DNA of 64,000 nucleotides from Liolophura sinensis (lineage: Eukaryota > Mollusca > Polyplacophora > Chitonida > Chitonidae): assembly GCF_032854445.1 (NCBI RefSeq), contig NC_088295.1, positions 28,257,385 through 28,321,384 of the forward strand, in the 5' to 3' direction. A program made the translations under genes and the position numbers. Shown piece after piece: positions 1-64,000 of this stretch. The notes under the pieces are model-generated. The model saw only the letters and a list, made by a program, of their open reading frames with translations, was not told the DNA's origin and made no database searches. Positions within the stretch are counted from its first letter, which is position 1. Each line of letters begins with the position of its first letter.

Positions 1-980
1 TGGCACCTGTGCCAATTCTCATTACATGTATAAATGAAGATTCTTTAAAGTTGATGGGAATATTGACTAACAAGGAAATAGATAAGGGAGTGTACTCAAA
101 ATTTAAATTTAAAAACACTCAGCAATTAGGGCACATTGGTCATAGTATTGTCTTCTTGTATTCAGGCATTGTGAAACCGGGTGCTGATAAACTACAGATA
201 AGATACACCGCCCTACAAACAAGGGGACCTTTATTGTGCTTATAGTCAATAAAGTGCCAGATATATACAGATTGTATTAAAGGAATTAGCAAGTCTTATG
301 TGTCCTACTACGTGTACTCAGTTGTCTGGACTCGATTTTATGGTCATGAAAATTTATGATGGCTACAAAGGCCCGTGCCGGATTGTCAAATTTATGATTT
401 TCTATTGGGACCAACTACAGGTATAAACCAACCCCGCCTTTGCCTCTAAGTCGCCACAGTGAGCTGTTCAGATATAACAGAGCGATCCAGAATATCGCCC
501 GAGTTGTGGGTCACTGAGGGCACAGGTCTGCCGTGTATTGCTTGATTACCTCGTCACTTATCTCATTGGGTAAACCACACTCAACCCTTATACTTCTGCA
601 TGCAGGCCTGTCCATCAGACCTATCAACGAGGCCACGGATTATATCAGCACAATCTACTCCAGTCACAAGACGTATTCACCATAACTTGCTTAAACAAGT
701 AAGTTCGAGTATTTTCTTTGTAATTATTTTATTTCCTTATTATTTTTATGTGGAGTACTTCTTCTTGAGAAAACTTTGAATACTACATCGGGAAAGGGGG
801 TTTTCAGCTTTTGTTCGTGTTACAGAGTATATGATGTCGCCTAACTTATGAAAGTACAAAAAAATCTTCTCAACTTTCTTTTCAGGGCATGAAAGTGGGC
901 TTAAACTACAATTTTACTAAGTCTCTATCCATTAGTTCAGAAATTAAGTAGCCTGATGTGATGACGACATTGGCAATAGC
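1..980. other. Gene-free sequence, nothing recognised
   Basis: Only short open frames are present, none with a recognisable motif or flanked by convincing splice sites. No repeat family could be assigned. Confidence 0.5.
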
Positions 981-984
981 TATC

Positions 985-1860
985 AAAACAACTGTGTTTG
1001 GGGGAGAGCCCAAGTTGGGGGTTTATCGATGACATCATTTTAAAATATATATACACGGCAAATGTGTATAAAATAGAGGGGTTATTTAGAAACACAAAAA
1101 ATGAATTTTTATGGCATGCATGTACCTTTCTTCATTTTCCTTAAAACCCAATCTTGGTTTTATACAACCTTTTCATCTATCCTTTACCGCACAATCGGCT
1201 ATATTTCAGCCATGTTGTTTTCAGTTTGAGGATATGAAGTATTGCATAAACATATGTGTGCTCCAATTTGAACAGCACTGACCTTTAATCCAATGGGGAT
1301 ATACAAAATATGCATAAAAAGCACCCCCTATAAATCTCCAGTATCTGTGTGTACGCTTACAATAGGCTAGTATAGGAGTACATTGCTCTCACAGCGGACT
1401 GTTGGGAACAGATCAGCCATTTAGGTAATCATACATAGCGATTTTTGTTTGTTGTTTTCAATCTGTCTTTTCAACGTACGTTAAGAAATACAGTCAAGCA
1501 ACGAACTGATATTCAAACTAGACTCCAAAAGATAACGTTATATCTGTATAATGTTCTTTTTGTTCCATGAATAAAGCAACCCTCAAAACTTTTTTTCAAA
1601 ACTTCGATTTTTGCTCGGGGAAGAGTCAGAACTAGGGGGTTAAGGTGGCGTTCCTATTATGTTCATCGATGACATCATTTCCGAATCTCCCCGGTCATTG
1701 ACGGAAAATAAGCATAAAATAGAGAGGTTATTGAGAAATATAAAATATGCCTCAAAAATGAAATTTTTATCTCATTTCTTTTTGACAGATCTTTCTTCGT
1801 TTCCTTAAAAGGGTACTGTTCGTTTTATGGTACCTTTTCATGTATCATTTAATGTGGAGT
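985..1860. repeat. Diverged direct repeat, two copies about 640 bp apart
   Basis: Copy 1 (about 985-1195) and copy 2 (about 1610-1858) share, in order, ATCGATGACATCATTT (1025-1040 and 1665-1680), ATAAAATAGAG-GGTTATT, AATTTTTAT, CTTTCTTC and a CCTTTTCAT block. Divergence with indels indicates an old duplication or two copies of one element. Confidence 0.6.
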
Positions 1861-1984
1861 TTGGTGGGCTTTGTCGAATTCTATCACTCTATCTGGCATT
1901 TGTCCTATTTTCACTCGGCTAGTGGAGTTTGACGCGAGGATACCACAAATCGCACTGAGACCGGGATTACGTTTGTTTAAAGGA

Positions 1985-2540
1985 AGGGTGCCAAAATCAG
2001 ATGAAAGGGCGTCAAAACTTATTTGCAAATATGATCTTTAATTTTTTTTTGTGGATTTTTTTTGTTCAAGAGAAAAGGGTAGTTGAAAATATTTTTGTAT
2101 GGTGGGTATTTGGGACCAACTTTGGGTATTTATCGTGGGTGCATCATAATGTTCTAAATAAGGATGTGATGCTTGTATAATAAATTTATTTGCATGTGAA
2201 TTTGTTGTTTATATCGAAACATATGCATTTAACCTAAATTATGATCATATTTATGAACATATAAATATGTTCCAAATTGAGGTTTACTACATTAGTTAGC
2301 TAAAAAGAACAAATTCTAGAGCAAAAATATTTATTAAACCTGTGTTACATCCTCATTTATGACATTATTAAACAAAGACTATTTATACCAAAAGGTGGCC
2401 CCCAAATACCCACCATACAAAAATTATTTTCAAGTGTCTTTTTCTCCTTAAGGAAAAATCGGAAAAAATACTGATTATATTAAAAAAAGATTTATATTTA
2501 GGAATAGCTTTTTGCACTCTTTCATCTGAACTTTATGTCA
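1985..2540. mobile_element. Foldback (long inverted repeat) element
   Basis: Left arm about 1985-2185 and right arm about 2335-2540 are reverse complements along most of their length. Anchors: TCAGATGAAAGGGCGTCAAAA (1997-2017) against 2509-2529, TTTGTATGGTGGGTATTTGG (about 2093-2113) against 2398-2422, and AATAAGGATGTGATG-type sequence (about 2156) against 2341-2360. A loop of about 150 bp lies between. No open frame; likely a non-autonomous foldback or MITE-like element. Confidence 0.7.
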
Positions 2541-2714
2541 TTTTGATGTTTTCTCCACCTTTAAGATTTATCTATTACCCAATAGTGCGTGCAAGTCTAT
2601 ACGTCTTTCCTGCAAAAGATCAATTATTAACCACAGGTCACCGATACTCGTTCACCTTTATCCATGAATCTGACCTTCATCATGTAAGTGTGGGCGGGGC
2701 GGGGGTATCTAGAG

Positions 2715-2990
2715 GATGTCGTCATCCTAGCATGATACTGTAGTGTATGTCGTCATCCTAGCATGATACTGTATTGTATGTCGTCAACCTCGCATGTTAC
2801 TGTATTGTATGTTGTCATCCTAGCATGTTACTGTATTGTATGTGGTCATCCTAGCATGTTCGTGTATTGTATGTGGTCATCCTAGCATGTTACTGTATTG
2901 TATGTGGTCATCCTAGCATGTTACTGCATTGTATGTGGTCATCCTGGCATGTTTCTGTATTGTATGTTGTCATCCTGTATTGTATGTCGT
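2715..2990. repeat. 31-bp minisatellite, about nine units
   Basis: The unit TGTGGTCATCCTAGCATGTT plus ACTGTATTGTA recurs every 31 bp (for example 2841 and 2872), with point changes between units. Confidence 0.9.
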
Positions 2991-3006
2991 TTGACTAGAA
3001 TCAGCT

Positions 3007-3209
3007 GATCCTACAAAGCCATTTCTGACTTAAGTCAAAATTTGAGACAGGAGCCTAATTTTGGGCCCAATAAATTTGAACCTTTTCCCATTACATTAAT
3101 GTCACCCTATAAGACGAAAGTGTTAAAATTGAAACTTTCAGTATAAAAATCAAAGCACTGTGAAAAGATTTTTAATTTTTGTTAAGTCAGAAATGGTTTT
3201 GTAGAATCG
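3007..3209. mobile_element. Small terminal-inverted-repeat element (MITE-like)
   Basis: The left end CTACAAAGCCATTTCTGACT (3011-3030) is matched in reverse complement by the right end (about 3185-3204), extending to about 33 bp with few mismatches. The 203-bp interior is non-coding and AT-rich. Confidence 0.65.
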
Positions 3210-4260
3210 ACCTCTAACAAATGGATAAACCATTCTTCCATAGTCCTCCTAGCGTGTTACGTACAGACGCAGGTAAACCCTGATGTAATGGTTGTAGGCC
3301 TATGTCGTTGGACAACAATCAGACAAATAAATATAGAATTCTTCCTGTTACACACGGGTATATTTCGATGAAAGGGAATTATTCATTTGATGAATGTAAC
3401 CATCTCTATATTCATCCTTGCATGTTACGTGCACTTAGGGAAAACCGGCTGTGTGGCTTGATGCGTCCATTCTGTTTATCTAATACTCTGTCTGATAGTG
3501 GAGTTCTGCCTAATCACACGCTCACGCCCATTTACGAAAAATCTCGTGAAGCGCGAGGACTTCGGACTATCGGAATGGGCGAGTAGTAACAAGAAATCCC
3601 GGCGTATACAAAACCAGGTCAAGCCCATCACCTGAGGCCGTTCTATTATATCACAGAGGTACATAGATTGACTATGGCGAGGACAAAGTGTTCATTACAT
3701 GTGTGTTTGACAAACCTCATGATAGACCAGAACAGCATGAAGTACAAATTAATAGCATGTTTAAAATCGCTGTACTCAGCTAATATAATCATGCGGAGAA
3801 AAAAACTCACGCGATGTAAAGTAGTGGCATACACTGAGTCAAAATTGAGAGCTGATGGAACTAGGAAGTATTCCTCTACAGATAACACAGAGGTCTATCT
3901 TCGCACACTGACGTGTCATCATGGCGGGTTACACGTAAAGTTCGATTTCTTGTCGTTTCGCTCATTTTTCGCTCAAAATTATGGCACGTTTTTGTTCTGT
4001 TCTTAAAACTTTTCCGAAATTTTTTTCTAAAGCTGTTCATGATCCTGACACCTAAGGTGGCACCTGGCTTCACCAAGACAACTTACAGGTGAAATTGGAA
4101 TATCAGATTGTTTTGTCCATTTTCGTCATGCTTTTTTCTTTGATGTGGATTTTGGCTTAGGTATATACTTCTTCGGCTCAAACATGAAGGAGACATATAT
4201 TGTATTTATAATACATCAAGAACGTTTGTTCTATTTAATTATTGGCATTATTATTGCTAG
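3210..4260. other. Gene-free sequence
   Basis: Open frames of about 94 and 112 codons exist but show no motif, no splice context and no compositional bias expected of coding sequence. No assigned repeat. Confidence 0.45.
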
Positions 4261-4264
4261 AAGA

Positions 4265-5525
4265 CCGTTTTAAACTTCACTTCATTGGTGAGTGATGACG
4301 AACACAACCCAGAAAAATGTGTGAAACATCACTTCATTTCTGTGTGATAACGAACACAATCCAGAAAACTGTGTAAAACATCACTTCATTGGTGTGTGAT
4401 GACGAACATACCTCAGATGACTGTGTAAAACATCATTTCACTGATGTTTGATGACTAACACAACCCAGAAGAGCGTATAAAACATCACTTCATTGGTGTG
4501 TGATGACGAACACAACCCAGAAGAGCGTATAAAACATCACTTCATTGCTGTGTGATGACGAACACAACCCAGAAGAGCGTATAAAACGTCACTTCATTGG
4601 TGTGTGACGACGAACACAATCCAGAAGAGCGTATAAAACATCACTTCATTGGTGTGTGATGACGAACACAATCCAGAAGAGCGTATAAAACATCACTTCA
4701 TTGGTGTGTGATGACGAACACAATCCAGAAGACCGTATAAAACATGACTTCAGTGGTGTGTGATGACGAACACAATCCAGAAGATCATATAAAACATCAC
4801 TTCGTTGGTGTGTGATGACGAACACAATCCAGAAGACCATATAAAACATCACTTCATTGCTGTGTGATGACGAACACACACAGAGGACCGTTTAAAACAT
4901 CACTTCATTGGTGTGTGATGACGAACACAATCCAGAAGAGCGTATAAAACATCACTTCATTGGTGTGTGATGACGAACACAATCCAGAAGATCATGTAAA
5001 ACATCACTTCATTGGTGTGTGAGGACGAACACAACACTGAAGACCGTATGAAACATCACTTCATTGGTGCGTGAGGACGAACACAACACTGAAGACCGTA
5101 TGAAACATCACTTCATTGGTGTGTGATGACGAACACAATCCAGAAGACCATGTAAAACATCACTTCATTGGTGTGTGATGACGAACACAATCCAGAAGAC
5201 CGTGTAAAACATCACTTCATTGGTGTGTGAGGACGAACACAACACTGAAGACCGTATGAAACATCACTTCATTGGTGTGTGATGACGAACACAATCCAGA
5301 AGACCATGTAAAACATCAGTTCATTGGTGTGTGATGACGAACACACCCAGAGGACCGTGTAAACATCACTTCATTGGTGTGTGATGACGAACACAATCCA
5401 GAAGATCATGTAAAACATCACTTCATTGGTGTGTGATGACGAACACATCCCAGAAGACAATGTAAAACATCGCTTCATTGGTGTGCGATGACTAACACAG
5501 TCCAGGAGACCATATGAAACATCAT
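4265..5525. repeat. 52-bp satellite, about 24 units
   Basis: The unit (AAAACATCACTTCATTGGTG, TGTGATGACGAACACAATCC, AGAAGAGCGTAT) repeats at 52-bp spacing (4471, 4523, 4575). Each unit contains CATCAC and GTGATG in inverted orientation, so single strands could form small hairpins. Ends are more diverged than the centre. Confidence 0.95.
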
Positions 5526-7434
5526 CAGATCGGTATGTTCGTGAAAACTTAATGTTATCAGTCAAATTCGCGCCAAGCAGCAACCAAAGGTAGTGAGAGA
5601 AGTACACATTTATGTTTGTTTTTTCTCTTATTACATGATGCATGTAATGTTAAAGAGTTGCATATTAAATCTCTGAGTCTGAAATGAAACCATATTGGGA
5701 AATAAATTATGTTTAAAACAACTTAGTGTTATTATATTTATTATAACGCCTAAAAACTGAATTGATGTAGGCGTAAATGGACAAGAGGTCGGATTTCATC
5801 GGTTACTTGTGATCATTAGACAATTGTTACACTGTCGTCGATGCTCTAGTTTTACTCCCCATGAGGTCTTTTGAGTTCAACCAGGGCTTAAGAGACCATC
5901 TTAATCTCAGGTTCAACGAGGATGCATGTAATAAAGCCGAGTCCGAGGTGCTTTGTACGGCATTGCTTGGGCCTGTCATCTATATATGTATAGATGTCTA
6001 TATAGGATATAGTAAATATACTGAAAAAGAAGTATATATAAAAATTGCTATGTATCAGTTTCCAAATATCCATCAGCACTACGAGCGCTGTAAGACTACA
6101 TATGTAAACAAGACAACAAACCATGGACTTAACAGGGAGTATATCTTATGCTGTTCCACATTCGCGGAATACATATGGCTTTCTGAAAGGAATATATATT
6201 ACTTACGATCGTGCACGATGGTACACACACAGGCCTGTTTAATACTTCTCGAGATTATTTATGGTGTTGTGCCTCAGGCATGATGGTACATCTAAACAGG
6301 AGATGAACCGCCATGACAGCTCACCATAACATGTTCGCTGGGAAGGGGATGTATGCCAAAAGGGAAGGGTCGTCGGTTATCCAAATATTAGCTTTATCTG
6401 TACACCGTTATGAAGACGTAAGCCCAACAGAAAACAGATATCATGTGCAACGACACCGGCACTATGAAAGACGCTGAAATGGGAACAAGCATTTATCCTC
6501 AAGCATTACGTTCAGGAACTCTGTATGTAATATAACTTGAGGACAGACATGTGAACCTGCTTCTGATAACACCTGAACTTTGATGTTAGGTATGGTAACG
6601 TGCGCGATACTCGTGAAAATAACAGGATTATTAGTGATTTTGTTAAAAAAAAATGATGTAAGCATCCAAGGGAAGATTACTGAAAGCTACATCTGAAAAA
6701 AACATGTGCTTAGTTTTATAGTGAATTAAATGCAGTCAACTGCTTGAATTCCAAGGTTATGTGTCCATATGTGACCTTTTCGTGACTTGTCTGCTGAACT
6801 TCTCTTTGGAAGAAACTATGGCGAAGTTTGCTCGCTTGATTTGAGCTCATTATTTACATTTAATCAGATAAAAGGTACAGTTAGACTTTAAATGAGATTG
6901 TTTGTACATGTCCAGCAAATATGGCAGCCTCATTTCACCGTGATTGAAAACCTGTCTTCTGTTCCTATCCTCGTCCCCTCGCCCTCGGCCGCTTTCCGTG
7001 ACTTTCGGGTCGCGGGTGAGTGTCATCATCCGTCTTCCATAGTATGGCTTACTATTTGTAACACTTTGCGAGTATGATGGAACATAAACACCGCAACTAA
7101 TTTAATTTAATTCTTTATTTATTTTACTGAGGATGAGATTTGTTTTTTCCCTTAAAATATCATGCTTAAAAGATGAGCGGTGAATGTAAAAATGACATTG
7201 TAAGGAATAAACATTTTTATTATACACGATTGTGAACTACTAAATTTTGTAAACTTCCTACTTCTAAAATCACTAAAACATTTGAAAAACATCGCATTTA
7301 GACTTCTATAATCAGAGCTAGTCAAATTCTCTGAAATTTTAATTTCAGATTATGACCAATGATAAAATGACAAGAAAGTGTCGGCTCCTGTGATCCTGTA
7401 TCAGTTGATTGCCCCGGACTCTCGGCCAGCCAGG
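5526..7434. other. Upstream flank of the cadherin gene
   Basis: A 140-codon open frame at 5861-6283 has no recognisable domain. 5' UTR exons of the cadherin may lie here but cannot be placed by sequence alone. No TATA box with matching start context was identified. Confidence 0.4.
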
Positions 7435-7486
7435 ATGGCATACCCACAGACCTGTTTTCCGCTGATTCTATTGCTTCTACGTACAG
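7435..7486 (+). CDS. Cadherin exon 1: start codon and signal peptide
   Basis: The ATG at 7435 has A at -3 and G at +4, a strong initiation context. It encodes MAYPQTCFPLILLLLRT: a short N-region then a leucine-rich hydrophobic core, continuing into exon 2 (7955-8026), where SGSSSCGATDW likely starts the mature protein. The exon ends in phase 1 at a GTAATT donor. Confidence 0.8.
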
Positions 7487-10400
7487 GTAATTTCTTACAC
7501 ATTTCAGACAACAAATTCATGGTACGTTATGTAAATAAACCTTGGTGTACTATGACTGGGATCAAAGCGGTGGTTGGGTAGTTTCAAAGGAAATGTGTTC
7601 AGTCATTAATTTATTATTTTAGTTAGTATATTCTTAATACCGTTGCATACTCAGCTTCTCTATTAACAAATAGAACCTTACATCCAAGAAAATTGTATGT
7701 ATGCATGTATGTATGTATGTATGTATGTATGTATGTATGTGTATATAGCCAATGATCAATGTGTTTTGTGTCCATGTCTTAGATACTAGAAAGACATAAG
7801 ATAAGCTTTAAGGGCTACGGACATTTACATGTCTGTTAAATCGCAAATTTGTTGTCGATATTATCGAAAAAAGGTTTTTAAAATTAAAAACAAAGACATA
7901 ATGACTGCAAACCATTATTCTTGGCATAAAAATAATCATGTTCTTTGCTTTTAGTTTCTGGATCAAGCTCCTGTGGTGCCACTGACTGGCAAGCGATGGT
8001 GCATGTCAACGAGAGCGTCACAAGCGGTATGTCTGTTTCCACAGAACACGAATGACATCTAAATCCGTTTCATAGCGTATGAACTATCCCTGTAATTCAT
8101 CAGAATTTGAAACAAATCTCATTATAAGAATTTTTATGCATGCAGTTTTCTTGCTCGTTTTCTCCTATGAACAAAAAAAGAGCAAGCATTCTTCAACATA
8201 TAACTCTGGTTCATTATTTTGAATGACATAATGCTTTTCTTCAAGCTTTGTATCATAATGCACTATGTGTATATGGTACAGATATTGTTAAAAATACAAC
8301 GAAATTTACCTTGGAGGGCCTCCGTGCCCGAGGTTGTTAGGTGCCAGCCCGGCGCAATGAACCAGGAGACTCATACGAGGCGGTCGCTCTGAGTTCAAAT
8401 CCAGCTCATGCAAGCTTCCTCTTCCTCTCTGTTGGAACGTCTAACAGCAACTTGTGAATAGTCGTGGGTTTCCCCAGGGCTATATCCGGTTTCCTCCCAG
8501 CATAATGCTGGCCTCCTTCGTATACCGAAGTGAAAGTATACTTGGAGTATTCTCCAAGTGAAATATTCTTCAGTAAGCCGTAAAGTACCAATCAAATTAA
8601 AAAAAGAAAAGAAAAAAACATTTACCTATGTCGACGTGTGTGTATATTTGTAGACACAGTTCTCATACCTTGGTCTCAGGATGACACAATTACTCAACCA
8701 GGAAACTTTGTCTGGAAACCTGGCGGAATTTGTAATACGTTCCTTAATGTGACAGCAACAGGCTTAATCACCACAAAGGATTTGGATTTGGAATCTGGGA
8801 ATAATCTGGTATGCTTATATAATGTTTGTATATTATACCACGAAAACAGATGTGACCTACCACAAGAATAATCGTACACCTAGCTACAGCTGTTTCCGCA
8901 GGCTTTTGCAAGCTGACTGAGCAATTATTTGGAAAGAATGGCAGTATACCCTGTGTACATCTAATTACCAGCTTGGCTTCAAGTCTGGCGGATCCACAGG
9001 CCATCAGATTATACATATTATGAAGACAGTAATGAGTTTTTGTTGTTCGTATACCAAAGTCTGGTGTGAAGCATTTGACCTCGTCAGTCATTGAAATCTG
9101 CTGAATAAGTATCTTGATTATATTTTGAATATACAAAAACACAGCATGGAGAGTAAAATCAGTATAGCCTCGATAATGTAATACACGCAGATGGCAATTA
9201 GTCACGCATAACCTGTACAATCCGGCCTCGTATCGATATACCTCAGTTATGATTTTATTCCAACTGTTAATGCTTAAACAGACTATATGCCAGATATTTT
9301 TGGCAAAAACCATATCAGCGCAACTCTAATTGAATCTGTGCTATTATTTTAGATTAGCCAGAATCACAAAACAGCAGCTTTGCCTATGCTCGTATTACCA
9401 TTTCATTAAAATGAGTATTAGCGTTTGTTAATGCAGGTCCCTTTACTACTTTTTCAAATATTAGAATCATTTTAATACTACAAATACGGGACAAATGCGA
9501 GTCCATTATTTTCTGTAAGGCACTAATTTGAGCTATTTTTGGTAAATAATAAAAAAAAATGATTTGATAAGCGAATATGAACTTTTTGCCTAAATCTCCG
9601 GTATAGCCTCTTTAAATGGTAGCAACTTAGTCACCCTCTAAATATGAGGGGCGAAATTAACTTTTAACTGAGAATTATCTATATTGATAAATGATTTATG
9701 GATATCAATAAATGCTATATGGCTATCAATAAGTGATTTATCGCTATCGATAAATAGTGGTTTTTGTCGATATCGATAAATGATTTATCGATATCAATGT
9801 ATGAAGTAGCAATATCGATAAATGAATTGGCGATATAGGTAAATGAATTAGCGCTATCGATAAATATCCCTATTTATCGAAGTCGATAAATCCGCCATTA
9901 TAGCCCTCTGTTAATGACTGCTCCTTCCTGACATTTGCGTAATATTTTTAACCGGAAATTTAAAAATTTTAGCGGAACCAAGTAAAAAGAATGCAATTTG
10001 ACCAATTTTTTTTACAGGTATTATGCTAATACTTTTATCACTTATAGCACAGTCTGCTGCAATAAATCACCGACCAAGATGAAACTATTTTCGATATATT
10101 TCATAAATTCATTTATATCGATATCGCATTTATATCGATAAATCATTCATCGATTTCTATATCGATAAATCATTTATTGATTTCGATAAAGGAATTAGTG
10201 ATATCGATAATTTTTGATTAAATGCCTCTTCATACCTAGCACTATGGTCCAAACAGACTTAGGTAAAAAAAAATGCAGTGATTTTAATTAAAATTTATAT
10301 GACGTCTCTGGTCTTATTATACTAATGCTGCGTTACCACAGTTTATGAAAAATCTATAAATATTTATTGATATCGCTAATTCATTATTCGATATAAAAGA

Positions 10401-13400
10401 AAGATTTATCCATATAGAAAATGTATTAGTGTAATTCATATTTTGCTGTCACCAAATGATTTATCGATATCGATACATGAAACCTATGAATGAATGAATC
10501 ATATCGATAAATAGTTATATCGATAAATAGCATTTTCTGTTAAGTTTCAAATGGAAACAACAGCTTTCTCTGCGTTTTAGAGAAAATTTCTGTATTTACA
10601 ATGGCCGAAGTAGCATAGTCAGCTAACCAGAAAGCAAGGCATTGACAACAGGGGTATCTCACCGAGGTTTGTGATTTAATGCAAAAGATCGTGTATTACG
10701 TATGACAGAAATACAGGTACCAGTATAATACCTGTAATTCATTTATCGATATCAATAATTCATTTATTGATATCGATCATTCATTTATCGATATCGATAA
10801 ATTCGACTATTTATATAGAGACATAGATTTTTCTAGTAGCGATGTCAGTAAATAAATTATCGATATCGTCAATTGATTTATCGATTGAGGTAAATCATTT
10901 TTGATAATTCTCGATAAAATTTTGGTTTCGTTCCTCATTGGCCTCGTTGGGCCCCAGTGAAAGAGGTAGATAGCTGGCCAGGTTCCTTTTACCAAGGCGG
11001 TCGCTGTGAGTTCAAGACCAGCTCATGCTGGCTTCCTCTTCGCCCGTATGTGCAACTTGCGGATGGTCGTGTGTTTCCCCGGGGCTTTGCATGCCGGGTT
11101 TCCTTCCCACTCACCATATTCCTGACCGCCGTCGTATAAATGAAAAATTCTCGAGTGCGATGTAAAACACCAATCAAATAAATACATTATGGTTTTCTTA
11201 GTCCAGCAGGAGAATTGTGGTTTATATTGTTTTTGAGTAGCAGGCAATTGTTAGATTTGACGTTTAATTTGCATCTGCATACCTGATAGCCGCCGTATAT
11301 ACAAGAAAAGTTTTCTTGGGCATAGCACAATTCCCATATAAAAAAATTACATACACATGTCTTGTCTTGTTCTCACAGACGGAGCGCATGACATGCAATT
11401 TCGATTGCAAGGTAAGCCCATTTTACTTTTCTTAACGGTAACTGGCATCAAGGACAACAATGCTTAACAACAATGCTTTTTCTTTGAAAGGACAGAAAAA
11501 ATGGGTAAAATATACGCCAGAAAACAAAGGTGCTGGTGTCTTTCAAAAATCTACCAGGTATAACATTCTCCGACTTCACAGAACTTGAAAGAAACGGTTC
11601 ATTCATTGAACACTACGAACAGACCAGTTATTGGGTTCGTATCAATGTATAACATAAACCACAGTACGAAATGATTTGTTTCCATGCTAACAGGCCACAT
11701 ATTTACCATATTTTAAAGGCCTTAAGCTACGAAAAATAATTTTGATAGCACCCAATTCACATACATGCAAAGGAAAATTTTGGGAGAGATCTTTCGAGTA
11801 TTGAGCAGGATTAAGGGTTGCTCTTAATGAAATTTACGGTTTTATACATGTGATGGTGACTTGTGTTTGTACAGGATGAGAGAGGACAGACTCTTAGTTA
11901 TCCTCTCCAGATATGGCTGGCAAAGATAAATGAGTACAGTCCTCTTTTTCACCCCGATGTGTACCATTTCCATGTTCCAGAGGTGAGTAGAATCCTCTCT
12001 TCTACCCCGATATGTATTATTTCCATGTTCCAGAGATGAGCAGAAACATGCTTTGAGAGCTACGAGTTTATAGACGATGAATCCCGTATCAGGTCATGGA
12101 CCATTTTCGACCGAGACGGAGAATTCTAAATCTCTAACAAAAGATAATATTGTGTAAAATTTAACAGACTTTGGTTTTCAGAGTGTTGCATTTATCGTTT
12201 ATTTCAGCTGTCTCCAAATGGATATGCTGTGAACAAAAATATCGCTTGGAATGTTACCGATAGGGACGTCGGCGACAAAGTCGCAAGCTATTCCTTTCAG
12301 GTAAGTGTACATTTCCGCATTTTCCACTCTTCCCACTGTTTAACTTTCTGTCGTGTGCACTACCTTCTTTTACCACTAGTCTAATAAAAGCTCAGTCACA
12401 CTTGAGCAATCTCTGCGATTCATCGCGATTTTTTCTATCGTGGTCAACCGATTTACTGTACTGAAACCCAAGAAACTGTTTGCAGTCACACATCGACTAA
12501 CCCATCGACTCTTGTAAAACTCCAATCCGCAATAGTCATGTGAATGGATGAAATTAAAGACATTCTGTGACAAAAGTGTGCTTACGATTAATGAAGGCCG
12601 TTTGCGATGTTCCTAAGTAGCTCGTATACGACAAAATCAGATCCAGTTAACATTGCCTGGTAGTCAGAGTTTATGTAGCTGGTCGCAGGTAGTTTCGTGC
12701 ATGCACAAAACCACCCGCGACCACTCCGATTGCCTCGCAATCGCTGCTGATGTCTTTAGATTCATCGAAATTCGTTAAAATCCTCCACAATCAATCTATG
12801 ATTTAGGAAGATATTTGCTCGCAGAACATAGTTTTAAATCGCGTCCTAAAGGCGCAAATTTTGGTGTTCACGTTTCCCCATGGGTGTATATGCTTCTTGG
12901 TCAGCAGGACGTATTATGCTAAGAATGTCTTATAATTGGAACAAGAATGTTACATCAAGAACTTATTGATTCTTTAACCAAAGCAGTAAATTAATAAATT
13001 AATTTATCATTGGTTAAATCCATGCAGTCAAATCGGATTTTTCCGCTGGCTAATTCATTAATCAATGGCCTATTTCAGTCAATAACTGACCAAGCCTTTT
13101 ATCTTTCTGATACTACGAGCGGGAAAATAGCTGTGAAGAAGGCGTTGGATTACGAGACTGGTCCAAAGAATTACACTGGAATTCTTTTGGTTTTCGTAAG
13201 TATTTTTGTGAACAAAGTCACACTTACCCTGTTTGACAACTCAAACGAGGTCGCCCACAGTTCAGATTTATTTGTCTACTGGTGTATAATATCGCGCATA
13301 AGAATACTTCATTAGACTGCGGCTTCACGTCAGGCGGTTTCGAAGGCGTCTGCTGGAGGGCGGTAGTTTCCTCTGGTTTCTACTAAGTAAATCTCATCAC

Positions 13401-16400
13401 CCTCATAAAAGTGAAATATTCTTAAGGGCGAGATAAATCATCAAGCGGTAAAATTAGATTTCCACCTGCTACAAACCTAGTGCACGGGCATCAGGTGTCA
13501 CAGAGCATTTCGTCAACATAAACTACACTAGTATCACCACGCTTATTGGCAACAAGTGCAAAAAGATAACAGGACAATCCTTCTAGACTGGTACAGTATT
13601 GGTCATTTATCCATTTATGTTGCTTGATTGGTATTTCACGTCGTTCTCAGAAATATTTCCCTAGTAAGAGGGTGTTTGGGTCTAGGATAAAGGAAACCTG
13701 ATGGCGCCAAAACCTCCGAACAACCGTTTCCAGTTGAAACAATAGCTAGATTGGCATACGTGACTTCATATGTCACTAATGGTGTGAACTGTAGTGCCTT
13801 AGAAGTTTCCTCCAGATTACTTCCGCGGGTTATGTGTGGCCATTATTATCTCAATTGGACGTACCCAATCCGTTATGTGTGGCAATATGGCAATTATCAC
13901 AATGTTAAGTGACCGTACCTTGCCGGTTATTTGTGACCATATGGCAATTACTAGTATCACAATCTCAATTGAACGTACTCTACCCGTTATGTGTGACCAA
14001 TTGGCAATTATCACAATGTTAAGTCACCGTACCTTACCGATTATTTGTGACCATATGGCAATTATCATATTCCCAATTGTACACATGTTATCGGCCATAT
14101 GGCAATTATCACAATGTTAAGTGGCCGTACCTTGCCGGTTATTTGTGACCATATGGCAATTACTAGTATCACAATCTCAATTGAACGTACTCTACCCATT
14201 ATGTGTGGCCAATTGGCAATTATCACAATGTTAAGTGACCTTACCTTACCGGTTATTTGTGACCATATGACAATTATTATATTCCCAATTGTACGTATGT
14301 TATCCGTTATGGGTGGCCATATGGCAATTTTTACAATTTTAAGTGACCGTACCTTACCGGTTATTTGTGACCATATGGCAATTATCATATTCCCAATTGT
14401 ACACATGTTATCCGTTATGTGTGGCCATATGGCTATTATCACAATTTTAAGTGACCGTGCCTTACCGGTTATTTGTGACCATATGACAAGTATCATATTC
14501 TCAATTGAAAGTATTCTATCCGTTATGTGTGACCATATGGCAATTATCATATTCTCAATGGGGCGTACTGCACCCGTTATATGTGACCATGTGACAATCC
14601 TCATATTCTATATGGCAAAGCTCAGCTGTTAAATGGGTTATTTGTGGCTATATGACAATTATCACTATGTCAAGTGACCATACTACACTGGTAGTGTGTG
14701 ATAATCTGTCAGTTATTACTCTGGCAAATTGGCGTATTTCATCAGTTATCTGTGACGATATGACAACTATTTTACAATCAATTGGCCGTACCTCACCGGT
14801 TATGTTTGACCATATGGCAACTACCACAAAGCCAATTGACCGTACCCCACGGGTTATGTTTGACCATATGGCAATTACCACACGGCAAATTGACCGTACC
14901 TCACCAGTTAGGTGTGATCATATGTCAGGTACCACCCGGCAACTTGACCGTGCATCACAGGTTATGTTTGACCATATGGCAATTCGCACACAGCAACTTG
15001 ACCGTACCTCACCAGTTATGTGTGATCATATGTCAGTTACCACACGGCAACTTAACCGTACCTCACCAGTTATGTGTGATCATATGGCAATTACCTCACG
15101 GCAAATTAGCCTTACCTCACCAGTTATGTGTGATCATATGTCAGTTACCACACGGCAACTTGACCATGCCTCACCGATTATGTTTGACTATACGGCAATT
15201 ACCACACGGCAAATTGACCGTACCTCATCAGCTATGTGTGATCATATGTCAGTTACCACAGTGCAACTTGACCGTACCTGACAAGTTACGTGTGATCATA
15301 TGTCAATTACCACACGGGGGGCCTCCGTGGCTCAGTTGGTTAGCGCGCTAGCGCAGCGTAATGACCCAGGAGTCTCTCACCAATGCGGTCGATGTGAGTT
15401 CAAGTCCAGCTCATGCTGGCTTTCTCTCCGGCCGTATGTGGGAAGGTCCATCAGCTACCTGCGGATGGTCGTGGGTTTCCCTCGGGTTCTGCCCGGTTTC
15501 CACCCACCATAATGCTGGCCGCCGTCGTATAAGTGAAATATTCTTGAGTACGGCGTAAAACACCAATCAAAAAAAAAAAATTACCACACGGCAACTTAAC
15601 CGTACCTCACCAGTTATGTGTGATCATATGGCAACTACCAAACGGCAAATTGGCCTTACCTCACCAGTTATGTGTGATCATATGTCAATTACCACACGGC
15701 AACTTAACCGTACCTCACCAGTTATGTGTGACCATATGACAATTACCACACAGCAAATTGACCGTAACTCATCATTTATGTGTGATCATATGTCAGTTAC
15801 CACACGGCATCTTGACCGCACCTCACCTGTAATGTTTGACCATATGGCAATTGCCACACAGCAAATTGACCGTAACTCATCAGTTACGTGTGATCATATG
15901 TCAATTACCTCACGGCAACTTGACCGTGCCTCACTGATTATGTTTGACCATATGGCAATTACCACACAGCTAGTGTTTCATATTATTGTGTAGAGAACCG
16001 GAGTACACCGGTCTTAATCGAACGTTAACTTGTACAAATGGCACAATGAGTGTCCAAGAAGGTTTAAGACTGGTACTGAGCCCTCGCTTCATTTGTCAGC
16101 TGATAAGAGTCACTTATGTCTTTGCACTGAGCCACAAGTCGATCCCCTTTTCAATGTACTTGAGAGCTGTCTGTTATCTGTATAGTTCACCGTGGGGATG
16201 ACATCTTCTAAATCTTCTATTGTTAATGTCTCTTTTGTTTACATATACATCACCTGTACAAATTTTCAGGATGACGACACAAACTTGAGGCGTACTGGAA
16301 CCGCCACTGTTTTCATATCAGTGGAGGACGTTGATGATGAGAACCCTGGTTTTAGGTCAGATCATTACAGCCTACAGATCCCGGAGGAGGTAAGATCACA

Positions 16401-19400
16401 TATATACATTTAGCCTGTCCGGGCATTAGCTAAGATCATTACAGCCTACAGATTCTGAAGGAGGTATTATCACACATATACATTCAGCCTGTCCGGGCAG
16501 TAGCTCAAATCATTACAGCCTACAGATACGGGGGAGGCTAAGTCACGCATATACATACAGGTTGTTAGGGCATTAGCTAAGATCATTACAGACTACAACC
16601 CCCGGAGGAAGGAATATACTCCTGATGCTACCTTATTTGATGAAGAGTTCAACACATGTTATCGAATCAGCAAGATATGTTTGCGCGACAAACAGTGCCC
16701 ATTATGGCATATTGAGTTCAATACGGGTAAATTTGTATCTAAGAAATGATTTGTATTCACCATTTTCAATTTTCTTTCCAGAATTCCAGTTGGACGAACG
16801 TCCCGTTATTCACCAGTCCTAAGCTAGAGGCCTTTGACCAAGATCTGGGTGTAAACAGCGACATTTTGTACAGACTCGTACCCGGTGAGATATAGCGCCC
16901 GTGTGGCTGTGTTGGACTTTGGAAATTGTATAACAAAGTGTACTGTGCATGCAGTTAAATATGTATTGGCTTTCAGTTTCTATTTTGGGGTTGGAATAAT
17001 CGTAATTTTTATCTAAGGGCTACTCAGACAAATTTTCAGGCTACCTTGATTGTTAAGCTTTTTATTTATGGCATGTTTTGTATAAAATAAGAATTTCTCT
17101 GTTTGTTTCCGATATAATTTGGAATACCGGTGTCGAAAATTATTCCATCATTTCTTAAATTTCCATCATTTCCAAGACACATTTTAATAATCTAGGAGCG
17201 CTTCATTAATAAATTCAGCAGTCTGAGATTAGTGAGTTAATAATCTAACGATTTTCCCTCGCCATTTGCGTAATCTCTGTCTGAGACGGTTTTTGTGCCA
17301 CTTTCCCCGTCACCAGGTCCACCTGAACCACAGGCGCTCCACGAGCTGTATCACAATTTCAATGTGGACAAGGACACTGGGGCTATCACGATGGCAAACA
17401 AGCTAGACAGAGAGCAGATCAGAAAGGATGGGATTACTCTACCTTTCTCTTTGTATATCGAGGTAATATATACCGTTACCGCTGACCAACAATTAGCCTG
17501 TAGCATAATGAGGCCACTTCCTAAAGACGCGCATGCGATGTGAAACAGAGTATCGCTTCTTCGATGAATATGGCGAAGAGCAACTCGTGCGTTATATACA
17601 TTGTTCTGAAGTTTTTGTCACAGATATTGTTGTTGGAGATTTTTTTTACCCAGCAATGCCAAACCATTCCAAAAGCAGAGGAAGGAAATGGAAGCAGAAC
17701 ATGCCACGTTGCTTGAGGTTCCATTACAGCAAGAAGTTACCTTAGAGCTAATCTTCACGGACAGCTCCGTTTGACTTGAAGTTGTCTAACAATGCGCCTT
17801 TAAAATTCATATTGGATAATTACCTTCTCTTATCGACCTTTATTGTGCGTTTCTGTCTACGTCAGCAACGTTACAGTGGAGAATTATGAGGACTGGTCCC
17901 TTAAAGTATGGTGGGGATCCGGATAGGGGGCTCACGCTAGATACAGGAACTTTTTAAACGATTTACAGGCTAGATAGAATTAATGCAGAGTATTGTCCAT
18001 GTGTCTGTATAGTGGAGGAATTTCTACATTTAGCTATGGCGGAAGTTTGTGCTGTCTTGGAAAGCATATATACGGCTAGAATTAAAAATGTAATTATTTT
18101 CTGCATTTTATAGGCGTATGAGAACAGCACGATTCAGCGCTCCAACATAACAGTTGTCAGCATCACTGTGACAGACTTGGACGACAATCGGCCTGTGTTC
18201 TCACATTCCTTGTATACGACGGAAATTGTAGAACAGCCTACTTTCGGCAGCACCGTGGCCTTCGTGACGGCCACGGATAGTGACGAGGTAAATGCCTATT
18301 TGGCTATCTCATTTTCTTACATGACAACAATCAGTGAACTAATCTATTGTGGTCAAAAAGACTGTATTCTTGATTAGAATTTATCCCCACTGCCATCGAT
18401 GATGAAATTCTAAGAACCAAACAGTCAAATTATTTTATTTTATTTTTCAGAAAGTTTCTGCTGAAATTAACTGTTGTTTTGGTCGTAGCAAAATCGGGGC
18501 CGGTACAGGCTGTGCATTGAGAAATCTTAATTTCAACCTTTACATAAAGAATTTTTCAATTATGCAATGGCGGTTAGCTTTTTGGTTGGAGAAAACCATT
18601 GGCATTTGGCAAGCTACTGACAAACTTTCCCGCATGTGAAACTCTGGTATTCCACTTCATCTTATTTAGGCATACACCATACTGGTGCAAGTTCTCCAAC
18701 AAATGTTAGACTGTTGAAACGGTCAAACGAAGGTCATCGGCTGCTTATTGGCACAAAGGACTCATCAGTTAGAGCGCGGGGAAAATGTGCTAATTTCGAT
18801 TTACGTCACAATTTGTTGGAATGATTTAAAAACTAGGGTGTCAAACATCTTCGCTGAGAAACTTTTTCAGTGACCATTATGCCTTCTGTTCTGCAAATTA
18901 TGGGTAGAAACTCAGATATCTTGCTATCTGTGACATATTTCCGCTTCATCTTTATCTAATTACGCTTAACCTGGTGGTGTAAGTGTCCATGGTTATCAAA
19001 TCTGGATGGTGCTTTTATGAACAGTTGCAATCAAGCGCGATTCACATAGCTATATATTTGTACTACTACGGGCTACGAGTTTGAAATTTGAGTACGAATA
19101 TCTGACTTGACGGTTACATCCACAAATTCCCTTCCAAAGGCAGGATTTGAACCCTAGTATGTCATAGCGATTGGAAGGTAAGCAACATAACCACTGGGCC
19201 ATAGCCCGCTTCATACTAAATTGGACATTTTATTCCAGTTACACGCAGTATACCATATATATTAGAACCATCATGACGAATTAACTAGCACAATACTGTT
19301 TGAATTGCAGGGCGTAAATTCTTATTTCACTTACAAGCTTCTAAACGGCACTGAATATTTTGGGGTGACGGGCAACGAGACAGGACCAGGAATTATTGTA

Positions 19401-22400
19401 GTGAAGAATGGCACAACGCTGGACAGGGAAACGAACCCAACTTATTGGATCAAAGTGAGTTTCTTACTTTTCGACGGAAACCAGTGGTGCAATTTACGTA
19501 CATTTTTGGAATATTTTAAGATTTAAGCAGTCAGTTGTAGTTCTGAAGAATCTTGAACGATACTAACTTTTACTTTGTCTACTTCAAAGTCATAATTTAT
19601 AACATACCCTAAAATTGTGCTTGTACGCGTTGCAGAAGAAAGGTAAATACAAAGGAATCGATGTGACGATTGTATTGCTTAGAATTTTTGACCATAGTTG
19701 AAACATTCTGAAGGAATTCTATTTACATTTCTTAAATATTCTTATAAATCGGCCAAAGATATTCTAGCTTTTTAGTGTATATTTTTGTTCTTCGTTAGAT
19801 TGGAACAAACACAGACACGGACCAAAAGCACACGACTATTTTACAAATATCACTACAAGACGTCAACGACAATGTTCCTATCTTTGATGAAAAGGAGTAC
19901 CATTTTGAAGTCCGTAACAGAACAGTAAGTACATCATGCTTTCTTTGTTATAAAAGTTTAGAATGAAATTCAAGGAAGAATAAACTATTATAGTTTTACA
20001 ACATTATTTCACACGTTTTTCTGATCAATCCCAAACTCGGCATGTATCATATAGATTTTTTTAAACGTTAATTTTCATTGTTTGTTTGTTGTTGTTGTTG
20101 TACTGCATGGTATGAAGGCCTATTACTGCATGTTTGGTGTATCATTTTTCAACATTGCAGGCTTCGGGAGGCTCGTCTATGGTTTTAGTTGGTGATGTTC
20201 TGGGTACAGTATCAGTAAGTACCACTGTACTAGCCTATATTTATTTATTTATTTGGTTGGTGTTTTGTGTCATACTCAAGAATATTTCACTTATACGACG
20301 GCGGCCAGCATTATGGTGGGAGGAAAAGGGGCAGGGCCCGGGAAAAACCCTCGACCATCCGCAGGTAGATGACAGACCTTCCACGTACGGTCGTATTAGC
20401 CTATATAGTTATTCTGTCCACTTGATCATACCTTGCATAGATAGCCCAATCAATGGCGGTGGCTGGTGAATGGCGAAGAATCAGTAATTTAAGGCATTAT
20501 GCTTCACTCGGACATCCTTTTGTTGGACAAGATTTACGTATTGGAATCCACAATACTTCCGTATGCTAATTTTATTCAATTGAAGCACATTATTTTTTAT
20601 ATGCAGGCATCCGATAAAGACGATGGAGAAAATGGCAGAGTTTCCTATTCATTTGGGAGTCCCGGGTAAATCTGTGTATGCCTCAGCTAGCATGTCAATA
20701 CGTATATTTATATAGTTGCCAATAAAGGCTCTTTTTATATGGACTTTTCGACTCTTTGTCACTGTTTTTAATCTGTACTACAAGAATTCTGCATTAACAA
20801 CAAAGAGTGATTAATATACATCAATATTAGAAATGTAAAAATTTTTAGAATTTGGTTCTGTATTCAGATTAAAAATATATAGTTAAGCTAAGATAGTTTA
20901 CTGTTTACCTTTAGAATCGATGGTTATCTGAGCATTGACCCAACGTCCGGAAAAATAACGGTATCTCGTACGCCTTTACCCTTGGAAGGGGACATTGCTT
21001 CATTGGAGTTCTATGTCAAGGCGACAGACCACGGCAACCCTCGGTTGGAATCGGTGACGTTAGTCAAGGTTGGGTCTTCTAACATAAAATACTCAGTGTA
21101 ATATTTTGAATTATTTTGAGTAAAGTGAGCAGTACTTTTGTGTATACAGATTTACTTATTTATTCACGCGGAAAGTGCTAATAGAAGGCTATTTTCTTTC
21201 AATAATCTGCAATGTTGGATTTATTTGTTTGTTTGACTGGTGTTGTACGCCGTACTCCAGAAAATTTCATCTACGCTGGCGGCAGGCATTAAGGTGGGAG
21301 GCAACCAAATAAAACCCATGTTGATCAGTCCGGCATGAAGTTTCTTGAATGTGAAAGTTGTTCTTCATTGTTCGCAAGACCCAATGTTGTGGTTATACAT
21401 TTTCTGGAGATTTATCCGTTTATTTGGTAATCAACCATGGCATAAACTTTTCGAAGGACATAGACGGGGAGTTTTTATATGATGTTTTGACAATAACTAC
21501 ATCATAAAAGAAAACTGCAGCAAATCATGTACATTATATGAGGAAATTGTAGGCAATATCTGAACACTTCTGTGCGAATGTCTCTTTCAGGTAATACAAT
21601 ACAATGACGACATCAGTTATTTCCTGTACGCTGATGTGTCCGCCGATCTTCTGAGGCGTGATAAGGTCCCCTTACAAGGGTACGTGATGATTTCTTAGCA
21701 ATGCACAAGACTTCGCTTAACACAGACAACTTGAGATTTGGGCGTGTGGATTACTTCCTTGAACGTCATTTTTGATATTCCTGTAGGGAACTAGGTTTTT
21801 TCGGTTTCCAGGGATTGTAGAAGAGGTGACATTTTTCTAAATGACTGCATGCAGAATGAGTACATTTTCTTGCCCCGTTTTTTTTTGGGGGGGGGGAGAT
21901 TAGTGCTTAAAACCGTATTCAAAAATTTTAGTTTTTAACGTGAGATTTAACCTGACATTTAGTCGAAATTCAGGTACATTAGCGCGCCATTTAGCCCTGC
22001 GAGATTTAGAGGAATGTCGCATCCAGAACGCGACATTCCTCTAAACCTTGATTATCCGAATATCGCCCTTCCTGAGTTGAGTTGAAAGTTAAAATTGAAT
22101 AATGAGATCAATTCTGACGAGATTGAGAGTATATAGGGGAGATTCTGACGAGATCCCGGTAAGGAACGAAAAAGCAATATTTATTCAGGGCGGCGAGATA
22201 CAGCTAACATCGCGAGATTCGGACGCAGACTCAAGATTTAAACGAGATTCTCTACTGAATATCGTTGCAGCCTATTTGTAATTTCTTCAGAATATCGCGT
22301 TGGCCTCCTAATCCGGACTGAATCTCGACATATCGCTGTTCCTAGTTTGGAGAAATGTGTGGGAGGGAGCATTGCCGCCCCTGGCTTCCATGCATCCAGT

Positions 22401-25400
22401 GCAAAAGGGTAGCGTTTCTGCAAAACAAATATATAATGTTGATTCTGCGAAAAGAAACGTGTAATTTCGCCTTTCCTAGTTTACACGACCCTCACCAATT
22501 ACTTTTGTATCATATGTCTCAATATCATTGCCTTATGACAGATATGCTACTTCTTTCTTGTAGCGATGTGTCATTATTAACTTCTTTGCCTTACTTTCCA
22601 TTATGTCTGTTGATAGATATGTCATTGTTGCCTTCGTGGAATGGAGATATCATTTCCGACTTCTTTTAGCATGTGTGCCACCAAAAACCTTGTTATGACA
22701 TGTATGTCTGCAACAGATCTTCCCTCACATAGAAATGGTGCGTCCCATTGTTTTGTTAACATATTAGCGTTATATATATGTACAGTTTCTTCTGTTGTTT
22801 TCTTATCACAAAGGAAGATAAAATTGACACAGTTTACTCATGATTTTGTTTATTTTGTCAGAAATCTGAGTGCAATACTGGGTGAGGACGTGACAATAGC
22901 TAATGTGATACCGGACAACAAAGGTGGTTTGGATTTATCCAGGTGAGACGCGTTTCTTTATGGAAAAAAGTTAGCTACCTAGCTCCGAAAAAAGACATTA
23001 TTTTCACTTTTTGGTATTCAATGTTTCAGCATTTCCAATATCGTACATTTCCAGCGCGTAAAGGCAAAATGACATAAAGTTAATTTTGAAAATATTAAAT
23101 AACCAAAACGAAGACTTGGAGCAAACGTTTCTCGGACATGTCAGAGTATTTCTGTCGGCAACAAGTGTGTGGATATTGCGGATATGTAAATACTACCATC
23201 TGTAATGTTTTCCATTCAAGCATGAGGATTTGTACGTAATCACCTATGGCGTACTTTTCAGATCACAGATTCAACTCACGGCCACCCATTCCAACGGTAC
23301 CCCAGTGACAAGAGATCAGCTCAGAAGGTATACCAGCCTATTCTTGCACACAAAAGAATCCATCGAGTCCGCGGGTCGATAGAATTTTGCAACAAGTCCT
23401 AAAAACTATTCTTGTTCATGAATATTAAGCGAAATGTAACAGGAAGGCGTGGACTGTGGCTCACTGGCATGGTGTGAAACTGCAACCACGAAGGCACACG
23501 GTCTTGGGACAGGAAAATTTGTATAGATTGAACTGTTAATTGCTCATTCGTTTAGGACCACTCGTCTCCTACCTATAAGGTTTATGGTCTGTGGGAAATT
23601 GTGTCAGTAATAGGAAGTTCGATTCCAGTACCCTGAAAACTACGAGTATATTACAAACAAATAAGTAAATATAGTTTGAATGTTTTGATAGGATTCTCAT
23701 TCATTTCATCATATCACACTTAACATTCTGAGATGAAGAAACAACTTGGATATACATGTATTATGCCATTGTAACAGAATTCATTTTACTCCATATTCTT
23801 AGCCTGGCTAATCGTCATCACGCAGAAATCCAAGCCTTGTTCGATGCCTACAAGCAGACCAATCCATCAGGGGAGAATTCCGAAGAGGGGCTGGGTCCAG
23901 CCGTTATCGCACTCATTGTCATTGTCTGTGTTGTCTTCATCACGGCGGTCATTGTCTTATTGGGATACTGCCACATGGCGCGGAAGTGAGTTTTATATTT
24001 CATCGGCCATTTCTCTTTAGTTACCAGACGTCGGATTGCTTGTGTCACGGATGGTTAGCAATAATGCAGCAGGCAGCTTCTTTGATTGTAATTGTATTCT
24101 AATGGAGACCGTTCTGTTAAAAAAAATGCCTACACAAAAGGAAAGTGCATCTGCAACGACTATAAAGTTTCTAGGGCTTTTATATACCAAGGTCGGTGTA
24201 AGCCGATTTATTTCCTTTCCTTTTTTAGGAAAGGTACGTCAGATTGTTTGTTTTATTACTGCGATCTGTTCTCTTTTTTCTGTCCAGAATGAAGAAGTTG
24301 GCGCGCTTGGATCAGAACATGACTCTGCGACCGACAATTTATGAAACTCAAGAGTTGAAATTAGACGTTGAGGGCGAAACCTCTGATTATGACAAGTCCG
24401 AGTCCTTGGAAGATGAAGACGTGGCAGAAAACGATGTGGAAGAGGGCATTTCTGAACTCCGATGGAATCCCGCTTACACTGGGGGGGATAATGTGGTCAA
24501 TTTTTCGGAAGTAACCGAGCTGAAGCAGTACTTCACATACCCGCCAGTTAGGAGTTCGGAGGATACTGAAGCTGATGTCAGTGATACGCACAAAAGCCAG
24601 GGTGACGCTGACACGGTTGTTAGTCAGGAAAAAGCTACTGACGGCTCCGTTACAGACGTCGAGGACACAGAGAACGTGTTAAGTGTGCCTCTACATGGGG
24701 CAGCAACGGATGAGGTTTCAACACTCACTGAATTAACAACCGTACCCGAACCAGATATGGACAGTGATGAGTCAAGAGCTTCTTCTCCTGTGTCTGAGAC
24801 AGTGCCGTTTGAAAGGGAAGACGGTCCTGATGGCCAAGAAGAGGTTTCTTCGCAATCACAGTCTACACCCCCCGAATCACCCAAACCGCCACGAACCGAA
24901 CAATTAGTGCCACCTAGAGAGACTGACGGGCGTGCTTCATCCGACAGTCTTATTCATCTCGCGCCACCCATTCCAGTAACTAACTCGGAGCCTCAGTTGC
25001 CACTACAAAGCACGGGTTCCCTTGAGCACTACAACCCTACAGAGGATTACGATATGAACACGGAGACAGGCAGCGTACCCGACACAGATAGTAATGAAGT
25101 AGCACGGGGTGCAGGCCCAGAACCTGATCCGGATTATAACCACCTGGTGCCATTACCTGAGCCCAAACCAGACTATGCTAAGGTATCCTTCTCTGACACA
25201 ACCATTGCCATTGATACTGACAACAAGGTCGAAGTTATCAAACAGATCCACGACGAAGAAGAATCGGTTAGCGAGGAAACATCCACACAAGCAGACGACG
25301 ACGATGTTGCAAAAGATGACTTACCGGCAGTACCAGACGCTACTAAACAACCGCCTTTAACTGGCAATAGCAATCAAGTTGTTAATGACGAGATGCCATC

Positions 25401-25581
25401 TACCACTGACCGTAATTCGGATTCAAAGAGCAATCTTCTTCCACCGGCGGGTCCATCCGAATCAAAACCGGAAGTAACCCTTGGCTTCGCTAACGCTGCG
25501 TTTTTACAGGAGTTGAAGGAAAAAGCCAAAGAAATCAAGAGTAAAAGCTTTTATTTTTCTGAACTGTTAACACATTTTTAG
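7435..25581 (+). CDS. Cadherin-family single-pass membrane protein, 22 coding exons
   Basis: Calcium-dependent adhesion or signalling receptor at the cell surface. Exons: 7435-7486, 7955-8026, 8654-8808, 11379-11411, 11521-11646, 11875-11982, 12208-12300, 13079-13195, 16270-16389, 16782-16884, 17317-17462, 18114-18287, 19311-19454, 19799-19924, 20161-20214, 20607-20665, 20915-21068, 21591-21679, 22862-22942, 23262-23327, 23803-23985, 24288-25581. All junctions are GT-AG with matching phases and sum to 3549 nt, 1182 residues plus stop. Order: signal peptide; atypical EC1 (about 26-171); EC2 ending DVDDENP (272-278); EC3 ending DLDDNRP (396-402); EC4 ending DVNDNVP (502-508); EC5 to about 617; membrane-proximal segment 618-722; transmembrane helix about 724-746; tail 752-1182. 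LDYE, LDRE and DxD calcium motifs (TDRD, FDQD, TDSD, SDKD) are visible. The EC1-EC2 linker is degenerate (INEYSPLF). The short exon 11379-11411 and the acceptor at 11521 are the least certain parts. The exact cadherin subfamily is not assigned. Confidence 0.9.
7696..7746. repeat. TATG microsatellite
   Basis: About eleven near-perfect TATG units in the first cadherin intron. Confidence 0.95.
8314..8600 (+). mobile_element. tRNA-derived SINE, full length, degraded
   Basis: Starts GGGCCTCCGTG, keeps the B box (GAGTTCAAATCC at about 8391) and ends in the family tail ACCAATCAAATTAAAAAA. Strongly mutated, so an old copy. Lies in cadherin intron 2, just before exon 3. Confidence 0.8.
9680..10920. 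repeat. ATCGATAAAT-rich palindromic tract
   Basis: The self-complementary word ATCGAT, mostly as ATCGATAAAT or its partner ATTTATCGAT, occurs more than twenty times, often as paired ATTTATCGATATCGATAAAT palindromes, at irregular spacing. Lies in cadherin intron 3 (8809-11378). Confidence 0.85.
10940..11190 (+). mobile_element. tRNA-derived SINE, degraded head
   Basis: Body GCTCATGCTGGCTTCCTCTT through GGTCGTGTGTTTCCCCGGGG to the tail AAAACACCAATCAAATAAAT is clear; the tRNA-like head is diverged. Lies just upstream of cadherin exon 4. Confidence 0.8.
11940..12045 (+). repeat. 53-bp tandem duplication of the exon 6 / intron 6 junction
   Basis: The last 43 bp of cadherin exon 6 plus the start of its intron (11940-11992) are copied once at 11993-12045. 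The second copy keeps TTTCCATGTTCCAGAG but its donor GT has become AT (GATGAG), so it should not splice. Confidence 0.88.
12680..12723. repeat. 44-bp imperfect palindrome
   Basis: TGGTCGC at the left pairs with GCGACCA at the right, with further pairing inward to the centre GTGCATGCAC. In cadherin intron 7. Confidence 0.75.
13310..13715. mobile_element. Two degraded SINE pieces in cadherin intron 8
   Basis: 13310-13450 (plus) keeps GTGAAATATTCTTAAG and ATCA near its 3' end. 13618-13715 (minus) keeps TTGATTGGTATTTCACGTCG and AGAAATATTTC. Both match the SINE body but are much diverged. Confidence 0.5.
13836..15975. repeat. 54-bp satellite, about 34 units, in cadherin intron 8
   Basis: Two related subtypes. 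The left part has ATGGCAATTATCACAATGTT, AAGTGACCGTACCTTGCCGG, TTATTTGTGACCAT; the right part, from about 14650, has ATGGCAATTACCACACGGCA, AATTGACCGTACCTCACCAG, TTATGTGTGATCAT. Some left units carry a 6-bp insertion. In the right part two variants tend to alternate, suggesting a 108-bp higher-order unit. Because 54 is a multiple of three, long open frames arise by chance. Interrupted by a SINE at 15318-15579. Confidence 0.95.
15318..15579 (+). mobile_element. tRNA-derived SINE, intact, inserted in the 54-bp satellite
   Basis: Head GGGCCTCCGTGGCTCAGTTG includes an A box (TGGCTCAGTTGG) and a B box (GAGTTCAAGTCC near 15398). Body runs to GTACGGCGTAAAACACCAAT and an A-rich tail. A 12-bp target-site duplication ATTACCACACGG flanks it at 15306-15317 and 15580-15591. 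The best-preserved copy in the window. Confidence 0.95.
16270..16389 (+). CDS. Cadherin exon 9: EC2-EC3 linker with DVDDENP
   Basis: Encodes the end of EC2 (TATVFISVEDVDDENPGF) and the first strand of EC3 (HYSLQIPEE). The linker is a DxNDN-type calcium site with a D-to-E substitution at its fifth position. The exon is phase 0 at both ends. Its last 30 bp and donor are repeated three more times directly downstream (16434-16620). Confidence 0.9.
16360..16620 (+). repeat. 74-bp tandem repeat of the exon 9 / intron 9 junction, four copies
   Basis: GATCATTACAGCCTACAG at 16360 (inside exon 9) recurs at 16434, 16508 (first base changed) and 16581. Only the first has the used donor GAG|GTAAGA. The second keeps a weaker GG|GTATTA-like sequence; the third (GAGGCTAAG) and fourth (GAGGAAGG) have lost GT. 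Confidence 0.9.
18114..18287 (+). CDS. Cadherin exon 12: EC3-EC4 linker with DLDDNRP
   Basis: Encodes VVSITVTDLDDNRPVF followed by HSLYTTEIVEQ and FVTATDSDE, which are the end of EC3, the first strands of EC4 and the EC4 DxD calcium motif. The exon is phase 0 at both ends with acceptor TTTTATAG and donor GTAAAT. Confidence 0.92.
19110..19210 (-). mobile_element. Second tRNA-like SINE or tRNA pseudogene
   Basis: On the minus strand GGGCTATGGCCCAGTGGTTA holds an A box (TGGCCCAGTGG) and AGGGTTCAAATCCTGCC a B box. The acceptor arms do not pair, so this is not a functional tRNA. It differs from the main SINE head. Confidence 0.6.
19799..19924 (+). CDS. Cadherin exon 14: canonical DVNDNVP linker
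   Basis: Encodes ILQISLQDVNDNVPIF followed by EKEYHFEVRN, the only fully canonical DxNDNxP linker in the protein, joining EC4 to EC5. Phase 0 at both ends. Confidence 0.93.
20238..20396 (-). mobile_element. tRNA-derived SINE, 5' truncated
   Basis: Plus-strand text TTTATTTGGTTGGTGTTTTG, ATATTTCACTTATACGACGG, CGGCCAGCATTATGGTGGGA through to ACCTTCCACGTACGG; the tRNA-like head is missing. In cadherin intron 15. Confidence 0.88.
21218..21310 (-). mobile_element. SINE 3' fragment
   Basis: TTTGACTGGTGTTGTACGCC followed by GTACTCCAGAAAATTTCATC and a diverged GGCGGCAGGCATTAAGGTGG. In cadherin intron 17. Confidence 0.75.
21591..23327 (+). CDS. Cadherin exons 18-20: membrane-proximal extracellular segment
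   Basis: Three small exons (21591-21679, 22862-22942, 23262-23327) encode residues 613-690 between EC5 and the membrane. The residues YFLYADVSADLLRRD, NLSAILGEDVTIANV and SQIQLTATHSNGTPVTRDQL read as alternating strands and helices, without calcium motifs. Cadherin-23, protocadherin-15 and insect cadherins carry a ferredoxin-like membrane-adjacent domain at this place. Membership of that class is inferred from position and predicted pattern only. Confidence 0.6.
21960..22350. repeat. CGAGAT-rich segment with a perfect 16-bp hairpin
   Basis: TTTAGAGGAATGTCGC (22005-22020) and its exact reverse complement (22030-22045) are separated by 9 bp. The following 300 bp repeats GCGAGAT and CGAGATT words. 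In cadherin intron 18; no coding potential seen. Confidence 0.7.
23803..23985 (+). CDS. Cadherin exon 21: transmembrane helix
   Basis: After a hydrophilic stalk (QTNPSGENSEEGLGP) comes an uninterrupted hydrophobic run at residues 724-746 (AVIALIVIVCVVFITAVIV and on), then the basic stop-transfer HMARKMKK across the junction with exon 22. This sets the topology as type I: extracellular N-terminus, cytoplasmic C-terminus. Confidence 0.92.
24288..25581 (+). CDS. Cadherin exon 22: long acidic cytoplasmic tail
   Basis: A single 1294-nt terminal exon encodes residues 752-1182. The segment is low-complexity and rich in D, E, S, T and P, so probably disordered. It holds an NPxY motif (NPAY, residues 812-815, nt 24466-24477). 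No catenin-binding sequence was recognised, so this is unlikely to be a classical cadherin. The C-terminus is ELLTHF, which fits a class I PDZ ligand (T at -2, F at 0). A possible internal donor (AGA|GTAAAA near 25541) could give another end; none of the downstream continuations looked convincing. Confidence 0.88.
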
Positions 25582-26210
25582 GAAATAAATTGATTTCATC
25601 CTAATTTAGTGACGGTTTTTCCCAGCTCACCATTATCCGATCACAACTGTGCGAGGCTTTCATTCTGAATCGGATAATCGACAATTACATGAAAATCACA
25701 AGGCTGGAATTTCGGCTGGGTATACTTGGATGTTCTGACTTCAAGGATTAATCTATTGTCATTGGTGCTATCTCTAAATGTTTCATCAAGAATTATAAGA
25801 AACATTAAGAATCCATGATCCTGTTCTGTTTTTGTCGTGTGTGCTTACTGTGTTTGACAGGCAATGTTTCCACGCTTATTGACCGAATTTTTATTTAATT
25901 CTTAGATGTGTGGGATGCATTGTTCTATTAATCTACCATAAATTCGGCGTTATCCACGTTTGTTTGTAAAACCCAAAGCTCTGTCTCATCCATGTGGATA
26001 TCTATAAGCAAACGCCTACATTTACAATAATCCAGGTGACAAAAAACACTTCAATATGCAGCAAACCCATTTATAAAACTCTTTTTTTCATATCTCAATG
26101 TTGACTTTATATTTATATTCGACATGAATGTTGTACATATATTGTAACACTTTATGATGTTTACGTGATCATTGGAATAAATGTGTTTTCATGTTTCGCA
26201 GCTGTTATAT
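25582..26210 (+). other. Probable cadherin 3' UTR with polyadenylation signal
   Basis: AT-rich, non-coding in all frames. AATAAA at 26177-26182 is followed by a GT-rich stretch (GTGTTTTCATGTTT), a plausible cleavage signal about 600 nt after the stop. An earlier AATAAA just after the stop (about 25585) is too close to be the likely site. Confidence 0.5.
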
Positions 26211-26584
26211 AAACCGCAAAATGTGTAAAAAAAAATGTTCATCAAAAGATTTATTATGCTGGCTCTGTACGGTTGGCTGGTGTATTTAACCCCAAAATCA
26301 TTGATAAAGTGCGATATGTATATCCATTTACCCTTGAAAAGGTTAGTGGAAGAAAATTTTTAATCATTTCATTTTCATTTGCACCTGTTATTCTAAACAC
26401 TTGTTTTAACGTTTAAATTTTAAAGGTACGTGGAAGGTTAATGAAGAAAAACTCAATTAAAGTTTGGACTAGACTTTATAGGTAAATTGAATTTGACCAC
26501 ACGATTAAGCATTAAGTATATCTATCTTTATGGGTCTTTACTTTTGTATTATACGTGTTGATTTATACGAGTGTTGGTGGCACC

Positions 26585-26730
26585 TGTGTGGTACTTACAT
26601 GACGGTGGTGAAGTTGCGATGGTTTTCTCAAGGCTTTTCCGGTTTCCCCCGCTGATACATCTCAACGCCTTCATATATAAATAAATGAAAAATCAATCCA
26701 GTGTAAAACATCAATCAAATAAATAAATTT
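26585..26730 (+). mobile_element. Degraded SINE 3' half
   Basis: Recognised by GTTTCCCCC, an ATAAATGAAAAAT block and the tail GTGTAAAACATCAATCAAATAAATAAAT. Confidence 0.6.
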
Positions 26731-27547
26731 TTGTGAGACAAGGTTAATTTATACCAACACATAACGGGAACATTAACTTATTGTTATGTGAGCTTTATAT
26801 ATAGTATTAATTGGTGCTATACAATTATACATGTAATTTTATATTGTCTAAACACAGTGCCTTCAGTTTGATTGATTTTGGCAATGCTTGGTATTTTTCC
26901 ATTTGTTTTCTTGGGTTCACTATATGTTAAATGGATTAAAGGTGTTGCTTTCGAACAACGGCATATTTATAAAGTATATACTTTAACCAGTGCTTCATAG
27001 AGCAGTTTGGCTTGTATCAAACACGAATGGTACAAATGAGCTTATGCCAAAAATTTCATTCGTGCTTTTAAACTTTCGTTAATTAGATAAATGTAGACTT
27101 CATTAAACTATTCATGTGTACAGTTAGGCAATAGTTATATGTATATATATATATGCTGTTCTGTATTACTGTGTGTTGACTGCTTTTCTATAAGATTCGA
27201 CGTCCTTGTTTCATTCATGCTTCTCCGAAGTGGTGTTCGCTCTGTGGGTATATACTGTATATCATGAATCTAAAACTATGAGCAAACAAACAAAAGAACA
27301 TCTATGAAAAACAAATAATTTGATCAATTTATTTTCTTTTTATTCAATTTCTTGAATAAAAAGAGTACAGTATGGAAGTGGGTGAAAACTGTAAGAAATT
27401 TGGAGTAACCGCAAGCAAACAAATATTCATGGTTAATGTTGAAAATTTTCCTTCTCACATTAACCTTGTCGCATTACCAGTCATGTAACTATTATTCAGC
27501 TAATGCGGCCGCGTTCAAACCTAGTTAATCAACTAATATTACATTTA

Positions 27548-27632
27548 TTTTATTTATTTATTTATTTCATGGGTGTTTTACACCGTATTCAAGAATATTT
27601 CACTTATACGACGGCGGCTAGCATTGTGGTTT
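27548..27632 (-). mobile_element. SINE 3' fragment
   Basis: A TTTA-repeat tail then GGGTGTTTTACACCGTATTC and ATATTTCACTTATACGACGG, ending after GGCGGCTAGCATTGTGG. Confidence 0.85.
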
Positions 27633-28254
27633 GAAGAATTAATAACTATCTTTGATGACGAAAACGTTCTCAAGTTAACCTTCGTGCAAGTATACCATGC
27701 AGAGCTACCCGACTAACGTGATAAATGCCGTCCCTCCTCCAACTCTGTCAAAATGCTGAATCTAACATTATTAAAGTAATATATAACATTTCAATTACAT
27801 TGAGCAGAAAAAAGTATTTCAGCATCTCCTGAGGATAAAACATGATTGCATAAAAAAGATACACAATCTTAGATAGATTGTACTCTCTAGTTTTTGCTAG
27901 TCTTTCATTTTATTTCTTAAAACCAACAACAAGCATCAAATCAGATCATAAAATAATTAGGCTTCGTTAGAAACTATATATGCTGATGTCACATATTTTT
28001 TGTAATATTTTTATAATAGTCATTGCTCGATGATTTAACTTGAGGAAATAAAAACTCACTGACATGAAATGCATGGTAGACTCTTCCTGTTGCACACTGG
28101 AAATGAGTTAAGTTTCGATTATGGCAAATTGTAATTTTTACATCTTAAAGATAAAAAAGATAAAAAGAGGCTAACTGAAGAGAGAAAACTTGGCAATTAA
28201 CAATTCTTGAAAAACAGCTTGTTTGTGCATCTTGACATTTCCTATTACTCCATT

Positions 28255-28370
28255 TATTTATTTATTTATTTGATTATTGATTTTTTTTAATGTCGTGCTC
28301 GAGAATGCTCACTTATACTATGGAAGTCAGTTTTATATGTGGAGGAAACCGTAGTGACTGACGTAAACCA
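28255..28370 (-). mobile_element. Degraded SINE fragment
   Basis: TTTATTTATTTGATTATTGA, then TCGTGCTCGAGAATGCTCAC, TTATACTATGG and GTGGAGGAAACC keep the order of the SINE body with many changes. Confidence 0.6.
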
Positions 28371-28807
28371 TATGCTGGTGGAAGACAAATGATCTTTAAA
28401 ATGTTGTGTTATCGTCACATTTAAACAATAACATGAAAAACAATGTAGTGGGACACATTCCACAAAGGTTGGGGTTTTTTTAACAATAGCATGGCAATAT
28501 CACATGGTAAACAGATGATTGTAGCATACATTATATACCATTGTGAAAATCCGACACGATGAGGTAAAACAAAGAAGCACGGACACGTCGCAGATGTATA
28601 TAGTAAACTCGTATACAACAGCTCTTCAAACCCAGCCCTTCTTGTCGGCATTTCTTCTCAAAATTTTATGTTATACAAACAATTGTTGGATGGGATGACG
28701 GTTACCTGAATATCAGTCTATGCCATGATGTTATCTATACCAACTAGAATTTGGTATGAGGAAATATAGTTTTCACCTGATACACGTTGTGAATGATGTT
28801 CATGTTA

Positions 28808-28895
28808 ACCTCATAATGCTGGCCGCCGCCGTATATATAAGTGAAATATTCTTGAGTACGGCGTAAAACACCAATCAAACAAATAAATAAATCAT
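28808..28895 (+). mobile_element. SINE 3' fragment
   Basis: CATAATGCTGGCCGCCGCCG, GTGAAATATTCTTGAGTACG and AAAACACCAATCAAACAAAT match the terminal 85 bp of the intact copies. Confidence 0.88.
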
Positions 28896-29555
28896 GTTAA
28901 GCTTCTGTAAGTTACCTCTTAATCTAATTCGCTCAACGCAGGCCTGCACGGGCGGGGAGTCGGATCAAGGCACTAGGCTGATCCTCTACGAACATCGCTA
29001 TATAAGGCGAAATGAGGTATGGCGAGTTTCAAATTAAAGCGAAACGAGAATGAACCATGTTACCCTATCACACACCGGATGTATTAATTGTTTACCACCC
29101 ACATGTTTGCGAGCCCGTTCGTTAATGACCTCGCTTGAGGGAATGGTTTCGTATCGTCTTGCACACAGGCTCCAAGACTGGAGGCCAAACTTAGACCGAC
29201 CGACAGACAAAACAATCGACTTACAGAACTGCTTAGTCGAAGATATTTTAAAACACTATATATACACACACTGATGATCAAATGGACTCAGATTCTCCTC
29301 ATCTCCCGTGGACTCGTTTAGGATTGTTTGGACATACCATTTCTTCTTCAAAGTTTATTTATTTCATTGCTGTTAAATTAATCATTATTAAATAATAATT
29401 TATGGAATTAATTGCTGTAACTATAACGAGGTTTTGTGGTGGAGTAAACAAAATAAGGAGCCTGGAAAATGCCAGTTGAAGCTTAGCATTACGTATATAC
29501 TTTTTTAGATTGGTGTTTAACGATTTATTGTCTGTTTCTTTTAGAGAGTCGCCTA

Positions 29556-30135
29556 TATTCAGCTGTCTGTAAAATCAGTCATTCTCGCTACCAAAATTGC
29601 CTTTAGTCAGTGACACATTACAACACAAGCTCTACACATGGATATGTTGGAAGTTCATATTCCTGCAAAGAAAATCAAATTAGAACACTTTTTCCTTTTT
29701 CTGATGATAACTGCATAAGCTCAGTTACGACGCCAAGAACTCATTGCCTCGGGTGACGTGATAATCATTAAAAAAACAGTGGCATGCTGGGGAACAATTT
29801 CAAATATGACAGTTTTAGAAACAGGATTTACCGTAAAATCAATAGCAGTTTAGGTAACTGGCGTCAACCTCTGTCGAAACATGTCGAACTCGCCCAATAT
29901 CCAACATGCCACTGGTTTTTGAATGATGATGACGTCATCCGAGGCAATGGGTTCTTGCCGTCGAAACCGAGCTTATGGACTTTACATTATGAATTAGAAA
30001 AAGTGTTCTAACTTCATTTTCCTGGTAATGATGTGGACGTTCAACATACCAATGCGTAGACCTTATGTTGTTACGTATCACTGACTAAAGACAATTTTGA
30101 TAGTGAGTATGACTGATTTTACAGACAGCTGAATG
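29556..30135. mobile_element. 580-bp long-inverted-repeat element
   Basis: Two arms of about 235 bp (29556-29793 and about 29900-30135) are reverse complements at high identity. The outer ends read TTCAGCTGTCTGTAAAATCA, and inner matches include GTGGCATG near the loop. The loop is about 110 bp. TA dinucleotides flank both ends, compatible with a TA target-site duplication. No transposase frame is present. Confidence 0.85.
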
Positions 30136-30169
30136 TAGATGAATACAGCTGACGCTGTAAAAGAAATAG

Positions 30170-30435
30170 ATTTATTTATTTATTTGATTGGTGTTTTACG
30201 CCGTACTCAAGAATATTTCACTTATACGACGGCGGCCAGCATTATGGTGGGAGGAAACCGGGCAGAGCCCGGGGAAACCCACGACCATCTGGAGGTTGAT
30301 GCAAGACCTTCCCACGTACGGCCATAGAGGAAGCCAGCATGAGCTGGACTTGAACTCACAGCGGCCGCATTGGTGAGAGGCCCCTGGGTCATTACGCTGC
30401 CCTAGCGCGCTAACCAACTGAGCCACGGAGGCCCC
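30170..30435 (-). mobile_element. tRNA-derived SINE, full length, minus strand
   Basis: Complete from the TTTA-rich tail to the tRNA-like head (CTAACCAACTGAGCCACGGA gives the A box on the minus strand). Flanked by AAAAGAAATAG (30159-30169) and AAAAGAACTAG (30436-30446), a target-site duplication with one mismatch. Confidence 0.95.
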
Positions 30436-30454
30436 AAAAGAACTAGACTATAGT

Positions 30455-30545
30455 CAGTAATTTTTCACTTATAAATACTGAAGTGGCCAGTTTTCTTGGT
30501 AGAGGAAACCAGAGTTTCCGGAGTAAACCAAAGGCCTTTCAGTTT
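30455..30545 (-). mobile_element. Degraded SINE body fragment
   Basis: TTTTTCACTTATAAATACTG, then GGCCAGTTTTCTTGGTAGAG and GAAACCAGAG follow the SINE body order with many substitutions. Confidence 0.45.
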
Positions 30546-32017
30546 CCCCTGTGTGACACAGAGCGCGGTGAAAATCAATGTATTTTTGTGGAAAGTGTGT
30601 AATCTCCAGCAAAGCTGATGTTGATTGCTATTTTTATCAAATTCTTGTCGCTTCGCAAGCCTGCTGAATGTGCAGGATACATGTAATAAAACGTGATGTG
30701 AAAACTCAAAAAGATTTCATCTGTATCGGTGGCTGATATCAGACTGTAAAGTATATACATGTATGGTAGTGCCTACTGCAGGTGTTATTTGTACAGAGTA
30801 GGCCCTATTGCAAGTTCATTTAACTTGGTCACTGTCTAAAAAAAAATAACAACAAATCAGACGCGACTGCGGATGTCATTTCATTAATTATATGGATACA
30901 CAAATAGCGGACCCAAATACATATCTTACTTAATTTCTGATTTAGATTTTTATTTAGCTTTTATTTAGTACACCATGCATAAACTAAAAATACATAGCCT
31001 ACAAGCAGGGCTGCGAATCTAATTTTTTATGACACTTCCCCCCATTTTTTTTGGACAATCAGCATATTTTAACCTGTGACATCAAAAAAAAAAAAAAAAA
31101 CACAAGGCAATAGTCCACAACATTAATACAGTGTATTCTCCATGATTCTGACAAATTTTCCGAGGGCAACAGCCATGAAGAGTGAACGAATGCAAAATGC
31201 GACCTCTAATATCAATATTTCATGAATATCTACTTGGAAGGCACTAGAATCAGAAATTAACGGCTTTATATCTTTATATGTGACTTAATATTTACAATTT
31301 TATATGTTTGTCGCTGTAGAGTTGTGGAAAAGTTTGCGTGGCAGGACAATCCTTTTTTCAACTATAGAAATCTAAAAACGACAAACATAGCCTACGCACT
31401 TTGAAATAAATCACGCCTGTGAAGTGTTAAGAAATGGAAATTCCATAAATTATAAATTATTATTTCCTGAAACCAAATGTTTGTGATGGTGTTGAACAAT
31501 TGTTCTTTGTTTCCCTTTTATCATCTGAATTAGTAAACATGGGTTTGTAGAATTTTTAGTACGTAGGCCCCAGTAGGCTACTGTTTTTAGCGTCCAGAAA
31601 GATAGAAAAACCCATAAATATATAATTATATGATGTAGACCAAACGTGTACATTTTAGACCTAAATTTATTTGTTGTGGACATTTTTACATTGTGACTTT
31701 TCGCAGTCCTACTTCATTTACATGTATATTCTATTCGGGCTTGTCTGTGACGATATTACGAGCCTTTCATTAGTGCTGCTATTTTTGGCTTTTGCTGTGA
31801 GGGTGATCTCCCCTTGATATCGTAAAAACTGTGACCACGGGTCGTGCGTCTGGTGTTCCGTCTCAACCATTCAACAGCCAGGAACCATTTTTGGGAACGC
31901 CCATTTTTGCTATATATGGACTGTACTTGAGGATTTGATTGACGGTTCCTACTACATGAATAAGCCGATAACTTACGCATTCCTACGATTTCGTTTGACA
32001 TCATCAGTGTATCCAAC
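30546..32017. other. Intergenic sequence upstream of LDLRAP1
   Basis: AT-rich, no exon or repeat recognised. The promoter and any 5' UTR of the adaptor gene should lie in its right part, but no TATA box or CpG-rich patch was clear. Confidence 0.4.
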
Positions 32018-35000
32018 ATGGAGTCGTTGCTGAAAGCAGTAAGGCGAAGTCCGAATGTTTTACGTGATCCTTTTGGGAAATCCAGACATAAAAGTAAGTT
32101 TTTTGAAGGCATGAATTTGAAATGTTTGGTTGATTTTGTCCATGTGTTTTTTAATTTCTTTCCAAAGGAGAATTTTCATATTACTTCACTAAACACCGGC
32201 GAGGCGTCGGTTCAGCCCGCGCACTAGCCTCCACGTTATGGTACTCTACAACAACAACATCACTGAGCAACAGATTTATTGGTTTCTGTTTCAAACCGAA
32301 AAGATTTAGTCAAATTACTTGTAGGACTGGCAGCTTTGATTAAATTTGGAGAAAACATCAAGAGAGCGGCTTAACATAGATAATGACTCAGGTTAATGAT
32401 TTGTTTGCTAACCAAAAGAATCTGTTGTATTACAATTGATACGTAATATCGTGTCGACCACACGTGTATGCTTGTGTGTTTAACATGCTGTATCTGATAG
32501 TGTATCAGTATATATACTCTGATACAAGCGTTTGTGCCTAAACTCTGATAAATCATGAACACACAAAATCTCATTAAATATCATAGAATGACAGCCGAAA
32601 TGTCGAGTTAAAAAAATATTTGTTGGTCAGTTAATCTACTAGTCAGAGATTGCTTTGAGTAGCCCAAACTATAGCTGAGACAAACTAAGGTAGCATTCAG
32701 CATCAGTCCAATCTACCTCCACGCCAAATATTTCACTTAAAATAACAATTCAAACCTGTCCCAAATTATGCTGGGTATTTACTGATTTCCTAAGTCTCTC
32801 GAAGTGTAAATATGCCAAGGTAGGCCAGTGATCAAGCAATATCTTGGTTTTACTAATTTAGAATATATGTAGGAACACTTAGAGCATGACTTTTATTGAA
32901 CTCTGTGAGCACTTCAACTATTAACTACGAAATCCCATGTATAGATTATACCTTTATATTTGAAGGCAATAAAAAGAAAGCGAGCAACAAACGTATTCCC
33001 AATGAAACATTTTTCATGCAGTGAACAGGTAAAATGTCTATTCAACAAATGAACTATAGTACCTGAATTCCTCAGCACAAAGTTACCCTGCATGTAAATT
33101 CTTAGGAGTGGTGTGGAGCGGAAGGTTTATTACCTAAGTTACTTTGTTATTCCATAAAAGAGAATTAGCGTAAGCTAATACACAATAATGTTTAAACTAC
33201 TAGCACAATAGTGCCATTATTGCCATGTGGCCTGAGTACGTGCATATACAATAAGCTAGATAGGGCTGTATATAAGAGGAGTCATTGTTTGTTGGTCAGT
33301 AATGTAGGAATGTACATATATATATGTATGTGGATTTTTTTTTTTTTCGAGATTCGAGAACTGTCATCAGAGGCCCAACATACATCATCCATACATAGAG
33401 GTGTGCGCATGTATACATGTATATATATCGTAGACTTAAGTAGGCCTACATTATTATGATGGTTACTTGCAGACTGTTCCCACAAGTCTAGAAGTCAGTG
33501 GCCAACAGAGTTATGGCTGACAGATGAGGTGGAAAGGGTTAAGGCTCAATTGCTCACACTATTAAACCTGATAAACTGAACTATGGTACCTTAACAGACA
33601 TGGCATTGGAATGTAAACATAGCCTCTTCAGTGAAAGGGGTACGAAATTTTATTGTGGACTCCTGATTCTGAGAGTTCTTTTGATTTTATAAAGGTGCTT
33701 TGAGGTGATGATCTTCTACTGGAAAATTGTAAGTTTCAGCACCAAAAATAATATTTTGTGACCTTTATTTGCCTCTAAAAATGCACTTTTGTGGGTGAAA
33801 TTTTAGGTGATTTAGGGAAGCTGCAATGTGATTTAGGGAAGCTGCAATGTGATTTTCGGGAAGCTGTAATGTGATTTAGGGAAGCTGCAATGTGATTTAG
33901 GGAAGCTGTAATGTGATTTAGGGAAGCTGTAATGTGATTTAGGGAAGATGTAATGTGGAAAGGTTATTTTAAACTTAAGATTAAAGAGAGGTGTTGAAAA
34001 TAAAGTAAGATCATATGATGGTAACTAAATTTGACCTAAAGTTTCCCTCAAGACTTAACTTACTCATTTTGATTCAGAGTACTGTTGATATTAGAATAGC
34101 ATTTTGAAAGTTTTGTGATGTATCCTGTTGGAAGTGTATGCTCAAAGCACCAAAAGTGATGTTTTATGACCTTTTTTTGCCGTTTTGTGCAATTTTTTTA
34201 GGTCAAATTACAGTAGTTTATTACAGATAAATGGTGACTTGTTTAATCGCACTTTTCAGATTTGAATATTGTTACTTTTACTTCATCCTGTCACATGTTC
34301 TTTGCTTTGTGATGGTATTCCTGATATGCACTATCAATGACTACAGTGTATGTATATAATTAGTCACTCAGTGATCTGAAGTCAAGTCGATATATGTCAT
34401 GGATCAAGATATTCTTAAAGTGCTTAAGCTGTTCAGGAAATGTCATTATGCATGTACAGTAACTTGTGAAATCTGCGTCAAACATGTTTAATGTAGGCCA
34501 TGGTTTAGATAGCTTTGTAACATGCAGTGTGAGAAACATAAGGAAAACTGTAGTACATGTACATATTCGGTTGATTACTACATTGTACGACATGGTGTTG
34601 TTACTACATAATGATATATGTTTGTGTATTTTGTGTTGGATTAAAATCAGGGAGCTAAACTTTTTGCACGTGTACATTTCATACCTACATTTCAGAAAAC
34701 AGTCCAGCCCACCTGTAGATATTATTGAGATGGATATTTAAGACAGGGTTTTTAAGTCATTTAGTATATAGGCCTATTGTCAACTGATAAACAGTTACAT
34801 ATTTATTGTTGTATGATCTCAGCATGTACATTTGGAGCTACACTATGTTATACCATATTGCATGCATGATTAGATGGTAATCAGCCAGCGCACTGCAATG
34901 TACATGTACGTGTTATAAGCCTATCTAATGGATTCACTAATTAGTAAACATTATGAGGTTAATACTATAAACCCATTATGTATATTACCTCCTATCTATA

Positions 35001-38000
35001 TTATAGTACAGGTATGTTAACAGACAACAGGATTGATGTGGCAAATGTTTTGCATACATGTACCTGTAAACTTGACAATCTGTTGTCTGGAAAAGAAAAT
35101 GTAAAAATAAACTATACTTGTAATACAACTTTTTGGGTATTATCTAATTAATGCATCCTTGTTGTGGCCTGTAAAGTTAGACTATTTGGCTACATGTACC
35201 TAGGTGTGTATGTACACACAAAGCTGAGCTGTGCCACGTTCAAAACACAACCTGTACAACATCAGTGCATTTATGTGTATACTCGAGGATATGCAAATAA
35301 TTTTATTTTATTTAATCATATTCCTGCATGTTCTCCAAGCCTTTTGGTTTGTTGATATTATTGCCGTATTTTTTTTCTGGTTATTTTACCTGCTCTGTAT
35401 GTTTACCTGTTGACAGAGTTACCCGAGGGTTGGGGGGAGAACAATGGAGCAATTAGTGACGGGATGACCTTCTACCTGAAACACCTGGGCTCCACCCTGG
35501 TGGAGGAGCTCCCTGAGGGGGACAGCTATGGGGATGGGATCAGTTCTAAGGCTGTCGCCAGTATTGTTTCTATGGTAAGTACAAGAGCCGTCTGTGTACG
35601 TGTCCATTATCATAATCTCCATAAGACTGATTTCCATAATTTTTGAGTCACTAACTTCAATAGCAGGAATGGATTTTGTCTGTAGGTCCGGTGATTTTTT
35701 TGATTTTTAAGTAAAGGTGGCTCCACATGTCACAGTGTTTCATGAGCATCAAAGTATACTTCCATATTCCTGATTCACCAAACAAAGTGCAAATATTTAC
35801 ATGTAAAATGTGTTAAGCCTAGTTTGTTTTAAATATACTCTCTTAAAAATAAACAAAATAAACATTATGGTTCACAAGATTAGCCAAAATATGAGCAAAG
35901 CAACAGTTGCATGGAAACGTATGATTATGATATTATGTCATTACTCTTTAAGATTCAGTAGCTTTGTATTCAGGGTTATATAAGAATGAGGCCATCCGGT
36001 GCACTGGGGTATAATACAAAAACATATCACTGGGTATCAGGTTTTGTTTTTAACCCACTCTGTCAGCAAACTTCTTAGAGTGGGTTAAAGTTTACTTAAT
36101 CTGTTTGAAGTGGATATTGATTTTACTGGTGTGGACTTTTGATCATCTACTCGTATTTAACATGTTTAAGAGCCAGGTAAAGCTTATTTACACAAATCTC
36201 TTAGGGTAAAATAAAAAGAGGGTTGCAAACTGCTGTTTATAAAGTATGCTGTACTTACATGTCAGTTACCAAAGATTGTTAACAGTTCATAAATGTAAAC
36301 TGAATGATATTTACAGCACCTATTCAATGCATTTTTAATCAAATGTATTTGCCAAATATATTATTTAACTTTGACTATAATTGTTAACTTGAATTCATGA
36401 TATCTGCAGAGTGACATGCCAAATATAATGTATGCACTTTAATTAGGGCTATCTGCTAGAAGTTGTGAATATGACAATCTCCTTTGAAGTATGGCTGGGA
36501 GAATCTCTGTCGGTTTCTCTTTATAACTTATGAGCAGTGAAAGTCTGCAAAAGCTGTATACATTAGCACTTTTGAGACCTGTCTATCTTGCTTCCACCCC
36601 AGATTTAGTGCATGTAGCTAACAACATGCTGTAAATTTCCTCCCTGTGACTCTTGTGTTATGTTACTCTCTCACACTCCACGTTGGCACTGAGGTAACCC
36701 TCCCAGTGTTCTACATATGGAGCTGTGGATGTGTGCAGTCATCATACTAAGGCAGACTATATTGACATGTGCCCGTCACATTGGCCCCAGTGTGGGTCTA
36801 ATGTTTGTAAACCTCTCTCTGATATACATGTAGTATTACCCAGGCTTCATATTTTTCTGTGTTTCTCGTCTGTACATATGTATATTTATCATGCACATGT
36901 TTGTCACGAATGTTTTACCTCCTGCTCGGTGTGAACTTTGCATTTGAGTGTTGGACTTATAACTATAGTTTTCATTGTAAACATGTTGAGGAGAATTCGG
37001 CGCATGTATACCATTACGCAACATTTGTTTTTTTAATCGCAGAGAATTGGATGTTCATTTACACATACGCCACAGATAAACAGTAATTAATACACTTTAT
37101 TGTAGTTGCGTTATTTTCATATGCCCCGCAGATTGGACGTACTCCAAATCCCTGGTGTTTTTGTCTCATTTTACATGGTTCACCAGTTGCATAATTGCTA
37201 TACATGAACACATGCATAACCAAACACATGTAGTTTCGTGTAGTGTGACAGCTGTAGATCAGAATGACATGCTGTACTGTGACAGCCGGGATGTCCTGAG
37301 GACCAGGGACTGCAACTCTAGTCCTAAATTGAACTAATTTTATTAATGAAGACTGGCGGCACTTGTTCAGAAAAAAGGATCTTTGTTTGAAGGTGTTATT
37401 TATGAGATTTTAACAACTGAGAAACATTGCTTTTAAGCTGAACGTTGACTTGTGTAGAAATATTGCAGGAAAATCTGAAATAGAAAAAATTTGTTTTGTT
37501 TTGGCTTGATGATAAAGGTTTGCAGTGTCACAGTCAATGGTGTCATTAAAAAGCATGTTTTTTGTTTGTTTTGCGTTTCACTTTTTTAAAATTTTTATGT
37601 TATTTCTTTTAAAATGACAATAGTGATGTTTTGTATTGTTTTTTTGAAAGGGAAAATATTCACACATGTATGAATTCATGCCAGTCCTGAATGAACATAT
37701 TGTGAATGTACCAGAGTTCTGTTCAGCTTGAAACTCCCATTCCTTTTGTGGTAAACGTCAGTCCAGTCAGTCAGGTTAATAATAATTTAGAAACAAGTGT
37801 TTGGAGTTTTCTCTATGTACATATAGCTCTGTTAATTATACCCCCCACCCCACCCCCTCATGAGAAAATCTGTCAAATCTTACACATAAGTGTACATGTA
37901 TGAAGATAAGTATGTGTACATGTACATTTTAACCTAGAATATGCCAATAGTTACACACATAGGATGGAATAACACATAGTCTGTGCTACACATGTAAAAA

Positions 38001-41000
38001 CACAAGTGTCTGTGATATATATGAAAGTAGAAGCATTTCTTTTTTTCTCCTCGGCAGATGGAAAGCTATAAAATAAACGTATACATGTAGGTTATTTTGG
38101 GTGTAGTGGTTCATTTGTATTCACATTGTATTCTCATTGTATTCTCAACAGTGTCATGATTTTGTTCACCAAAAGACAACACAGCTTTCACAAACTGCCA
38201 CTTAGAAATGAAAATTACTGTTATTCAGTGTACATGCTTTGTCATTCACTCACATACTTGTAAAACTGCTGGATAAAACTGGTACAAAGATATGCGAGAA
38301 ACGCCATCCAACAATTTAGAAGATTTATGGTAGGTTCATCATGGAAACAAGCTAATCATTTCCCTTCTAATTATTTCCCACTCAGATCTAATTAACAGCT
38401 GACCCACTGAAAGGTTTATTTTCAGCTGCAGCATCCTTGCCAAAAATTTGCAAGTCCTCTAACAATGAGCGCAAAAAAAAGGTGAACTTGAAGGACTTTT
38501 GTTGTCTGTAAAGCTAGGGTTAAAAATGGCAAAAGCCTACATACAAATGCAGATTGTGTACACATGTTTAGATTTACATACATGTGTCTCTTATCATAGG
38601 GGTGCGATAGCAAGCAAATGTCAGTATAAATAGCTCCATTGTTTGTCCCACTGTTTTGTCTGCCTAATATATTTAAGCATATGTTTATCACTCCTGAAGA
38701 ATTTTGTGGTAGTAGTTAATATATAAACGTATAAAGTTGTAGGCTTGGTAAAGGACTTGTTTATGGGAACTGGTAGAAGATTACTCTCTTTCTCCCAGGT
38801 GTTGTAGAAATGATATAACCTTGAGTTCTACGAGAAGCACATGGCACTTAAATATTTATTTATTCATTTGATTGGTGTTTTACACAGTACTCAAGAATAT
38901 TTCACTTATGACAGCGGCCAGCATTATGGTGGGAGGAAACCAACAGCCGCACCAAGTAAATATTTGATTTATTTATTTGATTGGTGTTTTACGCCGTACT
39001 CAAGAATATTTCACTTATACGACGGCAGCCAGCATGATGGTGGGTGGAAACCGAGCAGAGCCCGGGGGAAACCCACGACCATCCGCTGGCAGCTTTGCTG
39101 GCAGGTTGCTGGCAGACCTTCCCACGTACGACCGGAGAGGAACCAAGTAAAAATAAACACATGTATTGCAACAGGTAGATACGTGTGTGTATATGTACAC
39201 ACCTGTTATCAGATAATTATAAAATAGGTACACATACATGACGTTACATGTATATACAGGTATATGCAGGTAAATTTTGGCAGTGTATGTGTTGCATGGG
39301 TAAGTTCTAACCATTGAATTGCATCCATAGACACATTAACAGTGTTATTCAGGGTGGGGTAGCTTCTGTAGGAATGTCATCTATGTAAATGTGCTCGGGC
39401 TGATGTCACTTGCATGTGGGGTACAGACTACCCCCAGGGTCACAATGTGTTACCAAGCCTGACCCCACCCAGCAGACTGTAACTCCAGCCTGGTGGCTAT
39501 ATGTAGGTGCATGTATCATGCTCCAGTATGTGTACATGCATTAGTGCTTCACACTCTATTGATCCCTAGTTGCATGTTAATCACACAAGTCTGACCCAGT
39601 TTTTCTGTGGATGTTTTATCTTTGTTGGACATGTGTTAGCACCGGGTCAGTTTGTCTCCTGTTTATTACACTATATATGTATATGTAGATGTACATGCTG
39701 TACTGTTTACTTCAGAGCTGGATTTAATAAAACGATATGCTCATATAAGGATTGTTGAGCAATGGTGACAGTAATTCTCTTAAGAAACACATAATACACA
39801 CAGTGTGTAAAAAAAAAAAAATTAAAATTTAAGGGGGGGGGGGTGAGGTGGGGGAAATGTCTTACATCTGCCATGTTATCCAGCGTCACTGTGTAAAACT
39901 GCTTGCATGTTTTTAGACATCTGCTCCTATCTTTGTATTTAGAATTAAATTTTTGGTTCACAGCAATATAGTTTATTTTTCTCCTTTCATTCATCCATCT
40001 AATAAACGACATGTTGATGTCTTTCATTTCCTGCAGACCCGAGAAATTCCTTTCAAAATGACGAAATGTTTTCATTAAAATGAGAAGATCTTCTTGCTAT
40101 TCCCTTTTCATTATTTAAAGAAAATTATCCTCTACATTTTGGTGTAACTTCATAGGCTTTAACTCTTTGTTAAAAACACTTGCACATGTATATAGAATAA
40201 AATGTTTGCAGTTGTCACAATTATTATTAAATGACCCATATTGTGGCCCATATTCCTAAAGCTGGTATAATGTTATTCTGCCACATAAATGCAGACTATT
40301 TTAATAAAGGCACTGTGTGAACTTTAATTAACAGGCAAAAGCTGCTGGAAAGAAGTTAAAAAAGGTCGCCATAACTGTTTCTCCAAAAGGAATTAAAGTT
40401 GTGGATTTAATTACAAAGGAAGTCAGTGTTGAAGTATCTATATACAGGTAAGTTGTGACTTAAAATACCAGGATATTTTGTTAAATAATGTCTAGTTGAT
40501 CTCTTAAAATATATGGAATTCCTTGCCTTTATTCAGTATATTTGTCTGACCGATTCCATGTTGACCAAAAAAAAAAAGTGTGTTTCCATAAGTGAATTTT
40601 GCTTGAATGTTGATATAGGTGTTGGTGTAGCTAATTCTAGTGTGAACTGGTGGTTTTACAAATGTACATTACTGGCTTTATTATTGTTTCTTGCATTTAA
40701 TTGATGTACACAGGTATTGTTCATGAATTTTATTTTTAGATTGCAGATAAATCTGTCAAATAGTCACAAGTTTGGCATGTGAGTCTTACAACAGACTTTT
40801 TGCTTGTTTTCAGAATTTCTTTTTGCACAGCTGACCGAAACCATGATAAAGTATTTGCATTTATAGCGAGAAACACAATCAATGAGACAATGGAGTGTCA
40901 TGCCTATCTGTGCGCCAAAGCCAAAATTGTGAGTTGTTGTAAAAGTTATTTTTATCTGGATTCATCATGTGTGTTAATTCCATTGCTAATATATTGGATT

Positions 41001-43903
41001 TCTATATTATTATTCCAGCCAAAAAATCAAAGAATAGGTTAAGAAAAGCTTGATTACCGCCACTCACTTTTGAACTGCTTCCAAGCATCTTCTTATCCAG
41101 AACTTTTCAGTATGTGCAGAACCATAGTGAAAGGTTTTTGAACCCAGAGACGGCAACAGCTCTTTTTCAAATCTTCCTTAAGAAATTGTTGAAGATAATT
41201 ATGTCCAAGTCATTCATTAAGCGGTAAAGTTTATTACATTTACTATTAAGGAAGCATGTAAATACATGTAATAATTGTACTGAGGCTGCCTAATTAGGAT
41301 AATCATGATTGTAATCACACATTACTACTTAATCATTCGCTGTAGATTTAATTTAGAGATGCTTGTTCTTCTGGTCAGATGTCACAAAATGAATCATTAC
41401 TGAGAATTGATTTCTTATATGAAATGAGGACATAGCTTTTGCAGTCACTTAAAGGGATTCAGAATGGACACTGATTGGCTGACAGTAGAGGTAGGGTTTT
41501 CTGGGTTAAATCTTGCAGCCTTATTCAAACTTGAATAAATGTACCATACTTAAAATGCAGCTCATGCAAGGCATAGCCTGGACCTGCCTATCTCTCACAC
41601 CAGCCAATCAGCAACAGTTCTGTATCCTTTAATTATCTCCCTTGATCTGCACATTTGAGAGTTATCTCCTCCTGTATTCATAAAAAGACTTGTTTGTGAT
41701 ATTTGTTTCTAGGCTCAAGCAGTTACATTAACAGTGTCACAGTCATTTAATGTGGCCAATGAAATCTGGCAAAAGCATGAAGCTAAGAAGAAGCAGAAAG
41801 AAAGGGAAAATCAAGAGAAGGTGAGTTAACCAGTTAACATATTGACACAATAGATAGTAACAATAACATTATGTTGTAGCATAGTATTTTAAACAACTTG
41901 TCTGCTTTAGTATTCCATAAGACTTGTTTTTGTGTAGAGAAAATTTTAGTGGCAAGAGTGAACCACCCCTTTTCACTAAGTACCTGAAAAAAAAAGAAAG
42001 AAAACCCAGTTCAAGTCGCAGACAAATCTGCAAGAGGTTGATTTGAGTAACCAACTGACTAGTCAAACGTGAATTTCTGAGGTGAGAACTGTGTATCGAC
42101 TTAAAAGAAAGCTTGAATTTATAGATGTATATCTTGTACGAGTCTAACAACATTTCTTCTTGCTATATTTCCCTTTCTTTTTAAAACAATGTGATGTATG
42201 ACCTTTTGTGATAGTCTTTTAATTTATCCATTAAACCAGAAATGTACATCAGACAAGAGAGTGTCCAGTCCGGTCCAGATGCATATGGTTTTGGTAGATG
42301 CTGACATCCACGGCCCTAACAATCCCTCGTCTAACTCTCCATGCGCAATATCAACAGGTAGGGCAGGTCAAACTAGTAGTGTCATTTCACTTAGTCTTAG
42401 TATTTTTAAAATTTAAAATACATGTACATATTACAGTAAATCACCTAAAATTTCATGGTCAAAATCATGTAAAGTTATGTGTGATAGATTGTTAATAACA
42501 TAGTTTGATGTGGTCTTTCACCAAGATCATAGTTGGTAGGTGATGAATTTGTTTCAACTTGATTTGGGTTGTATGCTGTAGTCTTTTCTTATGTATAAAA
42601 TGGTGATCAGCTTATTAGTGAAGAAAATTGCTAGTTTTCCTTGATCAGTTAATCCACAGTATCTGGAATTTGGAAACACTGGCTCCGGTCCACCACAAGT
42701 CCTATTCATAATATATTAAATACTTTGCCTGTATAATCACAAAGAAGATCATGAAAAGTTGCTTTTCTGTTTGGGTTTGTTGCTGTATAATGCATTGTGT
42801 GCAATGTTTTGTTAATACTTCGTTTTGTTATGAAGTTCAGTTCACTTGCATCAGAATTGTTTTCAGTTTTGCATGCTTTTCTATGTTGTTTTCTTTTTTC
42901 CTTCTCTGTACAGATAGTGTATCTTCCTCTTCTTCTGGGGGTAATCTGGTAAGTTGTTGAAGTGCAAGCATAAGTTACTGTTATCAAAATGCATATTATT
43001 TAAGTGTATTACATCTGCCTTATTTCACTTCAAGTCATTTGACCAACAGTATGTGTTATTGGTTTTTAGCCTGAGTTTGTTTGTTCATGAAAACTAATAT
43101 CCATCATCATCGATAGACTGTACCCACAAAACACAACGGCTACATCATCTTATGTTGTTAATCAATTCGATTGGTTACAAAAATCACTTTGTAAATATGA
43201 ATTCTTTAAGGAGGCTTGGATACACTATCATACCACTGAGCATTTATGGATGTTTTATTTCCATTATTCAGAACAATTTTGAAGATGAAGATTCATCACT
43301 GGATGATGACTTTTCAAGGTAACATATTTCGGAAGTGGTAGAATATGAATTCATGTTTTTGTGAGGTCCCCATAATTCATCTGTTTGCTGGATGTTTATA
43401 CGTTAGCTTTTTGATCCAGTCATTTGATCTCATGTTTTCAAGTTTTTCTAATCAGCCTCGGTGATTAGTTGATAAAATTGCCATGTATTTAAATTCAGTA
43501 AAATTAGAAAAGAATTGAGGAATGCATTTATGTACATTCACAGTACAGTAACATAAAACAGCTAGTTGTGTACATCTTGAAAGATAAGTTTGTTTTCTTT
43601 GTCTTTTTTTTGGAGGGGGTGGGGAGAGGAGCAAATATTTGCAAATAGGACCAAATGTTTTAATTTTTCTGTCTTGATGAACATTTTGAACAACAGGTTG
43701 ACTTGTTTTGTACCCCTTTATCATTGTTTTTGTTTGTATGTTACAGATTAGCTGCTGATCGAAGTAAGCAGGACCAGACCTTCTTTAGAACAGACTTACG
43801 ACAAGCAGATGTAGATGAATCTGTTCACCAATACATCAATGAGGAGAAATGCTATGAAGCTTTCACTAGACAGAAATCAGTGGAAGATTTACTGTCACTA
43901 TGA
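32018..43903 (+). CDS. LDLRAP1: LDL receptor adaptor protein 1 (ARH) orthologue, 9 coding exons
   Basis: Clathrin adaptor: its PTB domain binds NPxY sorting motifs in LDL-receptor-type tails and its C-terminal half binds AP-2 and clathrin. Exons: 32018-32093, 35417-35574, 40335-40447, 40814-40928, 41713-41820, 42240-42357, 42914-42948, 43272-43318, 43747-43903. All phases agree; they sum to 927 nt, 308 residues plus stop, the same length as human ARH. The PTB domain spans about 38-175, with MTFYLKHLGSTLVE, KAAGKKLKKVAITVSPKGI, IYRISFCTADRNHDKVFAFI and AQAVTLTVSQSF matching the family closely. The AP-2 beta2-appendage motif FxxLxxxR is intact (F255, L258, R262). The C-terminus EDLLSL resembles a clathrin box. 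The start ATG has A at -3 and G at +4. Intron 2 is 4.8 kb and carries SINEs. Confidence 0.95.
33638..33812 (+). mobile_element. TIR-element family, copy A
   Basis: Shares AAGGTGCTTTGAGGT, GTAAGTTTCAGCACCAAAA and AATAATATTTTGTGACC with copies B (34030-34208), C (48734-48929) and D (58942-59140). The right end AAATTTTAGGTGATTT is the inverted counterpart of the TGACCTAAAATTT left end best seen in copy C. Lies in LDLRAP1 intron 1. Confidence 0.65.
33803..33957. repeat. 21-bp minisatellite growing from the end of copy A
   Basis: GTGATTTAGGGAAGCTGCAAT recurs about seven times at 21 bp (one unit 22 bp). The first unit is the right terminus of the TIR element. Confidence 0.9.
34030..34208 (+). mobile_element. 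TIR-element family, copy B
   Basis: TTGACCTAAAGTTT at the left, CAAAGCACCAAAAGTGATGT and TTTATGACC inside, and a TTTTTTTAGGTCAAAT right end. Confidence 0.6.
35417..41820 (+). CDS. LDLRAP1: LDLRAP1 exons 2-5: PTB domain
   Basis: Exon 2 (35417-35574) opens with KLPEGW, the residues that lead into the PTB fold in ARH proteins. Exon 3 (40335-40447) encodes the AKAAGKKLKKV helix and the VSPKGIKVVD strands. Exon 4 (40814-40928) encodes RISFCTADRNHDKVFAFIAR and ECHAYLCAKA. Exon 5 (41713-41820) encodes the C-terminal helix AQAVTLTVSQSFNVANEIW, then a lysine-rich charged helix. This is the best conserved part of the protein. Confidence 0.95.
38851..38950 (-). mobile_element. SINE fragment, older
   Basis: TTTGATTGGTGTTTTACACA through GGCCAGCATTATGGTGGGAG, cut off after GAAACC. 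Confidence 0.85.
38961..39141 (-). mobile_element. 5'-truncated SINE with target-site duplication
   Basis: Body from TTTGATTGGTGTTTTACGCC to GTACGACCGGAGAGGA; the tRNA-like head is missing. ACCAAGTAAA flanks it at 38951-38960 and 39142-39151. It carries a local GGCAG-rich expansion (GCTGGCAG three times). In LDLRAP1 intron 2. Confidence 0.9.
39833..39854 (+). other. G-rich run in LDLRAP1 intron 2
   Basis: Eleven consecutive G, then TGAGGTGGGGG; could form a G-quadruplex in DNA or nascent RNA. Confidence 0.5.
43272..43903 (+). CDS. LDLRAP1: LDLRAP1 exons 8-9: AP-2 binding motif and C-terminus
   Basis: Exon 8 (43272-43318) encodes an acidic run ending SSLDDDFSR, and exon 9 (43747-43903) continues LAADR. 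Together they form the [DE]n-x-FxxLxxxR signature by which ARH and beta-arrestins bind the AP-2 beta2 appendage. The motif is split across the intron exactly after the Arg at 257. The protein ends SVEDLLSL. Confidence 0.92.
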
Positions 43904-46900
43904 CAAAAATCTTTCTTTCGTGTTTTCCCCAATGGTGTTGTAAATTGTGATATGACTTTTTCTTCTGAGGACTTCTGTGTGCTCGTGACAACTGCCATCC
44001 AGCTTTTCATAACGGCCAGCGCAATTGCTGCAGTCAGAAGCCACAAAACTGCCATTTTGTTAGTCCAGACGCTTGACCTGATTGACATGTAGGGTCAAGT
44101 ACATACCGCCACCATTGCTTTGGAGGTAGCTTTCTGATTTGCTGTTGGTACATCTCTCTTTAAATAATGACAGTCTCGTTTTCACAAACAGGTCAGCTGT
44201 TTATGAATGAAGGCTTTGGGGAATCCCTCACTGACATGACGTACAGCATACAACTATTGGTATCATCGTTATCAGATTCATCCAACCGTGACCCAACATC
44301 TGTCCTAAACACTAAAGTAAATCTGCCGTGCATTAAAAATGTAAGGAATGCAGAATTTTGTTTTCTTCAACCCACACAGGTGGCTTGTTTGAATGTGCGT
44401 TTGGATAACATTGCACTGCACATATTGGCCAACAGGCGGGATACGGAAAATCTCTCATTGTCGAAATTATTCCCTACGTGAAGAAGGAAGAACTGCCTCA
44501 GTTTTATTTCGTCAGGGTGTCGTGGTTGAGTTGCCCGTCATGTTCACGCAGGCCTACTTATCCGTCACATGTTACTGCCTGGAGAATATCTCCATATGAA
44601 ACAGCGGCAAGTTGAACATCAGCAGTAGTCAGTGCTAGAACCTATGTTGTCAGATCAGGGTCGGTAACAAGGGACTAGGTACTGGACTACCCATTTTATT
44701 TGTCAGCCATGACAGTTTGTGTAACTATGGTAACACTGGCAGTCAAGTTTATTATCACTGGATGAAAAGACAACATTCTGACCAGTCTTAAGACAACATC
44801 ATGAACTACTCCTCTCTCAGAGTAGTTATAATTGTGATTGACGCACAAGGCATGTTGATCAGAGGATGTTGACAAATCGATATAAAGCACTCTCATTTGT
44901 AATCAGATTTTATATTTATTGGTTAAAGTACGGTATATTGGCTCTATATTTGTGCTTTCTCGTGGTGCTGCATTTGTCAGTTTCCTCCCAGTGTGTTTTT
45001 GAGGATTCATTCTGAGACTTCCAAAGTGGTCTCCCCTTTAATCATCTTATTTTGCTTCAAGCCTTCATTCCATACATGGACAGTTCGCCTGTTCCTGCCA
45101 GCTCAACAACTTACGACTGTGTATTCATTTCATGTGAAAATTTAAGTGAAAAAAATATTAGCGAGGATAAAATTAAGTACTCATCAGGGCAGGTTATGCT
45201 CATATTAGTACTGTTGCAAGTGAGCTTGTCTGAAAAAAAAAATTTTACATTGCAAACTTAAAACATACTGTGCCAGTTAACATTCAAGTATTGGTTAATA
45301 TTTGATGATCAGAAATTGTTTTCAGTTATTGTCATCAGGTAATTGGCTTTGCAACTTTAGTTGGCTCTATGATTCAGTCATTCAAATCTGACCCATCTTA
45401 GGCCTTACATGTGCAGTGGTTACATGTACTTCACAATGCAATTTATTTAACAGGGCATTTAATGAACATGCCAGAATTTATATTTATTGTTTTGTTTATG
45501 AGTTTTATGTAAGAGCTTATTTAGCTGTTATTCTTTAGCTTTTTGTTATTTGCGCATCCATATGGTAAATTGTATTTTCTCCATAAATATGATAGCCAGT
45601 CATGAATGCATGTTTTTGAACTTATTTATTAAATGTTTAGATTGTGAAATGTATGTAACACATTTGTGTTGTTATTTTCTAGTTCATTTATTGGTTAATA
45701 CATAATCTGTACCTTTCTTTCAAAGTCATGGTTTTCTTGGGTGGGTTGGAGTTTACCATGGGAATGGATTACCAGTCCATGGATGAACATAACTCTGTTC
45801 TCTTTCACTTAAATATCCATCCCACCCCCCACCCCCGACCCCCACCTGAATTTGTAATGTTATTGTGAATGATTTTCATTCAGAAAGCTGTCATGGTATA
45901 TTGTACATCAGCTGATAGCAGTTCAAAACTGAGAAATATAATTCCTGTAATACATTTTAGTTATCATAGGTCAATGCAACTCTCTTTCCCGAAGACCTTC
46001 ACACAATCGTAAAATGTTCAAGTTTGGAACTCTTTACTCCCCAACCCTATGCAGGTAAAATCAGCTAAAACAACTACAGCTGATTAAAATAGTGCTTGCA
46101 TTAAAAAAACGTGAAATTGCATGCCATGTAAGTTAACTTGGTTGAACGACACATTGGCGTGTCAGTAATATAACAGTAATAAGCTTTGCAATCATAATGA
46201 AAAGAAATGTACATGTAATTGTTTTTTTTCTCTGGAGCTTGAATATCCTGAATATCGCACGCATTTCATTTCCAATACCTGTATGTATTGTTACACATTG
46301 TTTCTGTTTATACATTAGCCGTTTTGGCTAAGGCTTTTAAGTTAAAAAGTTTCATTGGCCCTGACCGCTTTTGAATATACTGTTAAACACCAGTAAATTA
46401 AATAAAATTTTCAGTTCATTCGATGCAGTAGGGCACGTTTTAGGTCTTTTCTTAAAGCTTTAAAACATTTCCGTAACTGTCTTTACTTGTGCTTCCATTG
46501 CGTGCATGTATTTGTACGAGACGTGTAAATTTGTCTTCACAAGTATAGCTAAAACTGCCTGGAATAGTCAGTCCCTCTTAATTATGTTGCTTTGTTATTT
46601 TCCAGATTTAGAACGCTTTGTATGCCCATTCATTGCAAACATAATCGCTGGCCCTAAATGATTTAGTGTGGGCCCAAGTTTGCCCCTTTAAAGAAAGTTG
46701 TATTGCCTGTATTTTAACATCTACGTGTCCTTTGTTTGACATGGGGTGTAATTTTCTGTTATTCTTCATGACATGGGGTGTAATTTTCTGTCATTCTCCA
46801 TGACATGGGGTGTAATTTTCTGTTATTCTTCATGACATGGGGTGTAATTTTTGGTTATTCTTCATGACCTGGGGTGTAATTTTCTGTTATTCTTCATGAC

Positions 46901-47115
46901 ATGGGATGACAATTTTCTGTTGTTCTACATTGTTACAGTGTACATGTATGTCCTTGTTATTACATAATGAATATGTAAATCATACATGTTTGATTCATCA
47001 AGTCCTAATATATCAGTGAAGTACCACCCCTTCATAATTTTATTGGGGGACTGTTTTCTACTCCATGAAATGATTATGTTTAATAAAGATTAAGTCTTTA
47101 CATGCTGTATAAGGC
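43904..47115 (+). other. Probable long LDLRAP1 3' UTR and intergenic sequence
   Basis: No further exon is visible after the stop at 43901-43903. Candidate polyadenylation signals are AATAAA at 46401-46406 and 47092-47097; the second is followed by a T/G-rich stretch. A C-rich run at 45820-45843 and a 32-bp minisatellite (46739-46925) lie inside. If the distal signal is used the UTR is about 3.2 kb. Confidence 0.35.
46739..46925. repeat. 32-bp minisatellite, five to six units
   Basis: ACATGGGGTGTAATTTTCTG TTATTCTTCATG repeats at 32 bp (46741, 46773, 46805), last units diverged. Confidence 0.93.
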
Positions 47116-47360
47116 TGTGTTTGTTTGTAACAGAAGTGGTATTCAGGAGTTGATGTTAGCTATACGGGATCTGACTAAGCTTTTGTCCCCATACTTAAAC
47201 ATGTCTTGTAAATGTGTAAAATGGAGGTATGTGTGTAAATTAGATTGATCATTAAATAATGATGTAAAAATCCAAAGTTTCCTCATGCCAAAGAATTTCT
47301 ATGATAATGCCTCCAACTTCCACCATCCAACTTCTGTTCATAAAGTGTTCTGCAAGATTA

Positions 47361-47427
47361 ATGAGCCCCAGATAAGCTGAATGAGCCCCAGATAAGCTGG
47401 ATGAGCCCCAGATAAGCTGGATGAGCC
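47361..47427. repeat. 20-bp minisatellite, three to four units
   Basis: ATGAGCCCCAGATAAGCTGG at 47361, 47381 and 47401, with a partial fourth. Confidence 0.95.
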
Positions 47428-47814
47428 AAATAGCAGAGTGTGTATCAGTACACATGTGCAGGATGCATCAGACGGTAGATAAACAAAACCACAAGGAAAA
47501 TGATGCCCATGCTACCACATTGCAGACATTGGCGTTAACCTACCATTCTCTAGGTTCACTTTTTATGTATTTTAAACTTAAAACTATGCTTAAGTGTATG
47601 TAAGTTTCAGATGTCAGAAGCATTCTCATAATTTTTTGAACTGCGTTTAAGAGCCAAGGGATACAATGCTGTTCATTACATTGAGAGATGCACCACTGTT
47701 TATCTGCCATTGTTTATCCCCTTCTAATTATGCTAAAATATGTCATGTGCACTCAAACCTGATATCTGGAATAATCTTTTTTTTTTTACTTTTCATAAAA
47801 CAGGAAATCACCTT

Positions 47815-47895
47815 TGACCTACACATGGGATTTCATCTCCCTACAGGCCAGATTCTTGTATACGCCATAAAACACCAACTGAATAAATAAACAAA
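47815..47895 (+). mobile_element. SINE 3' tail fragment
   Basis: GGCCAGATTCTTGTATACGC, CATAAAACACCAACTGAATA and AATAAAC resemble the SINE terminus. Confidence 0.5.
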
Positions 47896-48419
47896 CATTA
47901 ATCAGACTGACCATAAATCAGTTTAGTTTTCTTCTCATTACCACTGACATAAGAAATATCACAACACGCACTATATATATTCTTCCTGTTTAATGTCCTA
48001 CTCAGATAAATGATCACCATCACACATTCAGCATTACAACTTCTCTTCAATATCAGTGTTAACATAAGTTGAATTTTTGATGCATTCTGTTAACGAAATT
48101 TTAATTTTTTTTTTACTAAAGATTTCTACATTTCAACCAAGAAAGTGTTAGCAGCTGTACAATTCTGTGACTGGGGTGAAATGGAAGATTCTTATGGCAT
48201 TCAGCCCATGATATTACTTCTTCAGCACTATCCGACTTGAATGTTGTTTTCCAAACATAACTTGTCTGAAAAAATAATTTCTATTTTACATGTTTGCAGT
48301 TTTTGTTGACGAAAACTTTCTGTTATTTTGTTGAATAATTATGTTACCCACTGGCACAGCCATGTAAATCCTTCAGAGCAAATGTGAAACAAAAAAAACT
48401 AGGAAAATCCAACCACTGA

Positions 48420-48650
48420 TCACTTCTCTCGTCTATTACTGAAAGGATTCTTCACAACCGACTCGTGAATAATAACAAACAAGGGTATGTACGAGAGGAA
48501 GTCCAGAAGATCTAGCGAGGTTAGGTGACCCAGCTTCCTTCGCACATCAAACTGATGTTCTCTGCTGATCCCACCTGCCTGGAGTTCCACACAGAGCTGG
48601 TCTAATGATACTGTATTAGACTCGGTGTCCACACTGCACTCCCACAAGGC
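48420..48650 (-). CDS. Last coding exon of the minus-strand gene
   Basis: Acceptor TTCTCAAAG then ALWECSVDTESNTVSLDQL, ELQAGGISREHQFDVRRKL, LDLLDFLSYIPLFVIIHESV and a stop (TGA on the minus strand at 48422-48420). The hydrophobic run sits inside an alternating helical pattern and is probably a buried helix, not a membrane span. Possible ATTAAA signals on the minus strand lie near 48100 and 47990. Confidence 0.82.
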   Translation of the reverse strand, partial: ALWECSVDTESNTVSLDQLCVELQAGGISREHQFDVRRKLGHLTSLDLLDFLSYIPLFVIIHESVVKNPFSNRREK

Positions 48651-51600
48651 CTTTGAGAAGAAAAATAACAAGTTTGTATATATACATACAGAGTAATTAA
48701 TGATTGTTCTTGATGCCAACTTTTCAAGTATAAAGTGACCTAAAATTTAGCTCATTTTGCCTGATTCTACAAGTTATATCCATCTCAGAAAAGTGTTTCG
48801 TTATTTGTTCAGAAGGTATGAATATATCCTTCTGAAAAAAGTTCAATTTCAGCTCCCAAAGTAATATTTGATGGCATTTATTCACCTTTAACCATTCACC
48901 TTTATGGTCGAAATTTAAGGTCATTTAATACTATATAAGTAACCTGAATGACCCTGGTATGAAAACGAAGTGAGAAACTTTCCTATGTACATCGGGACAC
49001 ATATAGAATTGTACAGTATAATTCTGGAACACTTAGAGTAAGGCATATTAGTACATTACTGCTTTCCCAGCCTATACTAATACTGGTTCAACATGGCTGA
49101 CCTTCCACTGTTCTTCTACAGTGATGATGCCCTGGTGCAGACCCTCTACAGTGTGATTGTAGTGGACTGTTCATTGCAATGATTACCACCAGATACCGGA
49201 TTTGGATTTGCAGACAATATTTAGATAGGTTAAAATGTTGAGTTTGCTTTTTAGAGAGGGTAACTGAAATAATGGCCAAGATCACAAGGCATTCATGCAA
49301 GACTTTAATTCAAACAGAGCTTAGTTTTTCATATTTTTCCTCTGCTCACACAAATGGCCAAATTAGTACCGGTAACCTATTTAAGGCTACCTAAGCTCTG
49401 CTCAAATTCGTCTGCCCATAGAGACTTCAGGCAATGGTTATGAGGTCAGAAAGACCTTTCCAAAGTCCTTCTAACCATAGCTGTTTCGCTTTCGTAGTTG
49501 AAAATGTGTATGTAGTCTTAGTTTTGAATTTCCTTCACCCTGACTATCCGAGTACATGTAAATGTAGGAACCCCTTGAACTTCAGGTAAGAACTGTATTT
49601 TGGGCTCCTACACAACATCAGTCATGAACTTTTGCATGTGATCTTGCACGAAGCTCAGAATTAAATGACGAATTAATAACACATTCACCCTGAGTGTCCG
49701 GGTACATGACATATTAATAACACATTCACCCTGAGTGTCCGGGTACATGACATATTAATAACACATTCACCCTGAGTGTCCGGGTACATGACATATTAAT
49801 AACACATTCACCCTGAGTGTCCGGGTACATGACATATTAATAACACATTCACCCTGAGTGTCCGGGTGCATGACATATTAATAACACACTCACCCTGAGT
49901 GTCCGGGTAAATAGACACCGAATATTAATAACACAAGGTTGTATTCTTTATCATCAAGTTCAGATTCTAAAACATGTAAAAACCATATTACTTGAACAAA
50001 TGTCTGAAATTAAGCATTCAAAAAGAAAAGCTGCAGCTTAAAAATCTTATTAATGCTTATTCCTCGCAGTGCAATAGATTGTTCACACTTCATGGCTTAG
50101 CACCAAAGTTTATGTAACTTAATGTTTGCTTATAACACCATCCCAAAGAAGTTGTAATCATATCAGCTGTATTACCTTCCACAGGTCCATCTTCATCTCC
50201 AGACTGGCAAAATCTATTTTCCCGATCAAATCTTTCATCCAATCACTGCAAAGAACATGGCGGTATACGTAGGTGAATATTAAAATGCAATTGTTGTTGA
50301 CTCTTTGCTGATTTTGACAAAAATAAAGCTCTCTTTAGTTCACTTGAACATGCACAACCATATTTTTTATGGTGATTGCTACTCATCAGACTGCCAGCAT
50401 GGATATACATATATGTACTGGGTTAAGTGCTCGGGGGAAATAACATTACCCTGGGGTTTGTTCAAATACATTTGCATACAAGTACATATGGTTTATGGTC
50501 AATCTGGGAAGACTGTCACAAAATTAGGAAAATCACATTTTCATAGCCTTTTTTTGTAGATAATGTTACCTCATGGTCCACTAACCTAGCCATGGAAAAA
50601 AATTTAGTACAAAATGGAATGACCAAGTTTTGTGAGAATGGCCCCTGGTAGCAACAGTGAAGCTGCAAAAGTGTTAGAAAATTAGTGCACTCTTACATCC
50701 TATTCAGGTATAAATCCACTTACTCTAAGGCAGAAATTCGTTTTGACAAGGCAGCAATGACAGAAAACAGCTTGAAATCTGCCCCTGTTGAAACATCGTA
50801 TCCCATGAGCTCTAAAATCTGAAATGAAATTCACACAAATTTAACATGTAGTTGTTTAATGTTTCGTGTCAAAATTATTATTCACCATAATTTTATGCGC
50901 CAGCCATAGAGAAAACCGATCAACCACAACTACTGAATTTTAACATGGTACTTAGCTGCGGTTTGAAGTAGTGCCTATCAAAAATGTGAATTAGGCTTTG
51001 ACCAGTGAAATGTGTGTCAATTCTACAAACCATTTAAATTAATCAAACAAAAACATTCAAAGGAATTATCTCTGGTTTTATCTACTTAACATGGGAGCTT
51101 AGTGTAAAACTTCATGAAATTAATCATTGCAATTTATTATGGGAACAGGAATCAGCCTCACAACAATGTATTCTTTCAGTCTTTTGATAGGCTACGAGAA
51201 GATCAAACGTGCATATTTCTATGCTTGTCTTCAGAACTATGCACATTGTATAAGATAGTCTTCGGTTCAAATCCAGTATATTCCTTCTCATTTCTTTCAA
51301 GTTTGTCCTCCTTTTTCCAATTTTATTTCTGCTATTACCTTTACAATTCTAGCAGAACACATTGTACAGAGATGATTCCTGGAATTGCTGCCCTTCTCTT
51401 TCATATTTTTGTTCTCTGACTCAGAGTTTATTGTAAAAGATGCTGGCAAATATATCTTATACGGCATGAACACATACACTAGACGACCAAAAATAGAAAA
51501 AAAATTAAAAATGAATCTCACCCACTGTAGCATTAATTTTGCATATAACTGTTGCAAGTTTAGCCAATAAAAAGAGTGTCAAATAATACATACCCTGCGT

Positions 51601-54600
51601 AAATATTCATCTTCTACTTCTGACAGTTTTGTATTCAGGCTTTTCAGAGCACGTATCACCTGTTGCCCTGACAACCATGGATTATCTGGATCTACCTGAT
51701 GAAATGAAGTAAACCCACAAAAAACCCATAAAAACATTTTAACATACATGAGTATTAAATAATACAATTCATATATTAATTCTTCCTTAGTGAAAAAATC
51801 TTTGTAAAATCTAGTAAAAAGTTTTTAAAGAAAGCCATGTTATTTCAAAATTAATGAAATCATGACAATAGTTGTAAAAAGGGTGTAAACTATTTAAAGT
51901 CTTACTATAATTAATTTTTGAGGTTCTCACAAGATTTTCCCACATTCACACTCATGGCACTTACACACATGTTGATACACCCACCCATCCAGGGACTGGC
52001 GCAATCAAAAAGCCCTCCACTGCATTCACACTAAATTAACTGAACTTTTCATATAGTAGTCACTGCTAAAGCCCTTTGTCCCACGTGATATGCCAGGTTC
52101 AATTCTGACCACACACTTTAATATTTAAAGTATTTTGACTCTTTAGTTGTATGTGCTCAGTATCACAGAAAAGTGTCATTATATATTCTGTGTGAAAGGT
52201 CGTGCTTATTATGAGGGATTATAATAACAGTTAATGATAGGTTCAAATTGACATCATCATGTTATGACCAAAATAACCCATCACACATATAAAAACAAGA
52301 CGACAACAAAAAAAGATCATTATGCTTAATGTAGAAAGATAAATTATCACTAAAAATTGACACAACTAGCGCATTCTACCAAGTGCGAAATACTGACTCA
52401 CAGACTGAAACGCTTCCTTGAAACTGTGATGTGATCCTCTATCAAATATACAGTACTTGGCCAAAAAATCATCTGAAATGAATAGGTCATAACATAATTA
52501 ATTACCTACATTCACCCGTAAGAAAATCTAAACGAAGATATCCATGGCAATTTCACTCAATTTTCATGCATCACTGCCAGTGAGAAATATTGCCAACCCC
52601 AAAAACGACTTGTGTCATTAGTTTCTTTTTTCTCACACGTGGAAACATGTAGACAAACAATTATGAGACAATTAGTCCCAGTATTTTACCAAATGCATTT
52701 TATAGTATAAATCTATTCATCAGAGAGAGGACAACAACAACAAGAGGTCTCTGACTTACTCATAATGTCACAGAATTTTTCACCAACCAATCACCATGAT
52801 GTACAAACTCTATAAAGACAGATTAGTTGGTAAAACATAACTTAAGTTATGTACAATGTAGTGTTTATTATAACATCATACACTTCACATGATTTCTTTG
52901 AGCAACAGAGTGATTTGTTGGTGTAAAAGTCCAACAATTATAGATTAAATGAATACACTGCAAAAAAAAACACACACACACACAAAAAAAAAGTGTTTCC
53001 AACTTGTGTCATAATTTGATTCATTACTCTACTGACAATTTTCCCGCACTCACAGTCTTCAAATCTTGGTCCACTATCTTTTTCTATCTGAGTACACTCT
53101 TCCTGGGGCTGAGGGTATGTCCTCATTTTCAGACGTTCCAACAGAATCTGCTGTTTCTTCCTCCGCTTCTCTGCAAGTTCCAGCCGCATCCTCTCTTCTG
53201 CATAGGAAGACTGTTTCAGTGAGGCCTTGCGATGTCGAACACTCCTCTTAGGGTTGGAGGTTGGTGGTAGCGCCATCTGGTTTTTGATTTTGAGTTTTGG
53301 CTCAGGTGTACCCTCATGTATTGAGGGTAGAGGAATGTCTGGGATTACTACAGGTGGAAGTTCTGAATTTAGATAAAAAAATCAAATTGTCAAAGCTACA
53401 TGTATGAGTAGAATTGTTCAACTGGTTTTTCATATCATATGCAAGAATATTTCACTTCTTTCGATAGTAGTTAGTTTCAGGGCTGGAAGAAACTACAACC
53501 AGATCAAAGAACATATGATTTAATATTACTGGCTGACAAATGTACAGATCTTACTAAACTACCATGCAAGCGCACACATCTTACCATGTGCAATACTGCT
53601 GCAACCTGGTAAACTGGATGTCCCAAATATTTGTTATATATGTTTAATACGTTTGATCATCATCACAATTTACCTGTATCAAAGGAAGATTCCTTTTCCT
53701 CAGTTTCCACGATACTGATGACTGCATGAATGCTAAGTTTTCTATCACTAGGTGTTGGAGACGGTGATGCTGGAGGTGTAAGAATCTTTGGTTTTTGCGC
53801 ACTTTTCTTCAGAGGTTTCCTTTCCTTTTTAACTTTTTTGGGGAGTGGTTTCCTCGTAACTACAGTTTTTGTAACATCTGGCAAGGAATTGGAGTTTTTG
53901 TTCAGTGTGTCCTCCTCCTGAAATATTCAAGTTATCAGCATGATAATTATATTCATGCTATCAACATTGGTGGACTGCACTGATACATTAATGCAACAGT
54001 CTATAGTGTGTGTTTCATGGTTTTCTGAAATGTCATTTCATACAGCCATTTTGCAGCGGGCCATACTATCTTTTGCTCAAACATCACCAAACCACCCCCA
54101 CCCACCCCTACCAGCCCTTTGTGGATAGGTTCTATTATCTCATTAAGTGGCTTAACATTATTCATATAAAGATGACACTCAACGTTTTCTTTAACAATGA
54201 ACACAGAAATGTATCAACAATGTGTTATTTACATCTAATAGTTCTTTGTAATAAAGGGGTGGGATATCCATCTGTCATTTTAAATAAATGACCTCTATCT
54301 CATTCCTGCCTTTTTGATTTTTTGATTCCTAATGGGCAAATGAGCTTCGTCCATGAACAGGTTTGGGTAACGTAAATATTAACTCAGATGTTCAAGAGCT
54401 TGAACAATATTATGGTACTGGAAGTATATATACCACCATTATCAAAAGATGATTAAGTATTTCCTCCCACAGAAGGAAAGCACAGACATGTGTATCTGAT
54501 CATCACATTCCTGTATAACTTTGGTACAGTATCTCTGTCTTGATCTGAATAGGGTAGGCAAGTGTCAAAACTAAAGTTATCTTAATTACCTGTATTATTT

Positions 54601-57600
54601 TTGCTGTGATTAACAAAATAAGAGAAAAATTCTTAACAACAATCAAATAAATAAATCAATTATGTATGAAAAGCCAGGTAAGAGAAATGCCAATGTGTCA
54701 CATCATTGTGTGATCACAGTTTCACTGTATAAAATAAAATTAAAGTTTATCACCAAACAAATTAAAAGAGCACAGTGACTGTAGTCAACATACCTGTACT
54801 TGTATCTGTGATATAACATTATCTCCATCAGTGACAATCCTTGATACTGTCTCAACCAACTCTGTCTCCTTAATAGTTGATAACAGAGGAGTTAAGGGCC
54901 TTGGTATCACCTCAGGATGGGTTTGATCTGGAAAATTTAACACATGAATTCTATAATCTCATGACAATAGCCGTGTTTTGGAAATGCCAAACACCTGCAT
55001 TCCATAATTCCAAGGCTATCAATGTTCTGGAAAAGTTAAACATCTAAATTCCATGATCCCATGGCTATCAATGTTCTGAAAAAGGTAAACACCTAAATTC
55101 CATAATCCCATGGTTATCAATGTTCTGGAAAAGGTAAACACCTAACTTCCATAATCCAATAACTATCAAGTATTTGGAAAAGTTCAATGCCTAAATTCCA
55201 TAATTCCATGACTATCAATGTTCTGGAAAAGTTCAATGCCTAAATTCCATAATTCCATGACTATCAATGTTCTGGAAAAGTTCAATACCTAAATTCCATA
55301 ATTCCATGACTATCAATGTTCTGGAAAAGTTCAATACCTAAATTACATAATTCCATGACTATCAATGTTCTGGAAAAGTTCAATACCTAAATTCCATAAT
55401 TCCACGACTATCAATGTTCTGGAAAAGTTTAATACACAAATTCCATTATCTCATTGCAGTGTTCTGGAATATTTTATAATGTGAACTCCATTATCTCACG
55501 CAGTGTTCTGGAAAAGCTAATTCCAAACTATCATGGTTATCATTGTTAGGTATAAGTACCACTGATGCTTGAGAGGCAAAGTGGAGACAAACACTAAAGG
55601 AAACATAAAAGCGAACAGTTTGAACAGATTCATTCACTGAACCAGTTAAAAGAAAGATCCCTCCAAAGTTTTACTACGTACATCACAAACTATTCAGAAT
55701 TGACTCAGAATTTCAACCTGTGCTTCTCCTGAAGTGATTGGTGTCTAACAGAATTGTAATCAGCCCTAAGCTATTTGCTGCCCTTTAAACTAACATCTTG
55801 CTTACTAGATCTGAAGTAACATCCAGTACATTTGCTAACCCATCTTTTGTTAGGAGAGGTCAAAACTGCTGTGCCAATCAGAATCATTATTTCAATACAC
55901 ACCTCCCAAAAAGTAAGAATTTGATTGGTCGGACAGTAGATGGGCTGAATGCACATTAGATGTTACTTCACATCTGGTATTACAGGCCAGGGGCCACTTG
56001 CACAAAGTGATCAAGAGTTGATTGTAAATACCACTGCTATACATGTAAAAAACATATCTTGCCAAGGTAGTTACAATCAACTTAGCCTTCAATCGCTTTG
56101 TACAAGCGGCCCCAGAACAGGGAAGGGGCTGTTTGATACTACTTAAGTGAGACAGTGATTCATGTATGTACATTTTTTGAAGGTGAAAACACAAGAGCCT
56201 AACCTGCATGTACAATAAAACACAGAAACAAGAAACATTCAGCACTTTATAGTTGCCATACCTGTGGTATGAGTGTTTTCAGCACCATTAACGATGCTAC
56301 TCTCATTCCCCTCACTGCAATTTCCACCGCTCTCAGCTTTGCTTGTCAAAGAATCTGTGTCCCATCGCACACCAAATTTTTTCCTTTCATGTTGAGCATC
56401 TGTGGTTTAAAAAAATAAAACGTAACTGTAAGCGTTCTGAAACCAGAAATGACATACAGGCGTAGTGGTTCACAAAGTGTAGACGAAATAAGATGCACAT
56501 GCAGCTGAATACAACAGACTAAAAGCTATTCATGAAAGAGGCCTATTGTAAATACAAAATACAACACTATAGCACTTAAATTAACACTAAATTATGACCG
56601 GATTAAGTATATATGTAGATGTATAGACAAGAGACACAAAATATTAAGTGTCATATAGGTATGTATGTGATGTGAAAATGTAATCAGTATGTATAAAAGC
56701 ATCCATAAACTGAAAATCATTTATAAATCTCTTTAATTAACAACATTATTTAAAATCCTAAAACAAAAATGCAAATGCAAATTTACAAACAATATTTAAA
56801 AAATTCAACTATTAAGCACTTATAAGATAATGGCTAATCTGTAGACAACAACATATTAACAGAGGTCTGTGCTTATAAATGCAAAGAAAACACTATGATA
56901 AAGTATTCATCAGTTGAAAGACCAATAAACATTGTCCAGGAAAATAGTTTGATTTATTTTTTTTAGGATATTTCTAGGAGTGATGTAGTGAACATGAATT
57001 TTGAATGATGAAATATAGCTATCCATGTGTGTCAAGTGGCATAAAGCTGAATTGACATCACTGATCCCAATAATACCACAGTAGAATCCAAAGTTTTACA
57101 TGCATTTTGCTAGGTCGAAAAATATTGTAAAGAAAATAAATCCAACCATTTTCCCAGACAATATTTAAGGTCTTTCATCTGACATGTACATGTACTTCAT
57201 GCTTACGTGCTCTTTGCCTTTAATATGAAGGCAAACAATTATACAACTCAACACCATTAGCCAGGGATAATTAGCAAAGTCTAACAGTAGGTTAATCATG
57301 ATATTCATTAATAAACAGCAATCACAAATCTCAGTATTTTTGTTACCATCAATCAGTGCATCAGTGCATTGACAGTGCACCATCAATCCATAGTGCCACA
57401 GTTACAACTATCAACAAGTGCTGGTGACACACATAAAAGCATGGGAGATTACTCAAGTTGGTGCTGATAAATCTTATAAAGTTGTGTTAGAAGGGAATAA
57501 TGCATCATCCACATGAACACATCCAACACAAACATTCAAGCGATACTACCTAATACAAGAGATGGACTTTGGCTGACAGGGCCTAGGTTTGTCTTGGGTG

Positions 57601-60600
57601 GACTTGGAGTTATCCCCCTTTGATGTGCCTGAAAGTCTTGACCGTTGATGGGTGGGTTTGGAGGATCAGGGACAGGGGCGAGGGCAGGGGCAGCCGCAGC
57701 AGCTGCGGCAGAGGGGATAGGCATGGGGAAGCTAATGATGGATGGCAGTACTATGGTGCTGGAGGTAAACGTCATCTCTGTGGGAGATCTGTCCACAGGG
57801 GTTTGTACCTCTCGGGCTTTAATCTCTACTGGTGCTGCTACAGGCTCTTCCACTACATACAAAATGTAACGCAAAAATACACTGATCTGGTATTGGGTCT
57901 ACATTAATAGCTTCTGGTATCTCTGAGTGGTATTTATGATCAAGTTATTTAATCTACCCATATTACATAAATACGTGTCCCAATATTAATTCTAAAACAT
58001 GTATCAGCCACAAATATAAAGGTACTATATAAAACCATGAACTACTCTACTACACTCCATCTTTGATAAAGCTATTGTAATACTGGGTTAATGTCTACCC
58101 TAATTCCTCAATCTTTTCACATATGAAAGATCAACTTTCAGTGCAATTTATGCACATTTTTAATCTGATTATGGGAACAAAACTACAATGGTTTGATTGA
58201 CCAGTTTTGGGGCTTCACAATAAGTATAATTTTATGAGTCAACACAGAATAATGCCCTCGGAATATTTGAAAAGGTTGATAAATTACAGTAATGTCTAGA
58301 AATATACTGACAAGCTATGTCAAACTAAACATGCTTTATAAACATAAATTAGAAATTGTATCATTCCCTGACTAAGAAAAGTAATGGCGACATTTGTTTT
58401 AGTTCTAGACATTTTCTTATGTTTGTTACCAGCCTTTTCTGTCTTCTTCAGCTTTAGATGAATCCTTCTGAATGGGATAAATTCTGGCAGACACGTAAGC
58501 ACATGTATATAAATACTCCACATTGAAAATGGTTCCGAACAGCCTTATATACACAAGTCTTTTTAGACTATGTCAACCATGATAATTAGAAGGTTCTGGG
58601 TTCAAATCCCCATCTGGCACAACAGATCTATCATACTTACATATATTTTCTATGAAGTAAGCTGAGGATGTCTTGGAGTGGACAGAGAGGTCTGTATTGA
58701 TGGAGGATGTGGAACCATGTCTACTGTGGGTACGGGCTTTACTGAGGGTGCTGGAGTCCTTATCACTCTGAGCATCTAGGCGTGTGGAGTCACAACTCTC
58801 ATCTCCCCCAGGACCACCGAGAGCCACTGTAAAGGGAGGTAACCAAGAGTAATTGTTCATACTTTGCTGATGACAGACTATGAGGAAGTAACTTATGAAA
58901 ATAGTACTTACAAAAATGCAAATAATAATTACTTGCCCTTAATGATCTAAAATTTCGTCCATAGCTAAATTGCTCATTTTCATAGATCCTAGGAGTTCTA
59001 TTAACTTATAAAGGTGTTTTGAGGTTCATTTGGAAGGTAGGATAATATCCAAATGCAAAAATGTAAGTTTTAGCACCAGAAGTAATATTTCATCTGCCTC
59101 CACAAATGCTCTTCTGTGGTCAAATTTTTTGGTCATTTAGGGTACATTATATTGTTAAACAACTAAGTGACAACTAGATACATTCAAGTACAATTAAACA
59201 TTTTACACTGAATATGTTGTCTGCTTACAGTACTGTTAAGTCCTTCCATGGACTAAGACTTTTATACAGGTGACTAAATTAAATAGGCACATGTTTTTAA
59301 GTCTGAGATGGTGATCATGATTAAGTTTCTTCTTAGAAACAAAATTCATCACAGCTTTTCTTTAAGCTCAAAACCTTACATCCTCATTAACTCAAAACTC
59401 ACATGACGCAGATGGCCTGTCCTCTCCTGTTGTCTTTTCTACTACAGTGGGAGGTAGAGATATCCCCACTGTATTTCCTTCACTATATGGGGCAGTGCTA
59501 GACCTATTGAAGTTAGCTGACTTGCTGGGTGTCGTAGAGGGAGGAGGGGCAGGTGGAAGTGAGGCAGCTGATGAGCGTGACTGCCTTGATAGAGGAGCAC
59601 GCAACGTAGATCCTGAGAATCACAAACTTAATCTCAGATTTTTTGAAATGATAAAACATTTTAGATGACAAGACATTTTAATATATAAATATTAACATAA
59701 CACTTTTGTAAAGCCCATTTACTTGTTTCCAAAAAGTCATTAGTGAGAAAAACTATCACAAATTTTTCTGGTTGAGTGAGAAAATCTTGATGACCTTCTC
59801 AGAATTTCATGAACGTCTCATAACATTAATGACAAATATTAAAAAAGAAAGAGTTACAAGAACAGAATTCCTTCAAATTTTATGATGTCCATAATCAAAC
59901 ACATAATATATATTTGTTTATTTCATTGGTGTTTTGTATTGTAGCAAAAGACTTAAACGGAGGCATTACAGTGGGAGGAAACGATGCAGAGCCTGGAGAA
60001 AACAAGGCACAGCACATCGGGGGAAAGAAGGCACGGAGCATCAGGGAAACAAGGTACAGAGCCTGGAGGAAACAAGGCGTGGAACATCGGGGAAACAAGG
60101 CAAGGAACATCAGGGAAACAAGGCAAGGAACATCGGGGAAACAAGGTACGGAGCCAGGAGGAAACAAGGCACGGAGCATCGGGGGAAACAAGGCACGGAG
60201 CTTCGGGGAAACAAGGTACAGAGCCTGGAGGAAACAAGGCGTGGAACATCGGGGAAACAAGGCAAGGAACATCAGGGAAACAAGGCAAGGAACATCGGGG
60301 AAACAAGGTACGGAGCCAGGAGGAAACAAGGCACGGAGCATCGGGGGAAACAAGGCACGGAGCTTCGGGGAAACAAGGTACGGAGCCAGGAGGAGACAAG
60401 GCATGGAGCATCGGGGGAAACAAGGCACAGAGCTTTGGGGAAACAAGGCACAGAGCATGGGGGAAACAAGGCACAGAGCTTCGGGGAAACAAGGCACAGA
60501 GCATCAGGGAAACTAACAGCCACAATCACATAATATGGGTAGAATCTGTTCCACTACAATAGTTTCAAATCAGAATTAATTTTCAGTTCGATACATTCAG

Positions 60601-63600
60601 TCCGAAATATATAAACAGAGAGCATGCCTTTGTGCCATTGTGTTAAATGGTACATCTACCTGCAGTTCTCCTATCTATATTCAGTCTAGTCAGATGTGAG
60701 GTTACCAAAAATACATGTTATAACACTTGGGAATTATGGAAAATAATTTGTCATCTGTAAGTCGTGATTTCAGTACTGTCAAGTTTACCAAACTGAAATG
60801 AAATGTGAAACTGGTTAGCTGTTTTCATACCTCTCTTTATTTATGTAATCCTGATATAGTAGAATGACACTTACTTTTCTGTGTAAAGTTCCTTACAGGA
60901 AGAGCAGTCTGAGATCTGCAAACTCTACGGTTGGTCTCCCTTGGCTTTTGAACTTTAACATATATTTCATCAGACCTCTGTGGATGGATGTTCTAAACAT
61001 AAGAACAGTTGAAACATGCATGCTGTTATATATCACATTGTTCGATATAACATGATAATATGTAATTTACTAAGAACCACTGAATCACCTTTGTTATTCA
61101 TTAGAAGATCTAAAGAAAAATATCTGGCAAAATTACATCTGCTGAAAGAAACAGAAGACAGAGAGGAAATACGGCAACAGAATAGGGGCTAAAAGCAGCG
61201 CTGCAAACATCAAAAAGATCCACTCAAAATGAAGCTACACATGCAACAAGAAACATTTAAGGGTAATCATCACAGGACATCATGTTAGAAAGTGTCAATT
61301 TGTGGATATAAGTTCTGAATTGGCCTGGTCAGTTCTTTGTTACAACTTTATGCATTACCAGTGGTTGTTACAGGAGGTGACAGTGACTGTATAATATGCA
61401 CTATACTTCATCTAAAGTGTGACATTTTTCACCTGGCATATTTTGTTTGGTTATGATTGATTTATCCACGTTATACGGAAATTTTTTTGATAAGCATAAT
61501 AAATTTTTGATCAGAAAACTTCAGTGTTGGCATCAAATCTGAGTAACAGAGATTCAGTTCTCATGCCACCCAATATTAAGTCCTACATTATACATGTTGT
61601 CAGATTCAGTTCCAATGCCATTTTAATATACATGTTATCTGTATCATTCCTGCATTATCATCAGATACAGTTTTCATGCTGCTCACATTCAAAATTAGCT
61701 CCATTTTTATATATAGCCAGATACAGTTTTCATGCTGCTCACATTCAAAATTAGCTCCATTTTTATATATAGCCAGATACAGTTTTCATGCTGCTCACTG
61801 TCCAATTAGTTCCATTTTTATATATAGCCAGATACAATTTTCATGCTGCTTAGTCAAATTTAGTTCCATTTTTATATATAGCCAGATACAGTTTTCATGC
61901 TGCTTAGTCAAATTTAGTTCCATTTTTATATATAGCCAGATACAATTTTCATGCTGCTTAGTCAAATTTAGTTCCATTTTTATATATAGCCAGATACAAT
62001 TTTCATGCTGCTTAGTCAAATTTAGTTCCATTTTTATATATAGCCAGATACAATTTTCATGCTGCTTACACTCTAATTTAGTTCCATTATTATATATAGC
62101 CAGATACAATTTTCATGCTGCTTAGTCAAATTTAGTTCCATTTTTATATATAGCCAGATACAATTTTCATGCTGCTTACACTCTAATTTAGTTCCATTAT
62201 TATATATAGCCAGATACAATTTTCATGCTGCTTAGTCAAATTTAGTTCCATTTTTATATATAGCCAGATACAATTTTCATGCTGCTTACACTCTAATTTA
62301 GTTCCATTATTATATATAGCCAGATACAATTTTCATGCTGCTTAGTCAAATTTAGTTCCATTTTTATATATAGCCAGATACAATTTTCATGCTGCTTACA
62401 CTCTAATTTAGTTCCATTTTTATATATAGCCAGATACAATTTTCATGCTACTTAGTCAAATTTAGTTCCATTTTCTATATAACCAGATCAGTTTTCATGT
62501 TGCTTGTACATGTATGTAGTTTATACTTGTTCATATCATACTTGTGTTAGTGTATTACATTGTATCAATCAATGCCAGCTACATGTAAATGTCCCAGTGG
62601 CAATGACAATCAAGTCCCATGTCAGTTATCAGCTTCAGCATAACCTTGTGCATGTAATCAAGCACTCCTGTTCCCAGCCTCCTATGACTGAAAATGTCTC
62701 GAGTCCATTAAGATATATCAAAAGTGTTAGTAACCTACCACAGGATGTCTGTATAAATCAGGGTTAGAGTGTTCTGGTTTAGCTCTGGTGCAATGCAGTT
62801 CATGAGATGTGCTGGGGCGATTTCGTTCATTCTCCTACAAGATTGAGTGCAATATGGGTTACAAGCACACGGAGTGACACAACATAAATTTCATAATTAA
62901 GTGATGGCTCTAAAGATGCCAATTTAGAAGAGATGTGTCAGCTCCTACAGTGCTGTGTCAGTGTCAGCTATGTACAGTTTTCAGTTAAAGTGCCAATTAA
63001 AGTGAACATAAACATGACAAAGTCAGTACCACCTTTCAAACAGCCTGGCAAAACTGTCCCCGAAACAATTCTCCTTTATTATCTTTAAAATTTTTGCTGT
63101 GCCATAAAAAAACATTTTATTAAAGTAAGATGGTCTTTCACACCACACATCTAAGTGATATGACATCCCGTCATCTCTTCCATAAGAATTTTCCCAATCT
63201 GTGAACAGAACATTCTGAAAACAGCTATGTGCTAAAGTGCTGACTCGTTTCCCCTGACCTCTGACCTCTGGCTGAGGCTGTAAGTCAGGAAAAGAACTGT
63301 GGTTTGCTCTGTGCACCACCCATAAATATAACCTTTGACGAACATGTAAAGATTGAAATATCCCTGAGTACAGCGTCAAACACCAATCAAGATAATAAAA
63401 TATATGAGACTGAGTGTCAGTGACCTACCACAGCATATCTGTATAAATCAGGGTTAGAGTGATCAGGTTTAGCTCTGGTGGGGTGCAGTCCATGAGATGT
63501 ACTTGGGCGATTTCGTACATTCTCCTACAAGATTGAGTGCAGATGGTGCACAAAAATCAATGAGGGACAAAAGTAACAGATTCTGAACATGCGATTTCTG

Positions 63601-63933
63601 AAAGGATGTGCCTCTTCCCACAGTTCTTATATTATACTCAGTGTCTCAGCATCAATTAGAGTTTCCTAGATGCAGTGAAAATGAAGTCCCATGTTACGGT
63701 CATTTCATCCGTACAATAACACATTCCACATAAACCTATATGCACATGCAGACAGGAAAGGGGTTAATTAGCACCAATATGGACATGAAGACAAGAAAGG
63801 GGTTAATTAGCATAAATATGCATGTGATACATTAGTAACCTACCATAGCAGGTAAATCAGTGTTAGAGTGCTCAGAGTTAGCTCTGGTGCGGTGCAATTC
63901 ATGAGATGTTCTCCCGCGATTTTGTACATTGTC
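48420..63933 (-). CDS. Uncharacterised protein with duplicated N-terminal exons and helical C-terminus (5' partial)
   Basis: Sixteen exons in transcript order: 63933-63844, 63524-63429, 62834-62739, 60992-60875, 59612-59403, 58826-58641, 57852-57550, 56399-56262, 54927-54794, 53917-53674, 53362-53054, 52472-52402, 51695-51594, 50818-50724, 50245-50176, 48650-48420. Every junction is GT-AG with agreeing phase; total 2493 nt, 830 residues plus stop, 5' end beyond the window. Residues 1-94 are three copies of a roughly 31-residue repeat. Residues 95-540 are Ser/Pro/Thr-rich and probably disordered. Residues about 541-640 include a basic helix (SYAEERMRLELAEKRRKKQQ). Residues about 641-830 are helical, with EF-hand-like spacing but no canonical calcium loop that I can confirm. 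The C-terminal part (LDLLDFLSYIPLFVIIHESV) looks conserved. I do not recognise the family and propose no function. Confidence 0.85.
48734..48929 (+). mobile_element. TIR-element family, copy C
   Basis: The clearest ends: TGACCTAAAATTT at 48736 and AAATTTAAGGTCATTT at the right, imperfect inverted repeats of each other. Located in the last intron of the minus-strand gene. Confidence 0.7.
49668..49935. repeat. 41-bp minisatellite, six units
   Basis: ACATTCACCCTGAGTGTCCG, GGTACATGACATATTAATAAC at 41-bp spacing (49681, 49722); units nearly identical, so recent. Confidence 0.95.
53054..53362 (-). CDS. Basic coiled-coil exon of the minus-strand gene
   Basis: A 309-nt phase-1/phase-1 exon encoding LPPVVIPDIPLPSIHEG, a basic patch (NPKRSVRHRKASLKQ) and the amphipathic helix EERMRLELAEKRRKKQQILL. 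The donor GTGAGT at 53053-53048 ends the exon; reading on into the intron soon meets no conserved sequence. It joins in frame to YDFLAKYCIFDRG of the next exon. Confidence 0.83.
53425..53505 (-). mobile_element. Degraded SINE fragment
   Basis: GCAAGAATATTTCACTT and a GGGCTGGAAGAAAC block; weak but in the expected order. Confidence 0.4.
54955..55515. repeat. 49-bp minisatellite, about eleven units
   Basis: GTTCTGGAAAAGTTCAATAC, CTAAATTCCATAATTCCATG, ACTATCAAT at 49 bp (55269, 55318). Central units nearly identical; both edges diverge. Located in the intron 54928-56261. Confidence 0.95.
56400..57549. other. Intron of the minus-strand gene, nothing recognised
   Basis: AT-rich, no repeat array and no exon-like segment in either strand. 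Confidence 0.5.
57550..59612 (-). CDS. Frame-neutral disordered exons of the minus-strand gene
   Basis: Three consecutive exons, 59612-59403 (210 nt), 58826-58641 (186 nt) and 57852-57550 (303 nt), all start and end in phase 1. They encode STLRAPLSRQSRSSAASLPP, then DESCDSTRLDAQSDKDSS, then a Pro/Ala-rich stretch with a seven-Ala run. All are low-complexity and probably disordered. The GTAGTA donor of the third is weak. Confidence 0.78.
58942..59140 (+). mobile_element. TIR-element family, copy D
   Basis: ATGATCTAAAATTT left end, AAAGGTGTTTTGAGGTTCAT and GTAAGTTTTAGCACCAGAAG inside, TTTTTTGGTCATTT right end. Located in the intron 58827-59402. Confidence 0.65.
59910..60003 (-). mobile_element. 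SINE 3' part, seed of the adjacent minisatellite
   Basis: TTTATTTCATTGGTGTTTTG, GGAGGCATTACAGTGGGAGG, AAACGATGCAGAGCCTGGAG follow the SINE order, then run without a break into the 24-bp array. Confidence 0.8.
59980..60515. repeat. 24-bp minisatellite derived from SINE sequence, about 22 units
   Basis: The unit GGAAACAAGGCACGGAGCAT CGGG corresponds to the SINE segment GGAAACCGGGCAGAGCCCGG GG. Several variants recur in a fixed order, giving a higher-order period of about 162 bp (GTGGAACATC at 60079 and 60241). Both periods are multiples of three, so all frames stay open; the 200-codon frames here are not genes. Intronic (59613-60874). Confidence 0.93.
61662..62507. repeat. 54-bp minisatellite, about 15 units
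   Basis: TAGTTCCATTTTTATATATA, GCCAGATACAATTTTCATGC, TGCTTAGTCAAATT at 54 bp (61861, 61915). Towards the right, units ending TTAGTCAAATT alternate with units ending TTACACTCTAATT, a two-unit higher-order pattern. Diverged relatives extend left to about 61545. Open frames on both strands are a by-product of the period. Intronic. Confidence 0.95.
62739..62834 (-). CDS. Repeat exon copy 3 of the minus-strand gene
   Basis: A 96-nt phase-0/phase-0 exon reading ENERNRPSTSHELH, TRAKPEHSNPDLYR, HPV. It splices in frame to the exon at 60992-60875 (NIHPQRSDEIYVKVQKPR). Confidence 0.82.
63310..63400 (+). mobile_element. Degraded SINE 3' tail
   Basis: GAAATATCCCTGAGTACAGC, GTCAAACACCAATCAAGATAA match the SINE terminus. 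Lies in the intron between repeat exons 2 and 3. Confidence 0.7.
63429..63524 (-). CDS. Repeat exon copy 2 of the minus-strand gene
   Basis: A 96-nt phase-0/phase-0 exon reading ENVRNRPSTSHGLH, TRAKPDHSNPDLYR, YAV. It is closer to copy 3 than to copy 1. Flanking intron sequence also matches copy 3 (TTGTAG acceptor context, GTAGGTCA donor), showing that a genomic segment and not just the exon was duplicated. Confidence 0.82.
63844..63933 (-). CDS. Repeat exon copy 1 of the minus-strand gene
   Basis: A 90-nt phase-0/phase-0 exon. It reads DNVQNRGRTSHELH, TRANSEHSNTDL, then PAM. It shares the frame N-x-x-NR-x-x-TSH-x-LH-x-TRA-x-x-x-HSN-x-DL with the next two exons. The acceptor (CTTGTAG) and donor (GTAGGTTA) are almost the same in all three copies. 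Confidence 0.8.
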
Positions 63934-64000
63934 CTACAAGGTTGAGGGACACAAACATTAATGCCAGAAATAACAGATTCTAAAGATGTTAATTCTCACA

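Follow-up and report, generated by a model that had tools for sequence, protein, structure and literature searches.

Within a cadherin gene of the chiton Liolophura sinensis, the end of an exon and the start of the following intron are repeated in tandem, which raises the questions of how such an arrangement arose and which of the repeated splice donors can be used. The locus was analyzed within a window of 64,000 nucleotides (contig NC_088295.1), to which all positions refer, in assembly GCA_032854445.1, published under the name Liolophura japonica, which was later corrected to L. sinensis. The array is very probably an old and decayed 'mirage', i.e., a minisatellite lying over an exon-intron boundary, in which the first donor is spliced and copies 2–4 have drifted within the intron.

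Structure of the Array and Divergence of Its Copies

Tandem repetition of the exon end and intron start, as reported in a preliminary description of this DNA, was confirmed by TRF, a direct-repeat search and self-identity. The array covers 266 bp (16352–16617) and is composed of a 74-bp unit in three full copies and a partial one of 45 bp (Table 1). TRF reported positions 16352–16597 with a period of 74, 3.3 copies and a score of 307 (3.6 copies with the partial one counted), and the direct-repeat search detected a 45-nt core four times at spacings of 74, 74 and 73 nt. Moreover, self-identity at offset 74 amounted to 0.59, compared with a mean of 0.26 over the other offsets from 30 to 120. The preliminary description had listed four copies of a 74-bp segment containing the last 30 bp of the exon. 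Its period and the four core copies hold, whereas the fourth copy is partial (approximately 45 nt) and the unit, starting at 16352, includes 38 nt of exon (16352–16389). In copy 1, this exon part is followed by the donor and 36 nt of intron. Hence a repeat of minisatellite unit length (period 74) runs across an exon-intron boundary, and its end unit holds the real junction, which is backed by protein alignment.

Table 1. Positions of exons, repeat copies and splice signals in the window and the basis of their assignment.
Feature	Positions	Strand	Basis
Earlier exon, DERGQTLS...DVYHFHVPE, donor GAG|GTGAGT	11875–11982	+	Cadherin-like by eye
Second array across a donor (period 53, 2.2 copies); donor of copy 2 GAG|ATGAGC at 12036, GT lost	11930–12045	+	TRF, donor comparison
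Coding exon of cadherin, DDDTNLRR...SLQIPEE, 120 nt, phase 0-0; acceptor AG 16268–16269	16270–16389	+	Translation; PDB cadherin matches across junction
Copy 1, 74 nt (38 nt of exon end, 36 nt of intron start)	16352–16425	+	TRF, direct-repeat search, alignment
Donor GAG|GTAAGA, taken as live; 10.1 bits, equalled by 0.5% of window GTs	16390–16395	+	Score from position weights
In-frame TAG on exon extension beyond donor	16411–16413	+	Translation
Copy 2, donor position 16464 = GAG|GTATTA, 2.4 bits	16426–16499	+	Direct-repeat search, alignment, donor score
Copy 3, length 73 nt; GAG|GCTAAG at donor position 16537, without GT	16500–16572	+	Direct-repeat search, alignment, donor score
Copy 4, partial, 45 nt, ending just beyond donor position 16608 = GAG|GAAGGA, without GT	16573–16617	+	Direct-repeat search, alignment, donor score
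Next cadherin exon, NSSWTNVPLF...LYRLVP, donor CCG|GTGAGA	16782–16884	+	Translation; PDB cadherin matches

Identity between copies ranged from 68 to 88%. Copies 1 and 2 agree at 65/74 positions, and copy 3 agrees with copy 1 and with copy 2 at 56/73 each; the partial copy 4 matches copies 1, 2 and 3 at 36/45, 35/45 and 30/44 positions, respectively. These values, taken from one haplotype, suggest an array without recent turnover. An assembly or haplotype artefact would be conceivable in view of a heterozygosity of 1.24% (PMC11068029) and of the lancelet mirage BflGb6, which was mis-assembled in a genome draft (PMC3087553). It is nevertheless very unlikely, because HiFi reads averaging 8,347 bp at 14x (PMC11068029) contrast with an array of 266 bp. 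Furthermore, the copies are too divergent for duplicated reads, and a DNA search of the genome with positions 16300–16700, in which very common words are skipped, listed the locus itself as the single place.

Flanking Exons and Age of the Intron

The intron between the two cadherin exons measures 392 nt, of which approximately 200 nt lie outside copies 2–4. At the PEE|NSSW junction, the top domain alignment was gapless for each of the five PDB sequences listed, and a gap occurred in a few weaker PDB domain alignments. Pfam assigned a Cadherin match (1.8e-9) to the joined exons and returned no family for a 74-residue join.

Among seven other cadherin exons fetched, two (L010, LSE|GTAAGA; L013, VEE|GTAATT) possess a consensus-like donor at the matching place to within a codon, in phase 0, and TRF detected no array at these two donors. 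The intron is probably older than the array, because both exons carry the corresponding donor without it. This bears on the proposal that a tandem duplication created the intron (Rogers-type AGGT duplication), which draws on the AG|GT carried by the unit and on precedents for such intron gain in potato and lancelet (lancelet: PMC3087553). The acceptor (TTTCTTTCCAG|AATTCC, 16781/16782), however, is located beyond the array, and thus only one of the two splice sites lies in the duplicated segment. Intron gain by tandem duplication likewise involves duplication across an exon-intron boundary but yields a new intron, whereas here an existing one seems only to have been enlarged. Creation of the intron in this way is therefore given very little credence.

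Predicted Use of the Donor Sites

Splice-site scores in bits were obtained with position weights untrained on this chiton and were set against those of the 3,929 GTs on the plus strand of the window. The first donor, previously described as live, looks so from its 10.1 bits and from the cadherin protein aligning across the exon end. Decay of the later donors was also borne out, copy 2 being weak and GT being absent from copies 3 and 4. Accordingly, the array does not offer two or more donors of comparable strength (10.1 vs. 2.4 bits), and the first donor alone appears usable as judged from its sequence.

Copy 2 had been put forward as a possible alternative donor. It does keep a GT preceded by GAG at 16464, but with these weights its score is matched by 18% of the window GTs and exceeded by that of a GT at 16727 (CGG|GTAAAT, 6.6 bits) in the non-repeated part of this intron, and it was rejected as a usable second donor on account of its weak score. 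Its use would add 74 nt as described; the predicted frame shift is an incomplete account of the consequence, because the in-frame TAG, lying 22 nt inside the extension, would truncate the product before the frame changes. Resembling poison extensions in this respect, copy 2 could in principle give rise to a truncated, NMD-prone isoform tuning the cadherin dose. Such regulated use is very unlikely given the donor score, and for lancelet mirages with duplicated sites aberrant mRNA is reported to be absent (PMC3087553, PMC3902484).

The copies might also act as a splicing ladder, with AG|GT units serving as dual-specific or recursive sites or delimiting a micro-exon, e.g., 16452–16463 (12 nt, ILKE, in frame), which is preceded by an AG with an acceptor score of 1.0. 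In human genes, AGGT sites in tandem repeats can serve as both site types, as in UBC-type tandem-repeat genes, which resemble the chiton array in that every unit carries AG|GT (PMC10809524). Moreover, AG|GT is found at the first junction in 11 of 13 arrays, a count covering array-bearing donors alone. However, acceptor scores in copies 2–4 do not exceed 1.0 as compared to 4.3 for the real acceptor, and copies 3 and 4 are devoid of GT. The ladder thus retains only the slimmest probability. The UBC-type repeats differ in being coding and stochastically spliced.

According to the mirage reading, a segment of the cadherin exon end, the 5' splice site and 36 nt of intron would have undergone several tandem duplications, with slippage or unequal exchange as the probable mechanism. 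The resulting short minisatellite would comprise a first unit with exon and working donor and later units that are intronic. Splicing would presumably occur at the strong first donor, copies 2–4 leaving with the intron and drifting, apparently neutrally, until their donors were weak or lost. As a net effect, the intron may have grown from roughly 200 to 392 nt. The partial copy 4 would require an extra step, in which its intronic half was lost or diverged.

Donor-Spanning Arrays Elsewhere in the Genome

The preliminary description had treated the array as a single case. The array itself stands, but a second donor-spanning one is located at 11930–12045, at an exon probably belonging to the same gene, for whose 36 residues Pfam returned no family. 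Further donor-spanning arrays were found in chaperonin, myosin, kinesin and cadherin exons and at one weaker SNF2-family match; for the array at L095, the match is weak (E 4.1e-5) and the donor lies 39 nt beyond it. Several arrays hold strong, identical donors at a spacing of 31–124 nt; downstream donors are intact, for example, in CCT_C8 (6827), MYO_C12 (574), MYO_C3 (13863), CCT_C1a (5363) and L119. Splice-site-spanning arrays are thus recurrent in the chiton genome and the cadherin array is not a one-off.

Junctions in this survey were called with the same weights from genome sequence. In a first sample, covering gene regions of chaperonin (nine) and myosin (six), arrays crossed 7/63 donors and 1/70 acceptors (p = 0.027), the one acceptor (MYO_C2) having merely 9 nt of exon in its array. 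Two cadherin regions, chosen after an array had been seen in one of them (L009), were left out of this count. A second sample, filtered for matches without internal stop and with an open frame not exceeding 160 aa, yielded 2/66 donors and 1/63 acceptors (p = 1), i.e., no donor bias. This filter removes array-bearing exons and would have been passed by only one of the eight matches underlying the donor arrays of the first sample; among the kinesin exons it excluded (the first fifteen whose matches did not exceed 300 nt), arrays crossed 1/15 donors and 0/15 acceptors. Pooling the samples, excluding the window's own two arrays, gave 11/148 donors vs. 2/149 acceptors (p = 0.011), or 10/144 vs. 2/148 (p = 0.019) without the cadherin regions, both comparisons being post hoc with several donors sharing one gene. 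The bias of arrays toward donors is only suggestive, because the second sample gave none.

Array coverage in the first sample was 12% at donors, compared with an intron background of 14–19% (+75 to +700 nt) and 9% at +1000, and amounted to 2.8% on the intron side of acceptors within 30 nt. In the second, filtered sample, coverage within 30 nt of acceptors was 1.6–4.8% and, beyond 5 nt, no lower than near donors (3.0%). Since donor coverage does not exceed the intron background, it is not claimed that donors attract arrays.

Fate of Downstream Donors

Across 13 arrays, 66 of the 75 downstream copies retained GT (65 once a gapped alignment is corrected, as copy 3 in the window really reads GC), compared with an expectation of 65.1 based on the remaining positions of the unit. 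Consequently, donor decay need not imply selection. General purging of downstream donors by selection was rejected, since GT disappears at no higher rate than the remaining unit positions change; the per-array difference between donor identity and rest-of-unit identity was likewise not significant (Wilcoxon p = 0.34). Judged from scores, 9/13 arrays contain at least one downstream donor that is no weaker than the first. First donors scored higher than the mean of their downstream donors (p = 0.0017), as expected where the first was chosen as the functional one.

Comparison with Lancelet Mirages and Implications

In the lancelet studies, mirages are described for Adh3 and the globin genes BflGb6 and BflGb9 (PMC3087553) and named for troponin C (PMC3902484), and splicing is reported as normal (PMC3087553, PMC3902484). 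As in the chiton, these are minisatellite-like duplications over an exon-intron boundary, with units of 10–160 bp and splice signals in some copies. According to the same sources, lancelet mirages affect both intron boundaries and are supported by RT-PCR and haplotype evidence, whereas the chiton array resides in a mollusc and combines 68–88% copy identity with weak or lost later donors. Similarly, lancelet PGBD5 carries imperfect tandem repeats (60 bp, 108 bp) over 5' or 3' splice sites; gene and phylum differ, and accurate mRNA splicing is stated to be undisturbed (PMC3902484). A search of the mollusc literature retrieved no account of such arrays, the accessible text of PMC7931591 and PMC12005716 (mollusc), checked by term, leaves them undescribed, and within the literature searched the term 'mirage' was applied to lancelet genes only.

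In itself, the cadherin array is a modest relic of a kind known from lancelets, here represented in a mollusc. Lancelet-type mirages have counterparts in several chiton gene families. A wider reading is possible but doubtful: a few to approximately 12% of introns in this chiton might open with a minisatellite lying over the donor, and often a series of intact donors, nearly identical in sequence, would follow one another, among which the spliceosome would reliably pick the first or remove units stepwise. With 5' sites open and 3' sites largely closed to arrays, mirages would therefore be a lasting means by which molluscan introns lengthen, and would additionally supply a naturally occurring ladder of splice sites with identical sequence. 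To our knowledge, the choice among identical 5' splice sites has been studied mostly on engineered constructs. The chiton genome, with published RNA-seq from five tissues, would offer natural arrays of such sites and, if it is true that donors tolerate arrays and acceptors do not, this would bear on how introns grow.

Structure of the array and its splice donors

At the end of a cadherin exon, a tandem array was detected whose copies are 68-88% identical to each other and whose first copy contains the exon end and the splice donor. The preliminary description of a 74-bp exon/intron segment present in four tandem copies was borne out by TRF and a repeat search with small corrections, copy 4 being about 45 nt long. 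For all five PDB sequences shown, the highest-scoring domain alignment runs without a gap through PEE|NSSW, the junction formed by joining this exon to the next; a few lower-scoring PDB domain alignments contain a gap at this point. Furthermore, the exons joined on into the following exon yielded a Pfam Cadherin match (1.8e-9; last junction of the query approximate), and the 74-residue two-exon join by itself matched no family in the Pfam search. Based on the protein alignment and the Pfam Cadherin match, the copy-1 donor likely represents the real exon end.

Coordinates of the features discussed
Feature	Coordinates	Strand	Details
Window	C1:28257385-28321384		609-Mb genome, 632 contigs
Second donor-spanning array	11930-12045		Period 53, two copies; second donor GAG|ATGAGC (GT to AT)
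Large minisatellites	13848-15970		54/108/212 bp; large part of the region upstream of the exon starting at 16270
Cadherin exon	16270-16389	+	Translation
74-bp array	16352-16597		TRF: period 74, 3.3 copies, score 307; copy starts (repeat search) 16352, 16426, 16500, 16573
Next cadherin exon	16782-16884	+	Translation
Similar recurring open frames	20234-20369, 21237-21309, 30139-30373, 38814-39224	+	CFTPYSRIFHLYDGGQHYGGRK-like (by eye)
450-aa open frame	24229-25578		Downstream of a transmembrane-like segment near 23900
Chaperonin exon-end array (L021 = CCT_C8 6827)	6784-7244 (sense)		66-bp unit, six downstream copies, identical CAG|GTGTGT donors
Array at a 3' splice site, L008	112-343	reverse	Reaching or crossing the site
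Array at a 3' splice site, L043	1-429 (sense)		Reaching or crossing the site
Cadherin-matching long open frames	G000 C8:22.8-24.2 Mb		Numerous, closely spaced

Donors were scored with a position-weight model not specific to this species and ranked among the 3,929 GTs of the window. The copy-1 donor reached 10.1 bits, a value equalled or bettered by 0.5% of these GTs, and the GT is replaced by GC in copy 3 and by GA in copy 4. Predicted U1 pairing energies of copies 1 to 4 were -9.6, -5.9, -6.9 and -5.2 kcal/mol, respectively. Copy 2, previously put forward as a possible alternative donor, is a poor candidate as judged from its score of 2.4 bits (18% of window GTs equal or better); beyond the repeat, the GT at 16727 scores higher (6.6 bits). 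Its use would indeed add 74 nt, but the frame shift proposed earlier is an incomplete reading because a TAG (16411-16413) lies in the extension and is met first, after seven codons.

Relation of the array to the intron and locus

The array does not include the acceptor of the window intron. Among the seven other cadherin exons fetched, two (L010, LSE|GTAAGA; L013, VEE|GTAATT) were found by eye to carry a consensus-like phase 0 donor at the corresponding place, within one codon, where TRF reported no array. Therefore, the array probably enlarged a pre-existing intron; copies 2-4 comprise 192 nt, and the intron without them would measure approximately 200 nt. Most of 69 protein matches in the genome cross the junction position without an intron.

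In total, TRF arrays make up 11% of the window. The array at 11930-12045, which differs from the 74-bp array in its unit sequence, probably belongs to the same cadherin gene; the corresponding exon (11875-11982) is cadherin-like by eye and gave no match in the Pfam search. The 450-aa open frame, to which the Pfam search assigned no family, probably encodes the cytoplasmic tail of the window cadherin, and the CFTPYSRIFHLYDGGQHYGGRK-like frames probably constitute an interspersed repeat family. The cadherin group on C8 resembles a clustered protocadherin expansion. For the chiton assembly GCA_032854445.1, 632 scaffolds are given in a passage of PMC11068029; the species, published as Liolophura japonica, was later corrected to L. 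sinensis (PMC12441733).

Boundary-spanning arrays in sampled exons

The first sample comprised 88 exon matches spread over 17 gene regions (47/50 chaperonin-family matches, 36/81 myosin head matches and five cadherin exons). Repeats played no part in the choice of the 15 chaperonin and myosin regions; the two cadherin regions were added after an array had been seen at L009, a cadherin exon located in one of them, whose own tail and donor are repeated after the exon as copies of about 41 bp. Crossing required a TRF period >=10, a score >=50, >=8 nt of exon and >=25 nt of intron. Arrays crossed 8 of 67 callable donors (6/17 regions) versus 1 of 71 acceptors, or 7/63 versus 1/70 (p = 0.027) without the cadherin regions. 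TRF coverage was 12% at donors (-15 to +50), 2.8% on the acceptor intron side (<=30 nt) and 18% overall. Of L008 and L043, the latter is the clearer acceptor-spanning array, including 23 nt of exon.

In the second sample (51/132 kinesin and 19/58 SNF2 matches), arrays crossed 2/66 donors and 1/63 acceptors, and acceptor-side coverage was not clearly below donor-side coverage. Its filter (stop-free match, open frame <=160 aa) is biased against arrays because these often lengthen the open frame or place a stop inside the match; 15 of the kinesin exons thus excluded showed arrays at 1/15 donors and 0/15 acceptors. Post hoc pooling resulted in 11/148 donors versus 2/149 acceptors (p = 0.011), and 10/144 versus 2/148 (p = 0.019) without the cadherin regions. 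The class of boundary-spanning arrays in the chiton genome is real and recurrent, and its donor preference is suggestive. Judging from the sampled exons, between a few and roughly twelve percent of donors may bear such arrays.

Fate of downstream copies

Thirteen arrays (11 sampled, two from the window) provided 75 alignable downstream copies. The GT was kept in 66 of these, compared with 65.1 expected from identity in the rest of the unit; the count becomes 65 once window copy 3 is corrected, where an alignment gap turns GC into an apparent GT. At least 7 bits were reached by 45 of 74 scorable downstream donors, and at least one matched the first donor in 9/13 arrays (printed scores). Identical downstream donors occur in a row at CCT_C8 6827 (six), the myosin donor MYO_C12 574 (seven) and L095 (four). 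Considering this retention and the equally strong downstream donors, the 74-bp array lies at the old extreme of a series whose youngest members carry serial identical donors. The earlier interpretation is partly supported: the copy-1 donor appears live and those of later copies are weak or lost, but a credible alternative donor in copy 2 is not supported. When the exon is extended in frame past its donor, a stop follows within 69 nt in 11/13 arrays; none was found across the three units read at CCT_C8 6827, where the unit is in frame, and at the cadherin donor in CAD_C13a. Downstream donor use at CCT_C8 6827 could in principle add 22-residue repeats.

Comparison with lancelet mirages

According to passages of PMC3087553, mirages are boundary-spanning minisatellites of lancelet Adh3 and globin genes, in which either boundary may be duplicated and regular splicing is undisturbed; troponin C and PGBD5 are further lancelet cases in a passage of PMC3902484. 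The structural features of these are shared by the chiton array. No report of mollusc boundary-spanning arrays was found among the matches listed, which is not proof of absence because the scope was open-licence papers; passages of two mollusc papers likewise contained no such arrays. The 74-bp array may best be regarded as a relic mirage, ordinary in itself, that points to a wider pattern in the chiton genome deserving a genome-wide count.
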